Shown: positions 1 through 64,000 of the stretch, in pieces | Layout of the letters: each line of letters starts with the position of its first letter | How positions within the stretch are numbered: position 1 is the first letter of the stretch | DNA from: Magnetococcales bacterium | Lineage (GTDB): Bacteria; Pseudomonadota; Magnetococcia; Magnetococcales; JADFYX01 | NCBI GenBank assembly: GCA_015232365.1 | Contig: JADFZU010000008.1 | Coordinates: 1-64,000 of the forward strand | Reading direction: 5' to 3' | DNA: 64,000 bases | Notes under the pieces: model-generated | What the model saw: only the letters and a program-made list of their open reading frames with translations | What the model was told of the DNA's origin: nothing | Database searches by the model: none | Translations under genes and position numbers: made by a program

Positions 1-1996
1 TAAAATCATCAACCATGCCCGAACCCAAAGGGCCGGGACGATAGAGAGCCACCAGAGCGACAATATCTTCAAAACAGTCCGGGGCGAGTTTTTTTAAAAT
101 CTCCCGCATACCGGAAGATTCCAACTGGAAGACACCTTTTGACCTGCCATCTTTTAAAAGCTGAAAAGTCTCATCATCATCCAAAGGGATGGTATCAATA
201 TTTATCCATTTATCCTTGGCAAGTTGACTATTCACCAACCGGAGAGCTTCATGGATTACCGTGAGGGTTTTAAGCCCCAAAAAGTCAAACTTAACCAACC
301 CGGCCCGCTCAACATCCACCATGTTGAACTGAGTAACCGGCATTGGCGAGCGAGGGTCAAGGTAGAGGGGGACCATATCAGTCAATGGCCCGTTAGCCAT
401 CACTACTCCGGCAGCATGGGTCCCGCATGAGCGAGGCAACCCCTCAAGAGCCAGAGCCAGTTCCATCAACTCTCCAACCTCCCGGTCCTCTTGAATAAGA
501 TTATGAAGCCGCTCTTCCTCTTTTATAGCTTTATCCAGGGTTATGCCGAGCATATTCGGCACCAGTTTGGCGATGCCGTCCACCTGACCATAGGGCATCT
601 GCAAAACCCGGCCCACATCACGAATTACCATTTTCGACTGTAGAGTACCAAAGGTGATAATCTGGGCTACCCGGTCAACACCATATTTTTGCTGCACGTA
701 CTCTATGACCTTCTGGCGTTTATCCATACAAAAATCAACGTCAAAGTCAGGCATAGATACCCGTTCAGGGTTTAGGAATCTCTCAAAAAGAAGCTGATAA
801 CGGATGGGATCAAGGTCGGTAATATCCAGACTCCAGGCCACCAGGGAGCCAGCACCAGAACCCCGGCCTGGACCAACGGGAATACTCTCTTTTTTTGCCC
901 AGCGGATAAAGTCGGAAACGATCAAAAAATAGCCTGGGAAACCCATTTGCAATATAACTTCCAACTCAAAGGTCAGCCGCTCCTTATAACGTTTTTCGAC
1001 AGCAGCATGCTCAGACTCTTTAAACCGTGGCAAAACATGGTTTTCAAGGCGGCTTTTCAGACCTTCTTCAGACTGCCGGCGCAGCCAGGAGGCCAGATCC
1101 TCCCCCGGCGGTAGTTGATAGTTGGGCAGAACCGTATGACCCAACTCCAACTGTAAATTACAGCGTTTGGCAATTTGCAGTGTGTTATCTATGGCCTCTG
1201 GCAGATCAGAAAAATTATCCACCATCTCGGAAGCTGTGGCAAAATGGAAGCGGTCGGTATATCTCTCCCGATGGCTATCATCAGCCAGCGACTGCCCCAG
1301 ACCGATACAACGAAGAGCATCAAAAGCCCTAAGCTCAGTTCGCTCTAAAAAATGGACATTATTGCTGGCAACAACAGGAATATTCAGCTCTATAGCAAGT
1401 TTGGCTGTGGCGTGAATCAACTCCTCTTCACCGAGCAACCCGTGGCGTTGCAGTTCCAGATAGAACCCCTGCTCACCTGTGCTTTCATCTTTGTAGATTG
1501 TCGCAAGTTCCACTGCCTTTTCTGTAGCAAGCTCCAACTCGCCAAGAGCCAACAGACGGCCCACCCCGCCTTTAGCTCCTGCAGAGAGGGCGATCAGACC
1601 CTGGTTATATTTTTTTAGCAGAGCCAGATCAACCCGTGGTTTTACATGACTACCATTAAGGTGGCCTATAGAGATCAGGTCAAGAAGACTCTGCCAGCCT
1701 TGACTATTCCGGCAAAGCAGAATCAGCTCCTCACGTATCTCTTGGTCTTCTCGTTCAGTTTTATCGGTGTGGTCGGCAACAACATAGACCTGTGCTCCAA
1801 GAATCGGCTTGATTCCAGCTTTCAAACAGCCAGAAAAAAACTGCACTGCTGCAAAAAGATTGCCATGGTCGGTCAAAGCCAGTGCCGGCATTCTCTCTTC
1901 CACAGCACGTTTAATCAAAGCATCAACCCGAATAGTCGAATTAAGCAGAGAGTATCCTGAGTGGACATGAAGATGGATAAAAGGGGCGTGTGTCAT
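1..1996 (-). CDS. dnaE: DNA polymerase III subunit alpha (5' part, runs off window start)
   Basis: Catalytic subunit of the replicative DNA polymerase. The ORF track misses it because it has no stop inside the window; I translated it by hand. The start ATG is at 1994-1996 and gives MTHAPFIHLHVHSGYSLL, the typical N-terminal PHP domain opening of DnaE. About 665 residues are visible of a family usually near 1,150. The polymerase catalytic motif PDFDVDF is present (DNA around 750), as is GPGRGSGAGSLVAW just before it. The C-terminal part, including the clamp-binding region, lies beyond the left edge. No strong Shine-Dalgarno is visible before the start. The many plus-strand ORFs here (for example 1646-1960) are antisense shadows. 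Identity is secure. Confidence 0.97.
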   Translation of the reverse strand, partial: MTHAPFIHLHVHSGYSLLNSTIRVDALIKRAVEERMPALALTDHGNLFAAVQFFSGCLKAGIKPILGAQVYVVADHTDKTEREDQEIREELILLCRNSQGWQSLLDLISIGHLNGSHVKPRVDLALLKKYNQGLIALSAGAKGGVGRLLALGELELATEKAVELATIYKDESTGEQGFYLELQRHGLLGEEELIHATAKLAIELNIPVVASNNVHFLERTELRAFDALRCIGLGQSLADDSHRERYTDRFHFATASEMVDNFSDLPEAIDNTLQIAKRCNLQLELGHTVLPNYQLPPGEDLASWLRRQSEEGLKSRLENHVLPRFKESEHAAVEKRYKERLTFELEVILQMGFPGYFLIVSDFIRWAKKESIPVGPGRGSGAGSLVAWSLDITDLDPIRYQLLFERFLNPERVSMPDFDVDFCMDKRQKVIEYVQQKYGVDRVAQIITFGTLQSKMVIRDVGRVLQMPYGQVDGIAKLVPNMLGITLDKAIKEEERLHNLIQEDREVGELMELALALEGLPRSCGTHAAGVVMANGPLTDMVPLYLDPRSPMPVTQFNMVDVERAGLVKFDFLGLKTLTVIHEALRLVNSQLAKDKWINIDTIPLDDDETFQLLKDGRSKGVFQLESSGMREILKKLAPDCFEDIVALVALYRPGPLGSGMVDDF

Positions 1997-2185
1997 AGGG
2001 AGAATATTACAGAGAAAATGGCTCTATTACAAAATTAAAATAGATATAAACCAGCAGTGTGAAGCAGGATGCAATTGCCGAATCTATGGTATAGTCGGGC
2101 TGTAATTATATTTTATCTTTTGATTTTGTATTGCGACTTATAAAAACAGGCCACTCTATTGCTATTCCAGTTCCAAAGCCGTAAT

Positions 2186-4564
2186 TCAGCAGGTCTGCTT
2201 ACCTGTTTTACACCACTGTCGCCAGACCTTTCTTAGCTCCAGAGTTAAGTCAACAGAGAATTTCTCATAATCACAGAGTGGAGAGTTAAGAAGCCGGTCC
2301 CGCAAACCATCTCGAATAATTTGCAACTGCTTTTGGTTGTTAACCAGATTAATCACAAGCTTGCTGTATCCATCCAGATCATCAGTTACCAACTGTTGCA
2401 AACCTAAAGTACGCAACATGCTAGTAGAGTGCCGCCCTGCAAAGGTTTTGCCACGTGCAGTTACTACAGGAACCCCCATCCATAACGCCTCCATAGTTGT
2501 AATTCCACCAGAATAAGGCAAGGTGTCCAGGGCCAGATCAACACTGTTGTATCTAGCCAGCAACTCTTTATGAGGCAGCCAGCCTTCAATGGTTATTCTC
2601 TCAACATCAATACCGGCTTTATCAAAAAAGTTAAGAATTCTCTTAACATTGGTTGGATTATCCATATTCTTGTAGATAAGCAGCAGATCACTCTGTGGAC
2701 ACTCTTTTAAAATCCTTGACCAGGCATCAAGCATCTGTTCATTGATCTTTTTAGAGCTACCAAAATTTCCCAGCACAAAACGGTCACCATCCCCAGTAGT
2801 TTTGGTTTTCAAAAAAATAGGAACATTTTCAGGAGGAGAGTAGCAGAGCCATGAGTCAGGCAGGCGAATAATTTTTTCGCTATAATAGATCTCTTCTCCG
2901 TGGGCAATATGGTGAGAGTCGGCAATAAGCCAATCCATTTCTGGCAAGCCGGTAGTTCCAACATAGCCAGCCCATGTAATCTGGATAGGAGCCGGCTTTC
3001 TTGCAAATAGAGGCAGCTTATTTAGAGATGTATGCCCGGAAAGATCGATCAAAATATCAATTTTATCGTCACGAATACGGTTTTCCAACTGTTCGTCATC
3101 AATTAAACGTGTTTCGACCCAATGGTCTGAGCACTCCATAAACCTCCTGGTCATATCGTCAGGCATACGGGCAGAATAGCAGGTAATCTCTAGCTCTTTA
3201 GTGGGATAATGCTCAATAAAACCTAGTAAAAAGTAGCCGATAGGGTGCTCGCCAAAATCCGGTGAGACCAGACCAATACGTAATTTACGATCTTCTGAAA
3301 CTATATTGTCATATGAAGAGAGCGGCAGGCTACTTTTGCCATAAAAGGTGTCAGCCCATTTTTGATGTATCAATAACAGGTTTTCCAGGCTTTGCCCAGG
3401 CAGGTACTGCATAGCAAGAAGCAAGTTTCCGAAAGAGCCGGCATCATCTGCTCTGATTGACAGGGCTTTTTTATAGTTGGCAACCGCATCTTCAATCTCA
3501 CCTTGATCAGAGAGAACAACCCCCATATTATAGTAAAATCTTGCATTGTCAGACTGTAGGGAAATTGCCTTTCTAACACTTATGGAAGCCTCTTCCAGCC
3601 TGCCCTGTTTTTGCAAAGCAAAACCCAGGTTTATATATGCATTGGCGTAATTGGGATTTATTGAAATGGCTTTTTTGCAGCTAGCAGTAGCCGCCAAAAC
3701 ATCACCTTGCTCGTTTTGGACGGCTGCTAGATTACTGAACGCCTCAACATAGTTACAGTTGATGGCGATTGCACTTTGATAGCTTAAAACTGCTTTTTGA
3801 AAATTACCAAGCTCCTTATTACAATTGCCTAACTGAAAATATGCCTCTGCATTATCTGGTTCAATAGTTATTAAATTTTGATATATACTTATCGCCTCTT
3901 GAAAGTTGCAATGCCTTTTAAGTGCAGAACCAAGGTTGCTGTGCACCTCTACACTATCTGGGTTTATCTCAAGAGCTTTCCTGTAACATGCAATAGCATC
4001 TTCATAATCTCCCCGCTCTTGCAGGGCTGAACCTAAATTATTGTAGCAGGCAAAATAGTTGGGATTTATGGCTATAGCCTGTCGGTAACGGCTTATGGAA
4101 TTATCAATTTTCCCTTGTTTTTTATAGACAATTCCAAGTTCATTATAAGCTTCAACAGCATCTGGTTGAAGCTTGATTATTTTCTCATAACAGGCAATAG
4201 CCTCCTGCCATCTTCCAACCTCTTGCAGTCCGTTAGCCAAAGTGTAGTGGTTTTCCAATGAGTCAGGCTTAAGAATAATGACCTTTTCAAAACAGACCAC
4301 CGCCTCTTCCAGCTTGCCTAGTGTCTGTAGAGCAAAACCAATTCTGACAAGTGCTTCAATATTTTCCGGCTCCGACTCTAAAACCTTGCGGTACCAATAG
4401 ACAGACTCCTCAACCCTACCTGAATCATGAAGAAAGGTACCGTGTTGCAAAGCCTTATCTCTGTTTACCAATTTATTTTCCCAATAATTTATGTAAATCT
4501 TCGTAACTAACGTTGATAACTCTGTTGAGAGACTAATAAAAATTGGATGGGGATTGTGATCCAT
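2186..4564 (-). CDS. TPR-repeat protein with C-terminal GT41 (SPINDLY/OGT-like) glycosyltransferase
   Basis: Probable cytoplasmic protein O-glycosyltransferase using a UDP-sugar. The N-terminal half (about residues 20-390) is a run of roughly ten 34-residue TPR units with recurring signatures such as AIACYRKALEINPDSVE. The C-terminal half carries GT41 landmarks: HPIGYFLLGFIEHY, DLSGHTSLNKLPLFARKPAPIQ, LGNFGSSKKINEQMLDAW and DTLPYSGGITTMEALWMGVPVVT with GRHSTSML. I prefer the ATG at 4562-4564 (MDHNPHPIF), with a GGAAA upstream, over the track's TTG at 4603. It lies 68 bp downstream of the ChaN-like gene on the same strand. Bacterial relatives often modify flagellin or other surface proteins; the target here is unknown. 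Confidence 0.9.
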   Translation of the reverse strand: MDHNPHPIFISLSTELSTLVTKIYINYWENKLVNRDKALQHGTFLHDSGRVEESVYWYRKVLESEPENIEALVRIGFALQTLGKLEEAVVCFEKVIILKPDSLENHYTLANGLQEVGRWQEAIACYEKIIKLQPDAVEAYNELGIVYKKQGKIDNSISRYRQAIAINPNYFACYNNLGSALQERGDYEDAIACYRKALEINPDSVEVHSNLGSALKRHCNFQEAISIYQNLITIEPDNAEAYFQLGNCNKELGNFQKAVLSYQSAIAINCNYVEAFSNLAAVQNEQGDVLAATASCKKAISINPNYANAYINLGFALQKQGRLEEASISVRKAISLQSDNARFYYNMGVVLSDQGEIEDAVANYKKALSIRADDAGSFGNLLLAMQYLPGQSLENLLLIHQKWADTFYGKSSLPLSSYDNIVSEDRKLRIGLVSPDFGEHPIGYFLLGFIEHYPTKELEITCYSARMPDDMTRRFMECSDHWVETRLIDDEQLENRIRDDKIDILIDLSGHTSLNKLPLFARKPAPIQITWAGYVGTTGLPEMDWLIADSHHIAHGEEIYYSEKIIRLPDSWLCYSPPENVPIFLKTKTTGDGDRFVLGNFGSSKKINEQMLDAWSRILKECPQSDLLLIYKNMDNPTNVKRILNFFDKAGIDVERITIEGWLPHKELLARYNSVDLALDTLPYSGGITTMEALWMGVPVVTARGKTFAGRHSTSMLRTLGLQQLVTDDLDGYSKLVINLVNNQKQLQIIRDGLRDRLLNSPLCDYEKFSVDLTLELRKVWRQWCKTGKQTC

Positions 4565-4632
4565 TTTTCCAGGGAAAAACGTGGGTTCTGCCCACAACCG
4601 CAAGAGACCGCCCGCCCATTGACTCCCATGAC

Positions 4633-5751
4633 TTAGGGCTGTTTCAGATCTATTTTGAACTCTGTTTTTTTATTCCTACGCAGAACAGTCAAAACAACAC
4701 TCTCTCCCCAGTTCAACTCTCTGGTTTTTCTGATCAGGTTGTGACTTGATGTTATTTTTTCACCGTTTAGATGGGTGATTTTATCATCGGCTATAATACC
4801 TACCCCGGCAGCTAAAGAGTCCGGTAGAACGCTTTTAATCTCTACACCATCAACAAATCTGCCCAACATTACCCCAAACCTAACAGGAGGCGGAGCCTCT
4901 TCAGGCTTGGTCACCCCCCAAACATAATCAGCGACCTGAGGGTCTACCCAGTCCTCAGATATCGTCCATGGCAGAACCGTCTTTATCTGATCTATACCAA
5001 GATTACTCAGTTGGTGGGGTATACCGTAACCATTTGCTATATGCCCACTACCGGCCAGAGCCACCATAAGACCATCGGGATTTTTATCAAGCCAGCCTTT
5101 AATCCGGCTTGCCATCACCCCATCCCAGACCAGTTGTGCCTGCATAAAATGTTCAAACTCCCCCATCCTTGCCATCATTGGATGGGAGTTGAAAACCTTT
5201 TGCAGACTAACTCGGTAATCGTTACTCGCTGCTGCCATTGCAGGCAACTGCTTACGAATTTTCTCATCAACACCTTCCACACCCTGTTTTCTCACCTGGC
5301 TTACAACATCCCTTTTGATGTTCATCCCCACCAAGGGGATTTTATTATCTCTGGCAAAACGAAAAATCGGCAGATATAGTTCAGCATCAAACCCCCAGAC
5401 CGAGTACCACTCCACCGCATCTAAAAACTGCTCTTCGGTAAACTCCCCGGCAATCCATCTATCAAGCTGCGGCTGAAGATGGCCTGGAAACATCTCAAGA
5501 CCAATTGCAAGTTTGTTATGGCGTTGTTTGATGGCTTTGATAATCTGGAGTTGAATACGGTGGTGGTTGGCATCAGAGTGGCTCTCGCCAACTAAAACCA
5601 CCCGGCTTTTTGTCAACTGCTCAAAGCTCTGCTGAGCAGTGATAGTTGTTTTAGTAGGCATATGGATAATTTGCCCATCTTCAATTGGAACCGGTCCCAT
5701 AACCACCACCTGAAAAAGGGAAAAACCTGCTAGAAAAATAAAAAAAATCAT
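4633..5751 (-). CDS. ChaN-like haem-binding/DUF399 protein with C-terminal PDZ domain
   Basis: The first part (about residues 45-255) matches the ChaN/DUF399 fold: VVLVGESHSDANHHRIQLQII, GLEMFPGHLQPQLDRWI and LAGSGHIANGYGIPHQL. The last 80 residues (FGVMLGRFVDGVEIKSVLPDSLAAGVGIIADDKITHLNGEKI) form a PDZ domain. An N-terminal hydrophobic stretch (MIFFIFLAGFSLFQVVV) suggests export or membrane anchoring, so the protein probably faces the periplasm. It starts 6 bp after the stop of the HD phosphohydrolase gene and is likely cotranscribed with it. ChaN of Campylobacter binds haem at the outer membrane; whether this PDZ-fused version does the same is inference. Confidence 0.82.
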   Translation of the reverse strand: MIFFIFLAGFSLFQVVVMGPVPIEDGQIIHMPTKTTITAQQSFEQLTKSRVVLVGESHSDANHHRIQLQIIKAIKQRHNKLAIGLEMFPGHLQPQLDRWIAGEFTEEQFLDAVEWYSVWGFDAELYLPIFRFARDNKIPLVGMNIKRDVVSQVRKQGVEGVDEKIRKQLPAMAAASNDYRVSLQKVFNSHPMMARMGEFEHFMQAQLVWDGVMASRIKGWLDKNPDGLMVALAGSGHIANGYGIPHQLSNLGIDQIKTVLPWTISEDWVDPQVADYVWGVTKPEEAPPPVRFGVMLGRFVDGVEIKSVLPDSLAAGVGIIADDKITHLNGEKITSSHNLIRKTRELNWGESVVLTVLRRNKKTEFKIDLKQP

Positions 5752-5757
5752 CTGTGC

Positions 5758-7212
5758 TCACAACTGCTGAATCAATTCTTGCTGAACCATGTTCAGAACA
5801 CTCTTCTCAGCCCTTGGATCAATAAATACCCTAACCTGACGACGATGACTTTTACCAAGAAAGCTAATTAGGTCAGACACCTCCTCAGCAGGCCGAACCT
5901 CCCCACTTCCAGATACCACATAGACCGGCTCGGCCCGGCCAGATGTGTATTGTAAATTGGCGTAAGGAGCACGATCCAAACAGTCTACATAGACCAACAG
6001 GCGCAGAGGAACCTGTCGCTTACTACCGTCTGGATCTTCAACGAGAAGCATCTCTTCACCCCGCTGGGCAAAAAATCTTTCAACTATTTTTGCCATAGCC
6101 GTATCGTGAATAACATCCGAGCGGTTTTTCTCCCAGAATATCCTCCGGTATACCGGTTGCCGCCCACGGAATAGAGAGCTTTTCCACTTTAACTCCCCCT
6201 GAGCAGGAGTTTGGGGGGCTGACTCGGCCCATTGACCAAAACAGTAGTCTAAAACTGTGTCATCCAGAGCCAGATAGTCCTTTAAATCCGGCTGCTGCCC
6301 ATCTTCCGATACCGCCACTAAAAATTTCGCCATAGGGGCCGGCATCCCTGGAGGCCACTCTCCATCAACCTGACGAATCCAGAGCAGAAGCTGAAAAACA
6401 TGGATCAATAACGCCTCAAAAGCCCGGACGGTTTTATGGTCATAGACCTGCCGGTACATATGATCACGTGCTGAAATATAGCTCTCTAAAGCTACCGGGC
6501 CCTTGGCAAGATCAACACACAACCGCAAGGAGCCGTCAACCTTCTCAGCTCTGATGCTATGCAACAGCCACTCTAAATCATAACTCCCATAAGAGACTCC
6601 GGTAAAACAGGCATCCCGCATAAGGTAGTCCATTCTGTCGGCATCCAACTGGCTGGAGACTATCTGCTTGCCTAGATGGACCTCGCCCTGGGGGGGGTTG
6701 TGACCCCAAACACCACGGAGTTTTTCATAAAAACAGTTGTGATCAATCCCCAAACGCTGACAGTGCCTCTCTATCGCTCTTCTTGGTGGACCATCATCAA
6801 AAAGAATCCGCCAGCCCCACACTTCATGATTTTCGATACCGGGCATAAGATGTTCAAAAACATGGGAGTATGGACCGTGACCAACATCATGGAATAGAGC
6901 AGCAACTTTAACTGCCAACATCAACTCCCGCCCGAAAAGCTTTCCATCAGCAAGAGACAGATCTGCCAATATCCGCTTGGCAAGATGCATGGTTCCCAAA
7001 GAGTGGGAAAAACGTGAATGCTCTGCTGATGGGTAGATTTTGGCAGCCGGGCCAAGTTGGCGTATACGCCGCAAACGTTGCAACTCTGGAGTATCGATCA
7101 ACTCCAGCAGCAGAGCATCTCCCCACTCGGCAGGGTCGGTGGCAGGGCCACTCCGCTCCCGGTGCAGAGAGATCATATTGTGGACTGCATCCCTAAAAAC
7201 CTTGCGACTCAT
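5758..7212 (-). CDS. HD-superfamily phosphohydrolase (SAMHD1/YwfO-like, dNTPase-type)
   Basis: A 484-residue HD-domain metal-dependent phosphohydrolase. Key motifs are HSRFSHSLGTMHLAKRIL, the HD pair in ALFHDVGHGPYSHVFEHLM, and DADRMDYLMRDACFTGVSYG, arranged as in SAMHD1, YwfO and related dNTP triphosphohydrolases. The C-terminal part has the usual arm (LLVYVDCLDRAPYANLQY and HRRQVRVFIDPRA). It sits between the small SpoT-type HD gene (6 bp upstream) and the ChaN-PDZ gene (6 bp downstream), so nadA, both HD genes and the ChaN-like gene look like one operon. Substrate is unproven; dNTPs or another nucleotide are both possible. Confidence 0.85.
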   Translation of the reverse strand: MSRKVFRDAVHNMISLHRERSGPATDPAEWGDALLLELIDTPELQRLRRIRQLGPAAKIYPSAEHSRFSHSLGTMHLAKRILADLSLADGKLFGRELMLAVKVAALFHDVGHGPYSHVFEHLMPGIENHEVWGWRILFDDGPPRRAIERHCQRLGIDHNCFYEKLRGVWGHNPPQGEVHLGKQIVSSQLDADRMDYLMRDACFTGVSYGSYDLEWLLHSIRAEKVDGSLRLCVDLAKGPVALESYISARDHMYRQVYDHKTVRAFEALLIHVFQLLLWIRQVDGEWPPGMPAPMAKFLVAVSEDGQQPDLKDYLALDDTVLDYCFGQWAESAPQTPAQGELKWKSSLFRGRQPVYRRIFWEKNRSDVIHDTAMAKIVERFFAQRGEEMLLVEDPDGSKRQVPLRLLVYVDCLDRAPYANLQYTSGRAEPVYVVSGSGEVRPAEEVSDLISFLGKSHRRQVRVFIDPRAEKSVLNMVQQELIQQL

Positions 7213-7218
7213 AGATGG

Positions 7219-7659
7219 TTAACCACCTTCTGGCAGGTCGTTCAGAACAGACCAGGCAAGACGGTATTTTCTCAAACGCTTCCAATCCCTCTCACTAGGT
7301 ACGTGATTTAAACGGCGAATATCCATATTATCTTCCAGATCCCTAAGTTTAACATGCCGGGCCAACTCATTACCTTTCACCCTAACTATATAGCTTTCAT
7401 AATCCTCATCTTCCTGGTGGGTCAGATGCTCAAGAGCTTCAATTACCTCTGTGGAAAATCCGGCTTGGCGCAAATCAGCAAAAGTTGTAGCGGTGTCTTC
7501 GACCAGATCGTGCAATACAGCGACAATTCTAAGAGTCTCCCCACGAACGCGCATCATTATCCGCAATGGGTGAAGAATATAAGGTTGATCGGCTTTATCT
7601 ACCTGTCCAGAGTGTCCCGCCACCGCCATGGCAATTGCTGTTTCGAGAAGAGTAGCCAT
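7219..7659 (-). CDS. Small HD-domain protein resembling the (p)ppGpp hydrolase domain of SpoT/MESH1
   Basis: This 146-residue protein consists essentially of one HD domain: AVAGHSGQVDKADQPYILHPLRIMM, then VAVLHDLVEDTATTFADLRQAGF. These are the motifs of the SpoT/Rel hydrolase domain and of stand-alone MESH1-type alarmone hydrolases; no synthetase domain is present. A role in removing (p)ppGpp is plausible, but some members of this size act on other nucleotides. It lies 12 bp after the nadA stop and 6 bp before the larger HD gene. GAGG upstream of the ATG is the likely ribosome binding site. Confidence 0.78.
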   Translation of the reverse strand: MATLLETAIAMAVAGHSGQVDKADQPYILHPLRIMMRVRGETLRIVAVLHDLVEDTATTFADLRQAGFSTEVIEALEHLTHQEDEDYESYIVRVKGNELARHVKLRDLEDNMDIRRLNHVPSERDWKRLRKYRLAWSVLNDLPEGG

Positions 7660-7671
7660 AAATTATAAACC

Positions 7672-8769
7672 TCACATAACCGATAACATACGCTCCAGCG
7701 CCTTCTTGGCTGACGAGGCAACTTGAGCAGAAACCGTAATTGGGTTGACAATATGTCCAGCCAGCAAATTTTCCAGAGTCCAGCATAGATGCTGGGTATC
7801 GATACGAAACATTGTTGAGCACATGCATATAGTCGGGCAGAGAAAGTGAATCTCTTTCTCCGGCATTTCATGTTTAAGACGGTTAACCAGATTAAGCTCG
7901 GTACCAATCGCCCATTTACTTCCCGGTGGCGAGTTACGAACAGCCGATTGAATCTGCTCGGTAGAGCCTAAATGGTCAGCCTTTGCACACACCTCATAAC
8001 TTGATTCCGGGTGAACGGTAATTTGAATACCGGGTATCTGCTTACGGAATTGATCGATATGCTCCGGTTGAAACATCTGATGTACCGAGCAGAAACCGTC
8101 CCAAAGAATAATCTTGGCCTGCTTGATCTCATCAGCACTCAAGCCACCATTGGGCTGGTCAGGTTTCCAGACCACCATCTCATCCAGCCCCACCCCCATA
8201 CGGACAGCACTATTACGGCCCAGATGTTGATCAGGGAAAAACAGCACCTTCTCACGACGTTCAAAGGCCCAGGCCAGGATTTTCCTGGCGTTGGATGAGG
8301 TGCAGACAGTACCGCCGTGATCACCACAAAAACCTTTTAAATCAGCCATGGAGTTGACATATGTGATTGGGGTGACCATTCTTTCTACATCAATAACTTT
8401 ACCAATAGCCTGCCAAGCGGCTTCAACGGAAGGAAGATCAGCCATATCTGCCATGGAACAACCAGCAGCCATATCTGGCAGAATGGCAATTTGCTCAGGA
8501 GAGGAGAGGATATCAGCCACCTCAGCCATAAAATGGACACCACAAAAAACTATGGTGCGAGCCTCTGGCCTCTGCGAAGCCAGACGGGATAGCTTAAGTG
8601 AGTCACCGGTATAATCAGCAAACTTATAGACCTCTTCACGCTGATAGTGGTGGCCCAAAATAACACATGAGTCACCAAGGGTAGCTTTGGCAGTTTGGAT
8701 GCGGCTCTCCAACTCAGCATCAGAAACGTCGTATAAAGGTTCCAATAAAACCGGACATTGATCGGACAT
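7672..8769 (-). CDS. nadA: Quinolinate synthase
   Basis: NadA condenses iminoaspartate with dihydroxyacetone phosphate to quinolinate in NAD biosynthesis, using a 4Fe-4S cluster. Recognisable motifs: ILGHHYQREEVYKFADYTGDSLKLS, IVFCGVHFMAEVADIL, GFCGDHGGTVCTSSNA, and LCPTICMCSTMF near the C-terminus. I set the start at the ATG at 8767-8769 (MSDQCPVLLEPLY). The track's longer ORF adds 22 residues unlike the family and reaches past the divergent queG start. It heads a minus-strand run with two HD genes and a ChaN-like gene. nadB and nadC are not in this window. Confidence 0.95.
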   Translation of the reverse strand: MSDQCPVLLEPLYDVSDAELESRIQTAKATLGDSCVILGHHYQREEVYKFADYTGDSLKLSRLASQRPEARTIVFCGVHFMAEVADILSSPEQIAILPDMAAGCSMADMADLPSVEAAWQAIGKVIDVERMVTPITYVNSMADLKGFCGDHGGTVCTSSNARKILAWAFERREKVLFFPDQHLGRNSAVRMGVGLDEMVVWKPDQPNGGLSADEIKQAKIILWDGFCSVHQMFQPEHIDQFRKQIPGIQITVHPESSYEVCAKADHLGSTEQIQSAVRNSPPGSKWAIGTELNLVNRLKHEMPEKEIHFLCPTICMCSTMFRIDTQHLCWTLENLLAGHIVNPITVSAQVASSAKKALERMLSVM

Positions 8770-8802
8770 GGTAATATAAAAACTCACATTTTTTAGATTA
8801 TA

Positions 8803-9957
8803 GTGGACAATAAATTGCCCCATTCTACCAACCATAGAGCAAAACTAAAAGAGCAGTTAAGAAGAATTGCCTTGTATGAGGGGTTTGAGACGGTTGCATT
8901 TGCCTCTCCAGAAAAGCCTCCACATGCAGAACATCTAACAAAATGGCTAGGGAGTAACTGTCATGGCGATATGGGCTGGATGGCAAAAAATGCGGAAAAA
9001 AGGCAGAACCCAAAACAGTTAATGGACGGTTTAGGATCTATTATGGTTCTAGGTCTGAACTATAGGCCTCCAGGAGAGCCAAGCCCCTATCTTGACAATC
9101 CTGCCGCCTTAGGAGTTTCAGCCTACGCAAGAAACCGTGAATATCAGGGCTTTATCAAAAAAAAGCTCAGAAAACTGGCAAATGAGATAGAAAAATTGCT
9201 AGGAGAAAAGGTAGATGGGCGTATTTTCGTCGATACTGCCCCAGTGCTGGAAAAACCAATTGCAGCCAGTGCCGGACTGGGCTGGCAGGGAAAAAACACC
9301 ATGCTGGTCAACCGTCAATTCGGCTGCTGGCTGTTCCTGGCTGAGTTTTTTCTAGCACTTGACCTCCCTCCTGATCCTCCAGGGAAGGAGCATTGCGGTA
9401 GCTGTGACCGCTGCCAAACCGCCTGCCCAACAGGAGCTTTAAACACCCCATGGCAACTGGACTCCAACAACTGCCTGGCCTATTTTACCATAGAGACATC
9501 CGGGCCTATACCTCTGAAATACCGTCAAGCCATGGGCAACCGGGTCTTTGGCTGTGACGACTGCATAACCGCCTGCCCCTGGAACCGATTTGCCCCGGTG
9601 ACTGCCCAGAAAAACTTTCTTCCACGCCCAGAGCTAATAGCACCAAACCTTACCGGATTCGCTTTTATGAACGAGGTTCAATTTCGTAGTACCTTTAGCA
9701 ATTCAGCGATAAAACGTAGTGGACGGGTGCGGTTTATGCGCAATTTAGCTATTGCCCTGGGCAACTGGGGGACCGATGCCGCTCTGCCACCCCTAAGCCA
9801 TCTATTTGCCGACGAACATCCACTAATAAGGGGGCATGCCGCTTGGGGGCTGGGTAAAAACAGCAACCCCAAAGGGGCAGAACTGTTAAAAAAGGCTATA
9901 AAAACTGAGACAGATCAAAGTGTATTAGAAGAGATTGCTCTGGCATTAAGGGACTGA
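8803..9957 (+). CDS. queG: Epoxyqueuosine reductase
   Basis: QueG performs the last step of queuosine synthesis in tRNA, reducing epoxyqueuosine with cobalamin and two 4Fe-4S clusters. The sequence shows the N-terminal reductase region (WLGSNCHGDMGWMAKN, FVDTAPVLEKPIAASAGLGWQGKNTMLV), two ferredoxin-like motifs (CGSCDRCQTACPTGAL and CDDCITACPWN), and a C-terminal HEAT-like tail. The start is a GTG (8803-8805), 33 bp from the divergent nadA start. No strong Shine-Dalgarno is visible, so a nearby alternative start is possible. The 384-residue length fits the family. Its cobalamin need gives cobA (47518) context. Confidence 0.94.
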   Translation: MDNKLPHSTNHRAKLKEQLRRIALYEGFETVAFASPEKPPHAEHLTKWLGSNCHGDMGWMAKNAEKRQNPKQLMDGLGSIMVLGLNYRPPGEPSPYLDNPAALGVSAYARNREYQGFIKKKLRKLANEIEKLLGEKVDGRIFVDTAPVLEKPIAASAGLGWQGKNTMLVNRQFGCWLFLAEFFLALDLPPDPPGKEHCGSCDRCQTACPTGALNTPWQLDSNNCLAYFTIETSGPIPLKYRQAMGNRVFGCDDCITACPWNRFAPVTAQKNFLPRPELIAPNLTGFAFMNEVQFRSTFSNSAIKRSGRVRFMRNLAIALGNWGTDAALPPLSHLFADEHPLIRGHAAWGLGKNSNPKGAELLKKAIKTETDQSVLEEIALALRD

Positions 9958-10064
9958 CAATAAATAGTGGATGAGTTATAATATTTTTGTTTTTATTGAC
10001 GAAAAATCTAAAAACACTATTATCGCTTAGAACTTATCACTGCTGAGAGTTGGGATATAATTAA

Positions 10065-11138
10065 ATGCAACCTGCCAATATAGAGTTAATACGTCAAGTT
10101 GTTTCGATGGTAGACTCTCTCATTGATACACAAAACATGCAAAAGGCAGAGGAAGTTTGGGACTCTATGTTGGCAAAAGACAGTAGTGCTAGAGAGCATC
10201 TCTACACTTTTGCACTTGCCACACTAAAAAAAAATCAGGCATCTAAAGCCATAATCCTTTTGAGCATGGCAGCTAAAAATTGCTCACCAAAAGATAAATA
10301 CTCCATAAAACTTATAGAAACCATTATGGAAGCGGGAAAAACTGCTGAAGAAAACGGCTCTATTAATGAAGCAATACATCACTATCGTAACGCCCTTCTA
10401 GCCAATCCACTCCATGACCCGGCCGCCTTTGCCCTTGCTGGAATTTATCTACCGGGGGAGCAGTACCTTGATATTCTTAACAAAATTCACGACTTGATAA
10501 AACCTGCCGCCTATCTGGAGATTGGCGTATCAAGAGGCGAATCAATCTCCCTTGCTAAACCGCCTACTTTAGCAATTGGTATCGACCCAACCCCACAGGT
10601 TACGAGCAAGGTCCAGACAGAAACCACAATTTTCACAGTTGAGAGTGACCACTTTTTTAAACATAATGATCTTTGTACCACCTTGAAAGACAAAGATCTG
10701 GACCTAGCCTTTATTGACGGCCTCCATATTTATGAGCAGGTGATACGGGATTTTATAAATGTTGAACGCTACTGCCATAACAACTCTATAATTTTACTTC
10801 ACGACTGCCTACCTACTGACCCTATTACCTCTGAAAGAGACAGAGTCTCTGGATGGTGGACTGGCGATGTCTGGAAAGTTATTCCATCTCTGCTGAAATA
10901 CAGGCCGGAACTGGATATTATGGTAGTACCTACCCAGCCGTCAGGGCTGGCTATAGTCACAGGACTCAATCCAGAATCAACAATCTTAGATGATGAATAC
11001 GATAAGATTGTTAAGGAGTTTATTGACTTACCATTTGAAGAGTTTGAAAAAATCAGGGATAGCAACTTTAATATCGTCTCTAACGACTGGAATAGCATCA
11101 GTCAACAGATTCTATCAACTTTGAAAAACCAGAGTTAG
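10065..11138 (+). CDS. TPR-like protein with C-terminal class I methyltransferase domain
   Basis: The N-terminal part (residues about 1-140) is helical and TPR-like, for example SINEAIHHYRNALLANPLHDPAAFALAGIYL. Residues about 155-260 look like a Methyltransf_24-type SAM domain: YLEIGVSRGESISLA, IGIDPTP, DLAFIDGLHIYEQVIRDFINVERYC and IILLHDCLPTDP. The domain is common in glycan-modifying loci, so a role beside the GT41-type enzyme at 2186 is conceivable but unproven. It is convergent with the TetR gene 12 bp away. Confidence 0.75.
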   Translation: MQPANIELIRQVVSMVDSLIDTQNMQKAEEVWDSMLAKDSSAREHLYTFALATLKKNQASKAIILLSMAAKNCSPKDKYSIKLIETIMEAGKTAEENGSINEAIHHYRNALLANPLHDPAAFALAGIYLPGEQYLDILNKIHDLIKPAAYLEIGVSRGESISLAKPPTLAIGIDPTPQVTSKVQTETTIFTVESDHFFKHNDLCTTLKDKDLDLAFIDGLHIYEQVIRDFINVERYCHNNSIILLHDCLPTDPITSERDRVSGWWTGDVWKVIPSLLKYRPELDIMVVPTQPSGLAIVTGLNPESTILDDEYDKIVKEFIDLPFEEFEKIRDSNFNIVSNDWNSISQQILSTLKNQS

Positions 11139-11150
11139 ACATAGGTAAAA

Positions 11151-11753
11151 CTAACCAGCCCGACGCAAACCTGATATGTAGTTATATATCAACGACCGGG
11201 CCATCTCATCCACAGCTTTTGATTTTGTTCCGGTTAGGTTATTAGCCTTGGCCAAAGAGCAGATACCGTAGAGGCTACACCACAACACCCTGGCACTATG
11301 GTTGACCTCTTTCTCTCCACACTCAGGCAGCATGGATCTGAGTGCATTAACCAGTAGACCTATGAGTAGGTCCAACCGCTTTTGATACCAATCTGGCAAC
11401 TCTTGCCCTTCTGCTAGACGATGCTCAAACAGGAGATCCCATCGCTGAGTTGAGGCTTTATTGTAGTCAAGATAGGTAGAGATCATCTTATCCAGCTTGG
11501 TACGGCCGGAAGTTTTTTTGAGAGCATCAGACAGCTTTTGATAGAGATCATCCATGGTGCGACAGTTTAAGCGGAGAATTATCTCATCAATGTTGGCAAA
11601 AAGATTGTAGAGAGTGCCGGGAGAGTACCCAATTGCTGTAGCAATACTACGGGCAGTCAATGCCGACACCCCTTTGGTCTCTATTATTTTTTCTGCCTCA
11701 TCTAATATAAGATCAAATAGGTCATCACGGGAATGGTCGGTGCGTCTTGCCAT
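11151..11753 (-). CDS. TetR/AcrR-family transcriptional regulator
   Basis: A 200-residue one-component regulator. The N-terminal HTH is clear: IIETKGVSALTARSIATAIGYSPGTLYNLFANIDEIILRLN. The C-terminal ligand/dimer domain is of the WHG type (LPDWYQKRLDLLIGLLV, ARVLWCSLYGICSLA). The start ATG at 11751-11753 has an excellent ribosome binding site, GGGAGGAG, seven bases upstream. The nearest gene upstream on this strand is the IalB-like lipoprotein gene (96 bp away), not a transporter, so the regulon cannot be guessed from context. Confidence 0.9.
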   Translation of the reverse strand: MARRTDHSRDDLFDLILDEAEKIIETKGVSALTARSIATAIGYSPGTLYNLFANIDEIILRLNCRTMDDLYQKLSDALKKTSGRTKLDKMISTYLDYNKASTQRWDLLFEHRLAEGQELPDWYQKRLDLLIGLLVNALRSMLPECGEKEVNHSARVLWCSLYGICSLAKANNLTGTKSKAVDEMARSLIYNYISGLRRAG

Positions 11754-11849
11754 GGCATACTCCTCCCATAATAAAACAGATGGCGTGAAAAATATTCCTG
11801 CTCAACCTCGTTCTCTTTAAGATTTCTGATAAACTCCAGTTCCAGCCAA

Positions 11850-12572
11850 CTACTCCATGAGTGTACCTAAATAAGCGTAAGCTTCTGAAAAACCTTTACG
11901 GGAAAAGTTGATTGTAAATGAGTCTTTACGATTTTTCTTCTTGAGAACCACAACCGCCTGACTGGACACATCTTTTTTGAGAACTGAAATCAACCTGAAG
12001 GCGTTGTCTGATATAGCAATACAGCCTTGTTGTATACAGCGTTGAACTGTAAGCTGATGATATACCGCAGATGTACCAAAATATATCTTTGCCTGGTCGG
12101 GGAGATAGAAGCCCAACGGAAGCAAAGCTGTAACCTCTGGTGGCTTGTTATTATCAGCCTTGGCAATAGTCAACTGAAGCAGTACCTGACCATTTTTAAC
12201 CCGAAGCTGATGAACTGCCCAACACGGTCTATCTTTTAGGCATTCAACAATCCAATCACCAAACTTTACCTGCCCGGTAATTTCACTTCTGCTTGGCAGT
12301 GCTCTTTCTGCCTCTGGCAGGTTACTCTCCGGAGCTGGAGCCGCTTCTACAACTTCAGGCGGCGGCTGTGGTTTGCTGGCTGGCTTAGTAGCTGCGGATT
12401 CCGACTGATCACGCAACAAAACACTATTAATCTTCTTTTTCTCGCCCGCTTCAGCCTGCTCACTATCTTTGCCGCCCATTGATTTAAGCCAGGGCAAATC
12501 TTCGGAAAAGGTCTCACAACCAACCAGCAGCAAAACAGAGAGAGATACAAGAACTATTCTATAATTTATCAT
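11850..12572 (-). CDS. IalB-family (invasion-associated locus B) lipoprotein
   Basis: Exported lipoprotein with lipobox LLLVGCETFS. A Pro/Glu-rich linker (residues about 55-95) precedes the IalB-type domain: VKFGDWIVECLKDRPCWAVHQLRV, VTALLPLGFYLPDQAKIYFG, then QRCIQQGCIAIS. The paired cysteines in CLKDRPC and CIQQGC match the conserved disulphide positions of the family. IalB proteins are periplasmic or envelope proteins, frequent in Alphaproteobacteria; outside Bartonella their role is unknown. It lies between an alpha/beta-hydrolase lipoprotein gene and a TetR gene, all on the minus strand. Confidence 0.85.
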   Translation of the reverse strand: MINYRIVLVSLSVLLLVGCETFSEDLPWLKSMGGKDSEQAEAGEKKKINSVLLRDQSESAATKPASKPQPPPEVVEAAPAPESNLPEAERALPSRSEITGQVKFGDWIVECLKDRPCWAVHQLRVKNGQVLLQLTIAKADNNKPPEVTALLPLGFYLPDQAKIYFGTSAVYHQLTVQRCIQQGCIAISDNAFRLISVLKKDVSSQAVVVLKKKNRKDSFTINFSRKGFSEAYAYLGTLME

Positions 12573-12658
12573 ATTAAATCCAAGCTATAAAATGGTTGTC
12601 AACTCTAGCAGAATAATAACAATTGAGCAAATCAGAAAAAGATTACCTGTCCTTGCCA

Positions 12659-13516
12659 TCATTGACAAACAGGCATGGACAACTGCATTAAACGAGGCCA
12701 GACTTCATCCCAATCATCAGCATGTTTCATACTGGCCACCGATTTTTTCTTTACACACGCCCCCCTGCCTTCCGCCCTGATGAACCCACTTACTATAGAG
12801 TCTGGAACTATTTTATCCCGACCACCAACAAAATGGAATTGTGATATTTTTTTCACCCTCTTTGCAACATCCAATGGGTTGAGAGATCCGGCAAGATCTG
12901 TAACACGGTGATGTTTGGTAAAGGCAACATGGTCCAAGTTTCCTGCCACTGTCCGAATACCAACCACATCATCCCGCCTTGCAGCCACCAGTACTGCAAC
13001 AGCTCCACCACCAGAATAACCGACTAAATTAATGGCATTGGCCCGAGCCAGTTTTTTTAACTGATCGATACCCTGGTTGGTTGACTCTATCACCTCTTCG
13101 GAAAAACGCATTTTTGACCAATAAGCACTTTTACAGTTCCGGCGGCTGAATTTTTCAACATACTGACAAGGCCGACCCATATAGGCAACGTTGGGGGACG
13201 GGTCAAGATTTGCAAGTTTCAAGGCCAGAGGGTTACGAGGTGTCGGGTCTTTAGATAGAGTGTACCTGTTTATCCAAGCCATACCGTCACCCTCTATATA
13301 TATGGTCAAAGGTTGCTCAGGCATGGAGAAGCGAGTAGAGACAAACAGGTCAAAAAAGTCGGTCTTTATCACCTGGGAGTGAAAGTTTCCCTCTCTAGCT
13401 GCATCATATGCTGCCCTTCGCCGGTCCAACCCCAAGCAGCCGCTCAGAACTCCTCCAACAAATATACTCACCATCAGTACGGATAATGTTTTAGAAGTTA
13501 ATGAAACCCTACTCAT
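12659..13516 (-). CDS. Alpha/beta-hydrolase-fold lipoprotein
   Basis: A 285-residue exported protein with a signal peptide and lipobox (VGGVLSGCLGLD). The nucleophile elbow GYSGGGAVAVLVAARR (GxSxG) marks it as a serine alpha/beta hydrolase. An oxyanion region (LTIYIEGDGMAWINRY) and a late FHFVGGRDKIVP segment supply the probable acid; a His in MKHADDW may complete the triad. It presumably acts as an esterase or lipase-like enzyme in the periplasm or at a membrane; the substrate cannot be told. The next gene downstream on the same strand, after 86 bp, is the IalB-like lipoprotein. Confidence 0.82.
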   Translation of the reverse strand: MSRVSLTSKTLSVLMVSIFVGGVLSGCLGLDRRRAAYDAAREGNFHSQVIKTDFFDLFVSTRFSMPEQPLTIYIEGDGMAWINRYTLSKDPTPRNPLALKLANLDPSPNVAYMGRPCQYVEKFSRRNCKSAYWSKMRFSEEVIESTNQGIDQLKKLARANAINLVGYSGGGAVAVLVAARRDDVVGIRTVAGNLDHVAFTKHHRVTDLAGSLNPLDVAKRVKKISQFHFVGGRDKIVPDSIVSGFIRAEGRGACVKKKSVASMKHADDWDEVWPRLMQLSMPVCQ

Positions 13517-13747
13517 TGGACAATCTCCAGTTTTTAAAACACAATCTCGGTTTGGTTATACAAGGACATTCTGGTTTAAATTTCCAGGCACACTCTTGAA
13601 AAATATCCGAAATTCTTACGTTAGTCGATAAAAGCAATTCAAGCTTATCTGAAAGTTGTCTGTAAGTTAAAGAAAGTATTGAAAAAATTGCTAGAAATAA
13701 AAACCTCTTTTAGGTACAATAGCTCCTAACGGAGGAAAATAGCTACT

Positions 13748-14842
13748 ATGGAAGATGTTAATGGACTGGCAAAGGAGTTTCTCGCCCTGCTTGAGGGACG
13801 GGAGGGGGAGAGGCATGCAGTAATCCTGCAGGATTTTCCCGACCCGGATGCTATCTCATGTGCACTGGCCTATCGCCTTATTGCCGGAGAGCGCGGCATT
13901 GAGACCGATCTTATCTATGGAGGCCGGGTTAGCCACCAAGAGAATATTGCCATGATCAACCTGCTTGATATTGAACTGATTGAGTGGGGGCAAGAGCCAA
14001 TACCAACCGGTCAATATGCTGGCTCAATATTTGTTGACAACCAAGGAACTACAGCCAATCTGACAGGCCGTCTGGAAGCCGCAAATGTACCAACTCTCGC
14101 AGTGATTGATCACCATGCAAAACAGAATCTCCTACAACCGCTTTTTCAAGATGTACGGGCAATCGGTGCATGTGCATCAATTTTTGTCAGCTATATTGAG
14201 AAAGGTGCACTAGAGTTAAAAAGCTCCAAACTAGAACATCGGCGTTTGGCAACCGCCTTGATGCACGGTATTATCAGCGAGACCGGCTCCATGATTACCG
14301 CCCTGCCCCAGGATTTCACTGCTGCAGCAAAGCTGCAACCATTTATTGACAACGAACTACTCATGGAAATCTTACATCAGCAACGCAGCCACAGAGTTAT
14401 GGAGGTCATCCGCATGGCGTTGGAGAACAGGGTTATCCGTGAGGGATTCTGCTTTTCTGGTATAGGTTACCTACGCTCCAGTGATCGGGATGCGATACCT
14501 CAAGCCGCTGACTTCCTCCTAACCGAAGCAACGGTCCATACCGCTGTAGTTTATGGCATGGTCACCCACTCCAATGGCAGTGAGTCTATCAACGGCTCCC
14601 TGCGCACTACTGAGGTGGCTTTGGGGCCGGACAGCTTTTTAAAAGATGCTCTGGGTAAAATGGAGAACGGTAATTTTTATGGTGGCGGCAAGAGCAATGC
14701 TGGTGGTTTTGCTATTCCGTTGGGATTTTTATCAGGTCAAGATGATGAGGAACTAGCCCGTCTCAAGTGGAAAGCATATGATGAAAAAATCCGCACAAAG
14801 TTTTTCAATAAAATAGGTGTTGATAATAAGGCTTCTGAGTGA
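13748..14842 (+). CDS. DHH/DHHA1 phosphoesterase (NrnA/oligoribonuclease-like)
   Basis: A 364-residue member of the DHH family that includes NrnA (nanoRNase and pAp phosphatase). Motif I is VILQDFPDPDAISCALAYRLI, followed by SIFVDNQGTTANLTG, VIDHHAKQN (the DHH motif), LMHGIISETGSM, and the C-terminal DHHA1 motif GGGKSNAGGFAIPLG. A strong site (GGAGGAAAA) lies 9 bases before the ATG. Its stop overlaps the GTG of lipA by four bases (GTGA), indicating translational coupling. Linear dinucleotide or nanoRNA turnover is the likely role; exact substrate is inferred. Confidence 0.87.
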   Translation: MEDVNGLAKEFLALLEGREGERHAVILQDFPDPDAISCALAYRLIAGERGIETDLIYGGRVSHQENIAMINLLDIELIEWGQEPIPTGQYAGSIFVDNQGTTANLTGRLEAANVPTLAVIDHHAKQNLLQPLFQDVRAIGACASIFVSYIEKGALELKSSKLEHRRLATALMHGIISETGSMITALPQDFTAAAKLQPFIDNELLMEILHQQRSHRVMEVIRMALENRVIREGFCFSGIGYLRSSDRDAIPQAADFLLTEATVHTAVVYGMVTHSNGSESINGSLRTTEVALGPDSFLKDALGKMENGNFYGGGKSNAGGFAIPLGFLSGQDDEELARLKWKAYDEKIRTKFFNKIGVDNKASE

Positions 14843-15702
14843 GTAAAAATAGTAAAACCCAGATTTTAGGCGGCAAACCCCACTGGCTGAAAGTAAAAGC
14901 TCCATCATCGCCAGCATATCTCAAAGTCAGAAATATAGTCCAAAACAACGCTCTGCACACCGTGTGTGAAGCGGCCTCCTGCCCCAATGTTGGTCAATGC
15001 TGGCATGAGGGGGCGGCCGCTTTTATGATTCTTGGCGACATCTGTACCCGGCACTGTACATTTTGTGATGTAACAACTGGACGGCCAGGCCCGGTTGATG
15101 AAAAAGAGCCAGAACGTCTGGCGGCAGCAGTTAAAACCATGGAGCTGGAACATGTGGTAATAACCTCTGTAGACCGGGACGACCTTGATGACGGAGGAGC
15201 CAGCCATTTTGCCAACTGCATAATGACAATCAGAGAGCTTGACAGCCCACCAACCATTGAAGTTTTAACCCCGGATTTCCGTGATAAAAACGGTGCATTG
15301 GAAGAGGTTCTAAAGCAGCAACCTGAGGTGTTCAATCACAACATAGAAACCGTTCCCAGGCTCTACCAAAAGGTAAGGCCGGCAGCCAGCTACAACTACT
15401 CTCTAAAGGTGCTTGAACAAGGAGCATCAGCAGGTGATGGAACAACCCCTAAAAGCGGGATTATGCTCGGTCTTGGCGAGAGCCGGGAAGAGGTGGTTGA
15501 GGTGCTGGAAGATCTTCACCGGGTAGGGGTCGCCTATTTAACCATCGGCCAGTATATCCGCCCCAGCCTGACCCACCACCCGGTGGTAAAATACTGGTCA
15601 CCGGATGAGTTTATTGAGCTAGGAAAACTCAGCAAAAAAATAGGCTTCAAAAGAGTAGAGAGCCACCCTCTGGCCCGGTCTTCATTTCATGCAAAAAAGT
15701 AG
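14839..15702 (+). CDS. lipA: Lipoyl synthase (radical SAM)
   Basis: LipA inserts two sulphurs into octanoyl-E2 or GcvH to make lipoate. Both iron-sulphur sites are visible: the auxiliary cluster motif CEAASCPNVGQCW and the radical SAM motif CTRHCTFC. Other family motifs are DRDDLDDGGASHF, FNHNIETVPRLY, GIMLGLGESREEV, and the terminal RSSFHA that supplies a cluster serine. The start is GTG at 14839, overlapping the stop of the DHH gene by four bases. At 287 residues it is slightly short of the enterobacterial form but complete. lipB is not seen nearby. Confidence 0.96.
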   Translation: MSKNSKTQILGGKPHWLKVKAPSSPAYLKVRNIVQNNALHTVCEAASCPNVGQCWHEGAAAFMILGDICTRHCTFCDVTTGRPGPVDEKEPERLAAAVKTMELEHVVITSVDRDDLDDGGASHFANCIMTIRELDSPPTIEVLTPDFRDKNGALEEVLKQQPEVFNHNIETVPRLYQKVRPAASYNYSLKVLEQGASAGDGTTPKSGIMLGLGESREEVVEVLEDLHRVGVAYLTIGQYIRPSLTHHPVVKYWSPDEFIELGKLSKKIGFKRVESHPLARSSFHAKK

Positions 15703-15782
15703 ATTTGCAATGTTAGTGATACAGACAAAAGATTACCCCAGGCACATACAAAAACAACAACCGGGCTACAAACTCCCAAAAA

Positions 15783-17492
15783 TCACATCAACTCCCTTAC
15801 ATCATCAACCTCATAAAGAGCAACCCTCCCCCCACTCCACAACAGATTCCAATCACTGGGTGGTTTTTTTGCAAAATCTGGTATGGGAAAGCTATATAGA
15901 GCATTCATCGCTGTTATTCTGTTGCTATTTATCAATACCAGAATCCTGCTCCCCTCCTCCAGATTTTCTGGGATCTCTTCCCAGTGGATCAGTCTTAGCT
16001 TTGGCTGCTCTTTAAAGCCTAGAAAAAATGGGATCGAGACTACAGAGCGTTTATCCATAAAAACAGCAGTTGGTTTTTTTTGGTCAATAAAAAAATTTTC
16101 AACTATGAATCTCTCAGAGCGTTGGTTGTTGGTCTCACCCAGGCCACCATTAACATGGAATAGTGCAGCAACAAAACAGGCACAAACCATTGCTAGAGCA
16201 GGTAGGCCATCTCTAAATTTATAGATAAAATGATTTTTCAAGACCGGATGGCTTATTAGATAAAATAGCCATAGAGAAAAGGTTGTAAAAAGAATATCTT
16301 GCTGAAAAGTAGCTTTTCTGCCGAACTCGCCAACAGTTATAGCTAGCAATATTACCATAAAAAAGGCCAATAACAACTTTACAACCCGCCTGCCATCAAC
16401 AACAGGCCCGGTAATAAATACTTTTGCCAGCACTACACCAGCCAAAATAGAAAGGGCTGGCAATATAGGCAGCAACATTCTCGGCAGCATGGTAATGGGG
16501 TTGTAGTGTGATAAAGAGGTGCTGCCAAACCAAAACATAGCAAAAACAACCAAAACAAATACCAGCCAGTACCTGACTATTTTCTGCTGGGCAACGACAG
16601 AAGAAAATGTTACAGGTACAGCCAAAACCATTAAAATCAACACTTCAGGCCATTTAAACAGAAAAGCAACTGGCTCCACCGTCAATCTTTTTATCAGCTC
16701 TATTGCTGGTTTATGCTGATAACTGTAACGAGCAACAAGATTAACCCCCTGCTCAATTCCTGTTAGGCGGTAGAGAGGATCTCCCGTATAGATATAATAG
16801 AGACCAAAGAAAACCACCCCAAACAGAACAGCACTTGAGCAGATCCAGACCCACAACTCAAGATGCTGGCGGTTGAACATATCTCGAATAAAAACCAAAA
16901 ACAGAAACGGCAGAACCCAAACAGCAGTTAGTTTTGCCAATACTGCCAAATAAAAAAACAGAGAGAGCAGAGTGCCCAACAGTGCCGAACTTCGCTCTGA
17001 AAAATCACTGCGGGCAAAATAGAGGGTAACCACCACTAGAAAAAGTGCCATGGAGACCACTATATCCGGCCCAAGATGAACCGCAAATTTGATCTGAGCT
17101 GGGTTTATAGCCAACAGAAATGCGGCAAAAAACGCACTTGCAACTCCAAAGATACGCAAGGTAGTAAAATATAGCGTTACAACCATGATCAAAGAGCAGA
17201 CAATGGGCCATAATACTGTTGAGTAGTTGTTGACACCGAAGAGAGAATAACTCAGTGCTGTTGGAACCGTAACTCCAAAACGGTTTAAAAAATGGCCTGG
17301 AGCAAGTTGAAATTTATTGTGTAAAATATTGTTGGCAGCGTAGGCATAAGCCAGATCATCACTTGCCTGAAAGCCAGGCTGGGCCTGCCATAAAAAAAAT
17401 AGATGCACAGCCATTACAAACATAAGTGCAGCTATAGCAAAACCGGATATGTTTGTTGATTCTGCTGAGTTGTTACGCATCTGTTCGACCAT
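15783..17492 (-). CDS. Polytopic GT39/ArnT-like membrane glycosyltransferase
   Basis: A 569-residue integral membrane protein with about ten to twelve hydrophobic segments. The first loop after TM1 carries ASDDLAYAYAANNIL, in the position of the acidic DE/DD motif of GT-C enzymes such as ArnT and PMT family members. Such enzymes transfer sugars from polyprenyl-phosphate donors on the periplasmic face. The methyltransferase 163 bp upstream on the same strand may be in the same pathway. The acceptor (lipid, protein or glycan) is not evident. Confidence 0.78.
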   Translation of the reverse strand: MVEQMRNNSAESTNISGFAIAALMFVMAVHLFFLWQAQPGFQASDDLAYAYAANNILHNKFQLAPGHFLNRFGVTVPTALSYSLFGVNNYSTVLWPIVCSLIMVVTLYFTTLRIFGVASAFFAAFLLAINPAQIKFAVHLGPDIVVSMALFLVVVTLYFARSDFSERSSALLGTLLSLFFYLAVLAKLTAVWVLPFLFLVFIRDMFNRQHLELWVWICSSAVLFGVVFFGLYYIYTGDPLYRLTGIEQGVNLVARYSYQHKPAIELIKRLTVEPVAFLFKWPEVLILMVLAVPVTFSSVVAQQKIVRYWLVFVLVVFAMFWFGSTSLSHYNPITMLPRMLLPILPALSILAGVVLAKVFITGPVVDGRRVVKLLLAFFMVILLAITVGEFGRKATFQQDILFTTFSLWLFYLISHPVLKNHFIYKFRDGLPALAMVCACFVAALFHVNGGLGETNNQRSERFIVENFFIDQKKPTAVFMDKRSVVSIPFFLGFKEQPKLRLIHWEEIPENLEEGSRILVLINSNRITAMNALYSFPIPDFAKKPPSDWNLLWSGGRVALYEVDDVRELM

Positions 17493-17655
17493 ATGTTGTG
17501 TTTCTGCTTGGTTATGAAGCTAATGTGGAGTTGCCGCAACCCCATCCCGCTAACTTTGAAAATAGATTAGGCATTTGTTCGCACATCACTAGCACAACCT
17601 CTTACTCACCCGGCAAACCAGAAAAAAGTCTTATTACCAATAAAAAAAACTTCTC

Positions 17656-18372
17656 TTATTTGTTATCTTTTCTTGCAATAAGAATAATATTTTTCCCAAT
17701 CGGCGGAATAACCAGACCCTCCATAAATCTGGTAATCGGAACCCCAACCTTATCGTACAGACCAACCATTTGCGGGTTAAACCTGGTCTGTTTTCCCAAG
17801 GTATTGATCAACCACCAGGGCAAAATCCCTAAAATATCAAAATAGCGAATATCGATAACTGTCAGATTCGCTACCTCTACCTGCTTTTGCAAATCTGACA
17901 ACTTATACCGGCGGTAATGACCAAGACCGGCATCCATCTTACTAAACAAAAAAGGCAGTGCTGGCACAAAAACCAATAACATACCACCAACTTTCAACTT
18001 ATCGGACATTGCCATTATTGCTCTGTCATCATCTTGAATATGCTCTAAGACGTTGACTAAAACAAAGGCATCTTGAGGTTGGGAATCCCCCTCTATGAGG
18101 TGCTCTTCAATAGAGCTTTGCAGTAGTGTCACCTTCTGCTGGTTTGCAAATTTAGCTTGCAGACCAGGGTGCAAATTTGCTGATGGCTCTACCAGGGTCA
18201 ACCGATTGGCGTGGGGAAGAATCCGCTGGGAAAAAGTTCCTGCTCCAGCCCCAATTTCAGTAACATCTCCCGATAGGTGGGGTCGAAAAACATCAGCTAT
18301 CCAGTTGAAATAGTTTGGTGAGTTGGCAAAAGATTCAAACTCATGACCGCTGTATGTTGAACCTTGGCTCAT
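17656..18372 (-). CDS. Class I SAM-dependent methyltransferase
   Basis: A 238-residue methyltransferase. Motif I is VTEIGAGAGTFSQRIL, motif II is RLTLVEPSANL, and the post-motif region is DAFVLVNVLEHIQDDDRAIMAM followed by LKVGGMLLVFVPALPFLFSKMD. The segment GHYRRYKLSDLQKQVE occurs in many methyltransferases found in polysaccharide loci. It lies between a cyclase-FHA gene upstream (9 bp) and a GT39-like gene downstream on the same strand. Substrate unknown. Confidence 0.85.
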   Translation of the reverse strand: MSQGSTYSGHEFESFANSPNYFNWIADVFRPHLSGDVTEIGAGAGTFSQRILPHANRLTLVEPSANLHPGLQAKFANQQKVTLLQSSIEEHLIEGDSQPQDAFVLVNVLEHIQDDDRAIMAMSDKLKVGGMLLVFVPALPFLFSKMDAGLGHYRRYKLSDLQKQVEVANLTVIDIRYFDILGILPWWLINTLGKQTRFNPQMVGLYDKVGVPITRFMEGLVIPPIGKNIILIARKDNK

Positions 18373-18381
18373 ATAGTTGGA

Positions 18382-19272
18382 TTACGAGCGGTAGTGTATC
18401 GCTAAATGATCGGCAGCCGTCAACTCATGGCCCAGACCAATCACACCAACCCCGCTCAAAATGTGCTCATCCCGGTGGACAAAAAACATCGAGTCGCCAT
18501 TTGGGGTAACATAGGTTCCATTGGTGCTTTGATCAACCAGATAGACCCGGCCCCGACGGTACTCAAGTTTTGCATGGTTGCGAGATGACATGCTGTCAGG
18601 AACAATAAATGTGTTGGCTTTACCGCGCCCCATAGTGACTCCAGGATTGGCCTCGTCTACAACTATCTCCTTACCAGAAAAAGAGACGGTAACTGAACTT
18701 TTTTGCTGAATCGGGTTGGGAACCGTATCCATCCCCCCCATAATGGTCAACTCTTCCTCTTCACCCCAGGTTAGCTCACAGATACGGATAGGGTCGGTTT
18801 TACCCTTCACCCGCACCTGGATCAACTCCCGGCCATCGCAAGACAGATGAGGGCTCATAATGTCCAGAGTCTCACCAGTTGTTATAATTTGATCACCCTT
18901 GGCTTGAGCAGCCATTCGTGCAGAGATGTTGACCGCATCACCAAAAACATCGTTATTCTCTTCGATAACATCACCAAAGTGGAAACCGACCCGAATACTT
19001 AAAGCCGAACCCCACTCATCAGCATTTTCCGCCACCTGCTCCTGCATCTGTACAGAGGCTTCTGCTGCCGCATCTGCGGTGGGGAAGGTACACATAACCT
19101 CATCCCCAATAGTCTTGATAACAACACCTTGATGGTCTGTAGTAATTTTTGAGAGTAGATCTATGCAGCTAGAGGTCAACTTACGAGCCTTTACATCACC
19201 AATTGCCTCATAAAGCTTCGTGCTGCCAGCAATATCAGCAAACATAATGGCCAACTTGTTATTTACTCTCAT
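18382..19272 (-). CDS. Class III adenylate/guanylate cyclase domain fused to C-terminal FHA domain
   Basis: The N-terminal cyclase domain (residues about 5-170) has the two metal-binding aspartates in MFADIAGSTKL and IKTIGDEVMCTF. It also has the transition-state Asn/Arg in VNISARM, and Lys and Asp at the base-specifying positions (VIKTIGDE, NNDVFGD), as in adenylate cyclases. The C-terminal FHA domain (about 215-285) shows TMGRGKANTFIVPD, SSRNHAKLEYRRGRVYL and STNGTYV, implying phosphothreonine binding. The PP2C phosphatase gene lies just upstream on the same strand, which suggests control by protein phosphorylation. Catalytic activity is predicted, not shown. Confidence 0.88.
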   Translation of the reverse strand: MRVNNKLAIMFADIAGSTKLYEAIGDVKARKLTSSCIDLLSKITTDHQGVVIKTIGDEVMCTFPTADAAAEASVQMQEQVAENADEWGSALSIRVGFHFGDVIEENNDVFGDAVNISARMAAQAKGDQIITTGETLDIMSPHLSCDGRELIQVRVKGKTDPIRICELTWGEEEELTIMGGMDTVPNPIQQKSSVTVSFSGKEIVVDEANPGVTMGRGKANTFIVPDSMSSRNHAKLEYRRGRVYLVDQSTNGTYVTPNGDSMFFVHRDEHILSGVGVIGLGHELTAADHLAIHYRS

Positions 19273-19379
19273 AACACCCTCTTTTACTTATTATCCAGAT
19301 TCGGCATTCACCATCACCGGCACAACTGCGGCCCCAGGATTATATTAATCACCTGACTTTAGTGCTTTCTGTTGAGAGG

Positions 19380-20207
19380 CTATTTAATAAAGCGTCCGAC
19401 AATCACCGTAATATTATCCTTACCACCACCATCCTTAGCCATATCGATCAACTTATCGACAATATCGTCCAGGTTTTTTTTGGTAGCACTCTCTAAAACT
19501 TTCTCAATTTCATCAATGTCAACCATTCCGGTCAAACCATCCGAACAGAGCAACACCACGTCGCCCTTTTTCATCCCCTTGATATTGACCTCAGGAGAGA
19601 TGTGCTCTGATGGGCCAACAGCTTGCAAAAGAATATTCTGTGCAGGTTCAGGCCCTTTTCTACCAAGGTTGACCCAGCGTTGATACATAGAGTGGTCTTG
19701 GGTAACCTGGGTCAGTTTATTGTTGCTATACAGGTAAAGTCTGCTGTCGCCAACATGAAACACCACCGGAACATCACTGAACTCCGGCAGCCACATTCCT
19801 ACCATGGTTGAGCCCATACCTGTACCATCGCTACAGTCTCTCTGCTTGTTTACGGCGTTGATTGTACTGTTGGCTTCGTTGGCTGCGTTGCGTAACATAA
19901 CCATAACAGGGTTGGGAATATCATCTAATGTTGCGTCATCATCTCCCTGACAATCTTCTGCAGATGCAGCCTGAGAGAGATCAATACCGTCTGGCTGGTT
20001 TTTAAGTGCCTGTTTTAATGACTGCCGAACCGAGGTAATAACCTGTGCACTGGCAACCTCGCCTGCTGAATGACCGCCCATCCCGTCGGCAACAATTAAT
20101 AGCCCCAATTTTTCATCCATAAGAAGATTGTCTTCATTGAGAGTTCGAACACAACCAACATCTGTCTTACCAGCTACAACCAATCTGTCGCCAATAGTCA
20201 AAATCAT
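19380..20207 (-). CDS. PP2C-family serine/threonine phosphatase (Stp1/PrpC type)
   Basis: Metal-dependent protein phosphatase. Family motifs in order: CVRTLNEDNLLM, LLIVADGMGGHSAGEVAS, GMGSTMVGMWL, VFHVGDSRLYLY, VVLLCSDGLTGMVDIDEIE and GGKDNITVIV, including the metal-binding Asp residues. An acidic insertion of about 40 residues (EDCQGDDDATLDDIPN) lies between motifs. I place the start at the ATG at 20205-20207 (MILTIGDRLVVAGKTDVG); the track's 21 extra residues do not resemble the family. It is followed by the cyclase-FHA gene, its likely functional partner. No Ser/Thr kinase is visible in the window. Confidence 0.88.
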   Translation of the reverse strand: MILTIGDRLVVAGKTDVGCVRTLNEDNLLMDEKLGLLIVADGMGGHSAGEVASAQVITSVRQSLKQALKNQPDGIDLSQAASAEDCQGDDDATLDDIPNPVMVMLRNAANEANSTINAVNKQRDCSDGTGMGSTMVGMWLPEFSDVPVVFHVGDSRLYLYSNNKLTQVTQDHSMYQRWVNLGRKGPEPAQNILLQAVGPSEHISPEVNIKGMKKGDVVLLCSDGLTGMVDIDEIEKVLESATKKNLDDIVDKLIDMAKDGGGKDNITVIVGRFIK

Positions 20208-20319
20208 AGTAAAAATATCTCTATTAATTATGTGGACAGTTATCCACGGGAACCAAAGCAGTTTTGCCATGCTCTGAATTAAATGTTACTCTACCGTACG
20301 AAAATACAGTAAAACAATC

Positions 20320-20341
20320 CCAATTACCACCGACTAATTGG
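20320..20341. promoter_or_regulatory. Inverted repeat between PP2C gene and hemB, candidate operator
   Basis: CCAATTA and TAATTGG form a perfect 7-bp inverted repeat with an 8-base spacer, in the divergent intergenic region between the PP2C gene and hemB. It could be an operator for either gene. There is no experimental or family-level support, and a repeat of this size in AT-rich DNA can arise by chance. Confidence 0.25.
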
Positions 20342-20394
20342 AATCAGAACAATAACTAAATATTAACTTTCCATCCAGCAAACCCGGATTTTTC

Positions 20395-21375
20395 ATGAAT
20401 TTAACTGATAAAATAATCCATCGCCCCCGCCGTCTACGTACAAACCCTGCAATTCGCAGAATGGTAAGGGAAAATCATCTCCATCCTGAAGATCTAATTC
20501 TGCCACTTTTTATTGTTCCTGGAGAGAATATTAAAAAACCGATTCTTTCAATGCCTGGTGTGGATCAACTCTCTATAGATCAAGCAGTCATGGTGGCAAA
20601 AGAGGCTCAGGAGTTAGGTCTTGGAGGGATAATTCTCTTTGGTATCCCGGCGAAAAAAGATGGGACAGGAAGTGATGCCAGAAGTGCTGACGGCATAGTC
20701 CAGAGGGCAATTGCCGAGATTAAAAGTGCTCTGCCTGAGTTATATATAATAGCTGACACCTGTTTTTGTGAATATACCGACCACGGCCATTGCGGCCCCA
20801 TAAAAGGCAGTAGTGTTGATAACGATGCCACCATTGAGCTTCTCGGGGAGGCTGCTGTGGCCCAAGCCAAGGCAGGGGTGGATATGGTTGCCCCATCAGG
20901 AATGATGGACGGGATGGTTCAAGCCATTAGGGCTGGGCTTGACAGTGCCGGTTATGAAGAGCTGCCAATTCTATCTTACGGCGTAAAATACTCATCAGCC
21001 TACTACGGCCCATTTCGTGAGGCAGCAGAGAACACCCCAACATTTGGCGACCGCAGGGCCTACCAAATGGACTCAGCCAACCGTCTTGAGGCGATTCGTG
21101 AAGCGGCTCTGGATATTGATCAAGGTGCTGATATAATGATGGTAAAGCCTGGCCTGGCCTATATGGATATTCTCCGGGATCTTAAAAACCATTTTGATCT
21201 GCCTCTGGCGGTGTATAATGTCAGCGGTGAGTACGCCATGGTCAAAGCTGCTGCCATGCAGGGCTGGATTGATGAAAAAGGGGTGGTTCTTGAGACACTA
21301 ACCGGGTTTAAACGGGCCGGGGCCGACCTTATTCTCACCTATCACGGGCTGGATGCAGCTCGCTGGATAAGATAA
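20395..21375 (+). CDS. hemB: Delta-aminolevulinic acid dehydratase (porphobilinogen synthase)
   Basis: HemB condenses two 5-aminolevulinate molecules to porphobilinogen in tetrapyrrole synthesis. Signatures: LFIVPGENIKKPILSMPGVDQLS, the Cys-type metal site DTCFCEYTDHGHCG (suggesting zinc), GVKYSSAYYGPFREAA with one catalytic Lys, and MMVKPGLAYMDIL with the Schiff-base Lys. Length of 326 residues is normal. The start is ATG at 20395 with only a poor ribosome binding site. The next gene follows after 22 bp on the same strand. Its product feeds the tetrapyrrole pathway that cobA (47518) branches from. Confidence 0.96.
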   Translation: MNLTDKIIHRPRRLRTNPAIRRMVRENHLHPEDLILPLFIVPGENIKKPILSMPGVDQLSIDQAVMVAKEAQELGLGGIILFGIPAKKDGTGSDARSADGIVQRAIAEIKSALPELYIIADTCFCEYTDHGHCGPIKGSSVDNDATIELLGEAAVAQAKAGVDMVAPSGMMDGMVQAIRAGLDSAGYEELPILSYGVKYSSAYYGPFREAAENTPTFGDRRAYQMDSANRLEAIREAALDIDQGADIMMVKPGLAYMDILRDLKNHFDLPLAVYNVSGEYAMVKAAAMQGWIDEKGVVLETLTGFKRAGADLILTYHGLDAARWIR

Positions 21376-21397
21376 TAATTAAATTAAGGATGTAGTT

Positions 21398-22465
21398 ATG
21401 TCAGAAGAGAGATGCAGGGATGCGTCACAACCGGTTAGGGCCTTGGGTCTGCTTTCTGGTGGACTGGACAGCACCCTGGCCGTAAGGGTTTTACAAGACC
21501 AGGGAGTTGAGGTTGCCTGCGTAAACTTTCATACCGGCTTCTGTATTCAGAGCCATACCGGGGCAATCCGCAACCCAAAAAAGGGTGAGGAACCGGCTCG
21601 CCATGACGCTCTCCACGCTGCCAGGAGTTTAGGTGTAAAACTCCATATGGTAGATATCTCAGAAGATTATGTCCGTATCGTCACCAACCCAAAACACGGT
21701 TATGGAAAAAATCTCAACCCCTGCCTGGACTGTAAAATTTTTATGGTCAAAAAAGCCTGGGAGCTAAAAGAAAAACTGGGGTTTGACTTTATTTTTACCG
21801 GCGAAGTAATGGGACAACGACCCATGAGCCAACGCAAAGACACCTTCCCAGTCATTGATCGGGATGCCGGGGTAAAGGGGTGGCTGCTTCGACCGTTATC
21901 AGCACAGTATATGCCGGAGACCGAGCCGGAAAAACGGGGCTGGGTTGATAGGGAAAAACTAAAAAACTTTACCGGACGCAGTCGCAAACCCCAGATGGCT
22001 CTAGCCCAGGAGATGAAACTTACTGACTACCCTACTCCAGCCGGAGGCTGCTGCTTTTTAACAGATGAAAACTACGCCCGCAAGCTCCAAGATTTATGGA
22101 GCCACCGGGAGACAAAAAAGTATAGTATGGAGGACATAGTCCTGCTTAAAGCCGGACGGCATATTCGACCAGGATCTGACTTTAAACTTATTATTGGCCG
22201 TGATGAGACAGAGAACAATTTTCTATCTGGTTTTAAAGCCGGTCGTTTAACCATCCGGGCAGAAAACCTACCCGGCCCTTTCACCCTTTTAGAGGGCAAC
22301 CCAGATCAAGACGGGCTAAAATTGGCCTGTAGCATCGCTGCCCGCTATGGCAAAGGTAAAAACCACCAAGAAGTAACAATGGTGGTGACAGGTAAAGATG
22401 GCAGTCAAAGGTTCACTATCACCCCAATGGCTGCCCACAAAGTATTAAAAGAGTGGCATGTCTAA
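21398..22465 (+). CDS. PP-loop ATPase related to MnmA/ThiI, probable tRNA sulphur-transfer enzyme
   Basis: The N-terminal PP-loop GLLSGGLDSTLAVRVL marks an adenylating (N-type ATP pyrophosphatase) enzyme. Cys pairs in NPCLDCKIFMVKKA and PAGGCCFLTD may be catalytic or metal-binding. The C-terminal 100 residues resemble an NFACT-R/DUF814-like RNA-binding segment. It overlaps the downstream TusA-like gene by eight bases, and TusA is a sulphur relay protein, so a thiolation role is likely. Proteins of this type are often annotated as tRNA thiouridylase-like, but the modified base is not established. Confidence 0.75.
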   Translation: MSEERCRDASQPVRALGLLSGGLDSTLAVRVLQDQGVEVACVNFHTGFCIQSHTGAIRNPKKGEEPARHDALHAARSLGVKLHMVDISEDYVRIVTNPKHGYGKNLNPCLDCKIFMVKKAWELKEKLGFDFIFTGEVMGQRPMSQRKDTFPVIDRDAGVKGWLLRPLSAQYMPETEPEKRGWVDREKLKNFTGRSRKPQMALAQEMKLTDYPTPAGGCCFLTDENYARKLQDLWSHRETKKYSMEDIVLLKAGRHIRPGSDFKLIIGRDETENNFLSGFKAGRLTIRAENLPGPFTLLEGNPDQDGLKLACSIAARYGKGKNHQEVTMVVTGKDGSQRFTITPMAAHKVLKEWHV

Positions 22466-22706
22466 ATCAAACAAACCAACACCGGACAAAAAAATAGACG
22501 CCAAAAATCTATTATGCCCTCTACCAATCCTCCGTGCTGACGCTGCCATGCTGGATCTAGAGATAGGCCAAACCCTGGAAATTCAAGCAACAGACCCCGG
22601 CCTGGTAAACGACCTGCCTGCCTGGTGCAGTATTAATAGTCATAAAATATTAGAGATGAAACAGCAGGGACGGTTGGTTATTGGACTGGTGGAGAAGGGA
22701 GAGTAG
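22458..22706 (+). CDS. TusA-family sulphurtransferase
   Basis: An 82-residue SirA/TusA-like protein with the signature KIDAKNLLCPLPILRADAAML. The Cys in CPLP is the persulphide carrier. The core IEIQATDPGLVNDLPAWCS pattern is typical of the family. Its start ATG lies inside the end of the PP-loop ATPase gene (8-bp overlap), so the two are translationally coupled. It most likely delivers sulphur to that enzyme. Other TusA proteins serve molybdopterin synthesis or sulphur oxidation, so this assignment is contextual. Confidence 0.88.
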   Translation: MSKSNKPTPDKKIDAKNLLCPLPILRADAAMLDLEIGQTLEIQATDPGLVNDLPAWCSINSHKILEMKQQGRLVIGLVEKGE

Positions 22707-22710
22707 TTTT

Positions 22711-22748
22711 TTAACCTAGGAGTCCAGCATGACAAACTCCTAGGTTAA
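22711..22748. repeat. Hairpin repeat, copy 1 (TTAACCTAGGAGT arms)
   Basis: TTAACCTAGGAGT and ACTCCTAGGTTAA form a perfect 13-bp stem with a 12-base loop, starting 4 bases after the tusA-like stop. There is no T-run after the stem on the plus strand, so it is not a classical terminator. Thirty bases of it (22719-22748) recur at 30621-30650 with three differences, which makes it a dispersed element rather than a private hairpin. Confidence 0.75.
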
Positions 22749-22958
22749 ATATATAGCTCTATAGATTACGCATTTGGTGATATCTCTTCCGTTGCTGATC
22801 GTCAGTGCTATTAACTCAGCAACAGCAGAGTTTAAAGTTTCCCATATAACCTAAATAGCTAAAAATTACAGATCAGATGATATTGCTGTAAATAATGAGG
22901 ATATGGTTGTAGATTGTTCATCAAATTTAATACTCTCTTTTTCTATAGCTCCCTAACA

Positions 22959-22991
22959 TAAAAAAGCCCGGATATTTGCATATCCGGGCTT
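22959..22991 (-). terminator. Rho-independent terminator of the flgO-like pair
   Basis: AAGCCCGGATAT and ATATCCGGGCTT form a perfect 12-bp GC-rich stem with a 4-base loop. Read on the minus strand it is followed by TTTTTT. It lies 25 bp past the stop of the downstream FlgO-like gene. Confidence 0.92.
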
Positions 22992-23015
22992 AAAATCTAG
23001 TTATTAACATGGGAG

Positions 23016-23579
23016 TTATTGAACTAGAAGGGATTGAATATCTCTGGTTAAAGGCATGTCAAAATCTTCTGCAGCAATGGTAACGCCATCTGCTAGCCTA
23101 ACAACCTGTGCTGTGACAAAAATTCTACTTTGACTTGTCACATAACTACCAGCCAAGACAGCAAAAACATCATGGGAGTCACGAATTTTCTCCAACTCAC
23201 GAGTTAAGATCAACTGACCCTTACCCTGCTGTAGAAGGAAGTTTTTCCTCAGCTTGACCTCAACTATTTTATATCCAGCCTGGGTAAAACGGTTGGAAAA
23301 CTGCCTTGAGAGCAAGCGACCAAAAGGGCTGGTCTCATTCATATCCCGCTCATCAACAAAGCTGGCAGGAAGAAAGCTCTTACCCTGGAGACGGAACTTA
23401 TCCTTCATGATTGCCAGCATTGCATCAGCAGCTTTCTGCGACTGACCCTGCATATCCAAGGATTTTGGCCCAGATAACGGCTGAGATATAAGCGGATAGG
23501 TCTCTGGGGTCTGGGCACAGCCAGCTACAAAAAAGAGACCAACTATCAAAGCCACAAGAGTTTTATTCATGCCTGACAT
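23016..23579 (-). CDS. FlgO-domain lipoprotein, second of a tandem pair
   Basis: Exported lipoprotein with signal peptide and lipobox LFFVAGCAQTP. The body matches the FlgO fold: AADAMLAIMKDKFRLQGKSFLPASFVDERDMNETSPFGRLLSRQFSNRFTQAGYKIVEVKLR, then HDVFAVLAGSYVTSQSRIFVTAQVVRLADG. I chose the ATG at 23577-23579 because GGAG lies nine bases upstream; MNKTL three codons later is an alternative, and the track start is five codons earlier. It is a paralogue of the gene upstream. No flagellar genes are nearby, so a flagellar role should not be assumed. Confidence 0.85.
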   Translation of the reverse strand: MSGMNKTLVALIVGLFFVAGCAQTPETYPLISQPLSGPKSLDMQGQSQKAADAMLAIMKDKFRLQGKSFLPASFVDERDMNETSPFGRLLSRQFSNRFTQAGYKIVEVKLRKNFLLQQGKGQLILTRELEKIRDSHDVFAVLAGSYVTSQSRIFVTAQVVRLADGVTIAAEDFDMPLTRDIQSLLVQ

Positions 23580-23596
23580 CGTGCCAAACTCCATTT

Positions 23597-24250
23597 TTAT
23601 TGCTTCACAATCGACATGGATACACCACCACCAGAGGCCATCAACAGATCACGAATATCGGCACCGAGAGGTATCTTGGCATCTACTGATGACAAAACCT
23701 GACGATCTTTGATCTGAATCAAACGGGCGGTAAAATCCAAAAGTGATTTGGTTTCAGTGTAGGTTCCTACCACAACAGCGTAGGCTTTATTATCAGCAGA
23801 CAGTTTTGCAATATCCCGAGAAAGGATAAACTCGCCCATACCTTTGCGAATTGCTAGATCCTTACGTAGACGAGGCTCCACAACCCGGTACCCCTGCTGG
23901 GAAAAGCGGGAACCAACATGGTCGGAGATCAATATGCCCAACTCAGAAGAGGAGTTCATATCGTTACGGTTGACAAAAGAGGTGACCAAGATCGGCTTAC
24001 GCTGATGAAATGATGGATGGTTCTTCCGCAACTCAGCTACCAACGCATCGGCAACCGCATGACTCATACGGATCAGATCAACATCAGCGTTGATCTTTAC
24101 TGGAGCATTTGGCAAATGGGCAGTTTGAGCAGTTTCCGATGCTGGGCTAGAAAGCAGGTTGCTCAAATTCATTGAAGAGTTGGCACACCCAGATATACCC
24201 GCCGCCAATATAATGGCTGCCATACTGGTTTTAAACAGAGATTTTTTCAT
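23597..24250 (-). CDS. FlgO-domain lipoprotein, first of a tandem pair
   Basis: Exported lipoprotein with lipobox AAGISGCANSS. The FlgO-like region contains ADALVAELRKNHPSFHQRKPILVTSFVNRNDMNSSSELGILISDHVGSRFSQQGYRVVEPRLRKDLAIRKGMGEFILSRD, aligning closely with its downstream neighbour, so the two arose by duplication. I set the start at the ATG at 24248-24250 (MKKSLFKTS), which has AAGGA eight bases upstream; the track start is eight codons earlier. The pair ends at a strong terminator and appears to be an independent two-gene operon. Confidence 0.85.
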   Translation of the reverse strand: MKKSLFKTSMAAIILAAGISGCANSSMNLSNLLSSPASETAQTAHLPNAPVKINADVDLIRMSHAVADALVAELRKNHPSFHQRKPILVTSFVNRNDMNSSSELGILISDHVGSRFSQQGYRVVEPRLRKDLAIRKGMGEFILSRDIAKLSADNKAYAVVVGTYTETKSLLDFTARLIQIKDRQVLSSVDAKIPLGADIRDLLMASGGGVSMSIVKQ

Positions 24251-24454
24251 GAAATTTTTCCTTGCACTCAACAAAAAATTGATTGAACAGTTCTGTCCAA
24301 GGAGTTCATTAACATGATGTTATCACTGTAATAATTTGAAATAATCAGAAAATCTTAAAAAACCTGCCGCCTGCTGGTCCAAGGGGCAGTTAACTAGAAA
24401 ATTTCCCAACAAATCAAGTATTAAGCTATAAGACCCTAATCAATGATACCCGGA

Positions 24455-25492
24455 CTACATAAATGAGGCTTTATGGTTGGCCTTATCTCTGGCCGCCTGT
24501 TTGGTAATAAGCCCTTTGTCCAGCATATCTTGCAAACTCTGTTCCAAAGTAACCATTCCCTCTTTACGCCCGGTCTGGATAGCTGAGTACATCTGGGGAA
24601 TTTTATTCTCTCTAATCAGGTTTTTAACTGCTGAAGTTCCAACCATTATCTCATGGGCAGCTATCCGGCCACCGCCCTTTTTCTTTAGCAGGTTCTGGGA
24701 GACAACCGCCCGTAGTGACTCTGACAACATTGTACGAATCATATCTTTTTCTGCCGCTGGAAAGACATCAACCATTCTATCAACAGTCTTTGCTGCCGAT
24801 GTTGTGTGTAGGGTTCCAAGCACCAGATGGCCTGTCTCTGCTGCTGATAGGGCCAGCCGGATAGTCTCCAGATCCCGCATCTCACCAACCAGGATAACAT
24901 CAGGATCTTCACGCAAGGCCGAACGGAGGGCCATATCAAAGCTCTTGGTATCTCTATGGACCTCACGTTGATTAATCAGACACTTAATTGATTGGTGGAC
25001 AAACTCAATAGGATCTTCCAGGGTCAGAATATGGCCATACTCATTTTTATTTTTATAATCAACCATCGCCGCCAGAGTCGTGGATTTTCCCGACCCTGTC
25101 GGGCCTGTGACCAGAACCAGGCCACGTGGGGTATCGGCAAACTCTTTGAATATCTCCGGGCAGTTTAACTGCTCAAGGGTTAAAATCTCTGATGGAATGG
25201 TCCTGAATACCGCAGCAACACCACGATTTTGATGGAAAGCGTTAACCCTGAACCTAGCCAGCCCTGGTACTTCAAAAGAGAAGTCAGTCTCTAGAAACTC
25301 CTCAAAATCCTTCCGCTGTTTATCATTCATTATGTCGTAGATCATGTCATGCACTGCTTCCTGGTCAAGCTCTGGTACATTAATCCGGCGAATATCACCA
25401 TCAACTCGAATCAGTGGCGGCAGACCGGCAGATACATGAAGGTCGGAAGCACCATTTTTGACACTAAAGGCGAGAAGCTCAGAAATTTCCAC
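24455..25492 (-). CDS. pilT: Type IV pilus retraction ATPase
   Basis: Hexameric secretion-superfamily ATPase that depolymerises type IV pili. Visible landmarks are the N-terminal PAS-like region (LLAFSVKNGASDLHVSAGLPPLIRVDGDI), Walker A GPTGSGKSTT, the Asp box (ILTLEDPIEFVH), Walker B (LREDPDVILVGEMRD) and the His box (GHLVLGTLHT). The C-terminal AIRTGR-like site appears as AIQTGRKEGM. Length 345 residues is standard. The start is GTG at 25490-25492 with AGGGG upstream. No pilU or other pilus gene is adjacent. Confidence 0.95.
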   Translation of the reverse strand: MEISELLAFSVKNGASDLHVSAGLPPLIRVDGDIRRINVPELDQEAVHDMIYDIMNDKQRKDFEEFLETDFSFEVPGLARFRVNAFHQNRGVAAVFRTIPSEILTLEQLNCPEIFKEFADTPRGLVLVTGPTGSGKSTTLAAMVDYKNKNEYGHILTLEDPIEFVHQSIKCLINQREVHRDTKSFDMALRSALREDPDVILVGEMRDLETIRLALSAAETGHLVLGTLHTTSAAKTVDRMVDVFPAAEKDMIRTMLSESLRAVVSQNLLKKKGGGRIAAHEIMVGTSAVKNLIRENKIPQMYSAIQTGRKEGMVTLEQSLQDMLDKGLITKQAARDKANHKASFM

Positions 25493-25856
25493 TTTTTATT
25501 CCCCTCTATAACCCGGCTAAATACCGGATAGACAATGAATTGTTGATGATAACCTGCAAAAGGTACGCCGGTAATTTTTATAATACAAAAAAATGACCTC
25601 GCCTACCCTATTACAAAGCAGCAATATTTGCTATAAATAGTTTAGGTATTTGTTGACACCTAGATAGAGCCAGTTGGGGGCGAGCACCTAGAGCAAACTA
25701 TTGATTCATCTTATATAACATAACCACCCATTATCACCAACCAAGGTGACGGTATTTATTCTGTTATGTTTGATAAACCAATATCTTATACTAAAAACTT
25801 TACCCACTGAAGCTAAATATAATCGTAATTTTTCAGACTAAACTTAAGGAGTTGCC
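25493..25856. other. Divergent pilT-recA intergenic region
   Basis: About 364 bp with no ORF. It must contain the promoters of pilT and recA. Towards recA it holds nested dyads (listed separately) and a TATACT sequence (25787-25792) that could be a -10 element. I could not find an enterobacterial (CTG-N10-CAG) or alphaproteobacterial (GTTC-N7-GTTC) LexA box by eye. Confidence 0.5.
25717..25770. promoter_or_regulatory. Nested inverted repeats in the recA leader, candidate operator
   Basis: AACATAAC (25717-25724) pairs with GTTATGTT (25763-25770), and inside them TCACC (25734-25738) pairs with GGTGA (25745-25749). The two dyads are nearly concentric. They lie just before the TATACT sequence upstream of recA. 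This could be a repressor site (a diverged LexA box or another factor) or an RNA hairpin. Symmetry is seen; function is inferred. Confidence 0.4.
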
Positions 25857-26888
25857 GTGAGTACGGATAGCAATAAAGCCAAAGCATTGGAAGCAGCCAT
25901 ATCCCAGATCGAACGCCAGCATGGCAAAGGTTCGATTATGCGCATGAGCGACAAAGCCGTTCAAGATGTCCCGGTAGTCTCAACAGGCTCCATTGGTTTG
26001 GATATCGCACTTGGCATTGGCGGCCTGCCCAAGGGTCGTATCATTGAAATATTCGGGCCGGAATCTTCCGGTAAAACCACCCTCGCCCTCCATGCCGCAG
26101 CCGAGACCCAACGCCAGGGTGGAACCGCCGCTTTTGTCGATGCCGAACACGCCTTGGACCCGGTCTACGCTAGAAACCTTGGCGTGGATACCGATCAACT
26201 CTTGATCTCCCAACCAGATACCGGCGAACAGGCACTGGAGATTGTTGATACCCTGGTCCGTTCTGGTGCTGTAGATCTGGTCGTTGTCGACTCTGTTGCT
26301 GCTCTCACTCCCAAAGCTGAGTTGGAAGGAGACATGGGGGACTCCCACATGGGTCTGCAAGCCCGGCTTATGTCCCAGGCGTTGCGGAAACTTACCGGCT
26401 CTATCTCCCGCTCCAATACCATGGTGCTGTTTATCAACCAGATCCGCCATAAAATCGGTGTTATGTTTGGCAGCCCAGAGACAACAACCGGTGGCAACGC
26501 CCTTAAATTCTACGCCTCGATTCGCCTTGATATCCGGCGTATCGGTTCGGTTAAAGATAAAGAGGAGGTTGTTGGCAACCGTTGTAAGGTAAAAGTGGTC
26601 AAAAATAAAATGGCCCCTCCTTTCCGGGTAATTGAACTGGATATCATCTATGGTGAGGGCGTCTCCCTTATAGGTGAAGTGCTGGATATGGCTGTCAACG
26701 AAAAGCTGATTGAAAAGTCAGGGGCATGGTACTCAAAAGACGGGGAGAGAATTGGCCAGGGCCGTGAGAACGCCAAACGCTATTTTTTAGAGAACCGAGA
26801 GCAGTTCCAACAGTTGGAAGACCAACTTCGTATTACCTTTGAGCTGCCGCCTAAATATAACTCCAACAAAAAAGAGAGTGGTAAATAA
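25857..26888 (+). CDS. recA: Recombinase A
   Basis: RecA forms filaments on single-stranded DNA, drives strand exchange and triggers the SOS response. The sequence is canonical: [50 protein letters not shown] with Walker [57 protein letters not shown], and [30 protein letters not shown]. Start is GTG at 25857 with AAGGAG upstream. The stop TAA shares its last base with the parC ATG, an unusual coupling of recombination and topoisomerase genes. Confidence 0.98.
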
Positions 26889-29146
26889 TGGCAGATGACG
26901 CCATTGTTGAAGAGGCTCCCCTACGCCACGAGCTTGAGAGCCGCTATTTGGCTTACGCCCTCTCCACCATCATCAGCCGTTCCCTGCCTGATGTTCGTGA
27001 CGGGCTAAAACCTGTCCATCGCCGTATTATGTTCGCTATGCGGGCCTTACGTTTGGAGCCATCCACACCCCCAAAAAAATCGGCCCGTGTTGTTGGTGAT
27101 GTGATCGGTAAGTTCCACCCCCACGGTGATCAGGCAGCCTATGATGCCATGGTCCGTCTGGCCCAGGATTTTGCTTCACGCTACCCACTGGTTGATGGTC
27201 AGGGAAATTTTGGCAACATCGATGGTGATGGTGCTGCTGCCATGCGATATACTGAAGCAAGGCTGACAAAAGTTGCCTGGGCTATGCTTGAAGATCTGGA
27301 GCATGACACTGTCGACTTTATCGACACCTATGACGGCTCCATGCAGGAGCCGGCAGTTCTGCCAGCAAGATTTCCCAACCTATTGGCAAACGGTTCGTCG
27401 GGCATTGCTGTGGGTATGTCTACCTCAATCCCTCCCCACAATGTTGGGGAGATAATCGATGCTGCAACCATATTAATCGACAAACCAGACACCACGATTA
27501 GCGACCTGCTTAAGGTTCTACCGGGACCGGACTTTCCAACTGGGGGGCTTTTGGTAGCTAGCTCGGATGAAAGGTTACAAGCCTATGAGACCGGGCGGGG
27601 CAGTCTGCGTCTTAGAGCCAGATGGCACAAAGAAGATTTAAAACACGGCCTCTGGCGGATTATCATCACCGAAATCCCCTATCAGGTGCAAAAATCCCGG
27701 CTGATTGAACGTGTAGCACAGCTTATTATTGATAAAAAATCACCATTTTTAACTGATATCAGAGATGAGTCTGATGAGGATATCCGTATTGTTTTAGAGC
27801 CACGCTCCTCCCGTCTCGATCCTGAGATGGTAATGGCCTATCTATTTAAAAACTCTGACATGGAGACCCGGTTTAACATAAACCTAAATGTCATCACTGC
27901 CGAAACCAGGCCTGAAGTGATGGACTTGAAAGGTGTTTTGAACGCTTGGCTCAGTCACCGTTTTGTCATACACACCCGCAGAGCCGAACATGAACTAAAA
28001 AAGATTGGTGAACGGCTCCATCTATTGGCAGCCCATCTTATTGTCCATCTGAATATTGATGAGGTTATTGCCATAATCAAAGAGCATGATGAACCAAGGC
28101 CGGTTCTCATGGAGCGTTATGGGCTTGATTATGATCAGGCAGAAGCAATTCTCAACATGCGCCTGCGTAATCTACGCAAGCTAGAAGAGATAAACATCAG
28201 GAAGGAGATTGAAGAGAAAGAGAGCCGGGCGGAACAATTACGGGCACTATTGGCCAGTGAAAAATTGATGTGGCGTGAGATTAAAAAAGAGCTGAGAAAT
28301 ACTAAAAAAGAGTTTGCTGACATACGCCGCACCACCCTTGCCGGACCACCCCAGGCCATCTCCATAAAACCTGAAGATCTGGTCCAGAGAGAGGCGGTAA
28401 CTGTTATTCTCTCCCGGCGTGGCTGGGTAAAAACCATTCGTGGTCATGATGACGAGCTAGATAAAATTCGCTTTAAGGGTGATGATGAACTGCTAAAAGC
28501 GGTAAAAACCCACACTACCGAGACCATAACCTTTGTCAGCACATCGGGCAAATCGTTCTCAATTCTTGCTGACAAGCTGCCATCAGGAAAAGGTTTTGGC
28601 GAGCCGCTGACAGTCACCTTTGATATTGAGGGTGGTGATCAGGTGTTCTGGGCTATGGAGATGAAAACCGAGCAGGAGTATTTTGTCGTAACCAGATTGG
28701 GCCAGGGGTTCCGCATTAAGGGGGCTGATCTTGTCACCAATCACCGCTCTGGCAAACAGGCCATATCCTTCAAAAAGCCCAACGACCATCCCATTCATAT
28801 CCACCCGGTAAAGGGCGACCATGTTGCAGCCATCAGCCGTGGCCGTCTTTTGTTAATATGCACTCTGGATGAGTTCCCCGTACTATCCAAAGGCAAAGGG
28901 GTTCGCATACAGCGTCTATCCAAAGATGAACTACTGGTAGATGCCACCACATTCAACATGGAAGATGGCATCACCCTCGACTCAGGAAAACGCAAACGCC
29001 ACATAACCGAATTAGACAACTGGCTTGGGGCAAGAGCCAGCAAAGGTAGAATGCTACCCCACGGTTTTTTAAGTGGAGCGGTATTTGCTGAGACCGGGGC
29101 ATCTATTTTAGTAGCTGGCAAGGGTTATACTGGCGAGCTTTTTTAG
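26888..29146 (+). CDS. parC: DNA topoisomerase IV subunit A
   Basis: Breakage-reunion subunit of topoisomerase IV, which decatenates daughter chromosomes. The catalytic tyrosine is Tyr121 in [12 protein letters not shown], with the preceding [14 protein letters not shown] motif. The position usually holding the quinolone-contact serine is Gln82 ([14 protein letters not shown]). As far as I recall, Gln is common in alphaproteobacterial ParC. At 752 residues with a short C-terminal region it is ParC rather than GyrA. The ATG overlaps the recA stop by one base. parE is not in the window. Confidence 0.95.
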
Positions 29147-29150
29147 TCAT

Positions 29151-29250
29151 AGGGGTGCAGGGGAATTATTCCCCTGCCGGGTTTAGGCAGCACCCAAGGT
29201 TTTGCTGTTAATCTTTTCGTGTGGATGACATGCATGGCCTCCCAAGGTCT
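29151..29250. repeat. Inverted repeat flanking the FHA-cyclase gene, left copy
   Basis: The 60 bases at 29151-29210 match the reverse complement of 30738-30797 at 58 of 60 positions. A further conserved block, GGCCTCCCAA, follows at 29236-29245. Each arm holds its own palindrome (GCAGGGGAA/TTCCCCTGC). It starts 4 bases after the parC stop. Confidence 0.88.
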
Positions 29251-29361
29251 TAAGCTTTTAGAACTGAAGAAGGTGAGTTAAACAGACTACTCCCAGAGTC
29301 CCTGTCCTGGAATTAGCAAATAGTAACGTAGTAAATATCTTATGAAGAAGATTATTCTAAA

Positions 29362-30417
29362 GTGAAACCGGCACTATATATCACTGATATTCAAACAGGC
29401 AAAAAAGACTGTGTTATCTTACAAGGCGACGTACTCACAATCGGTCGAAGTGATCAGAGTGATATAGTTATCAATAGTTCTAACATATCTCGCAATCATG
29501 CTCGTCTATTGTTCAAGAAAAAAAACTGGTTTATTGAGGATTGCGGAAGCAGCAACGGGACTTATATCAAAAGGAACGGCATATTTGAAAAAATAACTGG
29601 TAAGCAAAAAATTTCTAAATCTACCATCATACGCTTAAGCAACTGCAAGATTTTAAATCTAACACAAGATGCTGGTATTGATTCAAATAAAAAGCAGGTT
29701 ATTTCAAGTAAATCAAAAAAGACAAATCATCCCTTGAAGAGTCTATTTCTTGGCTTGAAAGATGGCTTAAATAAGGTATCAGGCAAAAAGCCTACTTTTA
29801 ATAAAAAATTTGAGCATGAATCACCAGAAGATTTGTCGATGATGATACCTATCGACTCTCTAAAAACAGTGGCAGCTATAATCGTTTTGGACCAATGTGA
29901 CTCTTCTGGAATAGCAAATAGTAATGAACAAGTTGCCTACCATCTAAAGAAACGGCTGAAAGCATTGACTGATAAAGTGATGGATAAGCACCCTTGCAGA
30001 TTTTATGAAAATACTGGAGATGGCTTTCTTGGTATATACGATGATCCAAATGAAGCCCTGCAAGTAGCCAGAAAAATTTCAAACCTTATTAAAAAACGCA
30101 ACGGCTCGACAAAAAACCCCGATATCAATTTTCGTTTAGCGTTACATTACGGAGAAATCTACAGTCTCGGCACTGGAGTCCACGGTAATGATCTGAATAT
30201 AGCATTTCGAATTGAGGGCGTAACTGCCGACGCTTTTTCAGAGCTAAAGTATAATTTTCCCAAAAAAGATAGAACTCTTTGTTCTAGTAATTTTCTAAAC
30301 TATTTTAAACGGCAGGGAGAACTTCCTGCTGGGATGGATTTTCAATACTGCGGTCCTGCTAATCTTAAAGGCATATCCGACCCTATGGATATTTTTCAGA
30401 TTATTTACCAAGATTAA
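29362..30417 (+). CDS. N-terminal FHA domain fused to a divergent class III cyclase domain
   Basis: The FHA domain (residues about 20-90) has LTIGRSDQSDIVI, SSNISRNHARLLF and SSNGTYIKRNG. A basic linker follows. Residues about 170-345 form a cyclase-like domain: AAIIVLDQCDSSG (first Asp), ENTGDGFLGIYDDP (second Asp) and DLNIAFRIEG (Asn/Arg). By eye, the adenine-specifying Lys and Asp of the 18382 paralogue are Glu and Gly here, so it may make another product or be inactive. Domain order is the reverse of that paralogue. Start is GTG at 29362. Codons look more AT-rich than the neighbours, and the gene sits inside a long inverted repeat. Confidence 0.8.
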   Translation: MKPALYITDIQTGKKDCVILQGDVLTIGRSDQSDIVINSSNISRNHARLLFKKKNWFIEDCGSSNGTYIKRNGIFEKITGKQKISKSTIIRLSNCKILNLTQDAGIDSNKKQVISSKSKKTNHPLKSLFLGLKDGLNKVSGKKPTFNKKFEHESPEDLSMMIPIDSLKTVAAIIVLDQCDSSGIANSNEQVAYHLKKRLKALTDKVMDKHPCRFYENTGDGFLGIYDDPNEALQVARKISNLIKKRNGSTKNPDINFRLALHYGEIYSLGTGVHGNDLNIAFRIEGVTADAFSELKYNFPKKDRTLCSSNFLNYFKRQGELPAGMDFQYCGPANLKGISDPMDIFQIIYQD

Positions 30418-30620
30418 TTTCAACCTAGAAAATTTCTCACTTTGAGGTTTGGGAACAGTTAATTCTAGTAGTCTATCTGACTGAACTTTTGCCATTAGAT
30501 TCCACTGGCCAATCTTGAGAAATTTTGGCTAAATCCAGTAGAAATAACTTGGCATCTTCCCTCGTAAGGTACGTGTTCGGTCTAAATACCATCAATGTGG
30601 GCTAGTAAAACTTACCAATT

Positions 30621-30650
30621 GGAGTCCAGTACGACAGACTCCTAGGTTAA
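30621..30650. repeat. Hairpin repeat, copy 2 (partial)
   Basis: Thirty bases, GGAGTCCAGTACGACAGACT and on to CCTAGGTTAA, match 22719-22748 with three differences. The outer left arm (TTAACCTA) is missing, so only a GGAGTC/GACTCC mini-hairpin remains. The copy lies inside the region enclosed by the long inverted repeat. Confidence 0.75.
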
Positions 30651-30685
30651 TTTAGTTCGGAAACAACGTACACGATCTGAAGAAA

Positions 30686-30797
30686 AACCTTGTTGGGAGG
30701 CCTTGCAGACCCCCAAACCCCCACGCTTTTTAACTGCTAACAGCAAAACCTTGGGTGCTGCCCAAACCCGGCAGGGAAATAATTCCCCTGCACCCCT
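30686..30797. repeat. Inverted repeat flanking the FHA-cyclase gene, right copy
   Basis: Reverse complement of the left copy: 58 of 60 identical over 30738-30797, plus the GGCCTCCCAA block at 30693-30702. It ends 9 bases from the ftsK stop codon. Because parC and ftsK converge here, both arms sit directly behind a stop codon, so they may also act in transcription termination. Confidence 0.88.
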
Positions 30798-30805
30798 ATT
30801 AGTTT

Positions 30806-33589
30806 TTAACCAAAGTCGCCTGCATCAGGGGCTAAGACCTCACGTTTGCCTGCACCGTTAGCAGCAGAGATCAGGCCGTCTGCCTCCATCCGCTCAACAA
30901 TTCTTGCAGCCCTGTTATAGCCGATTTTAAAATGCCGCTGAACCATGCTGGTGCTAACCTTGCCAGCTTTGACCACCACCGCAGCAGCCTGATCGTAAAG
31001 AGGGTCATACTCCTCTGCTGAAGGGTCACTGGCTGCTAACTCTGGGCCAGAATCATCTTCACTTCTCGCCACCAAAACATCTGAGTTGTATTGTGGTTCT
31101 CCAGTAGATTTAAGATATTTTACCAGATCGTTAACCTCTTCATCAGAGACAAATGGAGCATGAATCCGTTTAAGTATTGATGTACCCGGCGGTAAATAAA
31201 GACCATCACCCATGCCCAACAGACGCTCAGCACCCATGGAGTCAAGAATAGTTCTGGAGTCAATTTTTGAGGAGACCTGAAAGGCCAAACGGGTAGGAAA
31301 GTTGGCTTTGATCAAACCAGTAATAACATCAACCGAAGGCCGCTGGGTAGCAATGACCAGATGCAGACCTGCCGCCCTTGCCATCTGTGCCAGACGGGCA
31401 ATAGCTGGCTCTACCTCTTTACCTACCTGAATCATCAAATCAGCCAACTCGTCAATAACAATGACGATTAACGGCTTTTTCTCTAACTTGATCGGCTCAT
31501 CCTGCTCAACAGGTGCACCAGTCTCAGGATCAAAACCAACCTTTACCCTCCTAGTGGGCTGATCGCCATTTTTTATGCAACGCTCAATCTTTTTATTAAA
31601 ACCCTCTAAATTCCGTACCCCAAGCTCAGACATCAAACGATACCGCTCTTCCATCTCCGAAACCGCCCATTTTAAAAGGTTGGCAGCTTTATGCACATCA
31701 GTAACCACCGGAGCAAGAAGGTGGGGAATTCCCTCATAAATTGATAGCTCCAACATTTTTGGGTCGATCATCAAAAAACGCACATCCTCCGGCCTGGAGC
31801 TAAACAGGATAGAGCAGATCATGGCGTTCACCGCAACAGATTTACCAGAACCGGTTGTACCAGCAACCAGCAAGTGCGGCATCTTCGCAAGATTGGCAGA
31901 AAAAGGCGTGCCGTTAATGTCCGATCCCATCGCCACTGCCAACGGATGCTTGATCTTCTCAAAACTCTCTGATTGCAACACCTCACGCAGATAGACCGTC
32001 GCCCTTGTTTCATTGGGAAGCTCAATACCGATAACCGTCTTGCCAGGAACATTACCAACCACCCGAACCGACTCAGCAGATATGGAGCGAGCGAGATCAT
32101 CAGAGATAGTCACCACTTTAGAGGCCCGCAAACCAGGGGCCGGATCCAACTCAAAGGTGGTAACTACCGGCCCAGGCATAACATCAACAATCTGGCCATT
32201 AATCTTGAAGTCGGCCAGTTTCTGCTCTAAAAGTCGGGCCATGGTACTTAACTCTTCCTGGCTTGGCCCTGACTTGGCTAAAGGCGGCTCGGTGAGAAGA
32301 TCTAAAGATGGCAGAGCAAACTCCTGCTGTTCAGCATCCTCTTCCGACTCCAATGTTCCAGTAGACGGTGCCGCAGTCATTGGCTTGGGCATAGTGACTG
32401 GAATCACCTTTTCAGCAATACTTGGAGACTCCTCTTCCGGCTCTATGACAAACTCAAGAGGTTTTAAATTTGGTGCAGGCATTGGCTCTGCCTCAAACTG
32501 ATCATCTTCCTCAAACTCATCCTCTTCCGCATCCGGCTCACTACTACCATCAACAACCATCTCAGGAGCCTCTTCCTCAACAGAGCCAGCCTCAGCAGAT
32601 ATTCCACCAGAAGAAAATCCTTCCTCTTCATCTTCAGTAGTATACTCATCATCAATTAAAACAGGTTCATCTAATTGAGGTTCAGAAACTGACTGGTTAG
32701 CTGTATCCGAATCTAACTCAATATCAGGCTCCACCCGCTCCTGATCACTGCTAACAACATGATCAGAATCCATGGGAGACAACCAATCATTCTGCCCACT
32801 GCCAGAAATTTTCTGCATTGATTTACTGATAAAACGCTGAATAACGGCAGGAATAATGACTATAGCATCCAAAAGGCTTCTACCTGCTCCAGCAGCTATC
32901 TCAGTGAGGCTTACCGTCTCTTGAGACTCTTCCGACCACTCTTCAGCATCTATTACCGTCTCTTCAGCCTTGGCAGTTTTTGCACTCTCTGTAGCAGCTT
33001 TCTCTCGTTCTTGACGGCGGGCCTGGTTCTGCTCGATGAAATCAATGATAGAGAAGCGCACCAAAACCATGATGGCAACAACCCCTAGAGGAACCAAAAG
33101 AATAAGACTACCCCACAACCCTATGGTTTGGGTAAGAGCTTGAGCACTCAAATAACCCACAACACCACCCGGTCCGGCTGGCAGATAAGAGTTGCTGTTT
33201 GATCCAGATAAAAGGCTTGAGACAAGAACCGTAACAACTGCCAACATAGGCAAGGCTGCTAATCGATCCCAAAATTGCAGGGTTACACCACGGCGAAAGA
33301 GCAATAATCCGGCAATACCTCCAAACAGAAGCAACCAGCCAGCAGAGTAACCAAAGCTTTGCAGAAGAAGATCAGCAAGGTACGCCCCGCTCTTTCCGCC
33401 CAAATTTTCTATAGATCCGCCACCAGTCTGATTAAAAGAGGGATCGTTTGGTGAATAAGAGAACAGGGTTATGGCGAGATATGCGGTTAGACAGAGCAAT
33501 AAAATTCCCAGCCCTTCCCTGATCCTGGTATTACGACGAACAATAGCCTCTTTTTTTTTATGACGGTACTGATTGGTACGGACAGCCAT
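30806..33589 (-). CDS. ftsK: DNA translocase FtsK
   Basis: A 927-residue septal DNA pump for chromosome segregation. The N-terminal 200 residues hold about four transmembrane segments. A long acidic linker (for example EPDAEEDEFEEDDQFEAEP) follows. The motor domain has Walker A GTTGSGKSVAVNA, Walker B LIVIVIDELADLM and VIATQRPSVDVITGLIKANFPTR. The C-terminal gamma winged helix reads MVQRHFKIGYNRAARIVERMEADGLI, which recognises KOPS. It is followed only by the right inverted repeat and preceded by rnj, whose stop is 3 bases from its start. Confidence 0.96.
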   Translation of the reverse strand: MAVRTNQYRHKKKEAIVRRNTRIREGLGILLLCLTAYLAITLFSYSPNDPSFNQTGGGSIENLGGKSGAYLADLLLQSFGYSAGWLLLFGGIAGLLLFRRGVTLQFWDRLAALPMLAVVTVLVSSLLSGSNSNSYLPAGPGGVVGYLSAQALTQTIGLWGSLILLVPLGVVAIMVLVRFSIIDFIEQNQARRQEREKAATESAKTAKAEETVIDAEEWSEESQETVSLTEIAAGAGRSLLDAIVIIPAVIQRFISKSMQKISGSGQNDWLSPMDSDHVVSSDQERVEPDIELDSDTANQSVSEPQLDEPVLIDDEYTTEDEEEGFSSGGISAEAGSVEEEAPEMVVDGSSEPDAEEDEFEEDDQFEAEPMPAPNLKPLEFVIEPEEESPSIAEKVIPVTMPKPMTAAPSTGTLESEEDAEQQEFALPSLDLLTEPPLAKSGPSQEELSTMARLLEQKLADFKINGQIVDVMPGPVVTTFELDPAPGLRASKVVTISDDLARSISAESVRVVGNVPGKTVIGIELPNETRATVYLREVLQSESFEKIKHPLAVAMGSDINGTPFSANLAKMPHLLVAGTTGSGKSVAVNAMICSILFSSRPEDVRFLMIDPKMLELSIYEGIPHLLAPVVTDVHKAANLLKWAVSEMEERYRLMSELGVRNLEGFNKKIERCIKNGDQPTRRVKVGFDPETGAPVEQDEPIKLEKKPLIVIVIDELADLMIQVGKEVEPAIARLAQMARAAGLHLVIATQRPSVDVITGLIKANFPTRLAFQVSSKIDSRTILDSMGAERLLGMGDGLYLPPGTSILKRIHAPFVSDEEVNDLVKYLKSTGEPQYNSDVLVARSEDDSGPELAASDPSAEEYDPLYDQAAAVVVKAGKVSTSMVQRHFKIGYNRAARIVERMEADGLISAANGAGKREVLAPDAGDFG

Positions 33590-33592
33590 CGC

Positions 33593-35278
33593 CTACATCT
33601 CCATCACCAAAGGAATTACCACTGGTCTGCGACCTAAACGTTTTTTAAAGAACCTTCGCAAAGCCCGTTGCGAAATCTCCCTGGCACCTGCCGCCTCATC
33701 CTCACGGAAATCCATGGCTTTTGCCCCAAGCTCCAAGGCCCGCTCAACAGCCTCCTTGGCCTCCTCAAGCAACTCTTGGTTCTCATCTTCATAGACTACA
33801 CCACGGGTCAACAGCTCTGGACTTTGCAGAACCTGACCTGATGTTTTTTCTACCACCAAAACAACAACAACCATTCCATCTTCAGAAAGATGGAGTCGAT
33901 CACGCATTACTATATCGCCAAGATCCCCCACCCCTTTGCCATCGACAAATACCCGGCCAGAATGGACCTGATCAATAATCTGAATCGTCTCACCATCCAG
34001 AGCCACCCGGTTGCCGTTTTCCACGACAAAAGCCCGCTCTTTAGCCACTCCCATTTTTATAGCCAGATTACGATGCCGGTGCAGATGTCTAGGTTCACCA
34101 TGGATAGGAACAAAGAATTTCGGCTTGGTCAGGGCCAGCATCAACTTGAGATCCTCTTGTGGTGCATGACCGGATACATGTATTTCCGGTACATTTTTTT
34201 CGTGAACTACCTCAGCACCAGCTCGGAACAGCATATTGATCAAGGTCCAGATTGTCCGCTCGTTGCCTGGGATGAATTTTGAAGAGAAAACCACCATATC
34301 ACCAGGCTGGACCACCACCTCTTTATGCTCTCCTGCGGCAATCCGCACCAGAGATGAGTTTGGCTCGCCCTGAGAACCGGTAGAGATTAAAGCCAGCTTG
34401 TTACGTGGATGGTTTTTAAACTGTTTAATATCAATAATTGTTTCATGAGGAATATCCAGATAGCCCAACTCCCTGGCCACCCGGACATTATTGACCATTG
34501 AGCGACCGTTTAAAATCACCTTACGGCCAACTGCAGCGGCGGCTGTGATAATTTGTTGAACCCGCTGAATATTGGAAGAGAAGGTCGCCACCACCAAGAG
34601 CCCTTCAGCCTTGGGAAAATACTCGGCAAAAACCGGGGCAATCTCTTGCTCAGAGGTAGTCGCTCCAGGACGTGTAATATTTGTTGAGTCAGAGAGGAGA
34701 GCCAGCACCCCAGACTCTCCATACTGAGCAAGAGTGTACAGATCTGTAGGGCGGTTATCCACAGGGGTGTGGTCAATTTTAAAGTCACCAGTGTGGATGA
34801 TCGTGCCAAGAGGAGTGGTAATAGCCAAAGCAGAAGCATCAACAATGGAGTGGGTAACCTGGATGGGGCAGATATTAAACGGCCCAAGCTGAAACTTTTC
34901 CCGGTTATTCATCACAACCATGGTTGCTTTGCCAAGCAGGTCATGCTCTTTAAACTTACCCTTGAGCAGCTCCAGGGTCATGGCAGCACCGTAGATTGGC
35001 CCTTCAAGATCAGGCCAGATATGGGGCATAGCACCAATATGGTCTTCATGGCCATGGGTTAAGACAAAACCGACTATATTATCTCTATTTTCCGCTAGAA
35101 AACTGGTATCAGGAATAATAATATCGATACCAGGGGTATCAGCATTGGGAAAGGTCAAGCCGCAGTCGACGATTAAAAATTTACCTTCATAACCGTAAAC
35201 CATCAGGTTCATGCCGATTTCGCCAAGACCACCTAAAGGGATAATCTCAAAAGGAGCTTGCGTTGAAACCGTCTTCAT
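33593..35278 (-). CDS. rnj: Ribonuclease J
   Basis: Metallo-beta-lactamase/beta-CASP ribonuclease with 5' exo and endo activity in RNA decay and maturation. The metal motif is FVLTHGHEDHIGAMPHI, with IIHTGDFKIDHTP, LLSDSTNITRPG, HVSGHAPQEDLKLML and FVPIHGEPRHLHRH. Its 561 residues fit the family, including the C-terminal domain. RNase J is widespread in Alphaproteobacteria and Firmicutes and generally absent from Gammaproteobacteria, which is a taxonomic clue. Its ATG overlaps the tatC stop by four bases, placing it in a tatABC-rnj-ftsK transcription unit. Confidence 0.95.
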   Translation of the reverse strand: MKTVSTQAPFEIIPLGGLGEIGMNLMVYGYEGKFLIVDCGLTFPNADTPGIDIIIPDTSFLAENRDNIVGFVLTHGHEDHIGAMPHIWPDLEGPIYGAAMTLELLKGKFKEHDLLGKATMVVMNNREKFQLGPFNICPIQVTHSIVDASALAITTPLGTIIHTGDFKIDHTPVDNRPTDLYTLAQYGESGVLALLSDSTNITRPGATTSEQEIAPVFAEYFPKAEGLLVVATFSSNIQRVQQIITAAAAVGRKVILNGRSMVNNVRVARELGYLDIPHETIIDIKQFKNHPRNKLALISTGSQGEPNSSLVRIAAGEHKEVVVQPGDMVVFSSKFIPGNERTIWTLINMLFRAGAEVVHEKNVPEIHVSGHAPQEDLKLMLALTKPKFFVPIHGEPRHLHRHRNLAIKMGVAKERAFVVENGNRVALDGETIQIIDQVHSGRVFVDGKGVGDLGDIVMRDRLHLSEDGMVVVVLVVEKTSGQVLQSPELLTRGVVYEDENQELLEEAKEAVERALELGAKAMDFREDEAAGAREISQRALRRFFKKRLGRRPVVIPLVMEM

Positions 35279-36042
35279 ATTCCTGCCTCTTCTTCTGCCT
35301 CAGCCCTTGCCCGACTTGCCTCAAAACGACGACCTATAATAATTGATACTTCATACATTAACATAATTGGTATAGCCAAAAACACCTGCGTAAAAGGGTC
35401 TGGAGGTGTAAGGATAGCTGCTGCAATAAAAGCGATAACAATATTATATTTCCGCTTAGCCACCAACCCTGCCGTAGAGATTGCCCCAGCTTTTATAAGC
35501 AGTAGCATTCCCACAGGCAACTCAAAAACCAGACCAAAAGCAAAAATCAACTTTATAACCAGGCTTAGATACTCCTTGAGAGATGGTAACGCCTCAATAG
35601 TTGGGGTAACAAAGCCCAGGAAAAACTTAAATGCCAGTGGAAAAACAAACTGATAAGCAAGTGCTCCACCAAGGAAAAATAGTACCGGAGTGATTATCAG
35701 AAAAGGTAGAAACACCTGCTTTTCATGTTTATAAAGGCCGGGAGCAACAAAAAGCCAAAACTGGGCCAGAATAACTGGAAAAGCCAGAAACAGACCGGCA
35801 AAAAACGAGACTTTTATGTAGGTGAAAAAAGCCTCATGAAGACCAGTGTAGATCATTTTGGCATCTGGCCCCAAAACCTTGCGCAAAGGGACAACCAGAA
35901 AGTTAAAAAGTTCCTCGGCAAATCCATAACAGGCAAGAAAGCCAATTAGAATTGCCAACACAGAGATCATCAGCCGGTTTCTTAGCTCAATGAGGTGTTC
36001 AAGAAGTGGGGCTTTATGGGTGGAGTTGGGTTCTGTACTCAT
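35275..36042 (-). CDS. tatC: Sec-independent protein translocase TatC
   Basis: Polytopic core of the twin-arginine translocon, which recognises the RR signal together with TatB. The sequence begins LLEHLIELRNRLMISVLAILIGFLACYGFA and has six predicted membrane segments. The cytoplasmic loops hold family motifs, such as FAFGLVFELPVGMLLLIKAG and AAILTPPDPFTQVFLAIPIMLMYE. It overlaps both tatB (4 bp upstream) and rnj (4 bp downstream). The Tat-type amidase at 48367 is one likely substrate in the window. Confidence 0.97.
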   Translation of the reverse strand: MSTEPNSTHKAPLLEHLIELRNRLMISVLAILIGFLACYGFAEELFNFLVVPLRKVLGPDAKMIYTGLHEAFFTYIKVSFFAGLFLAFPVILAQFWLFVAPGLYKHEKQVFLPFLIITPVLFFLGGALAYQFVFPLAFKFFLGFVTPTIEALPSLKEYLSLVIKLIFAFGLVFELPVGMLLLIKAGAISTAGLVAKRKYNIVIAFIAAAILTPPDPFTQVFLAIPIMLMYEVSIIIGRRFEASRARAEAEEEAGI

Positions 36043-36410
36043 GTTTTGTGATCACCAGACTCTTTTTTTTTCGACTTTGCAGAAGGAGTGACCGGATCGT
36101 AAGGATCTTCATCCTCATCGTAATCATCAATATTATTGTCATACCCTACAAAGTCAGGGTGCGGTTCATCTCCATCTTTTAAGTTTGAAACTTGCGGTTT
36201 GGGGGCGACAAAACTTCTGTCCACCTCATTCCTAACCTGCTGATCAAACTCATCAAGATTAACAGTATCCCGGACATCGCTGACAAAGCGCTGCACCTGT
36301 CGCAACCCTTTCGCCAGCCCACGAGCAGCCTCCGGCAGTTTATCTGGCCCAATGACAACCAACGCCACGATGACTATAAGAAATATTTCAACCCAACCCA
36401 TTCCCAACAT
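36039..36410 (-). CDS. tatB: Sec-independent protein translocase TatB
   Basis: N-terminal single membrane helix MLGMGWVEIFLIVIVALVVIGPDKLPEAARGLAKGLRQVQRFVSDVRDTVNLDEFDQQVRNEV is typical TatB, including the conserved Glu in the helix and the Gly-Pro hinge. The longer acidic tail (DDYDEDEDPYDPVTPSAKSKKKES) distinguishes it from TatA. The tatB and tatC reading frames overlap by four bases, as expected of a coupled pair. Confidence 0.94.
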   Translation of the reverse strand: MLGMGWVEIFLIVIVALVVIGPDKLPEAARGLAKGLRQVQRFVSDVRDTVNLDEFDQQVRNEVDRSFVAPKPQVSNLKDGDEPHPDFVGYDNNIDDYDEDEDPYDPVTPSAKSKKKESGDHKT

Positions 36411-36450
36411 ATTTTATGCTCTTCTTAAACCTACAAAGAGAGACCTGTGG

Positions 36451-36678
36451 TCAGCTCTTCTCTTTATTGGTTTGACCCTCAATAGTTGTAGAAGTAGTTG
36501 CCTGGTCAGTAGAGGCAGACTCAACAGTAGTCGATTTCTCCTCTTCGTTCATGGCATCTTTAAAGCTTTTCACACCTTTACCCATGTCTTTCATCACCTT
36601 TGGCAGTTTGCCAGCACCAAAAATAACCAAAACAATGACCAAAATGATGATCAATTCTGTGGCTCCCAATCCAAACAT
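36451..36678 (-). CDS. tatA: Sec-independent protein translocase TatA
   Basis: Pore-forming Tat subunit with a single N-terminal helix: MFGLGATELIIILVIVLVIFGAGKLPKVMKDMGKGVKSFKDAM, followed by an amphipathic helix and a short Ser/Thr-rich tail. I place the start at the ATG at 36676-36678 because AGGAGA lies about ten bases upstream. The 18 extra residues in the track are not TatA-like. It is first of the tatA-tatB-tatC-rnj-ftsK run, 40 bp before tatB. Confidence 0.94.
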   Translation of the reverse strand: MFGLGATELIIILVIVLVIFGAGKLPKVMKDMGKGVKSFKDAMNEEEKSTTVESASTDQATTSTTIEGQTNKEKS

Positions 36679-37097
36679 AGCGAAGGATCTCCTATCTTGC
36701 TCTTTATAATATTGACCGGAAAACCGGCACATTTTTTAACATGAAAATGGCGAATCAAGGTACGTATATAGTAAAAAACATTGATTTATCTAGTGTATTG
36801 AAGAAAATAACAGCCTCCTTATTTGGTGACAAGGTTTTCCTAATAGACCAGGCGAATCAATAGGTTGTGCCAAGTACGCAGTTCTAGCTGCCGTTTCCAG
36901 GTTTAACTAACGTTAAATCCTGACCATACTACAGCAAGCACATACATTGTGCTAGATGGGACATATTATATTTAATTTAGACGAGCCGGTTGGGTGTGTT
37001 TTAATCGTACTACCTACTGGTTTTTTTGAGTCATACAAACCAAACAGGTTGTGCCAGTGATGTCCGAACAACCGGACCATCCAGATCAAATCTTGAA
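36679..37097. other. Intergenic region upstream of tatA
   Basis: About 419 bp with no credible gene. It holds an 11-base direct repeat, AGGTTGTGCCA, at 36862-36872 and 37046-37056. It also holds an imperfect hairpin at 36898-36922 (CAGGTTTAAC with GTTAAATCCTG, one bulge). The tatA promoter should lie here but I could not pick it out. Confidence 0.45.
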
Positions 37098-37976
37098 CTA
37101 CTTGCCTTTAGCCTGCCCCAATGCCTTTTCTACACTTATATAGTTGGAACTTCCCGGCTGCAACTGCCCTAGTAGCTTCTGCCACATGGAAATTGCCACA
37201 TTTTTCTCACCAACTTGCAACGCCATAGCCCCCAAAAACCACAGAGCTTCAGGTCTGTTAGGGTCTTGAGTTAGAATTTTTTTATAACGGGCCAACCCAT
37301 CTTTAAGCATTCCTTCATCGCCACTACGAATCTGAACTTCAGCCAAGGCAACTGAATAGTCCAGATTGTCAGGCTCCAAAGTTAGGAGGTGGGTATAGGC
37401 TGCAACCCCTTTTTCAAACTCCCCCAGCACCGCATAAGAGCGAGCCAGACGTGCCCAGCCCTGACGATCATCCGGTTCCGACTTCAACCTTTCAGCCAGA
37501 CGTTCCACCATTTTGTTGACATCAACACCAGCAGCAGAGACAGGAGCCTGGGTGGGAGCAATCTCTTTTGGAGTACCAAGAAATAGGTAAAGAACAGCAC
37601 TAGATACCCCTACCAGGAGGACGACAGCAACCCCCCAACCACTATTGGCAAAGCTCTTGGGTGTTTTTTGTTTTTTGGTTTTTTTTCCAGCAACGCTCTG
37701 CTGCATATTGTCTAAACGGACCAATATTGCCGCAAGATCACTTTGAAGCCTGGCCTTCTGTTCAACCTCATCACCATCCAAGCTGCCCTCCAACTCCAGC
37801 TCTTTAAGATGCCTCAGTACGACATCACGCTCAAAAAGCAGTGATGACAGAGGGTCGCCCTCAAGACCAACAGGCAATGGGCGACCTCCTCTTTTATTGA
37901 AGAGAGGATAAAAAACCACTGTTAAACTTAGCAGTAGCAGTACGGGCAAGATCCAAATCCAGGTCATTACAAACAC
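37098..37976 (-). CDS. CcmI/CycH-like cytochrome c biogenesis protein with TPR domain
   Basis: Two membrane segments (WIWILPVLLLLSLTVVFYPLF and VAVVLLVGVSSAVLYLFLG) flank a coiled region LLFERDVVLRHLKELELEGSLDGDEVEQKARLQSDLAAILVRLD, the standard CcmI N-terminal layout. The periplasmic part (about 155-285) is a TPR domain (GWARLARSYAVLGEFEKGVAAYTHLLTLEPDNLDY). CcmI chaperones apocytochrome c to the haem lyase. No other ccm genes are adjacent, so the call rests on the architecture alone. Confidence 0.82.
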   Translation of the reverse strand: MFVMTWIWILPVLLLLSLTVVFYPLFNKRGGRPLPVGLEGDPLSSLLFERDVVLRHLKELELEGSLDGDEVEQKARLQSDLAAILVRLDNMQQSVAGKKTKKQKTPKSFANSGWGVAVVLLVGVSSAVLYLFLGTPKEIAPTQAPVSAAGVDVNKMVERLAERLKSEPDDRQGWARLARSYAVLGEFEKGVAAYTHLLTLEPDNLDYSVALAEVQIRSGDEGMLKDGLARYKKILTQDPNRPEALWFLGAMALQVGEKNVAISMWQKLLGQLQPGSSNYISVEKALGQAKGK

Positions 37977-38091
37977 CTACAAAGAGATAGTTTTCAAATT
38001 TACGGGGATTCTAACGGAAACCATGCCCATATGTCACCACTTGGCCAGGATATTTAATGAATTATCCAGAATCAGGGCGTAGAGGTGGTTA

Positions 38092-38412
38092 TTATCGAGA
38101 TTTTAGCAGCCGCAAAAATTCGCTGGGATACTTTTTTTTGGTAGGAGAGGAGATTTTACCTGATCTGCTAACTGTTTGACAAAAAGATGAGATGATTTCA
38201 GCATCTAAATCATCCCTTTTATCTGGACTTTTAAGAACCAAATAGGCCTCAACCAGAGTTTTGAACATTTCTTCAGCGCCAGGATCACTGTTGACATCCG
38301 GGTGATATTTTCGAGCAAGATCACGAAAGGCTAATTGAATGCCCTTTTCTGTAGCATTTTTTGCCACACCAAGAACTTCATAATAATCTTTTAGCTGCTC
38401 TTTATTATCCAT
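38092..38412 (-). CDS. Short J-domain (DnaJ-like) protein
   Basis: Residues 8-75 form a J-domain: DYYEVLGVAKNATEKGIQLAFRDLARKYHPDVNSDPGAEEMFKTLVEAYLVLKSPDKR, with the HPD motif needed to stimulate Hsp70 ATPase. The remaining 35 residues are basic and carry no zinc-finger or substrate domain. It is therefore a type III J-protein, presumably a specialised DnaK partner. It is separated from the upstream symporter gene by a strong terminator, so it probably has its own promoter. Confidence 0.88.
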   Translation of the reverse strand: MDNKEQLKDYYEVLGVAKNATEKGIQLAFRDLARKYHPDVNSDPGAEEMFKTLVEAYLVLKSPDKRDDLDAEIISSFCQTVSRSGKISSPTKKKYPSEFLRLLKSR

Positions 38413-38448
38413 AACAGTTCCAAGTTAAACTAATTTTGACAAAATGAC

Positions 38449-38484
38449 AAAAAAAGGGGCTAGAAATAAACTCTAGCCCCTTTT
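38449..38484 (-). terminator. Rho-independent terminator of the Na/Pi symporter gene
   Basis: AAAAGGGGCTAGA and TCTAGCCCCTTTT form a 13-bp stem with a 7-base loop. On the minus strand it is followed by a run of seven T. It lies 22 bp after the symporter stop. Confidence 0.92.
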
Positions 38485-38506
38485 ATTTTCTACTTACACA
38501 TCTTTA

Positions 38507-40321
38507 CTAAACCGCTACAAGTGCTGAAGAACCCTCTTGGTGAAGCACCAATTTGGCAATTCGCTTGGAGTGGAGATAGATCCGCTTGTAGTTCTCTAGG
38601 ATATCGCTCTGGAAAGTAAAGATAGCCATATCCTTACCAGAGACCTTGCCGCCGGACAACAACTGCTGATGACGCTCTAGAACCAGCTTGTCCATACCAT
38701 CAACAATGTCATCTTCCAGCTTCAATACCAATTTAGCCGCATCTGGACGATCATGCTCATACGCAACCAGAGCCGAATGGAAAGCCTTAACCACCATCTC
38801 TTGGAAACCGGTCAAAGTGACAATAGCCTCATCATCAAGCTTTACCTGCCGAGCTGCACACACCTCAGATAGATGGTAGAGGTGAGTCTCAATGATATCA
38901 CCAATATTCTCCAGCTCAGTAATCGTAGTCATGGCCGCCATGGCTTCATCGGCACTCTCTTCTGAAAGATTTTCCTGACCGATACGAGCCAGGTATTTGG
39001 AGATTTCGCCATAGAGGATATCTACCTGATCATCCTTATCACGAATTTTGGACATATGATCAACATCGCCTTTGTAGAGACCAGCAGGGATATCCTTGAG
39101 CATATCTTCAACCACCTCACCCATCCGGCTTGCTTCACGGCGAGCCATGCTCAAAGCCAAAGGAGCAGTAGTCAACATGCCTTCATCAAGATATTTATGA
39201 TGGTATGCAGCTTGAGCCTTGCTAGCCTCACCACCTTCTTTTATAGGCACAAGCTTGTTAACCAAAGCAGCAAACTGGTTGACAAATGGAATTGCAATGA
39301 TTGTATTCACCACATTAAATACTGTGTGAGCGTTGGCAATCTGACGAGGAACCTCGGCTGATAGTTTGGCAGTACCAACCAGGTCAGTGGCTACCGGGGA
39401 GAATGAGACGACAAAATCACCTAGCTGATCAATAAACCCAACCCAGATTAAAACACCAAAGACATTAAACAGCAGATGGACCACCGCCGCCTGAACCGCC
39501 TCACGGCTCTTACCCATACAGGCTAAGAGAGCTGTAACACAGGTTCCGACATTGGCACCAAAAGCCAGGGCGATACCGGCAGGCAGAGTGACAAAACCCT
39601 GAGAGGCCATCACGATAACCAGACTGGTGGTTGCCGAAGATGACTGGACAATGCCGGTAAAGGCCGCAGCAACGAGAACTCCCATAACCGGATTCTCCAT
39701 GGATTTCATCAAATCCAGGAACGGCTCGTAGCTACGCATAGGCTTCATAGCCGAACTCATAACGCTCATGCCGTAGAAAACCAGGCCAAGACCCAGGAGA
39801 GTCAAACCCCAGTTTTTCAGCTTGTCGTCTTTAGCCATGATGCTGATCATGAAACCGCTAAACACCATCCACAACGCATATTTAGTCACCTTGAAGGCAA
39901 CAATTTGTGCTGTGATTGTTGTACCGATGTTGGCTCCAAAAATAACGCCGATAGATTGGGAGAGGTTCATCAGGCCAGCAGTTACAAACCCCACCACCAA
40001 CACCGTCGTAACCGACGAAGATTGGACGACAGAGGTAACAATCGCACCGGTAGTTACTCCAGCAAAGCGATTTGTGGTCATTTTAGCCAAGACATCCCTC
40101 ATCTTGTCGCCAGCAACCTTCTTCATAGAGTCGGTCATCATATCAAGACCAAATAGGAAGAGAGCCAAACCACCTAACAACTTCTGAACCAGCTTACCCC
40201 AGTCAACATCACCCTTTGCTCCGGCAAAAGCAGCGTCTGAGGTTAGCAGCATGAACATGCAAACCCCGAACATTGCCCAGGCAGCTGGGTTTCTCCTAAT
40301 AATTTTCATTAAACTTTCCAT
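38507..40321 (-). CDS. Na+/phosphate symporter (NptA/YjbB type) with C-terminal PhoU-like domain
   Basis: A 604-residue transporter. Two Na_Pi_cotrans repeats show the QSS signatures: GAIVTSVVQSSSVTTVLVVGFV and AAFTGIVQSSSATTSLVIVMAS, each followed by GANIGTT or GANVGTC. Eight or nine membrane helices are predicted. Residues about 390-590 are helical and PhoU-like (ASRMGEVVEDMLKDI, ITELENIGDIIETHLYHLSEV). An N-terminal signal-like segment (AAWAMFGVCMFMLLTSDAAFA) precedes the first repeat. It likely imports or exports phosphate coupled to sodium. A palindrome lies 70 bp upstream. Confidence 0.92.
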   Translation of the reverse strand: MESLMKIIRRNPAAWAMFGVCMFMLLTSDAAFAGAKGDVDWGKLVQKLLGGLALFLFGLDMMTDSMKKVAGDKMRDVLAKMTTNRFAGVTTGAIVTSVVQSSSVTTVLVVGFVTAGLMNLSQSIGVIFGANIGTTITAQIVAFKVTKYALWMVFSGFMISIMAKDDKLKNWGLTLLGLGLVFYGMSVMSSAMKPMRSYEPFLDLMKSMENPVMGVLVAAAFTGIVQSSSATTSLVIVMASQGFVTLPAGIALAFGANVGTCVTALLACMGKSREAVQAAVVHLLFNVFGVLIWVGFIDQLGDFVVSFSPVATDLVGTAKLSAEVPRQIANAHTVFNVVNTIIAIPFVNQFAALVNKLVPIKEGGEASKAQAAYHHKYLDEGMLTTAPLALSMARREASRMGEVVEDMLKDIPAGLYKGDVDHMSKIRDKDDQVDILYGEISKYLARIGQENLSEESADEAMAAMTTITELENIGDIIETHLYHLSEVCAARQVKLDDEAIVTLTGFQEMVVKAFHSALVAYEHDRPDAAKLVLKLEDDIVDGMDKLVLERHQQLLSGGKVSGKDMAIFTFQSDILENYKRIYLHSKRIAKLVLHQEGSSALVAV

Positions 40322-40767
40322 ATGATTTCCTTACTCTAGAATTGAAGGTAAAAAAACTAATCGTGACAAAATATAATAAAGTATGGTGGCCACATTAAAT
40401 GTGACCATATTATCCATATCCATCAAATTTAATTAATGAAATTCAGATCTATTTTGGTAAAGATGACTTGACGACAATAACCAAGGGATCGCCTGAATAT
40501 TAAGTTTCTGTGATAGTGTAGTTTTTATAATCAATTTTCAAGATTTTTATGTAATATATCTCTTTTTTTATTTTTAATTGATATTTTTGTAACTTTTTTG
40601 CACTTATATTTCGTTTCTGTAATATTAATACCATCACTCAACCAGTAGCAACAGTTTTTTGCTGGCAAAAAACCTGAAAGGCATTTTTCTCCCTTGCTTC
40701 AACAACCACTAAGAGTCACGATAAATTCTTCCCTAATCCATTACATACATTAAGAGAGTACACAGAC
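40322..40767. other. Divergent symporter-lsrF-like intergenic region
   Basis: About 446 bp, AT-rich, without an ORF. It should hold the promoters for both flanking genes. The only clear structure I see is the palindrome at 40382-40409; no Pho box is recognisable. Confidence 0.45.
40382..40409. promoter_or_regulatory. Palindrome CACATT-A-AATGTG upstream of the Na/Pi symporter, candidate operator
   Basis: CACATTAAATGTG (40391-40403) is a perfect 6+6 palindrome around one base. It is extended by TATGGT on the left and ACCATA on the right with a 3-base offset. It sits 61-88 bp upstream of the symporter ATG. A dimeric regulator site is plausible; which regulator is unknown. Confidence 0.4.
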
Positions 40768-41649
40768 ATGGCCGATACTGACGGTAACATTGATTCTCAC
40801 GACTATTATCTAGACACCCCCCAAACCGACACCCCTCTGCCTCTTAAAGGGTGTAACTCACTAGACTGGGGCATGAAAAACCGCCTTGCCAATATTTTTG
40901 ACCCGAAAACCGGGCGAACAGTAATGCTGGCTGTAGATCATGGCTATTTTATGGGACCGACTACCGGCCTGGAGCGTATTGACATCACCATCAACCCCCT
41001 GCTCCCATATGCCAACACCCTAATGTGCACCAGGGGAATTCTCCGCTCCACCATACCGCCGGGATTCAATAAAGGTGTGGTTTTACGTGCCAGCGGCGGC
41101 CCTAGCATATTAAAAGAGCTATCTGACGAACGCATAGCTGTAGATATGGAGGATGCAATCCGTCTAAATGTAGCCGCTGTGGCTGTTCAGGTTTTTATCG
41201 GTGGTGAGTTTGAAACCCAATCTGTACACAATATGACCAGTCTGGTAGATGCAGGAAACCGTTATGGAATGCCGGTACTTGGAGTAACTGCGGTTGGCAA
41301 ACAGATGGTGCGGGATGCTAAATATATGCGTCTTGCTACAAGAATGTGTGCTGAGCTAGGCTGTACATATGTCAAAACCTACTATGTAGAGAAAGATTTC
41401 GATACCGTCGCTGCTGCCTGTCCGGTACCAATTGTTATAGCCGGCGGGAAAAAGCAGCCGGAGCTAGACGCTCTAACCATGGCCTACAACGCTATCCAAC
41501 AAGGAGCTGCTGGCGTGGACATGGGCCGGAACATTTTTCAGTCTGACGCTCCTGCCGCCATGATCCAGGCAGTCTTTCGTGTTGTTCATGAGAACATGCC
41601 GCCCAAAGAGGCTTTTGAATATTATGAGACCCTCAAAAATACCAAATAG
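40768..41649 (+). CDS. lsrF: LsrF-like 3-hydroxy-5-phosphonooxypentane-2,4-dione thiolase / DeoC-FbaB-type aldolase
   Basis: From memory, the sequence tracks E. coli LsrF closely along its length: [90 protein letters not shown] and [17 protein letters not shown]. LsrF is a class I aldolase-fold enzyme that acts on the phospho-AI-2 breakdown product. No lsrACDBKRG genes are present, so the cellular role here may differ, for example as an aldolase in another pathway. It is monocistronic, ending at a strong hairpin. Confidence 0.8.
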
Positions 41650-41710
41650 TCTGCATCTTTTTCTCAAGCCGGACACTCTGGTATAAAACCTTTAAATTTC
41701 AACACAATAA

Positions 41711-41752
41711 AAATATAGCCTGGATATCACAAAAAATATCCAGGCTATATTT
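41711..41752 (+). terminator. Terminator hairpin after the lsrF-like gene
   Basis: AAATATAGCCTGGATAT and ATATCCAGGCTATATTT form a perfect 17-bp stem with an 8-base loop, 61 bp after the stop. The trailing T-run is short, so termination may be bidirectional or partly structural. Confidence 0.8.
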
Positions 41753-41838
41753 GTGTGGCAATTAAACAACCACTACTGTATTATACTGTTTTTATAAAGA
41801 AAAACCCCGCCAAATTGCTAACTATCGATAAAAGAGTG

Positions 41839-41868
41839 TTGACTAAAATAACACATCTTTTTTAGATA
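41839..41868 (+). promoter_or_regulatory. Possible sigma-70 promoter before the exported-protein cluster
   Basis: TTGACT (41839-41844) is a good -35 hexamer; TAGATA (41863-41868) follows after 18 bases as a weak -10. It lies about 150 bp upstream of the first exported-protein gene and after the preceding terminator. The -10 is a poor match, so confidence is low. Confidence 0.3.
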
Positions 41869-42016
41869 TAAATACTTCTAAAAACAGGTGCTTAAGCCCT
41901 GTTAAGCAAATCTTCTCCAACTTTATCTTTAAACCACCCCAAGCCACATACCGATAAATCTCTATATCCGGCGGAGAGACCGCGAGAAATACTGACGTAT
42001 CTAAGGAGATTTGCAA

Positions 42017-42766
42017 ATGAAGGGTTTAGTGATGAAGATCGGAGCACATGGAAGAAAAGTTCTGCTCATCGGACTGTTGACATCGGGACTAGCGGCTTGT
42101 GGAGGTCACAGAATTGACCCAACCCAAAGCCGGATGCCAACTTATGAAATGCCAACGGCGATTATTATGCAAACGCCAGCGGTTAGACTGCAAGGTTATG
42201 GTACAGGCGGAATGCCAATGGCAGCCGTACCCCAACCTCACTATGCACCAGCAGGTCATACGCAGATGAATAGAACAGCACAACCTGCTTTTGGAATACC
42301 AAACACCATGGTAGCTCCAAATAGCGGGTATGTTGCTGCTCCATCATCTGGCGACCCGCGCACAATGGTAAGATCAGATGGTGCAACTGTTGTCCAACAG
42401 CCACCGGTAACTGTAAATCGTCCATCAATAGTCATTCCTCAAGATCCGATCTGGGTTGGCAATCCGCCACGGCCTATTCCTCAGCCGCCAGTAGTAGTGG
42501 AACAACCACCTATTGTATATGACCAACCGAGTGTTGTTGTCCGTCCGCCACAAGTTGAGTTTACTCCACCAGCTCGCCCGGTAATGATGCCAAATCCGGT
42601 ACTTATGCCTGCTCCGCAGCAGAGCTACTATCCGCAAATGTCCCAATACCAGCGGCAGACACCAAGTGCAATGGCAGCACCAGTCAAACAACATAGAAGG
42701 TTGATGACCCCTGCGGCTGTAATGCCAAGCCAGCCAGGACCAGAGGACTATCTGCCACCTAAATAA
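42017..42766 (+). CDS. Proline-rich exported lipoprotein (first of an exported-protein cluster)
   Basis: I recognise no family. A signal peptide ends in a lipobox (LIGLLTSGLAACGGHR), so the mature protein should be a lipoprotein. The rest is low complexity: Met/Pro/Tyr-rich at first (RMPTYEMPTAIIMQTP), then a proline-rich block (IPQPPVVVEQPPIVYDQP). It ends with EDYLPPK. Such proline stretches tend to be extended and may span the periplasm or coat the cell. The ATG at 42017 has AAGGAG eight bases before it; the track's TTG at 42011 is less likely. Three further exported proteins of similar composition follow. Confidence 0.75.
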   Translation: MKGLVMKIGAHGRKVLLIGLLTSGLAACGGHRIDPTQSRMPTYEMPTAIIMQTPAVRLQGYGTGGMPMAAVPQPHYAPAGHTQMNRTAQPAFGIPNTMVAPNSGYVAAPSSGDPRTMVRSDGATVVQQPPVTVNRPSIVIPQDPIWVGNPPRPIPQPPVVVEQPPIVYDQPSVVVRPPQVEFTPPARPVMMPNPVLMPAPQQSYYPQMSQYQRQTPSAMAAPVKQHRRLMTPAAVMPSQPGPEDYLPPK

Positions 42767-42828
42767 GCAGATTGGTTTGGAAGATAAGAGGATAGAGCTG
42801 TAATTACCGATTCATGAGCAAGGGATAA

Positions 42829-43212
42829 ATGAGAACAATGAAAATTTATAAGACAATTTTTTCTATCCTGGCATTGGTAGCCACCATCATCATTGGGGCA
42901 GCATCGGTTCAAGCAGATAGCAGAGACAAAAACCAGCTCCGGCCACCACAAAACCGGATGCTCATTTATACTCAAGCAACCCCTTATGCCCACCCAGTTG
43001 ATTACTGGTGGCATTTAGATCCTTCAACATCAGGATCATGGGACTATTTTTCACCTGTTCATAATGTTGAACAACCGATGCCGCTACACAAAGGCACAGT
43101 GTCAACTTATGGAACTCCGACACCAGGTGTCAGGGAAAAAGTAAAAAATGCTTTTTCCAAAACTGTGGTATTTATCAACCCGGTCGCACTTGTAACATCT
43201 CCTGCTTACTAA
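42829..43212 (+). CDS. Small exported protein of unknown function (cluster gene 2)
   Basis: A 127-residue protein with a clear signal peptide (IYKTIFSILALVATIIIGAASVQA) and probable cleavage before DSRDK. The mature part is rich in Pro, His, Tyr and Trp (TPYAHPVDYWWHLDPSTSGSWDYFSPVH) and ends in a short hydrophobic tail. No known domain is evident. AAGGG lies just upstream of the ATG. It lies 62 bp after the lipoprotein gene and 54 bp before the next exported-protein gene, all on one strand. Confidence 0.7.
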   Translation: MRTMKIYKTIFSILALVATIIIGAASVQADSRDKNQLRPPQNRMLIYTQATPYAHPVDYWWHLDPSTSGSWDYFSPVHNVEQPMPLHKGTVSTYGTPTPGVREKVKNAFSKTVVFINPVALVTSPAY

Positions 43213-43266
43213 AAGCAGGTTTAAAAATCAAAGCGACTATCAACACGAAGGAACAAGGGAGTAAAC

Positions 43267-43851
43267 ATGAAAACAATTGTTAGTAAACGTTTTAGAACGG
43301 CCATCCTGGCCAGCGCAGCCTTGATGGCTGCTACAGTTGTTACCCCTCAGCAAGCAAAAGCGGATGCCACTCTGGCAGCTGTTTTGGGTGGTAGCGCACT
43401 ACTAGGTTTGATTCTGCACGCAAATCAACCAATATTAGCTCCGCGTTTTCAAAGAGCTAACAGCATGTTGAGGCATCAAAGTTATGCTGCCCCAGCTCAG
43501 GTTGCCATGCCAGCATATCAACCCTACCCAAGCTATGCTCCAGTTGTATACGCATCTGTAGCTCCAGCTCCAATGCATCAGAATGCATATCGTGTAGTCC
43601 AACCTGTACGTTATCAGGTTACTGCACCATCTGCTTCTCCTATGCAGGGTGTTTACCACTCTAGTGCAAACATGAGTTACCCAATGCAGAGCCAGCCACA
43701 ACATCAATTGGCTGAAGATCCTATGCAGCAGGCTATGATGCAACAGATGCAGCAGCCAGCCCAAGCTCAGCAGATGTCATACCAGCAACCTGGCCAGTAC
43801 GGCATGGGTATGGCTCAACCTCAGTATGGAACAACTTATCCTCAGTACTAA
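43267..43851 (+). CDS. Exported Gln/Met/Tyr-rich low-complexity protein (cluster gene 3)
   Basis: Signal peptide (ILASAALMAATVVTPQQAKA, cleavage before DATL), then a short hydrophobic glycine-rich segment (LAAVLGGSALLGLILHA). About 130 residues of low-complexity sequence follow, rich in Ala, Pro, Tyr, Gln and Met: MQQAMMQQMQQPAQAQQMSY and AQPQYGTTYPQY. The composition resembles disordered, prion-like or adhesive proteins. No family is recognised. The gene has a strong AGGGAG site and is followed by a rho-independent terminator. Confidence 0.7.
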   Translation: MKTIVSKRFRTAILASAALMAATVVTPQQAKADATLAAVLGGSALLGLILHANQPILAPRFQRANSMLRHQSYAAPAQVAMPAYQPYPSYAPVVYASVAPAPMHQNAYRVVQPVRYQVTAPSASPMQGVYHSSANMSYPMQSQPQHQLAEDPMQQAMMQQMQQPAQAQQMSYQQPGQYGMGMAQPQYGTTYPQY

Positions 43852-43901
43852 ATTTTGGTACTGAAAAAAGTACAATAGAGCGTACTTTTGATAGTTGGGT
43901 A

Positions 43902-43953
43902 AGTATAACAGACTTCCGGCAGATAATGCTGGGAGTCTGTTATACTGGTTTTT
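43902..43953 (+). terminator. Rho-independent terminator inside the exported-protein cluster
   Basis: AGTATAACAGACT and AGTCTGTTATACT form a 13-bp stem, with a further CCGGCA/TGCTGG pairing inside the loop. TTTTTTT follows two bases later. It separates gene 3 from the SPOR-domain gene, which must then have its own promoter or rely on read-through. Confidence 0.9.
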
Positions 43954-44008
43954 TTAAAATAGTCTGGTTAAACAAAATTTGATTTTTTGCTTTTGAAGGA
44001 TAATAATT

Positions 44009-44746
44009 ATGGACAGGCAGGACAACACACATCGTCACACAGCACCCATTATGGGAATACTGTTACTAGTGGCCATTATGTTGTTTTCGACCCTAAGCTA
44101 TGCTGGACCATTCGGCAAGACCGAAACAGTCTACCGGCCTCCAAGTATGCACTACTATTCTCCTGATAAAAATCCAGAGTATACATACCAATCTACCGGA
44201 AACTTTGCCAAACATCCGGTAGTTATGCCAAAAAACGTTCCTGTAATAAGCCAGAATGCCTACTATTACATGACCGCGCCACAAACTGATCAAATTAATA
44301 TACAGTCATACCCGCCACAGTCGGTAGGCGGAATTATGATGTCTACACCTCCTAGATACAGCACCCAGCAGACAATGAGGCCACATAATAGAGTTCCGAT
44401 GCAGCAGCAGATGGCTCCACAACAGCATCATGCTCCTAGAGCGGGCATTGCTCCACAGCAGTATCTTGCTCCAAGACAGCCCATGATGGGCCAAGCCAAC
44501 ACGGGGAATATGGCTACACAGTCATACTCTCTCCATGTCGGTAGTTACCTGGTCTACTCCAAGGCAGATGAACTTGAAGAAAAAGTCAAGGCATTGGGCC
44601 TGAAATCATATCGCAAAGAGGTTGCTGCTGAGGGAATACGCTATCTACAACTCCGAGTCGGCCCTTTCCGCACCAAAACAGAGATGAGGCAGGCTGCTGC
44701 CATTCTGAATGAAAATAAAATTAAAAATCGTATCGCTATCCGCTAA
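44009..44746 (+). CDS. SPOR-domain exported protein with Gln/Pro/Met-rich linker (cluster gene 4)
   Basis: An N-terminal hydrophobic segment (IMGILLLVAIMLFSTLSYA) is a signal peptide or anchor. A Tyr/Pro/Met/Gln-rich middle (VPMQQQMAPQQHHAPRAGIAPQQ) resembles the three upstream exported proteins. The last 75 residues are a SPOR domain: YSLHVGSYLVYSKADELEEKVKALGLKSYRKEVAAEGIRYLQLRVGPFRTKTEMRQAAAILNE. SPOR domains bind septal peptidoglycan lacking stem peptides, so this protein probably sits at the division site. AAGGA precedes the ATG. Confidence 0.85.
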   Translation: MDRQDNTHRHTAPIMGILLLVAIMLFSTLSYAGPFGKTETVYRPPSMHYYSPDKNPEYTYQSTGNFAKHPVVMPKNVPVISQNAYYYMTAPQTDQINIQSYPPQSVGGIMMSTPPRYSTQQTMRPHNRVPMQQQMAPQQHHAPRAGIAPQQYLAPRQPMMGQANTGNMATQSYSLHVGSYLVYSKADELEEKVKALGLKSYRKEVAAEGIRYLQLRVGPFRTKTEMRQAAAILNENKIKNRIAIR

Positions 44747-44942
44747 GAACAGAGGAAAAGCTGCGGAGTGTTCCTGATTTTTTTAATCTATTAAAAAACA
44801 TAAAACACTTTAATTACAGTGCTTTACCCCAAAACCCACTAAAAATGTTCCGACAAAATGATATAAGAGCAACAAGAATCTTTGCACTTTACACTTACAA
44901 CATGTAAATTATCGTTTTTTCGTTCAAATATAGAGGTTAAGA

Positions 44943-45230
44943 ATGACTAAAGCTGATATTGTTGATGTATTGTCCTCCAAACTGGAACATCCAAGAAAAG
45001 AGACCCAAGAGATTATCGAAACCATGTTTGAGATGATCAAATCCGAACTAGCAAAAGGTGAGAGCATTAAACTCCCTGGGTTTGGCAACTTTGTGGTTCG
45101 CAGCAAACGGTCACGGATTGGTCGCAATCCAAAAACCGGTGAAGAGATGGAGATTACCGCAAGACAGGTTTTAACTTTTAAACCTAGTACAATCCTGCGC
45201 AACCGGGTTCAGAACGGCAAAAAAAGCTAA
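44943..45230 (+). CDS. ihfA: Integration host factor subunit alpha
   Basis: A 95-residue HU/IHF-family DNA-bending protein. The sequence MTKADIVDVLSSKLEHPRKETQEIIETMFEMIKSELAKGESIKLPGFGNFVVRSKRSRIGRNPKTGEEMEITARQVLTFKPSTILRNRVQN follows IhfA, including the RNPKTGE DNA-intercalating loop and the FKPS segment. HU proteins usually have a shorter N-terminus and lack this C-terminal pattern, so IHF alpha is preferred. A terminator hairpin follows. In many genomes ihfA follows pheT; here it does not. Confidence 0.85.
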   Translation: MTKADIVDVLSSKLEHPRKETQEIIETMFEMIKSELAKGESIKLPGFGNFVVRSKRSRIGRNPKTGEEMEITARQVLTFKPSTILRNRVQNGKKS

Positions 45231-45300
45231 TAAATCCAGACCTATAAACCTAGATTATGCAGTTATCTAGATAGACATACCAAACAAAAAACATAAAACC

Positions 45301-45330
45301 AACAATCCACGCTACGGCGTGGATTGTTTT
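45301..45330. terminator. Bidirectional terminator between ihfA and yheU
   Basis: AACAATCCACGC and GCGTGGATTGTT form a perfect 12-bp stem with a TACG loop. T-rich sequence follows on the plus strand (TTTTGTCT). It lies between two convergent genes and could serve both. Confidence 0.88.
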
Positions 45331-45335
45331 GTCTA

Positions 45336-45542
45336 TTACTTTTTACGAAAGATGCCACAACTCTGGCTCTGAGAATCAAAACGGATCACCACCTCCCCGG
45401 CTCTAATCTGCTCCTTTACCTGAGCAACTTTCTCTTGCAAAGAGACCTCCACCAGCCCATAATCTGTCCCTTCTTGGCTGACAAACTCCTCAATAATCCC
45501 CTCTAAAGCTTGATGGCTCAACTGATCTGCCGGTATATCCAT
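45336..45542 (-). CDS. yheU: YheU-family (UPF0270) protein
   Basis: A 68-residue protein of unknown function matching E. coli YheU: DIPADQLSHQALEGIIEEFVSQEGTDYGLVEVSLQEKVAQVKEQIRAGEVVIRFD. The EGTDYG and EKVAQVK segments are the recognisable family core. It is convergent with ihfA across the shared terminator. Most known members are gammaproteobacterial, so its presence may reflect transfer or a wide distribution. Confidence 0.85.
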   Translation of the reverse strand: MDIPADQLSHQALEGIIEEFVSQEGTDYGLVEVSLQEKVAQVKEQIRAGEVVIRFDSQSQSCGIFRKK

Positions 45543-45749
45543 AATTTTTCAACCTGCTAAAAAAAGCTAAAATAAAAGACGATTTAATATTGCGTTAATC
45601 TACAGTTAACATCAAAAGCTCCAATCATCAACATAATCAACCTTGTTTTTACAATTACGATCCATTATCGTTACACAGTTTTATTATGCTAAATATCGCG
45701 GTTTGAGCTAGCTTAAGTCTATATATGTGTTTTTTGAGGTTGCTGTTCA

Positions 45750-46517
45750 ATGGACAAAACATCGATTGTGGGTAGTCCCAGCTCTGCCGTACCTGTAGAA
45801 GACAAGACGATTCCCATTTTTAATAATTTTAAAGTTTCCAACAATCTTGATATTCCTCACTACCTTGAGCAGACATATTGGTGGGCCTATATCCACCCGA
45901 CTGGAGTACGTTTTTTTGAGAGGCAGTGGCTGGTCAACCTTATTCTCTGGGGCAATTTTGCTAAACTCAGGGATAAAGCCATAGAAGAGATTGAAGTTGG
46001 CGATGATGGCAAGGTACTGCAAGTCGCCTGTGTATACGGTGACTTCACCCAGAAAGTCTCTGCTGTATTGCCAAAAAAAGCAACCTTAGATGTAGTTGAT
46101 GTCGCCCCGGTCCAACTCCACAATTTAGCAGCAAAACTACAAGGACAGGGAAATGTCAGCCTGTTTCACCAAGACTCTACCAATCTGACCTTTGAAGATA
46201 ACAGCTACGATAACGTCGTACTATTTTTTCTTCTCCATGAACAGCCAGCAGATGTCAGGCTGAAGACCATCAAAGAGGCCTTACGGGTTATACGTCCTGG
46301 TGGTAAGCTGATCTTTGTCGACTATCACCAGCCAGGTGCTGGCAACCCATTTCGATATATTATGACGCCAATACTGAAAATTTTGGAACCTTTCGCCATG
46401 GATATGTGGAAAAACGAGATTGTAGACTGGATTCCAGCTGATCTTCAGCTTGCAAAAGTTGAAAAAGAGACCTATTTCGGTGGTCTTTATCAGAAGGTTA
46501 TCATGATCAAGGAGTAG
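45750..46517 (+). CDS. rquA: Rhodoquinone biosynthesis methyltransferase-like protein RquA
   Basis: RquA converts ubiquinone to rhodoquinone, the low-potential quinone used for fumarate reduction. Diagnostic segments as I remember the family are IPHYLEQTYWWAYIHPTGVRFFERQWLVNLILWGNFAKLRD, LQVACVYGDFTQKVSAVLP (a modified SAM motif), DVVDVAPVQLHNL, VVLFFLLHEQPADVRLKTI and TYFGGLYQKVIMIKE. The YWWAY(I/V)HP and ILWGN motifs separate RquA from UbiG and UbiE. The start ATG at 45750 has GAGG upstream. Downstream, nine bases away, is a histone-deacetylase-family gene. ubiG lies 3 kb further along. Confidence 0.88.
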   Translation: MDKTSIVGSPSSAVPVEDKTIPIFNNFKVSNNLDIPHYLEQTYWWAYIHPTGVRFFERQWLVNLILWGNFAKLRDKAIEEIEVGDDGKVLQVACVYGDFTQKVSAVLPKKATLDVVDVAPVQLHNLAAKLQGQGNVSLFHQDSTNLTFEDNSYDNVVLFFLLHEQPADVRLKTIKEALRVIRPGGKLIFVDYHQPGAGNPFRYIMTPILKILEPFAMDMWKNEIVDWIPADLQLAKVEKETYFGGLYQKVIMIKE

Positions 46518-46526
46518 GAATCTTCC

Positions 46527-47477
46527 ATGTCCATTGTTCCAAGTGTTACCATTGGCGAAGAAATTGGTCGTTACGGATTTGGTGGCGGCCACCCATTCGG
46601 CCCACACCGTATGATGGATTTTTGGCAAGAGGCAAAAAAACAGGGTTTGGACTCACAAGTCAACATTTTAAACCCGGTTAAAGCGACTTCAGAAGAGATT
46701 GCTCGCTTTCACACCCCAGAATACATAGAGCTGGTTCAAAACAGGTCCATAACTGGAGAAGGCTACCTGGATGGAGGAGACACCCCTGCCGTTCCTGGTA
46801 TTTATGACTCGGCAGCTTATGTGGTTGGCTCTGCACTGGATGCCACCCATCGTATTATGTCCAAAAAGAGCAACCGGGTATTTATCCCTATTGCCGGGCT
46901 GCACCATGCCCGCCCCCACACTGCTGGTGGTTTCTGTGTATTCAACGATGCCGGGGTCGTCATAAATACCCTGAGAGAAGAGTATAATATCCAGCGTATT
47001 GCCTATATAGATATTGATGCACATCATGGTGATGGGGTTTTTTATGCGTTTGAGTCTGATCCCGACCTGATTTTTGTTGATACCCATCAAGATGGAAACA
47101 CCATCTATCCCGGCACTGGCCACGCTAACGAAACCGGCCTGGGAGCAGCCAAAGGGACAAAACTAAACATACCACTTCCTCCTGGAACCGATGATAGCAG
47201 CTATTTTCGCCTTCTACCAAAAATCACTGAATTTATCACCAACGCCGAACCAGAATTTATTATTATACAGTGTGGTGCTGACTCCATAGCTGGTGACCCT
47301 ATCACAGATATGCGCCTATCCCCCACCGTACACTACACGGTAACATCAAGAGTGATCCAGATAGCTGACCACTTGGGCCATGGCCGGGTTTTGGCAACTG
47401 GAGGTGGTGGTTACAACCCACACAATATTGGTGTTGGCTGGAGCAGTGTGGTAAAAGCTTTTATTGATTATCAGTAG
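46527..47477 (+). CDS. Histone deacetylase-family hydrolase (AcuC/acetylpolyamine amidohydrolase-like)
   Basis: A 316-residue zinc hydrolase of the class I/II HDAC fold. Active-site motifs are LHHARPHTAGGFCVFNDAGV, YIDIDAHHGDGVFYAF (zinc Asp and His), FVDTHQDGNTIYPGTG and IIIQCGADSIAGDPITDMRLS (second zinc Asp), plus GGGGYNPHNIGVGWS with the tail loop. Bacterial homologues deacetylate acetyl-CoA synthetase, polyamines or unknown substrates. It starts nine bases after rquA and is followed by cobA after 40 bp, suggesting a single transcription unit. Confidence 0.9.
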   Translation: MSIVPSVTIGEEIGRYGFGGGHPFGPHRMMDFWQEAKKQGLDSQVNILNPVKATSEEIARFHTPEYIELVQNRSITGEGYLDGGDTPAVPGIYDSAAYVVGSALDATHRIMSKKSNRVFIPIAGLHHARPHTAGGFCVFNDAGVVINTLREEYNIQRIAYIDIDAHHGDGVFYAFESDPDLIFVDTHQDGNTIYPGTGHANETGLGAAKGTKLNIPLPPGTDDSSYFRLLPKITEFITNAEPEFIIIQCGADSIAGDPITDMRLSPTVHYTVTSRVIQIADHLGHGRVLATGGGGYNPHNIGVGWSSVVKAFIDYQ

Positions 47478-47517
47478 ACTTTAAGCAAATACTGCGTAAA
47501 CAACTGAAACTATACAC

Positions 47518-48354
47518 TTGAATAATGGAATAGAACCTTTGGATAATAACCACTTTCCTCCTGGCATGGTTATACTGGTCGGAGCAGGCCCTGGTGACCC
47601 AGATCTTCTGACTATCGGTGCATTGAAGATAATAAAAGCTGCTGAAGTGGTTGTTTATGACGCTCTGGTCTCACAAGAAATTGTCGACATGATCCCAGCC
47701 AAGGCAGAGAAAATTCTCGCGGGCAAACGTGGCGGTGGTCACTCAGTAAAGCAGGAAGATATTACCAGCCTTCTGGTTAAATTTGGCAAAGAGAACCGTA
47801 GGGTAGTCCGGCTAAAGGGTGGAGATCCTTTTGTATTTGGTCGTGGCGGAGAAGAGGCTTGCCGCTTGGCTGAGGAGAATATTCCCTTTAAAGTCGTCCC
47901 TGGCTTAACCTCGGGAATTGCCGGCCCGGCCTATGCCGGTATTCCGGTCACCCACCGAGAGGTTAATGCCAATTTTGCCTTTATTACCGGGCACGAATCA
48001 CTAAGCAATACCTCTGACAAGAACCCTGACGACGAGCACCCATCACGCATTGACTGGGAGGGAGTTGCCAGAACTTTTCCAGTGATTGTTCTCTATATGG
48101 CGATGCGCAATGTTGACTCAGTAAGAAAAAGAATGTTGGCTGCAGGTCGCTCTACCGACACCCCTGTAGCTCTGATTCGCTGGGCGACAACCCCAAGACA
48201 GCAGACCCTGGTTACCACACTTGGCAAGGTAAGCAAAGATATCAAAGCGGTGGGCATGCGCCCCCCTGCCATAATGATTATCGGTAATGTGGTAAACTAC
48301 CGTGATATTCTCAAGTGGTTCCCCGATGAGACCCTAATACCGCCGGAAGAGTGA
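47518..48354 (+). CDS. cobA: Uroporphyrinogen-III C-methyltransferase
   Basis: SUMT methylates uroporphyrinogen III to precorrin-2, the entry to sirohaem and cobalamin. Motifs: MVILVGAGPGDPDLLTIGALKII, VVVYDALVSQEIV, VVRLKGGDPFVFGRGGEEA, VVPGLTSGIAGPAYAGIPVTHRE, VLYMAMRNV and PVALIRWATTPRQQTLV. It is a single-domain enzyme, not a CysG fusion. The track start is a TTG without a clear ribosome binding site; an internal Met before VILVG leaves little N-terminal sequence, so the start is uncertain. Confidence 0.94.
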   Translation: MNNGIEPLDNNHFPPGMVILVGAGPGDPDLLTIGALKIIKAAEVVVYDALVSQEIVDMIPAKAEKILAGKRGGGHSVKQEDITSLLVKFGKENRRVVRLKGGDPFVFGRGGEEACRLAEENIPFKVVPGLTSGIAGPAYAGIPVTHREVNANFAFITGHESLSNTSDKNPDDEHPSRIDWEGVARTFPVIVLYMAMRNVDSVRKRMLAAGRSTDTPVALIRWATTPRQQTLVTTLGKVSKDIKAVGMRPPAIMIIGNVVNYRDILKWFPDETLIPPEE

Positions 48355-48366
48355 TACCAGAATTTT

Positions 48367-49596
48367 CTAGGCCAGGCCTGTTGCCCTAATAAACTTTTTG
48401 GTACCGGCAGCTAAAGCACTTGCCAGAGCGTTTTGATGGGAGTCGTTACGCAGCAACCTCTCCTCACGCTTGTTGGTCAAAAAAGCCAGCTCTACCAAAA
48501 TAGAGGGCATATCAGGAGCCTTTAAAACTGCAAACCCAGCCTGTTTAACCTTTTTGAAATGGATATTCACCTGGGGAGTATCTTTCAACTCGCCCAACAG
48601 TTTTTTTCCATAGACCAAAGCCCGGTTTAGAGAGTCCCGCTGGGTAAGGTCCATCAAAATGCCCCGCACAGTAGGGTCGGCTACATGGCTTAGTTTTACT
48701 CCACCAATCAAGTCAGAGCTGTTCTCTCGCTGCTCCAACCGTCTGATAGCTTTGTCAGGAGATGGCTTACCACCCTCTGAGAGCATGTAGACAGATGTAC
48801 CTTTAGCAGATTGTAGCCTGAATGCGTTGGCGTGAAGACTGACAAAAAGATCAGCTTGATGATTCCTGGCTACCGATACCCGGTCACGTAGAGAGACAAA
48901 ATAGTCACCTTTACGGGTCAGTTCAGCTTTAAAACCATCCATACTATTTATTTTTCTGGCTAAACGTTTTGCAACCTGTAGGGCAACATCCTTCTCTTTT
49001 GTACCATTCAGCCCTACAGCACCGGGGTCAATTCCGCCGTGACCAGGATCTATAACAACAACAGCATCACGACTAGCGGTGCGGTCGTGGCTAACTGGCT
49101 GATCGCCTGGAGTTTTGGACTTTCCTTCGACACGAACCAGATCGACAACCAGTCTAGGCGGCTTTTCTCCGGAAGCTTTGAGAAAAAATGAGCGAGGCTT
49201 AATACCGGTTTTCAGTTCAAAAACTGTCCTTATTATGCCGGGACGGGGTATCCCTGACCGTACACGATTGACAATAGGGTCAGAAAAACCCATGGTAGCA
49301 GGATCAACACCGGCCACAGAGTCCATAAGGTCGACAACCAGACGGTTAGGATTGCGGAGTTGTAACAATTGATGCCGGGTGTTACGCTCTAAATCGAAGA
49401 CCAGACGGGTATGGTCGGGGGCAGTCCACATTCTGACATCGGTAATCCGGTTTAGGCGGGCTGCATGAGCAAAAGAAGGGGGCAGAACCATACTACCAAC
49501 TGACATGGCAGCGATCCCTTGCAACACCTGGCGACGCTGAAGCGGGCTTAATTTTGACTCTGTTTTCTTATCAAGTACCGATTTAAGATTGATCAT
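48367..49596 (-). CDS. amiC: N-acetylmuramoyl-L-alanine amidase with AMIN domain and Tat signal
   Basis: Septal peptidoglycan hydrolase of the AmiA/AmiC type. A twin-arginine signal is evident (SPLQRRQVLQGIAAMSVGSMVLPPSFAHAA), followed by an AMIN domain (residues about 50-150). The amidase_3 domain has zinc ligands in VIDPGHGGIDPGAVG, DLFVSLHANAF and PSILVELAFLTNKREERLL. I place the start at the ATG at 49594-49596 (MINLKSVLDKK), with AGGA upstream; the track adds nine residues. Tat export agrees with the tatABC genes at 35-36 kb. amiC is used as the closest name; amiA-type is also possible. Confidence 0.92.
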   Translation of the reverse strand: MINLKSVLDKKTESKLSPLQRRQVLQGIAAMSVGSMVLPPSFAHAARLNRITDVRMWTAPDHTRLVFDLERNTRHQLLQLRNPNRLVVDLMDSVAGVDPATMGFSDPIVNRVRSGIPRPGIIRTVFELKTGIKPRSFFLKASGEKPPRLVVDLVRVEGKSKTPGDQPVSHDRTASRDAVVVIDPGHGGIDPGAVGLNGTKEKDVALQVAKRLARKINSMDGFKAELTRKGDYFVSLRDRVSVARNHQADLFVSLHANAFRLQSAKGTSVYMLSEGGKPSPDKAIRRLEQRENSSDLIGGVKLSHVADPTVRGILMDLTQRDSLNRALVYGKKLLGELKDTPQVNIHFKKVKQAGFAVLKAPDMPSILVELAFLTNKREERLLRNDSHQNALASALAAGTKKFIRATGLA

Positions 49597-49654
49597 GGTA
49601 TCCTGTTTCGTTGTTAAGAGCATTAAAACACAATTTTTCTAAATGGAGACAACA

Positions 49655-50365
49655 ATGTCCACGGTGGACCAAGAAGAGATAACCAAGTTTGCCCAGATGG
49701 CTCACGAATGGTGGGAGCCTGAAGGCAAGTTCAAACCACTACACGAAATAAACCCAATCAGGATGGAGTACATTCAAACACATCTTGGTGGCTCACCATC
49801 AGCCGATCTCTCAGGTCTGAAACTGCTAGATATTGGTTGCGGTGGCGGCATTTTATCTGAAGCCCTGTCACAACAGGGAGCCAGTGTTGTTGCCATTGAC
49901 CGTTCCGATACCATCATCGGTACTGCTAAAGCCCACCAGATAATCAGCGGTTCAGACGTAGACTACAGAATGCAATCAGCAGGCCAACTTGGGAAAGAGC
50001 AGCCAGAAGGTTTTGATGCTGTAATGATAATGGAGGTATTAGAGCATGTACCAGACGTTCCTGGCTTTCTTGAAGAGTGCTCTCTTTTGGTTAAACCTGG
50101 GGGAAAACTCTTTTTTGCTACCCTGAACAAAACCTGGAAATCATGGCTTTATGCTATTGTAGGTGCAGAGTATATTTTAGGATGGCTGCCCCGTGGAACA
50201 CACGATTATAACAAATTTATCCGCCCATCTGATCTAAACCGTGACCTGCGAAATGCGGGTATCTCAATGCGTGATCTTGCAGGAATTAGTTACAATCCTG
50301 CAACTATGGAGTGGCGACAAAGCGACGACCCAAGCGTCAATTTCATGGGCTATGGAGAGAAGTAA
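49655..50365 (+). CDS. ubiG: Ubiquinone biosynthesis O-methyltransferase
   Basis: UbiG carries out both O-methylations of ubiquinone synthesis. Motifs: FAQMAHEWWEPEGKFKPLHEINPIRMEYI, LLDIGCGGGILSEALSQQGASVVAIDRS, VLEHVPDVPGFLEEC, FFATLNKTWKSWLYAIVGAEYILGWLPRGTHDYNKFIRP and VNFMGYGEK. I set the start at the ATG at 49655, which has GGAGAC upstream; the track starts four codons earlier. Its presence implies that the organism makes ubiquinone, the substrate for RquA. It is divergent from the amidase gene. Confidence 0.95.
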   Translation: MSTVDQEEITKFAQMAHEWWEPEGKFKPLHEINPIRMEYIQTHLGGSPSADLSGLKLLDIGCGGGILSEALSQQGASVVAIDRSDTIIGTAKAHQIISGSDVDYRMQSAGQLGKEQPEGFDAVMIMEVLEHVPDVPGFLEECSLLVKPGGKLFFATLNKTWKSWLYAIVGAEYILGWLPRGTHDYNKFIRPSDLNRDLRNAGISMRDLAGISYNPATMEWRQSDDPSVNFMGYGEK

Positions 50366-50560
50366 TAGTTTAAGAAACGTCAATAACCTGATATTTTATA
50401 AATCGCTGGCGTTATCCATTAATGATATGTTTAACAAAAGAATTTTTCTTGGCTTGCCTTAATTTTCGGCACAGGTAACTATGGAAAACTCCTCTTGCAA
50501 GCAAAGACTAATGGATACGACTGCCGATTTATGAAATATCAGGCAATAGAGTGAACCTGG

Positions 50561-50884
50561 TCAGTTTCCCGTTTTTGCGGCGAGATGGACCCGACGGAAA
50601 AGCTCGCCCTTTTTATTGATCATCAGAAGCTCACCACCACCAGATGCAAACTTAACCAGTACTGCTACACCTGATGATCCATGGGGTGATAATGAAACTG
50701 GCGTAGCTCCGGCAGGTAGAATAATCTGGGTATCAAGATTTTTATTCTCTAACTCAGAAGTACCACCAACTTCAGGAAGCTTGCTGTACACTTTTGCCAG
50801 TACTACCACAGAGCCAACAACCACCAGGATTCCACCAATAATCACAAAAATTTTAATTAACCGTAAGCCCATTTTAGACAACAC
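50561..50884 (-). CDS. Small single-pass membrane protein of unknown function
   Basis: A 107-residue protein with one N-terminal membrane helix (LIKIFVIIGGILVVVGSVVVLAKVY) and a short outer domain (TQIILPAGATPVSLSPHGSSGVAVLVKFASGGGELLMINKKGELFRRV). It resembles small DUF-type envelope proteins common in Alphaproteobacteria, but I cannot name the family with confidence. It is divergent from rluD with only about 20 bp between start codons, so the two promoters must overlap the coding sequences or the gap. Confidence 0.65.
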   Translation of the reverse strand: MLSKMGLRLIKIFVIIGGILVVVGSVVVLAKVYSKLPEVGGTSELENKNLDTQIILPAGATPVSLSPHGSSGVAVLVKFASGGGELLMINKKGELFRRVHLAAKTGN

Positions 50885-50903
50885 TCCCTGATTCTATAGA
50901 ATA

Positions 50904-51899
50904 ATGACTCTAACTTCCGACCACATCCAAGATATTATAACCATCCGTTTGACCAGCAGCCAGGAAGGTCAAAGGTTGGATAGAGCGTTGGCAGAAGCAG
51001 AGACACAGTTAAGTAGAGCCGCAATTCAAAGATTGATAAAGTCTGGACAGGTTTTAATAGATGGAAAACCGGTAACATCCAGCGACCAGAAAGCCAGCAG
51101 CGATGTTGAGTATACCCTACACATACCCTATCCCAAAGAGAGAGACGTAACACCAGAGCAACTCCCTCTCAATGTTCTCTTTGAAGACTCAGACCTGATT
51201 GTAATCAACAAAGCTCCAGGCATGGTGGTTCATCCAGGAGCTGGGGTCAATAGTGGAACTTTGGTAAACGCCCTGCTTTATCACTGTGGAGAGACTCTAT
51301 CTGGTATAGGAGGCCAGATTCGCCCAGGCATTGTCCACCGGCTAGACAAAGATACCAGCGGAGTTCTAGTCGTGGCTAAAAATGATGCTGCCCATCAGGG
51401 GTTGGCAAGCCAATTTGAACAGCGAACCGCCTCTCGCCAATATCTAGCCATAACCAAGGGGGTTCCCAAAAAGGCTCAGGGAGTTATAGATGCACCAATT
51501 GGCCGCCATCCAACCCAACGGACAAAAATGGCCGTCAATCTTAAGGGCCGCCGAGCTGTAACCAACTATGAAGTAATAACAACTGCCCCACCATTTGCAC
51601 TTATATCCTGCCGTTTAGAGACCGGCAGAACCCATCAAATCAGGGTCCACATGGCCCATTTAGGGCTGCCAATTTTTGGCGACCCTACCTATGGCAGGAG
51701 TTTTCAACCACCTAAGCAGTGGCCGCAAAGCTGCCGGGAGACCATTGAAAACTTTAAACGCCAAGCCCTCCATGCTGCCACCCTTGGCATTACCCACCCG
51801 ATAAGCGGCAGAGAGTTGAATTTTCAAACCGACCCTCCTGCCGACTTTCAAAATCTTTGGACCGCAATAAAAAAGGTCGCAAGCCTTAAAACCCACTGA
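50904..51899 (+). CDS. rluD: 23S rRNA pseudouridine synthase RluD-like
   Basis: RluD makes the three pseudouridines of helix 69 in 23S rRNA. The N-terminal S4 domain (RLDRALAEAETQLSRAAIQRLIKSGQVLIDGKPV) is followed by the catalytic motif HRLDKDTSGVLVVAKN with the active-site Asp, and by CRLETGRTHQIRVHMAHLGLPIFGDPTYG. Length 331 residues fits RluC/RluD. RluD is favoured over RluC by overall appearance, but the two cannot be separated firmly by eye. It is divergent from the small membrane protein gene. Confidence 0.9.
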   Translation: MTLTSDHIQDIITIRLTSSQEGQRLDRALAEAETQLSRAAIQRLIKSGQVLIDGKPVTSSDQKASSDVEYTLHIPYPKERDVTPEQLPLNVLFEDSDLIVINKAPGMVVHPGAGVNSGTLVNALLYHCGETLSGIGGQIRPGIVHRLDKDTSGVLVVAKNDAAHQGLASQFEQRTASRQYLAITKGVPKKAQGVIDAPIGRHPTQRTKMAVNLKGRRAVTNYEVITTAPPFALISCRLETGRTHQIRVHMAHLGLPIFGDPTYGRSFQPPKQWPQSCRETIENFKRQALHAATLGITHPISGRELNFQTDPPADFQNLWTAIKKVASLKTH

Positions 51900-52037
51900 T
51901 ATATTGACTAACAATGACTAAAACCAACTGATATATGTATTGCTAATACCAAAAAACCATGCCATTATTGTAGCCATAGGCATAAGTTTATATTTATGTT
52001 GAAAAAACTTTTTTTAGGGTAATACCAGCCAACTATC

Positions 52038-54455
52038 ATGGGCCAGTCTGTGATTAATAAAGCCGCAAAAAACAATCCCATGGTGGGAATTGATCTGCCA
52101 TTCCTAGAGCAGATCACCCAAAATCTACAAGAGGGAGTGTTTATTCTCGACCGTAGCGGCAACCTGCTCTTTATAAATACTGAAGGGGAGCGGCTCCTTG
52201 GCTGGTCAATGGCAGAGTTGGCTGGCAAAAATATGCATGAACAGATCCACTATCAAACCCCCAATGGCAACAAAATTCCAGCTGCAGAATGTCCTGTCCA
52301 CAAGAGCATTGTCAGTGGTCATACATATCGTGTGAAAGAGGAGGCGTTCATCCACCGGGATGGTCATGTTGTACCGGTATCTTTCACTGCTACCCCAATA
52401 ATGCAAAACGGCAAGATAGCTTATAGCGTTACCACCTTCCAAGACCTTATTCGCCGTAAGCAGGCTGAAAGAGAGATAAAACAGGCCCGAGATATAGCCC
52501 TGGAGACATCCAGACTTCGCTCTGAGTTTCTTGCCAATATGAGCCATGAGATCCGCACCCCGATCAACGGTGTTATCGGCATGACCGACCTACTGCTCAA
52601 TACTAAGCTGAATAAAGAGCAGAAAGATATGTCCATCACTGCTAGAGAGTCAGCCCAGGCTCTACTTACAGTGGTGAACGATATTCTCGATTTCTCCCGC
52701 CTTGAGGGGGGAAAGTTGGATCTTCAGGCAGTAGATTTCCGTCCTGGCAAGTTGATTAGCGAAGTGGCAGAGCTGTTAGGCTCACAAGCTCAGAAAAAGG
52801 GGCTGGTAATAGACCACCACACCTCAGACAAAATTCGTTCTGTGCTTCGCGGAGACCCGGCACGTCTGCGCCAGGTTCTGCTAAATCTTGCTGGTAATGC
52901 TGTTAAATTTACCAAAAAAGGCCGGATTTTTATCAGTGCCAGACTGGATGACAAATCCAAATCCAGGGTTCTGGTCCGGTTTTCAGTTTCTGATACCGGC
53001 ATTGGCATCCCCAAGTCGGCAAGGCACCGCCTATTTCAACCATTCACCCAGGTAGACGGCTCTACAAGCCGTAGTTTTGGCGGAACCGGACTTGGCCTAT
53101 CCATATCCAGCCGTCTGGTGGAGTTAATGGGTGGAGAGATCGGCTTTACCAGTAAAAAAGGTAAAGGCTCTACCTTCTGGTTTACAGTTCCGTTAGCAAG
53201 AGCATCCCAAGATGGCTTAATATCAAAACCCATTGAGAGGAATAATCTATTAAAAGGGATTAAAGCCCTGGTTGTCGATCCACATCAAATAAGCCAGACA
53301 GTCACCCTCAACCACCTTTTAGAGTGGAAGATGAAAGGCACTGCTGTGGAGAACGCTCAAGAGGCGGTAGCATTTTTAAAACATGAAGCAGATGCCGGCC
53401 ACCCTTGTGATCTGGTACTAATCTCCTCCACGGAGATTGATTTAAGTATCGAGTTGGCGAGAACCATCACCCAAGATACCAGCCTGCCACCAACCAGCTT
53501 GGTACTACTTACAAGAACCAGAGATAAGAAACCCCTTGAAGCCGCAATGCAAGCCGGTTTTATTACCCATCTCAACCGGCCTGTATCAGGCCCAAAGCTT
53601 CAGCAGTGCCTGTTGTCTATTTTCAACCCAAACCAGGAAGATGCTCCTAAACAGATACAGCAAGTAGCCAGTGAACAGTTGAAAACCATTGAGCAAAAAC
53701 CGGAAAGTGGCAAATCAATTCTGCTGGCTGAAGACAACGCCATTATTCAAAAAATGGTGCAGATGCAGCTTAACCGCATAGGCTATTCAGTAAAGATTGT
53801 CGCGAATGGTCAGGAGGCCATACAAGCAGCCACCGAAACCTGCTCACTGATTTTGATGGACTGTAAAATGCCGATAATAGACGGCTTTCAGGCAGCTAAA
53901 ACTATTCGTAGCAATGAGACAGGTGGCAGACGGATTCCAATTATAGCCATGACCGCAGGCACCGAACCTGGAGAAGAGGGATTAATCACTGATGCTGATA
54001 TGGACGGTTTTATAACTAAACCTGTCCAGATTGAACATCTTGCTGAGATACTGGAACAGTGGATACCAAAACAGGAACTAGCCGACCTGATCAAAGAGAG
54101 GTCTCCAGAAGCCTCTCCTCTTGAGCTGGAAAGAATTGGTGATAATTTTGGCACTGATGATAACATTATCATAGAGTTCATAGGCGTATACATGACCTCT
54201 GCCAAGAATATAATCGGCAAACTAAAAATTCATATTGAAAATAAAGACCGTGAAGAGGTTACAGAAAATGCCCGAGAGCTAAGGGGTGCAAGCTCCAATG
54301 TGGGTGCTGTATTCATGTCGCAACTTTGTGAGTATTTAGAAGCGGAACAAGATACTGATAATTGGCAGCTTAGCATAGATATTGTTGACGAGATGGAGTC
54401 GGAACTGTCACGTATAAATAGTTTCACTGAACAGCTAGAGTCAAAAAAAGATTAA
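52038..54455 (+). CDS. Cytoplasmic hybrid histidine kinase with PAS, two receivers and an HPt-like domain lacking His
   Basis: Soluble sensor kinase. Order: PAS (residues about 15-140, LQEGVFILDRSGNLLFINTEGERLLGW), HisKA with His170 ([16 protein letters not shown]), and HATPase (about 275-390, DTGIGIP, GGTGLGLSIS). REC1 follows (about 405-520), in which Ser463 takes the phospho-acceptor place (DLVLISSTEID). REC2 (about 560-680) is intact, with Asp608 in LILMDCKMPIIDGF. The HPt-like end (about 695-800) has Arg746 where the phosphorylatable His belongs (NARELRGASSNVGA). A small unknown gene follows with zero spacing. Output partner unknown. Confidence 0.92.
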   Translation: MGQSVINKAAKNNPMVGIDLPFLEQITQNLQEGVFILDRSGNLLFINTEGERLLGWSMAELAGKNMHEQIHYQTPNGNKIPAAECPVHKSIVSGHTYRVKEEAFIHRDGHVVPVSFTATPIMQNGKIAYSVTTFQDLIRRKQAEREIKQARDIALETSRLRSEFLANMSHEIRTPINGVIGMTDLLLNTKLNKEQKDMSITARESAQALLTVVNDILDFSRLEGGKLDLQAVDFRPGKLISEVAELLGSQAQKKGLVIDHHTSDKIRSVLRGDPARLRQVLLNLAGNAVKFTKKGRIFISARLDDKSKSRVLVRFSVSDTGIGIPKSARHRLFQPFTQVDGSTSRSFGGTGLGLSISSRLVELMGGEIGFTSKKGKGSTFWFTVPLARASQDGLISKPIERNNLLKGIKALVVDPHQISQTVTLNHLLEWKMKGTAVENAQEAVAFLKHEADAGHPCDLVLISSTEIDLSIELARTITQDTSLPPTSLVLLTRTRDKKPLEAAMQAGFITHLNRPVSGPKLQQCLLSIFNPNQEDAPKQIQQVASEQLKTIEQKPESGKSILLAEDNAIIQKMVQMQLNRIGYSVKIVANGQEAIQAATETCSLILMDCKMPIIDGFQAAKTIRSNETGGRRIPIIAMTAGTEPGEEGLITDADMDGFITKPVQIEHLAEILEQWIPKQELADLIKERSPEASPLELERIGDNFGTDDNIIIEFIGVYMTSAKNIIGKLKIHIENKDREEVTENARELRGASSNVGAVFMSQLCEYLEAEQDTDNWQLSIDIVDEMESELSRINSFTEQLESKKD

Positions 54456-54872
54456 ATGGATACCAAACCAAGAAATGCCACCGAACGCCGCATCTACTGG
54501 CTGGCCATAGCCAAACACCATCCACCTGAGTGGTTGGCATCCTACGTTGAGTCTCAAAAGGCCAACTTGGTTATCGTAACCGAAAACGGTCCTGCAATAC
54601 AAAAAGAGCGCAGCTCAGCATATCTGGAAAACATTGAAGATGCCCCATATTTTGCCTTTGCCCTAGCAAAAAGCTACCTTGACGATGTGGGAGAATGGCC
54701 TCTGGCTGGTATTGCGACTGAACTTGCTCTTGTCAATTTTGAAGAGCAGATAATCAAAGATGGCAAGACCGATATCACAACTGTTGAACAGTCTGTACGG
54801 GCAATTTTGAAAACCGTGCAACCAATCTGGCCGGAGTTAGATGTAGTATTTTTTGGAGAAGAGCTAGGCTAA
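54456..54872 (+). CDS. Conserved-looking small protein of unknown function
   Basis: A 138-residue soluble protein starting on the base after the hybrid kinase stop (TAA then ATG), so it is surely cotranscribed and may be translated by re-initiation. No signal peptide, membrane helix or known motif is visible. It is acidic, with aromatic-rich segments (ERRIYWLAIAKHHPPEWLASYVES, EDAPYFAFALAKSYLDDVGEWPLAGIATELALV). A bidirectional terminator follows. A role with the kinase is suggested only by the arrangement. Confidence 0.65.
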   Translation: MDTKPRNATERRIYWLAIAKHHPPEWLASYVESQKANLVIVTENGPAIQKERSSAYLENIEDAPYFAFALAKSYLDDVGEWPLAGIATELALVNFEEQIIKDGKTDITTVEQSVRAILKTVQPIWPELDVVFFGEELG

Positions 54873-54926
54873 CCCCTAATATCTGGACTTCATGGAGAAG
54901 TTGCAGGAAAAAAGCACAGCTTACAA

Positions 54927-54966
54927 AAAAACAGCCAGCAGAGATCACCCTCTGCTGGCTGTTTTT
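54927..54966. terminator. Bidirectional terminator between convergent genes
   Basis: AAAAACAGCCAGCAGAG and CTCTGCTGGCTGTTTTT form a perfect 17-bp stem with a 6-base loop. It has A-rich and T-rich outer arms and can end transcription in both directions. Confidence 0.93.
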
Positions 54967-54986
54967 ATCTTACTTAGCTTAACCGA

Positions 54987-55727
54987 TCAATGAGCTTGTT
55001 GGACTTTACCAACATCACTGATATTTTTGCTGCTACACCACTCCTGTGGAAACTCATCTTTATTCTCATCTGGAGCCACAACACCTTCATAAAGAGGTGT
55101 TTGGAAACAGTGCAGCTTAGCCGTATAGCCCTCACGAACATAGATCTTCAGACCAGAGCGATGCAGGTGCAAAGCTACCGCCCAGAAGGTTGCAACCTGA
55201 CACTGTACCTGCTCTATAGATAGCTCAGTATCAACCAGGTGGGTTCCGCGTTTTGCCCTTTCTTTACGCATATCCAGCAGACTCTGTGGTGGCGGCAGGA
55301 GAAACTCGAAAACGTAGCGTGACTTCCAATCAGGAGATAGAAACCAGTTTTGATCAGGTGGAATTTTAATCCGCTCTAAATCCAAGGTTAAAGATTTATA
55401 ATCTTTTAGCCACTCTTCATCAAAAACCGCCAACCCTCTCTCAATACCAACAAATGGGAAGCCTAAATGGACCTCACGGGGGCGGTAACTCAACGCTGGA
55501 GAACGCCACCATTTATCCATAGAAAGGTCAACGTAACCCTCTTGAGGCCAGCCACCAATTTTATTCATCATGGTGCTTTTACCAACTCCTGGAGGACCAG
55601 TTACAACCAAATTGCTCAAGCCAAGCTTCTCTGGGAAGGCAACACCCTTAATCTCTTTCTGTTGCAACAGATCACCAGTACCAGCAATAGCGTCATCTAT
55701 CAACTCTGCTACACAACATCTACCCAT
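54987..55727 (-). CDS. Orphan P-loop NTPase of unknown function
   Basis: A 246-residue protein with a clear Walker A motif (LVVTGPPGVGKSTMMNKIGGWP) near residue 40, followed by YVDLSMDKWWRSPALSYRPREVHLGFPFVG. Another region reads LPPPQSLLDMRKERAKRGTHLVDTELSIEQVQ. The Walker B is not obvious; AVFDEEWL is a candidate. I do not recognise the family. It could be a small kinase or a GTP/ATP switch. It stands alone, convergent with the kinase operon, and has a 640-bp gene-free region upstream. Confidence 0.65.
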   Translation of the reverse strand: MGRCCVAELIDDAIAGTGDLLQQKEIKGVAFPEKLGLSNLVVTGPPGVGKSTMMNKIGGWPQEGYVDLSMDKWWRSPALSYRPREVHLGFPFVGIERGLAVFDEEWLKDYKSLTLDLERIKIPPDQNWFLSPDWKSRYVFEFLLPPPQSLLDMRKERAKRGTHLVDTELSIEQVQCQVATFWAVALHLHRSGLKIYVREGYTAKLHCFQTPLYEGVVAPDENKDEFPQEWCSSKNISDVGKVQQAH

Positions 55728-56366
55728 AACTACATACTCCTTTAAACCACCATCTCAGGTGGACCTCGCCTTATTTCACGAGATTGTTTTACTAATTTCT
55801 AGAAGGTTCCAAGCTAACAACTACAAAACCGGAACATCACAATTTCTTAACTTGCAATAAGCATACCTAAACAATAACGAAACCTACAAACAGATAAAAT
55901 CACAACTTCAGGAACAGGACATTCACAACATTTACATACAGCACAACGTACTGTTATCGCTTACATATAGCCACGACAAACATGATTACCACTTGCATAT
56001 TTTACCATTTAAAAAAATTAAACAATATGCAGCATGTTCGCGAGTTAGACCCTGAGACCGGAATAGAGTTCCATGATTAAGACAAAATAATAGACATAAT
56101 TAGCACTATTTTGACATACCCGACCAACGAGAAAAATACTTGAGCATGAAAGACAGGTGAGTGGTTATTTCAGGCATAATGGTTATTGTTCGTGCAATAT
56201 GCTGGCTAGATTTAACTTTGTATTTTTGCAGTATTACTGATAAAGTTTGCTGTTGTTTCCGACGGTTTAGACGTTTTAGATGATTCTAGACTGCATAGCA
56301 TAGACAGTATTACTAAAAATAATCGTTTTTAAACTGTTTTTTGGGCATATGAGAGGACTAACCATA
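55728..56366. other. Long AT-rich gene-free region before the signalling island
   Basis: About 639 bp, the longest gene-free stretch in the window. It must hold promoters for the P-loop gene and for the signalling operon. One dyad is visible: TGCATATT (55994-56001) with AATATGCA (56024-56031), flanked by AACATG (55979-55984) and CATGTT (56033-56038). I found no convincing -35/-10 pair, sigma-54 site or small ORF. Confidence 0.5.
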
Positions 56367-56999
56367 ATGCTTAACAATGACAATTTTTTATCAACCAGCA
56401 GGGCGGCCAAGGTTTTGGGGGTAGGCCCAACCACTATAAAAGATTGGGTAGGAAAAGGGATCATTAAAGGTTGGAGGACAGCAGGAGGCCATAGACGCAT
56501 CTCACAGCAGTCGGTTGAGGCGATTCTTCTGCAAAGGCAGATGGATCTACAACATTCAACCAGCCAAACCAACATCAACCTGCTGGTTGTCGATGATGAT
56601 TTAGCTATGATCGCACTTTATGAAACATTGATCAAATCCTGGCAGATTGCAGTAAATTTGATCACTACCACAAGCGGTTTTGATGCACTAATCAAAATCG
56701 GCAAATACACTCCAAACTTCATAATTACCGATCTTGCCATGCCAGATATGGATGGTTTTCAAATAATCCACCGCCTTAAAAAACTCGATGAGCTAAACAA
56801 CTGCAAAATTGTCGTAGTAACCGCACTGGATTCACAACAGATTGCCCAACAAGGAGGACTGCCGGAAGGGGTGCTGGTAATGCAAAAACCTGCTTCGGGA
56901 GAGAAGCTTGAGTCTTTATTTCGGCAACAGGCTGAGAGTCTTGGTATAAACACAGCAGAAAGACAGGCCTGGTCATCAGGAGTAATCAATCATGGCTAG
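56367..56999 (+). CDS. Response regulator with N-terminal excisionase/MerR-type HTH and C-terminal receiver
   Basis: The DNA-binding part comes first (residues about 5-55): LSTSRAAKVLGVGPTTIKDWVGKGIIKGWRTAGGHRRISQQSV, with the RTxGGHRR motif of the BldC/MerR/excisionase class. The receiver follows (about 68-190): LLVVDDDLAMIALYETL, Asp122 in FIITDLAMPDMDGF, Thr in VVVTALD, and Lys174 in VMQKPAS, all intact. The HTH-first order is unusual for a response regulator. I prefer the ATG at 56367 (GAGAGGA upstream) to that at 56349. Its last 8 bases overlap the repeat-protein gene, which starts at 56992. Confidence 0.88.
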   Translation: MLNNDNFLSTSRAAKVLGVGPTTIKDWVGKGIIKGWRTAGGHRRISQQSVEAILLQRQMDLQHSTSQTNINLLVVDDDLAMIALYETLIKSWQIAVNLITTTSGFDALIKIGKYTPNFIITDLAMPDMDGFQIIHRLKKLDELNNCKIVVVTALDSQQIAQQGGLPEGVLVMQKPASGEKLESLFRQQAESLGINTAERQAWSSGVINHG

Positions 57000-58839
57000 A
57001 ACTAACGGTTTTCTGTTGATTGTTCTATTTTTTATCAACCTGTTTACAGTTCAACAGTTGGCACATGCAGCCCCAATAGCAGAGAAGACCTCGGCCGATG
57101 TCTATCGCCTAACCATGGTATTGGCCCAGCATGTTTATAACTACCGGAAAAACATTGGAATCAAAGATCCATGGCCCGACGTACCACAGCAGACAGGTAA
57201 AAAGCCCCACCATGTTATTCAAAAAGCTATTGAGATTCTAGAAAAAATAAACCGGCTGCGTATCAATCAAAATTTTGGTGAAATATCCATACCTCCCCAC
57301 CCTGCCCGGCACATTACACCAGACGAGGTGTTTAACACTGTTGGCCGCCTGTTAGATGAGATGAAACTACTCAGAGAGCTAAAAGGCGAGCAGCTAGAGC
57401 AGTCAGAACAAAGAGATGAAACCGGACACATTATTACCGGTTGGACACCAAATGATGTCTACCAAAATTTATGGACTATCTCCCTGGCACTTGACCCGGT
57501 TCTAGGAGTGCGCGGCTTTACTCCAGCAGATGTATATGCAAAGAGCAAACATATAATCAACCTTGTCCGTTTTCTGCGTCAGACGCAAAACCTGCCACTC
57601 AAAATCAAAAAACCTAAACGGACCACCGGCAAACATCCTAATCATGCCCTACAATCGACCTACAAACTCCTGGCTAAAATTGCCAAGGCAGAAAATAATT
57701 TATGGATGCTTCAAGCCACAGTGCCAAAAATTGAGAAAAGGGTCATCACTCCTACAGAAGTTTACGATGCTCTGCAAAATGTTATTGCTGAACTCCAGCG
57801 TATCAAGTTTCGTTTAAGCGTCGAGAGGCACTTCCCCATTCCTGAGGTGGAACAGGGAAAAACCCCGGATGATGTAATACAAAACCTTGAGTGGGCCACC
57901 CTTATGATGCCAACCTTTCCTGTAACCAGGCATCTTCGCCAGCAAGATCCGGCCTCTTTGACCAAAACACCTGACGACGCTTTTGCAGCAACACTACATG
58001 CCCTGGATGAGTTGAAACTTTACCAAACAGCGCAAGGTATTCGCAGCAAAAATCCCGAACCGCCAAATGTCTCCAAGCTGCAACCAAAACATGTTTATCA
58101 AAAAACTCTATCTGCCTTGCACAAGGTTAACCAGCTTCGGAAACAGAACGGGTTGGGTGCTCTATCAGAACCTCGATACCCACTACAGCCCATAACCTCA
58201 GCAAATGTCTACGAGCTTGCCGTCAGACTGGACTTTGAAATGGAGATTATTTATCGCCACGCCGGCATGACAAACACCGAGTATTTTATATCATCCGAGA
58301 ATCAAACCAAGTTTACTGAAAAAACCTCCAGTGATGTCTACAAAAATGTCTGGCGTTTCTCCAACCTGATTGACACAATTTTGGGAACTGATAGTTTTTC
58401 ATCAGAGGTTATCTACCAACAGACCAACCAGATGTTCAACGAACTCTTAACGATTTTAAAATATCTAAACCATACACATAACTGCCCTGTGCCTGCATAC
58501 AAAGATGGCGTTACATTAGAAGAGCTTATTCTTAAAAACCATGCTGTTTTAAAATTAATCAACCGGGTACAAAGAAGGGCTGGAGTTCGTACTCAAAATC
58601 CTGTCATGCCAGCCGTACCAAAAAATGCTACAGCAAATGATGTATTTAATATCATCAATGTTCTCCATGCCGAACTGATCTCTTTAAAGCTATTTTTTGG
58701 CATTACCGAAACAGTGGCTGATAGTAAGGATTTTAAAGACAAGAGTCTTGGTGACGCCATGCAACTGTTACAGCTTGCTGAGGCCCATATGCTGCATTTA
58801 TTAGAGATAGAACACTCTGTTGATGGAGAGAAATCATGA
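56992..58839 (+). CDS. Exported 16-unit helical repeat protein, family not recognised
   Basis: A 615-residue protein with a signal peptide ([22 protein letters not shown], cleavage near residue 27). Residues 32-615 divide completely into sixteen units, mostly 38 residues long. Each opens with a TPxDVY-like motif and an amphipathic helix ([68 protein letters not shown]). Unit starts are 32, 70, 108, 151, 176, 214, 252, 290, 325, 363, 401, 444, 469, 507, 546 and 584. The two short units (151 and 444) recur 293 residues apart. It overlaps the regulator by 8 bases and the kinase by 4, so it may be a periplasmic ligand or scaffold for the kinase. Confidence 0.8.
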
Positions 58840-61800
58840 AACTCTCCATACCCATAAAGTTTGGCCTTTTATCCCTGGTAGTCACCCTGTTTGGGGTTAT
58901 AGGGGTCAGTATATTTGCCTATAACAGTTCCGACAATCTACTGCAGCAGCAGGCTTTAGCCCGGCTTGGTGATGATTTGGCCCGTGAGCAAGCGGTTTTA
59001 AAAAACCGTTTAAGCATGATCGTCAATGATGTAAAAAATCTGGAAAAAAGCGATGAAATAGCAGGTATTATCCGTGCCAGTCAAAATGAAGGTTATGATG
59101 AAGAGCAGAACATGACCTTGAAACTATGGCGACACCGTTTAGCCAGACGTTTTACCACCATATTGGAACAACGCCCGGAGTATGCTAAAATCCGCCTGAT
59201 TGGCAAGCAAGATAAAGGCAAGGAGATAGTCAGGGTCGACCGCCTTGACAACACAATCAAGGCAGTCAGTGATAGTGAACTACAACATAAAGAGCAACGC
59301 CCATATTTTTCAGAGTCCATATCTATGGATACCAACCAGATCTATTTTTCTAAAATCAGTCTTAATCGTGAACATGGGCGTATAAGCTTCCCCCCGCAAA
59401 CCATGTTACGAATTGCAACCCCGATAACCGCACCTTCGGGAAAGAACTTTGGAATTATCATCATCAATGTAGATTTTATAGCTTTAACCCGCTCTCTACA
59501 AAACCCACCGCCAAATATCTACTATTTTCTGGCCAATAGTAATAACGAGTATTTAATCCATCCAGACGAAAAAAAGCGTCTTTCAGCCAATTCACACAAA
59601 AAAGCCAAAATCGAAGATGATTTTCCGGTTTACAACTCATGGGTAAAGAGTGAAAACCATGAAAATGAACCTTTTCGGGAAATTTTTCCTGACCGGGAGC
59701 TAGGGACAGCTATTGCCCACTTCCATTTTAACGACTGGTCACACCCCGAACAGTTTCTGGTTCTGGGAGCAGTTGCAAAACTTTCCGTACTGAAAAAAGC
59801 GTCTGATATACTACGTAACAAACTGCTCATACTTATCACATTTAGTGTGCTTATCTTAACCATGCTGACTTTCTTTGGTGCCCAACGTTTGACCAGATCA
59901 ATCAGGGTGTTGACCAAGGTGGCTGACCAGGTAACCTCTGGCAATGAACATGTTGATATACCATTAATCGGCAATGATGAGATAACCACCCTCGGCCAAT
60001 CATTAAAGACCATGCTTATTCGTCTGGCTGCATCTCGCAAAGAGTTGGCTGACCTCAACCTCTCGCTGGAAGATCAGGTAAACAGAAGAACCACCGAGCT
60101 AAATAGTGCCAAAGAGGAGTTGGAGGTACAGAACATTAACCTGCAAATTGCCCTGCAACAGGCAGAGGCGAGTGCTAAATCAAAAAGTGAATTTCTAGCC
60201 ACAATGAGCCACGAGATTCGCACCCCTATGAATGGTGTTTTGGGAATGGCAGAGATGTTGTTGACTACCAATTTAGATACAAGGCAACAACGCTATACAG
60301 ATGTAATCTATCGCTCGGGAGAGTCCCTGCTCCATATTATCAATGATATTCTGGATCTATCAAAAATTGAGGCTGGACGGCTGGAACTTGTTGAAAAACC
60401 ATTTGATCTGCGAGATATGATCGAAGGTGTTATGGATGCATTTTTCATTGAGTCAGGGAAAAAACAGCTAGATCTGGCCCTCCGCTTTAAACCAGTAAAT
60501 ATGCCTTCCGGGATTGTTGGCGATATCAGCCGTTTGCGGCAAGTATTGGTAAACCTTATTGGCAATGCTGTTAAGTTTACCAAGAAAGGCGGCATAACCG
60601 TCAACGTAATTGAGAAAAACCGCACTAGTGATATTCTTGATTTGCGTATTGAAGTGACCGATACCGGGATCGGCATTCCACTTGAGGTGCAGCAAGGTCT
60701 GTTTGAGCCGTTTGTACAGGGGGATAGCACCACAAGCCGCAATTTTGGCGGTACCGGGCTGGGGTTGGCAATTGTAAAACGGCTGGTTGATCTTTTAGGA
60801 GGAACTCTGGGGCTAGAGAGTAATTATGGTAAAGGCTCAACATTCTGGTTCGAAATAACATTTAAAAGAGAAGATTCGGCAATCATCACCAACGGTCTCT
60901 CCAAACTAACGGTTAAATCTAACAGTGAAAGGAACGATTGTGCCCGACTGCTAATTGTTGATGATAACGCCATCAACCGGGAGATTGCCCAGGAATATAT
61001 CAACCTTTGGGGTCTGGAGTGTGAAGAGGCTTTTGATGCACCAATGGCACTGGAGGTGTTGGATAGAGCTGAGAAATACAATCAACAGTTTGATCTGGTG
61101 TTAATGGACCATATGATGCCTGGCATGACTGGAATAGAGTTGGCTGAGCAGTTGGCTAAAGATAAAAGGTTTGCCAACATCCCCATCATTCTTCTCTCAT
61201 CGGTTGCTGACCATGATGAATATATTATCAACAACACAGATAACCTAAAAACCTTACTCAGGAAACCGGTACGAAGATCCATCTTGTACAACTCTATCGT
61301 CGATGTTCTGCATAATATTAAACCAAAAACACCCATCTCTATTATCGAACAGACTAACCATAAGCCTGTAAGCAATACCAGACAGGCATCCCCTTGTAAG
61401 CTGCTTATCGTTGAAGATAGCGATATCAACGCAGAGGTTACTATAGAGATGTTAAATATCTTAGGCTATAGCGCTGACTGGGCAGATAATGGTGAATCAG
61501 CCCTAAGGTACATTGCAGATAAACAATATGATTTAGTCTTTATGGATTGCCACATGCCAGGGCTGGACGGTTATGAGACCACAAGCAGAATAAGATTGAA
61601 TGAAAGCATGGGAAACAGCGGTTTTCACCTTCCGATTATTGCTCTGACAGCAAAAGCCATGGAAGAAGACAGAAACCTCTGCATATCTGTAGGCATGGAT
61701 GACTATTTAGCCAAACCCATCCAAGCCAAGGATCTGCAGCTTATGATTGAAAAATGGTGCTCACAACCAGAAGAGAGATTTAATGGTGTCTCAGGACTGG

Positions 61801-62138
61801 ATAAGGAAGCATTTGAAAATTATAAAAAGCAGGTTGGGGAAAGAAGTGGTAAAATAGTCGCTAGATTTATCAATCGATTGCCGACGCATTTACAGGACAT
61901 TGAGGATGGAATCAAGAACCAGAATTTATTAGAAGTTGCCCAATCAGCCCATAAATTAAAAGGTATAGCCAGACAGTTTGGAGCTGCTTTGTTGGGCAAT
62001 TTATGTGAACAGCTAGAACAGGACCTCAAGTCAGCCTCTGTTGAAGAACTGCTTGATCTATGTGTAGAGATGAAAACTGCAGGAAACTATCTTATACAAG
62101 AGATTCCCAAACTGATGGAAAAAAATAGCAATGGCTAA
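58836..62138 (+). CDS. Membrane hybrid histidine kinase (sensor-HAMP-HisKA-HATPase-REC-REC-HPt)
   Basis: A full phosphorelay in one protein. Order: TM1 (about 8-28), a periplasmic Cache-like sensor of about 300 residues, TM2 ([20 protein letters not shown]), HAMP and a coiled coil. HisKA follows with His459 ([14 protein letters not shown]), then HATPase ([17 protein letters not shown]). REC1 has Asp758 ([13 protein letters not shown]), REC2 has Asp904 ([14 protein letters not shown]), and the HPt has His1039 ([15 protein letters not shown]). All phosphorylation sites are intact. Its ATG overlaps the stop of the repeat-protein gene (ATGA), and the next gene starts 8 bases before its own stop. 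Confidence 0.94.
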
Positions 62139-64000
62139 ATCCAACACTACAGAACCATTGATTCTAGTCGTTGATGATGATGAAGATTTTCGTGATTCCC
62201 TGGCCGGTTTTTTAGAGACCAACAACTACAGGGTCCACGAAGTTGACAACGGCTCCGCAGCTTTGGAGTATTGTACCAGCAACACTCCAGATCTTATACT
62301 GCTGGATGCCAACATGCCGCAAATGGACGGTTTTAAAGTCTGTTCCGAGCTGAACAAAAACCGTAAAAACATTGCAACCCCCATAATCATGATCACAGCT
62401 TTAGCAGATGAAGCATCAGTTGATCAGGCTTTTACTGCCGGTGCCGAGGAGTATATCACCAAACCGGTAAACTGGTCGGTACTCCGCCTTCGAATTCATA
62501 GAATCATTGAAAGACGCAAACTAGAGGCACAACAACTGATCTATACCAGTGCGTTTGAGCAGAGTGCATCAAGCATTGTCATAACCAACCTGGACGGCAA
62601 TATAGAACATGTAAACCCGGCCTTCTTGCATATAACCGGCTACACTACTGAAGAGGTGATAGGAAAAAACCCACGGATTCTTAAATCAAACAAAACCCCA
62701 CCAGAAGTCTACACCGCAATGTGGCAAGCACTTTGTGAAGGAGAGAGCTGGCAAGGTGAATTTTATAACTTAACCAAAAGCGGCAAACATATTCTAGAGT
62801 CGGCAACCATAGTCCCAATTCGTAACCAGTTTGGCACCATAACCAATTATCTGGCATCTAAATCTGACATTACCAGCCAGAGAGAGGCTGAAACAAAACT
62901 GCAAGAGAGCCAGAGAGAGCTTGCCAAAGCCCAAGAGGTTTCCAATACCGGCAGTTGGACCTGGAATATGGAGACAGATAGAATAAGATGGTCCCAAGAG
63001 ATGTTTCGTATTTGCGGAGTTGACCCAGAAACATTCACTCCAACTTATGAAAAACTTCTGGAAATGGTCCATCCAGATGATCAAAAGCTGTTTAAAGAGA
63101 CTGTAAGCCACACTATTGTCAATATTCAAGAAGAGTTTCAGGATGAGTATAGAATAAGCCGTCCTGATGGCGAAGAACGCTGGGTAGATTCCCGTGGCGA
63201 GACTATCCTCGCTCCAAATGGCGAGATAGAAAAATTAGTCGGAACCATGCGCGATATTACTGATCGGAAAAAACGTGAACAGGCTCTCCATGAGAACCGT
63301 GAGCAGTACCGCCTGCTTTTAGAGACCACCAAATTTATCCCATGGGAGTTGGATGTAGATAATAAAAAATTCACCTATATAGGACCACAGATTGAGGATT
63401 TTCTTGGGTTTTCGGTAGAGGACTGGTCGGATATGGACTACTGGTCAAACCGTATTCATGAAGATGACCGTAAAGATGCAGTCAATTTTTGTGTAGATAC
63501 CATATCTAAAGGAGAAGATAACGAATTTGAATACCGGATGGTATCTAAAGATGAAAAAATTGTCTGGTTTAGGCATGTTGTAACAATCGTCCGTAAAGGG
63601 GAAGCAGTAACCGGCTTGCGTGGTTTTTTTATCGATATAACAGCACAAAAACAGGCTGAAAATGAGCTACGGCATACCATGGAACTGTTGAAAAAAAATG
63701 AAAACCAGTTGCAAGCTATCCTCTCCAACACCTCTGCCATGGTTTTTCTCAAAGATTTAAACGGCAGATATCTGCTAGTAAACCGCCGTTTTGAGCAGCT
63801 TTTCAATGTCAACCATGCTGGTATTACTGGTAAAACCGATTTTGATATTTTTCCAGCAGAGACAGCAAAGCGGATGCAAGACAATGACCGACAGGCTATG
63901 GAGGCAGGAAAATCTCTTGAAATAGAGGAGTTGATCTACCATGACAACAAACAACACACCTACCTCTCGGTCAAGTTTCCACTATACGATGATGCAAAAA
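62131..64000 (+). CDS. Receiver plus multiple PAS domains, probable sensor kinase or cyclase (3' end beyond window)
   Basis: Hand-translated from the ATG at 62131, as it has no stop in the window and is absent from the track. It begins with an intact receiver ([20 protein letters not shown]; Asp59 in [30 protein letters not shown]). At least four PAS/PAC units follow: [57 protein letters not shown], an F-type [24 protein letters not shown]; and [28 protein letters not shown]. The output domain lies beyond 64000. An 8-bp overlap with the hybrid kinase makes it the fourth gene of the island. Confidence 0.9.

Follow-up and report, generated by a model that had tools for sequence, protein, structure and literature searches.

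An envelope gene cluster specific to Magnetococcales

The window, that is, the whole 64,000-nucleotide stretch of DNA analysed here, which is part of a 2.84 Mb draft genome of a Magnetococcales bacterium, carries four neighbouring genes, designated A to D, that almost certainly form an envelope gene cluster specific to the order and maintained by selection. Their products bear export features, the genes evolve under purifying selection, and their linkage is conserved across the order and restricted to it. Our best reading of the cluster, which we advance tentatively, is that it encodes a tether or scaffold between the outer membrane and the peptidoglycan, one that would act like Braun's lipoprotein (Lpp) without being one. 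The features referred to below are the following:

42017-42766, + strand: gene A, Pro-rich lipoprotein, 249 aa; order-wide orthologues in the equivalent position
42829-43212, + strand: gene B, small exported Trp/Tyr motif protein, 127 aa
43267-43851, + strand: gene C, exported protein rich in Gln, Met, Tyr and Pro, 194 aa
43902-43956, + strand: hairpin and T run resembling an intrinsic terminator, in the gap from C to D; two congeners share its stem
44009-44746, + strand: gene D, export signal, E module, Gln/Met/Pro linker and SPOR domain, 245 aa
44147-44296, + strand: E module of D (residues 47-96), within SMHYYSPDKNPEYTYQSTGNFAKHPVVMPKNVPVISQNAYYYM; encoded by a gene of its own in other families
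44519-44716, + strand: SPOR domain of D (residues 171-236; PF05036), with YSLHVGSY, in which His replaces the canonical glycan-binding Gln

By inspection, A, B, C and D all start with an N-terminal, hydrophobic export signal; cleavage sites are of the AxA type in B and C, and another follows the hydrophobic stretch of D. The combined share of Pro, Gln, Met, Tyr, Trp and His is 32-49% in the mature proteins (A, 43%; B, 32%; C, 49%; D, 35%) as against 13-21% in the 27 other coding sequences of the window. An initial annotation had described four neighbouring exported, compositionally biased proteins, the first three of which match no known family, and both statements hold: the four are same-strand open reading frames, A, B and C have no Pfam match, and searches of NCBIfam and PHROGs with A-D gave nothing of note. 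When all B and C members were compared with Pfam, the only convincing match was the SPOR part of a fusion in family f9; a PDB search with B gave no match. Judged by these searches, A, B, C and E belong to no named family. The description of D as a SPOR protein with a linker is correct for the SPOR part, but the N-terminal part is not linker only: residues 47-96 form the separate conserved module E.

Protein searches of 61 genomes showed that homologues of A, B, C and D adjoin one another in most members of the order, and the cluster A-B-C-E/D was found, whole or in part, in 14 of 14 sampled families. Loci read from these 14 families share a recurring gene order, A-B-C-E, with SPOR fused or next to it. 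In named records, the close homologues all came from 'Magnetococcales bacterium' assemblies (19 of 19); at most of 19 named loci A, B and C stand in this order, usually followed by E, and C adjoins B in nearly every family. A profile of B matched 34 of the 48 genomes of the order (E<=0.001) and found no counterpart in 351 genomes from the rest of the phylum. The order genomes with no B match comprise seven of g17, two of f4, one congener (G004, 90% complete) and four assemblies of lower completeness. A lipoprotein and a C-like gene are nevertheless present in members of g17 and f4, and g17 has the SPOR gene as well. In f2, f4, f5 and f10, the lipoprotein preceding B or C was assigned from its position and lipobox, without a significant profile match.

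Where dS could be estimated, comparison of the window with two congeners gave dN/dS values of about 0.12-0.25 for A, B, C and D, indicative of purifying selection, the constraint being weaker than on the adjoining aldolase and HU genes. The biased composition alone might suggest decay products or chance low-complexity reading frames, the outcome that had been named as fatal to the proposal of an assembly, but this is refuted with near certainty by the synteny across 14 families, the dN/dS of about 0.2 and the invariant motif residues described below. The search for conserved synteny in relatives, also proposed at the outset, thus ended in linkage kept across the order.

Three other explanations of the cluster were rejected. 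A mobile origin is contradicted by the lack of any match to B among 72,556 plasmids and of PHROG matches, and an RNA element by the lack of an Rfam match anywhere in the window. The flanks of the cluster differ between families, and only the window's genus retains the aldolase gene upstream and the HU gene downstream, which argues against a shared origin with these neighbours.

Protein A, a putative outer-membrane lipoprotein with a terminal lysine

By inspection, A has a lipoprotein signal with the lipobox LAAC followed by GG (by GH or AH in relatives) and lacks the inner-membrane retention Asp at +2. In an alignment of 18 members from five families, Cys28 and the final Lys are invariant, and the terminal Lys (...DYLPPK in the window) stays constant while the tail preceding it varies. 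Around residues 122-185, A has Pro heptads of the form PP[IV]VxxQ with a strict period of 7, and Pro spacings of 7 and 14 are strongly enriched relative to shuffled sequences (z about 15). A looks like an outer-membrane lipoprotein with an extended Pro-rich middle that could span the periplasm. A short paralogue of A, of about 115 aa, without the Pro repeat and ending in PAPY, occupies a second locus in two congeners (L103:6767-7114 and L092:4516-4860).

L,D-transpeptidases link the C-terminal Lys of Lpp and of OutB to peptidoglycan, and in Dickeya OutB a single C-terminal Lys is enough for attachment, the surrounding box tolerating many substitutions (PMC12274547). YkuD (PF03734) L,D-transpeptidase genes are present in all 48 genomes of the order that were tested, including that of the window, a presence that does not imply specificity. 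The A-type protein ends in Lys in 10 of 15 sampled lineages, for which the chance would be about 1e-4 at a base rate of 20%, the lineages being non-independent; the terminal Lys is missing from A or its positional lipoprotein in f2, f3, f8 and the MC-1-like genus. In the MC-1-like genome the last residue is Asn, while the A-type lipoprotein of a genome resembling that of Magnetofaba australis IT-1 has the Lys. In addition, more than 20% of the periplasmic proteins and lipoproteins of E. coli end in Lys with no known attachment (PMC12274547).

Small motif proteins and the hairpin between C and D

B is marked by the motif HPVDYWW-x(3)-PS-x(2)-GxWDYFxPV, of which Trp60, Pro65, Trp71 and Tyr73 are invariant even in the widest alignment; its predicted structure has no confident fold (pLDDT 53). 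C has a hydrophobic, Gly-containing conserved segment right behind the signal peptide (AD..LAAVLGGSALLGLILHA) and a motif resembling VVYASVxP or VIYSSVxP. E is an 'IYYP' module with a motif like HIYYPDYA, followed in several families by the stretch YxYQSTGxFAxxPxVIPxxVPV; the module is a separate open reading frame in f7/g7, the MC-1-like genome, f3, f12 and one f11 genome. In several families the B, C and E proteins encoded together tend towards a C-terminus of Arg preceded by Tyr or a hydrophobic residue (IYR, VYVR, SMVR; L079, L086, L071, L072, L085), like a shared terminal tag; these '-YR/-VR' ends are striking in f2, f3, f5 and f11 and absent in f1 and others, and the window's family does not have them. 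Extra pairs of C paralogues lie off the main cluster in g13 (L096, G016:C7; L097, G031:C4; L100, G026:C27), the shorter ones ending in YYPY.

The hairpin between C and D has 20 pairs and is followed by the T run; two congeners have a hairpin at the equivalent site with an identical stem core, AGACTTCCGGC...GCCGGAAGTCT. Such a conserved terminator-like element suggests that A, B and C probably form one expression unit, and that D is expressed less strongly or has a separate start. The gap between C and D in f13, of about 16-40 bases, is too short for such a hairpin, which hence looks like a feature of the genus.

The SPOR domain of D and its fusions

D matches the SPOR family PF05036 with 24.3 bits (cut-off 21) over residues 171-236. 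In its predicted structure only residues 173-235 are confident (pLDDT about 90), the remainder being predicted as disordered. The modelled SPOR fold, RNP-like with a beta-sheet and two helices, is sound: it superimposes on the RlpA SPOR domain with a TMt of 0.82 and an rmsd of 1.2, and the nearest solved relatives are the SPOR domains of DedD and RlpA.

The place of SPOR within the cluster varies. E and SPOR are fused in f1, f13 and f7/g17 and adjoin as separate genes in f3 and in one f11 genome; in f9 SPOR is fused to the B motif, and several lineages, including g7, the MC-1-like genus g11 and f12, have no SPOR in the cluster. Being detachable in this manner, SPOR is not the core of the system, and its joining to two different partners, E and B, supports a shared site of action at the peptidoglycan.

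The conserved SPOR Gln contacts the glycan (NAM/NAG; Q270 of RlpA and Q251 of FtsN) and is required for the septal localisation of FtsN and DamX, but it is a preferred and not a universal SPOR residue (PMC6895207). Its position is taken by His in f1, f13, f7/g17 and one f11 genome, by Arg in f3 and by Phe in the B-SPOR fusion of f9, whereas among the 22 other SPOR matches in the window's genome, read by eye, 11 have Gln and none has His. Glycan binding by the SPOR domain of D is plausible; the change to His in most orthologues means that septal targeting is not to be assumed, and SPOR is a safer indicator of peptidoglycan contact than of the septum. Among the papers searched, none joins Magnetococcales with SPOR domains, and the MC-1 locus-tag prefixes yielded magnetosome papers only.

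SPOR domains are expanded in Magnetococcales, with 23 matches in the window's draft genome and 6-29 per genome across the 48 genomes of the order, versus 2-9 in 13 genomes from elsewhere in the phylum; g17, which lacks B, is among those with the fewest (6-10). At G000:C48:43543-43761 (L142) there is a SPOR domain of I-S-M-G-C type, about 18 kb from the last magnetochrome match among the matches listed on that contig, and a second, similar one on contig C70.

A proposed tether between the outer membrane and the cell wall

From the features of the four genes and their relatives, we infer location, covalent attachment, assembly, expression ratio and function as follows. A would be held in the outer membrane by its lipid and would span the periplasm as an extended proline-repeat rod, and L,D-transpeptidases may join it through its C-terminal Lys to the stem peptides of peptidoglycan, as with Braun's lipoprotein. 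B, C and E, as small, mostly disordered exported proteins with short aromatic motifs, would assemble on or near A. The SPOR domain fused in several lineages to E, as in D, or to B could provide a second, non-covalent hold on the glycan. In the window's genus, A, B and C would be transcribed fully, and D at a lower level through the terminator or from its own start. This reading is favoured by the preservation of A-B-C-E throughout the order despite swapped flanks, the terminal Lys, the Pro period of 7, the YkuD genes in 48 of 48 genomes, the precedent of OutB, the two kinds of SPOR fusion and the fit of the SPOR model to RlpA. Weighing against it are the commonness of Lys ends in E. coli, the lineages in which A or its positional lipoprotein does not end in Lys, the divergence of the f2, f4, f5 and f10 lipoprotein, too great for sure homology to A, the His in place of Gln in SPOR, and the failure to obtain a fold for B.

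Like Lpp and OutB, A is exported, has a C-terminal Lys and is encoded in a genome with YkuD L,D-transpeptidases, and like Lpp it is a lipoprotein. However, Lpp is a coiled coil of 58 residues, whereas A has about 250 aa, contains a Pro repeat and bears no sequence relation to Lpp, ends in LPPK, is accompanied by B, C and E, and its attachment is putative. None of the 18 A members matched the Lpp family; going by sequence, with neither homology nor the trimeric alpha-helical coiled coil, A is not a member of the Braun lipoprotein family. D resembles DedD, FtsN, DamX and RlpA in its N-terminal hydrophobic segment, disordered Pro/Gln linker and C-terminal SPOR domain of the right fold, but differs in the conserved E module ahead of the linker, in having His for Gln, in the detachability of its SPOR domain and in being embedded in a cluster with A, B and C. 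TonB-type periplasmic rods are proline-rich, with EP/KP repeats and a TonB domain. The extended Pro-rich stretch of A could likewise cross the periplasm; A, however, would be lipid-anchored at its N-terminus, has the heptad PP[IV]VxxQ and lacks a TonB domain. As a working principle, the putative set of lipid anchor, wall attachment and SPOR domain is a variation on a kind already known.

A bolder proposal, which we regard as somewhat unlikely, is that A, B, C and E constitute a new kind of multi-protein scaffold between outer membrane and cell wall, made of disordered proteins that carry short aromatic or proline motifs. Such a scaffold would have arisen a single time, in the magnetococcal ancestor, and would keep together the envelope of these very fast, bilophotrichous cocci. 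An assembly that does function as a single scaffold would amount to a new envelope system, belonging to one order. Were A attached to the wall by its C-terminal Lys, the covalent type of outer-membrane tether would reach well beyond the gamma-proteobacteria and would extend to a Pro-rich rod as opposed to a coiled coil. In any event, the cluster offers a concrete entry point to the poorly known envelope of magnetotactic cocci, and the His-type SPOR domain a natural test of what SPOR requires for glycan recognition.

Alternative roles of the cluster

The proposal in the initial annotation of a cell-surface or septal assembly is partly supported, having withstood the checks of linkage and selection; its septal part is weakened by the lineages in which SPOR is missing. 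In a division-linked assembly, SPOR would draw D to denuded septal glycan and D would bring A, B and C together at the constriction, where they might, for instance, draw in the outer membrane. The SPOR match above the Pfam cut-off and the kinship with DedD and RlpA are consistent with this, as is a gene about 4 kb downstream of D (48367-49623, - strand) which by inspection encodes an AmiC-type N-acetylmuramoyl-L-alanine amidase, the kind of enzyme that makes denuded glycan. Yet several lineages keep A, B, C and E with no SPOR in the cluster, the Gln-to-His change is conserved in the cluster SPOR, and of 22 further SPOR matches in the genome 11 have the canonical Gln; a septal role is accordingly unlikely, and the earlier suggestion that SPOR points to denuded septal glycan finds little backing, with His for the glycan-binding Gln in most orthologues and no SPOR in the cluster of several lineages. 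An extracellular coat, in which surface-exposed A, B, C and E would build a fibrillar outer layer held on the membrane by A, has a comparably low probability. The very high content of Pro, Gln, Met and Tyr and the predicted disorder would suit such a layer, and a fibrillar layer has been described on the outer membrane of Magnetofaba australis IT-1 (PMC5088516); in the comparison of neighbours, however, no secretion or surface-export gene ever travels with the cluster, and the repeated SPOR fusions suggest the periplasm.

A part in a lifestyle-specific organelle, in magnetosome positioning or in the anchoring of two flagellar bundles, is less probable still. The cluster is limited to an order in which all 48 genomes tested have magnetochrome-domain genes, for which reason the source organism is most likely a magnetotactic coccus; with no genome of the 48 lacking magnetosome genes, however, co-occurrence cannot discriminate. 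About 83 kb separate the cluster from the last magnetochrome match among the matches listed for the MC-1-like genome, in the window's genome the two are on different contigs, and the cluster has no conserved flagellar neighbour.

Elsewhere in the window, two tandem genes of the FlgO family (PF17680) occupy positions 23016-24274 on the - strand.
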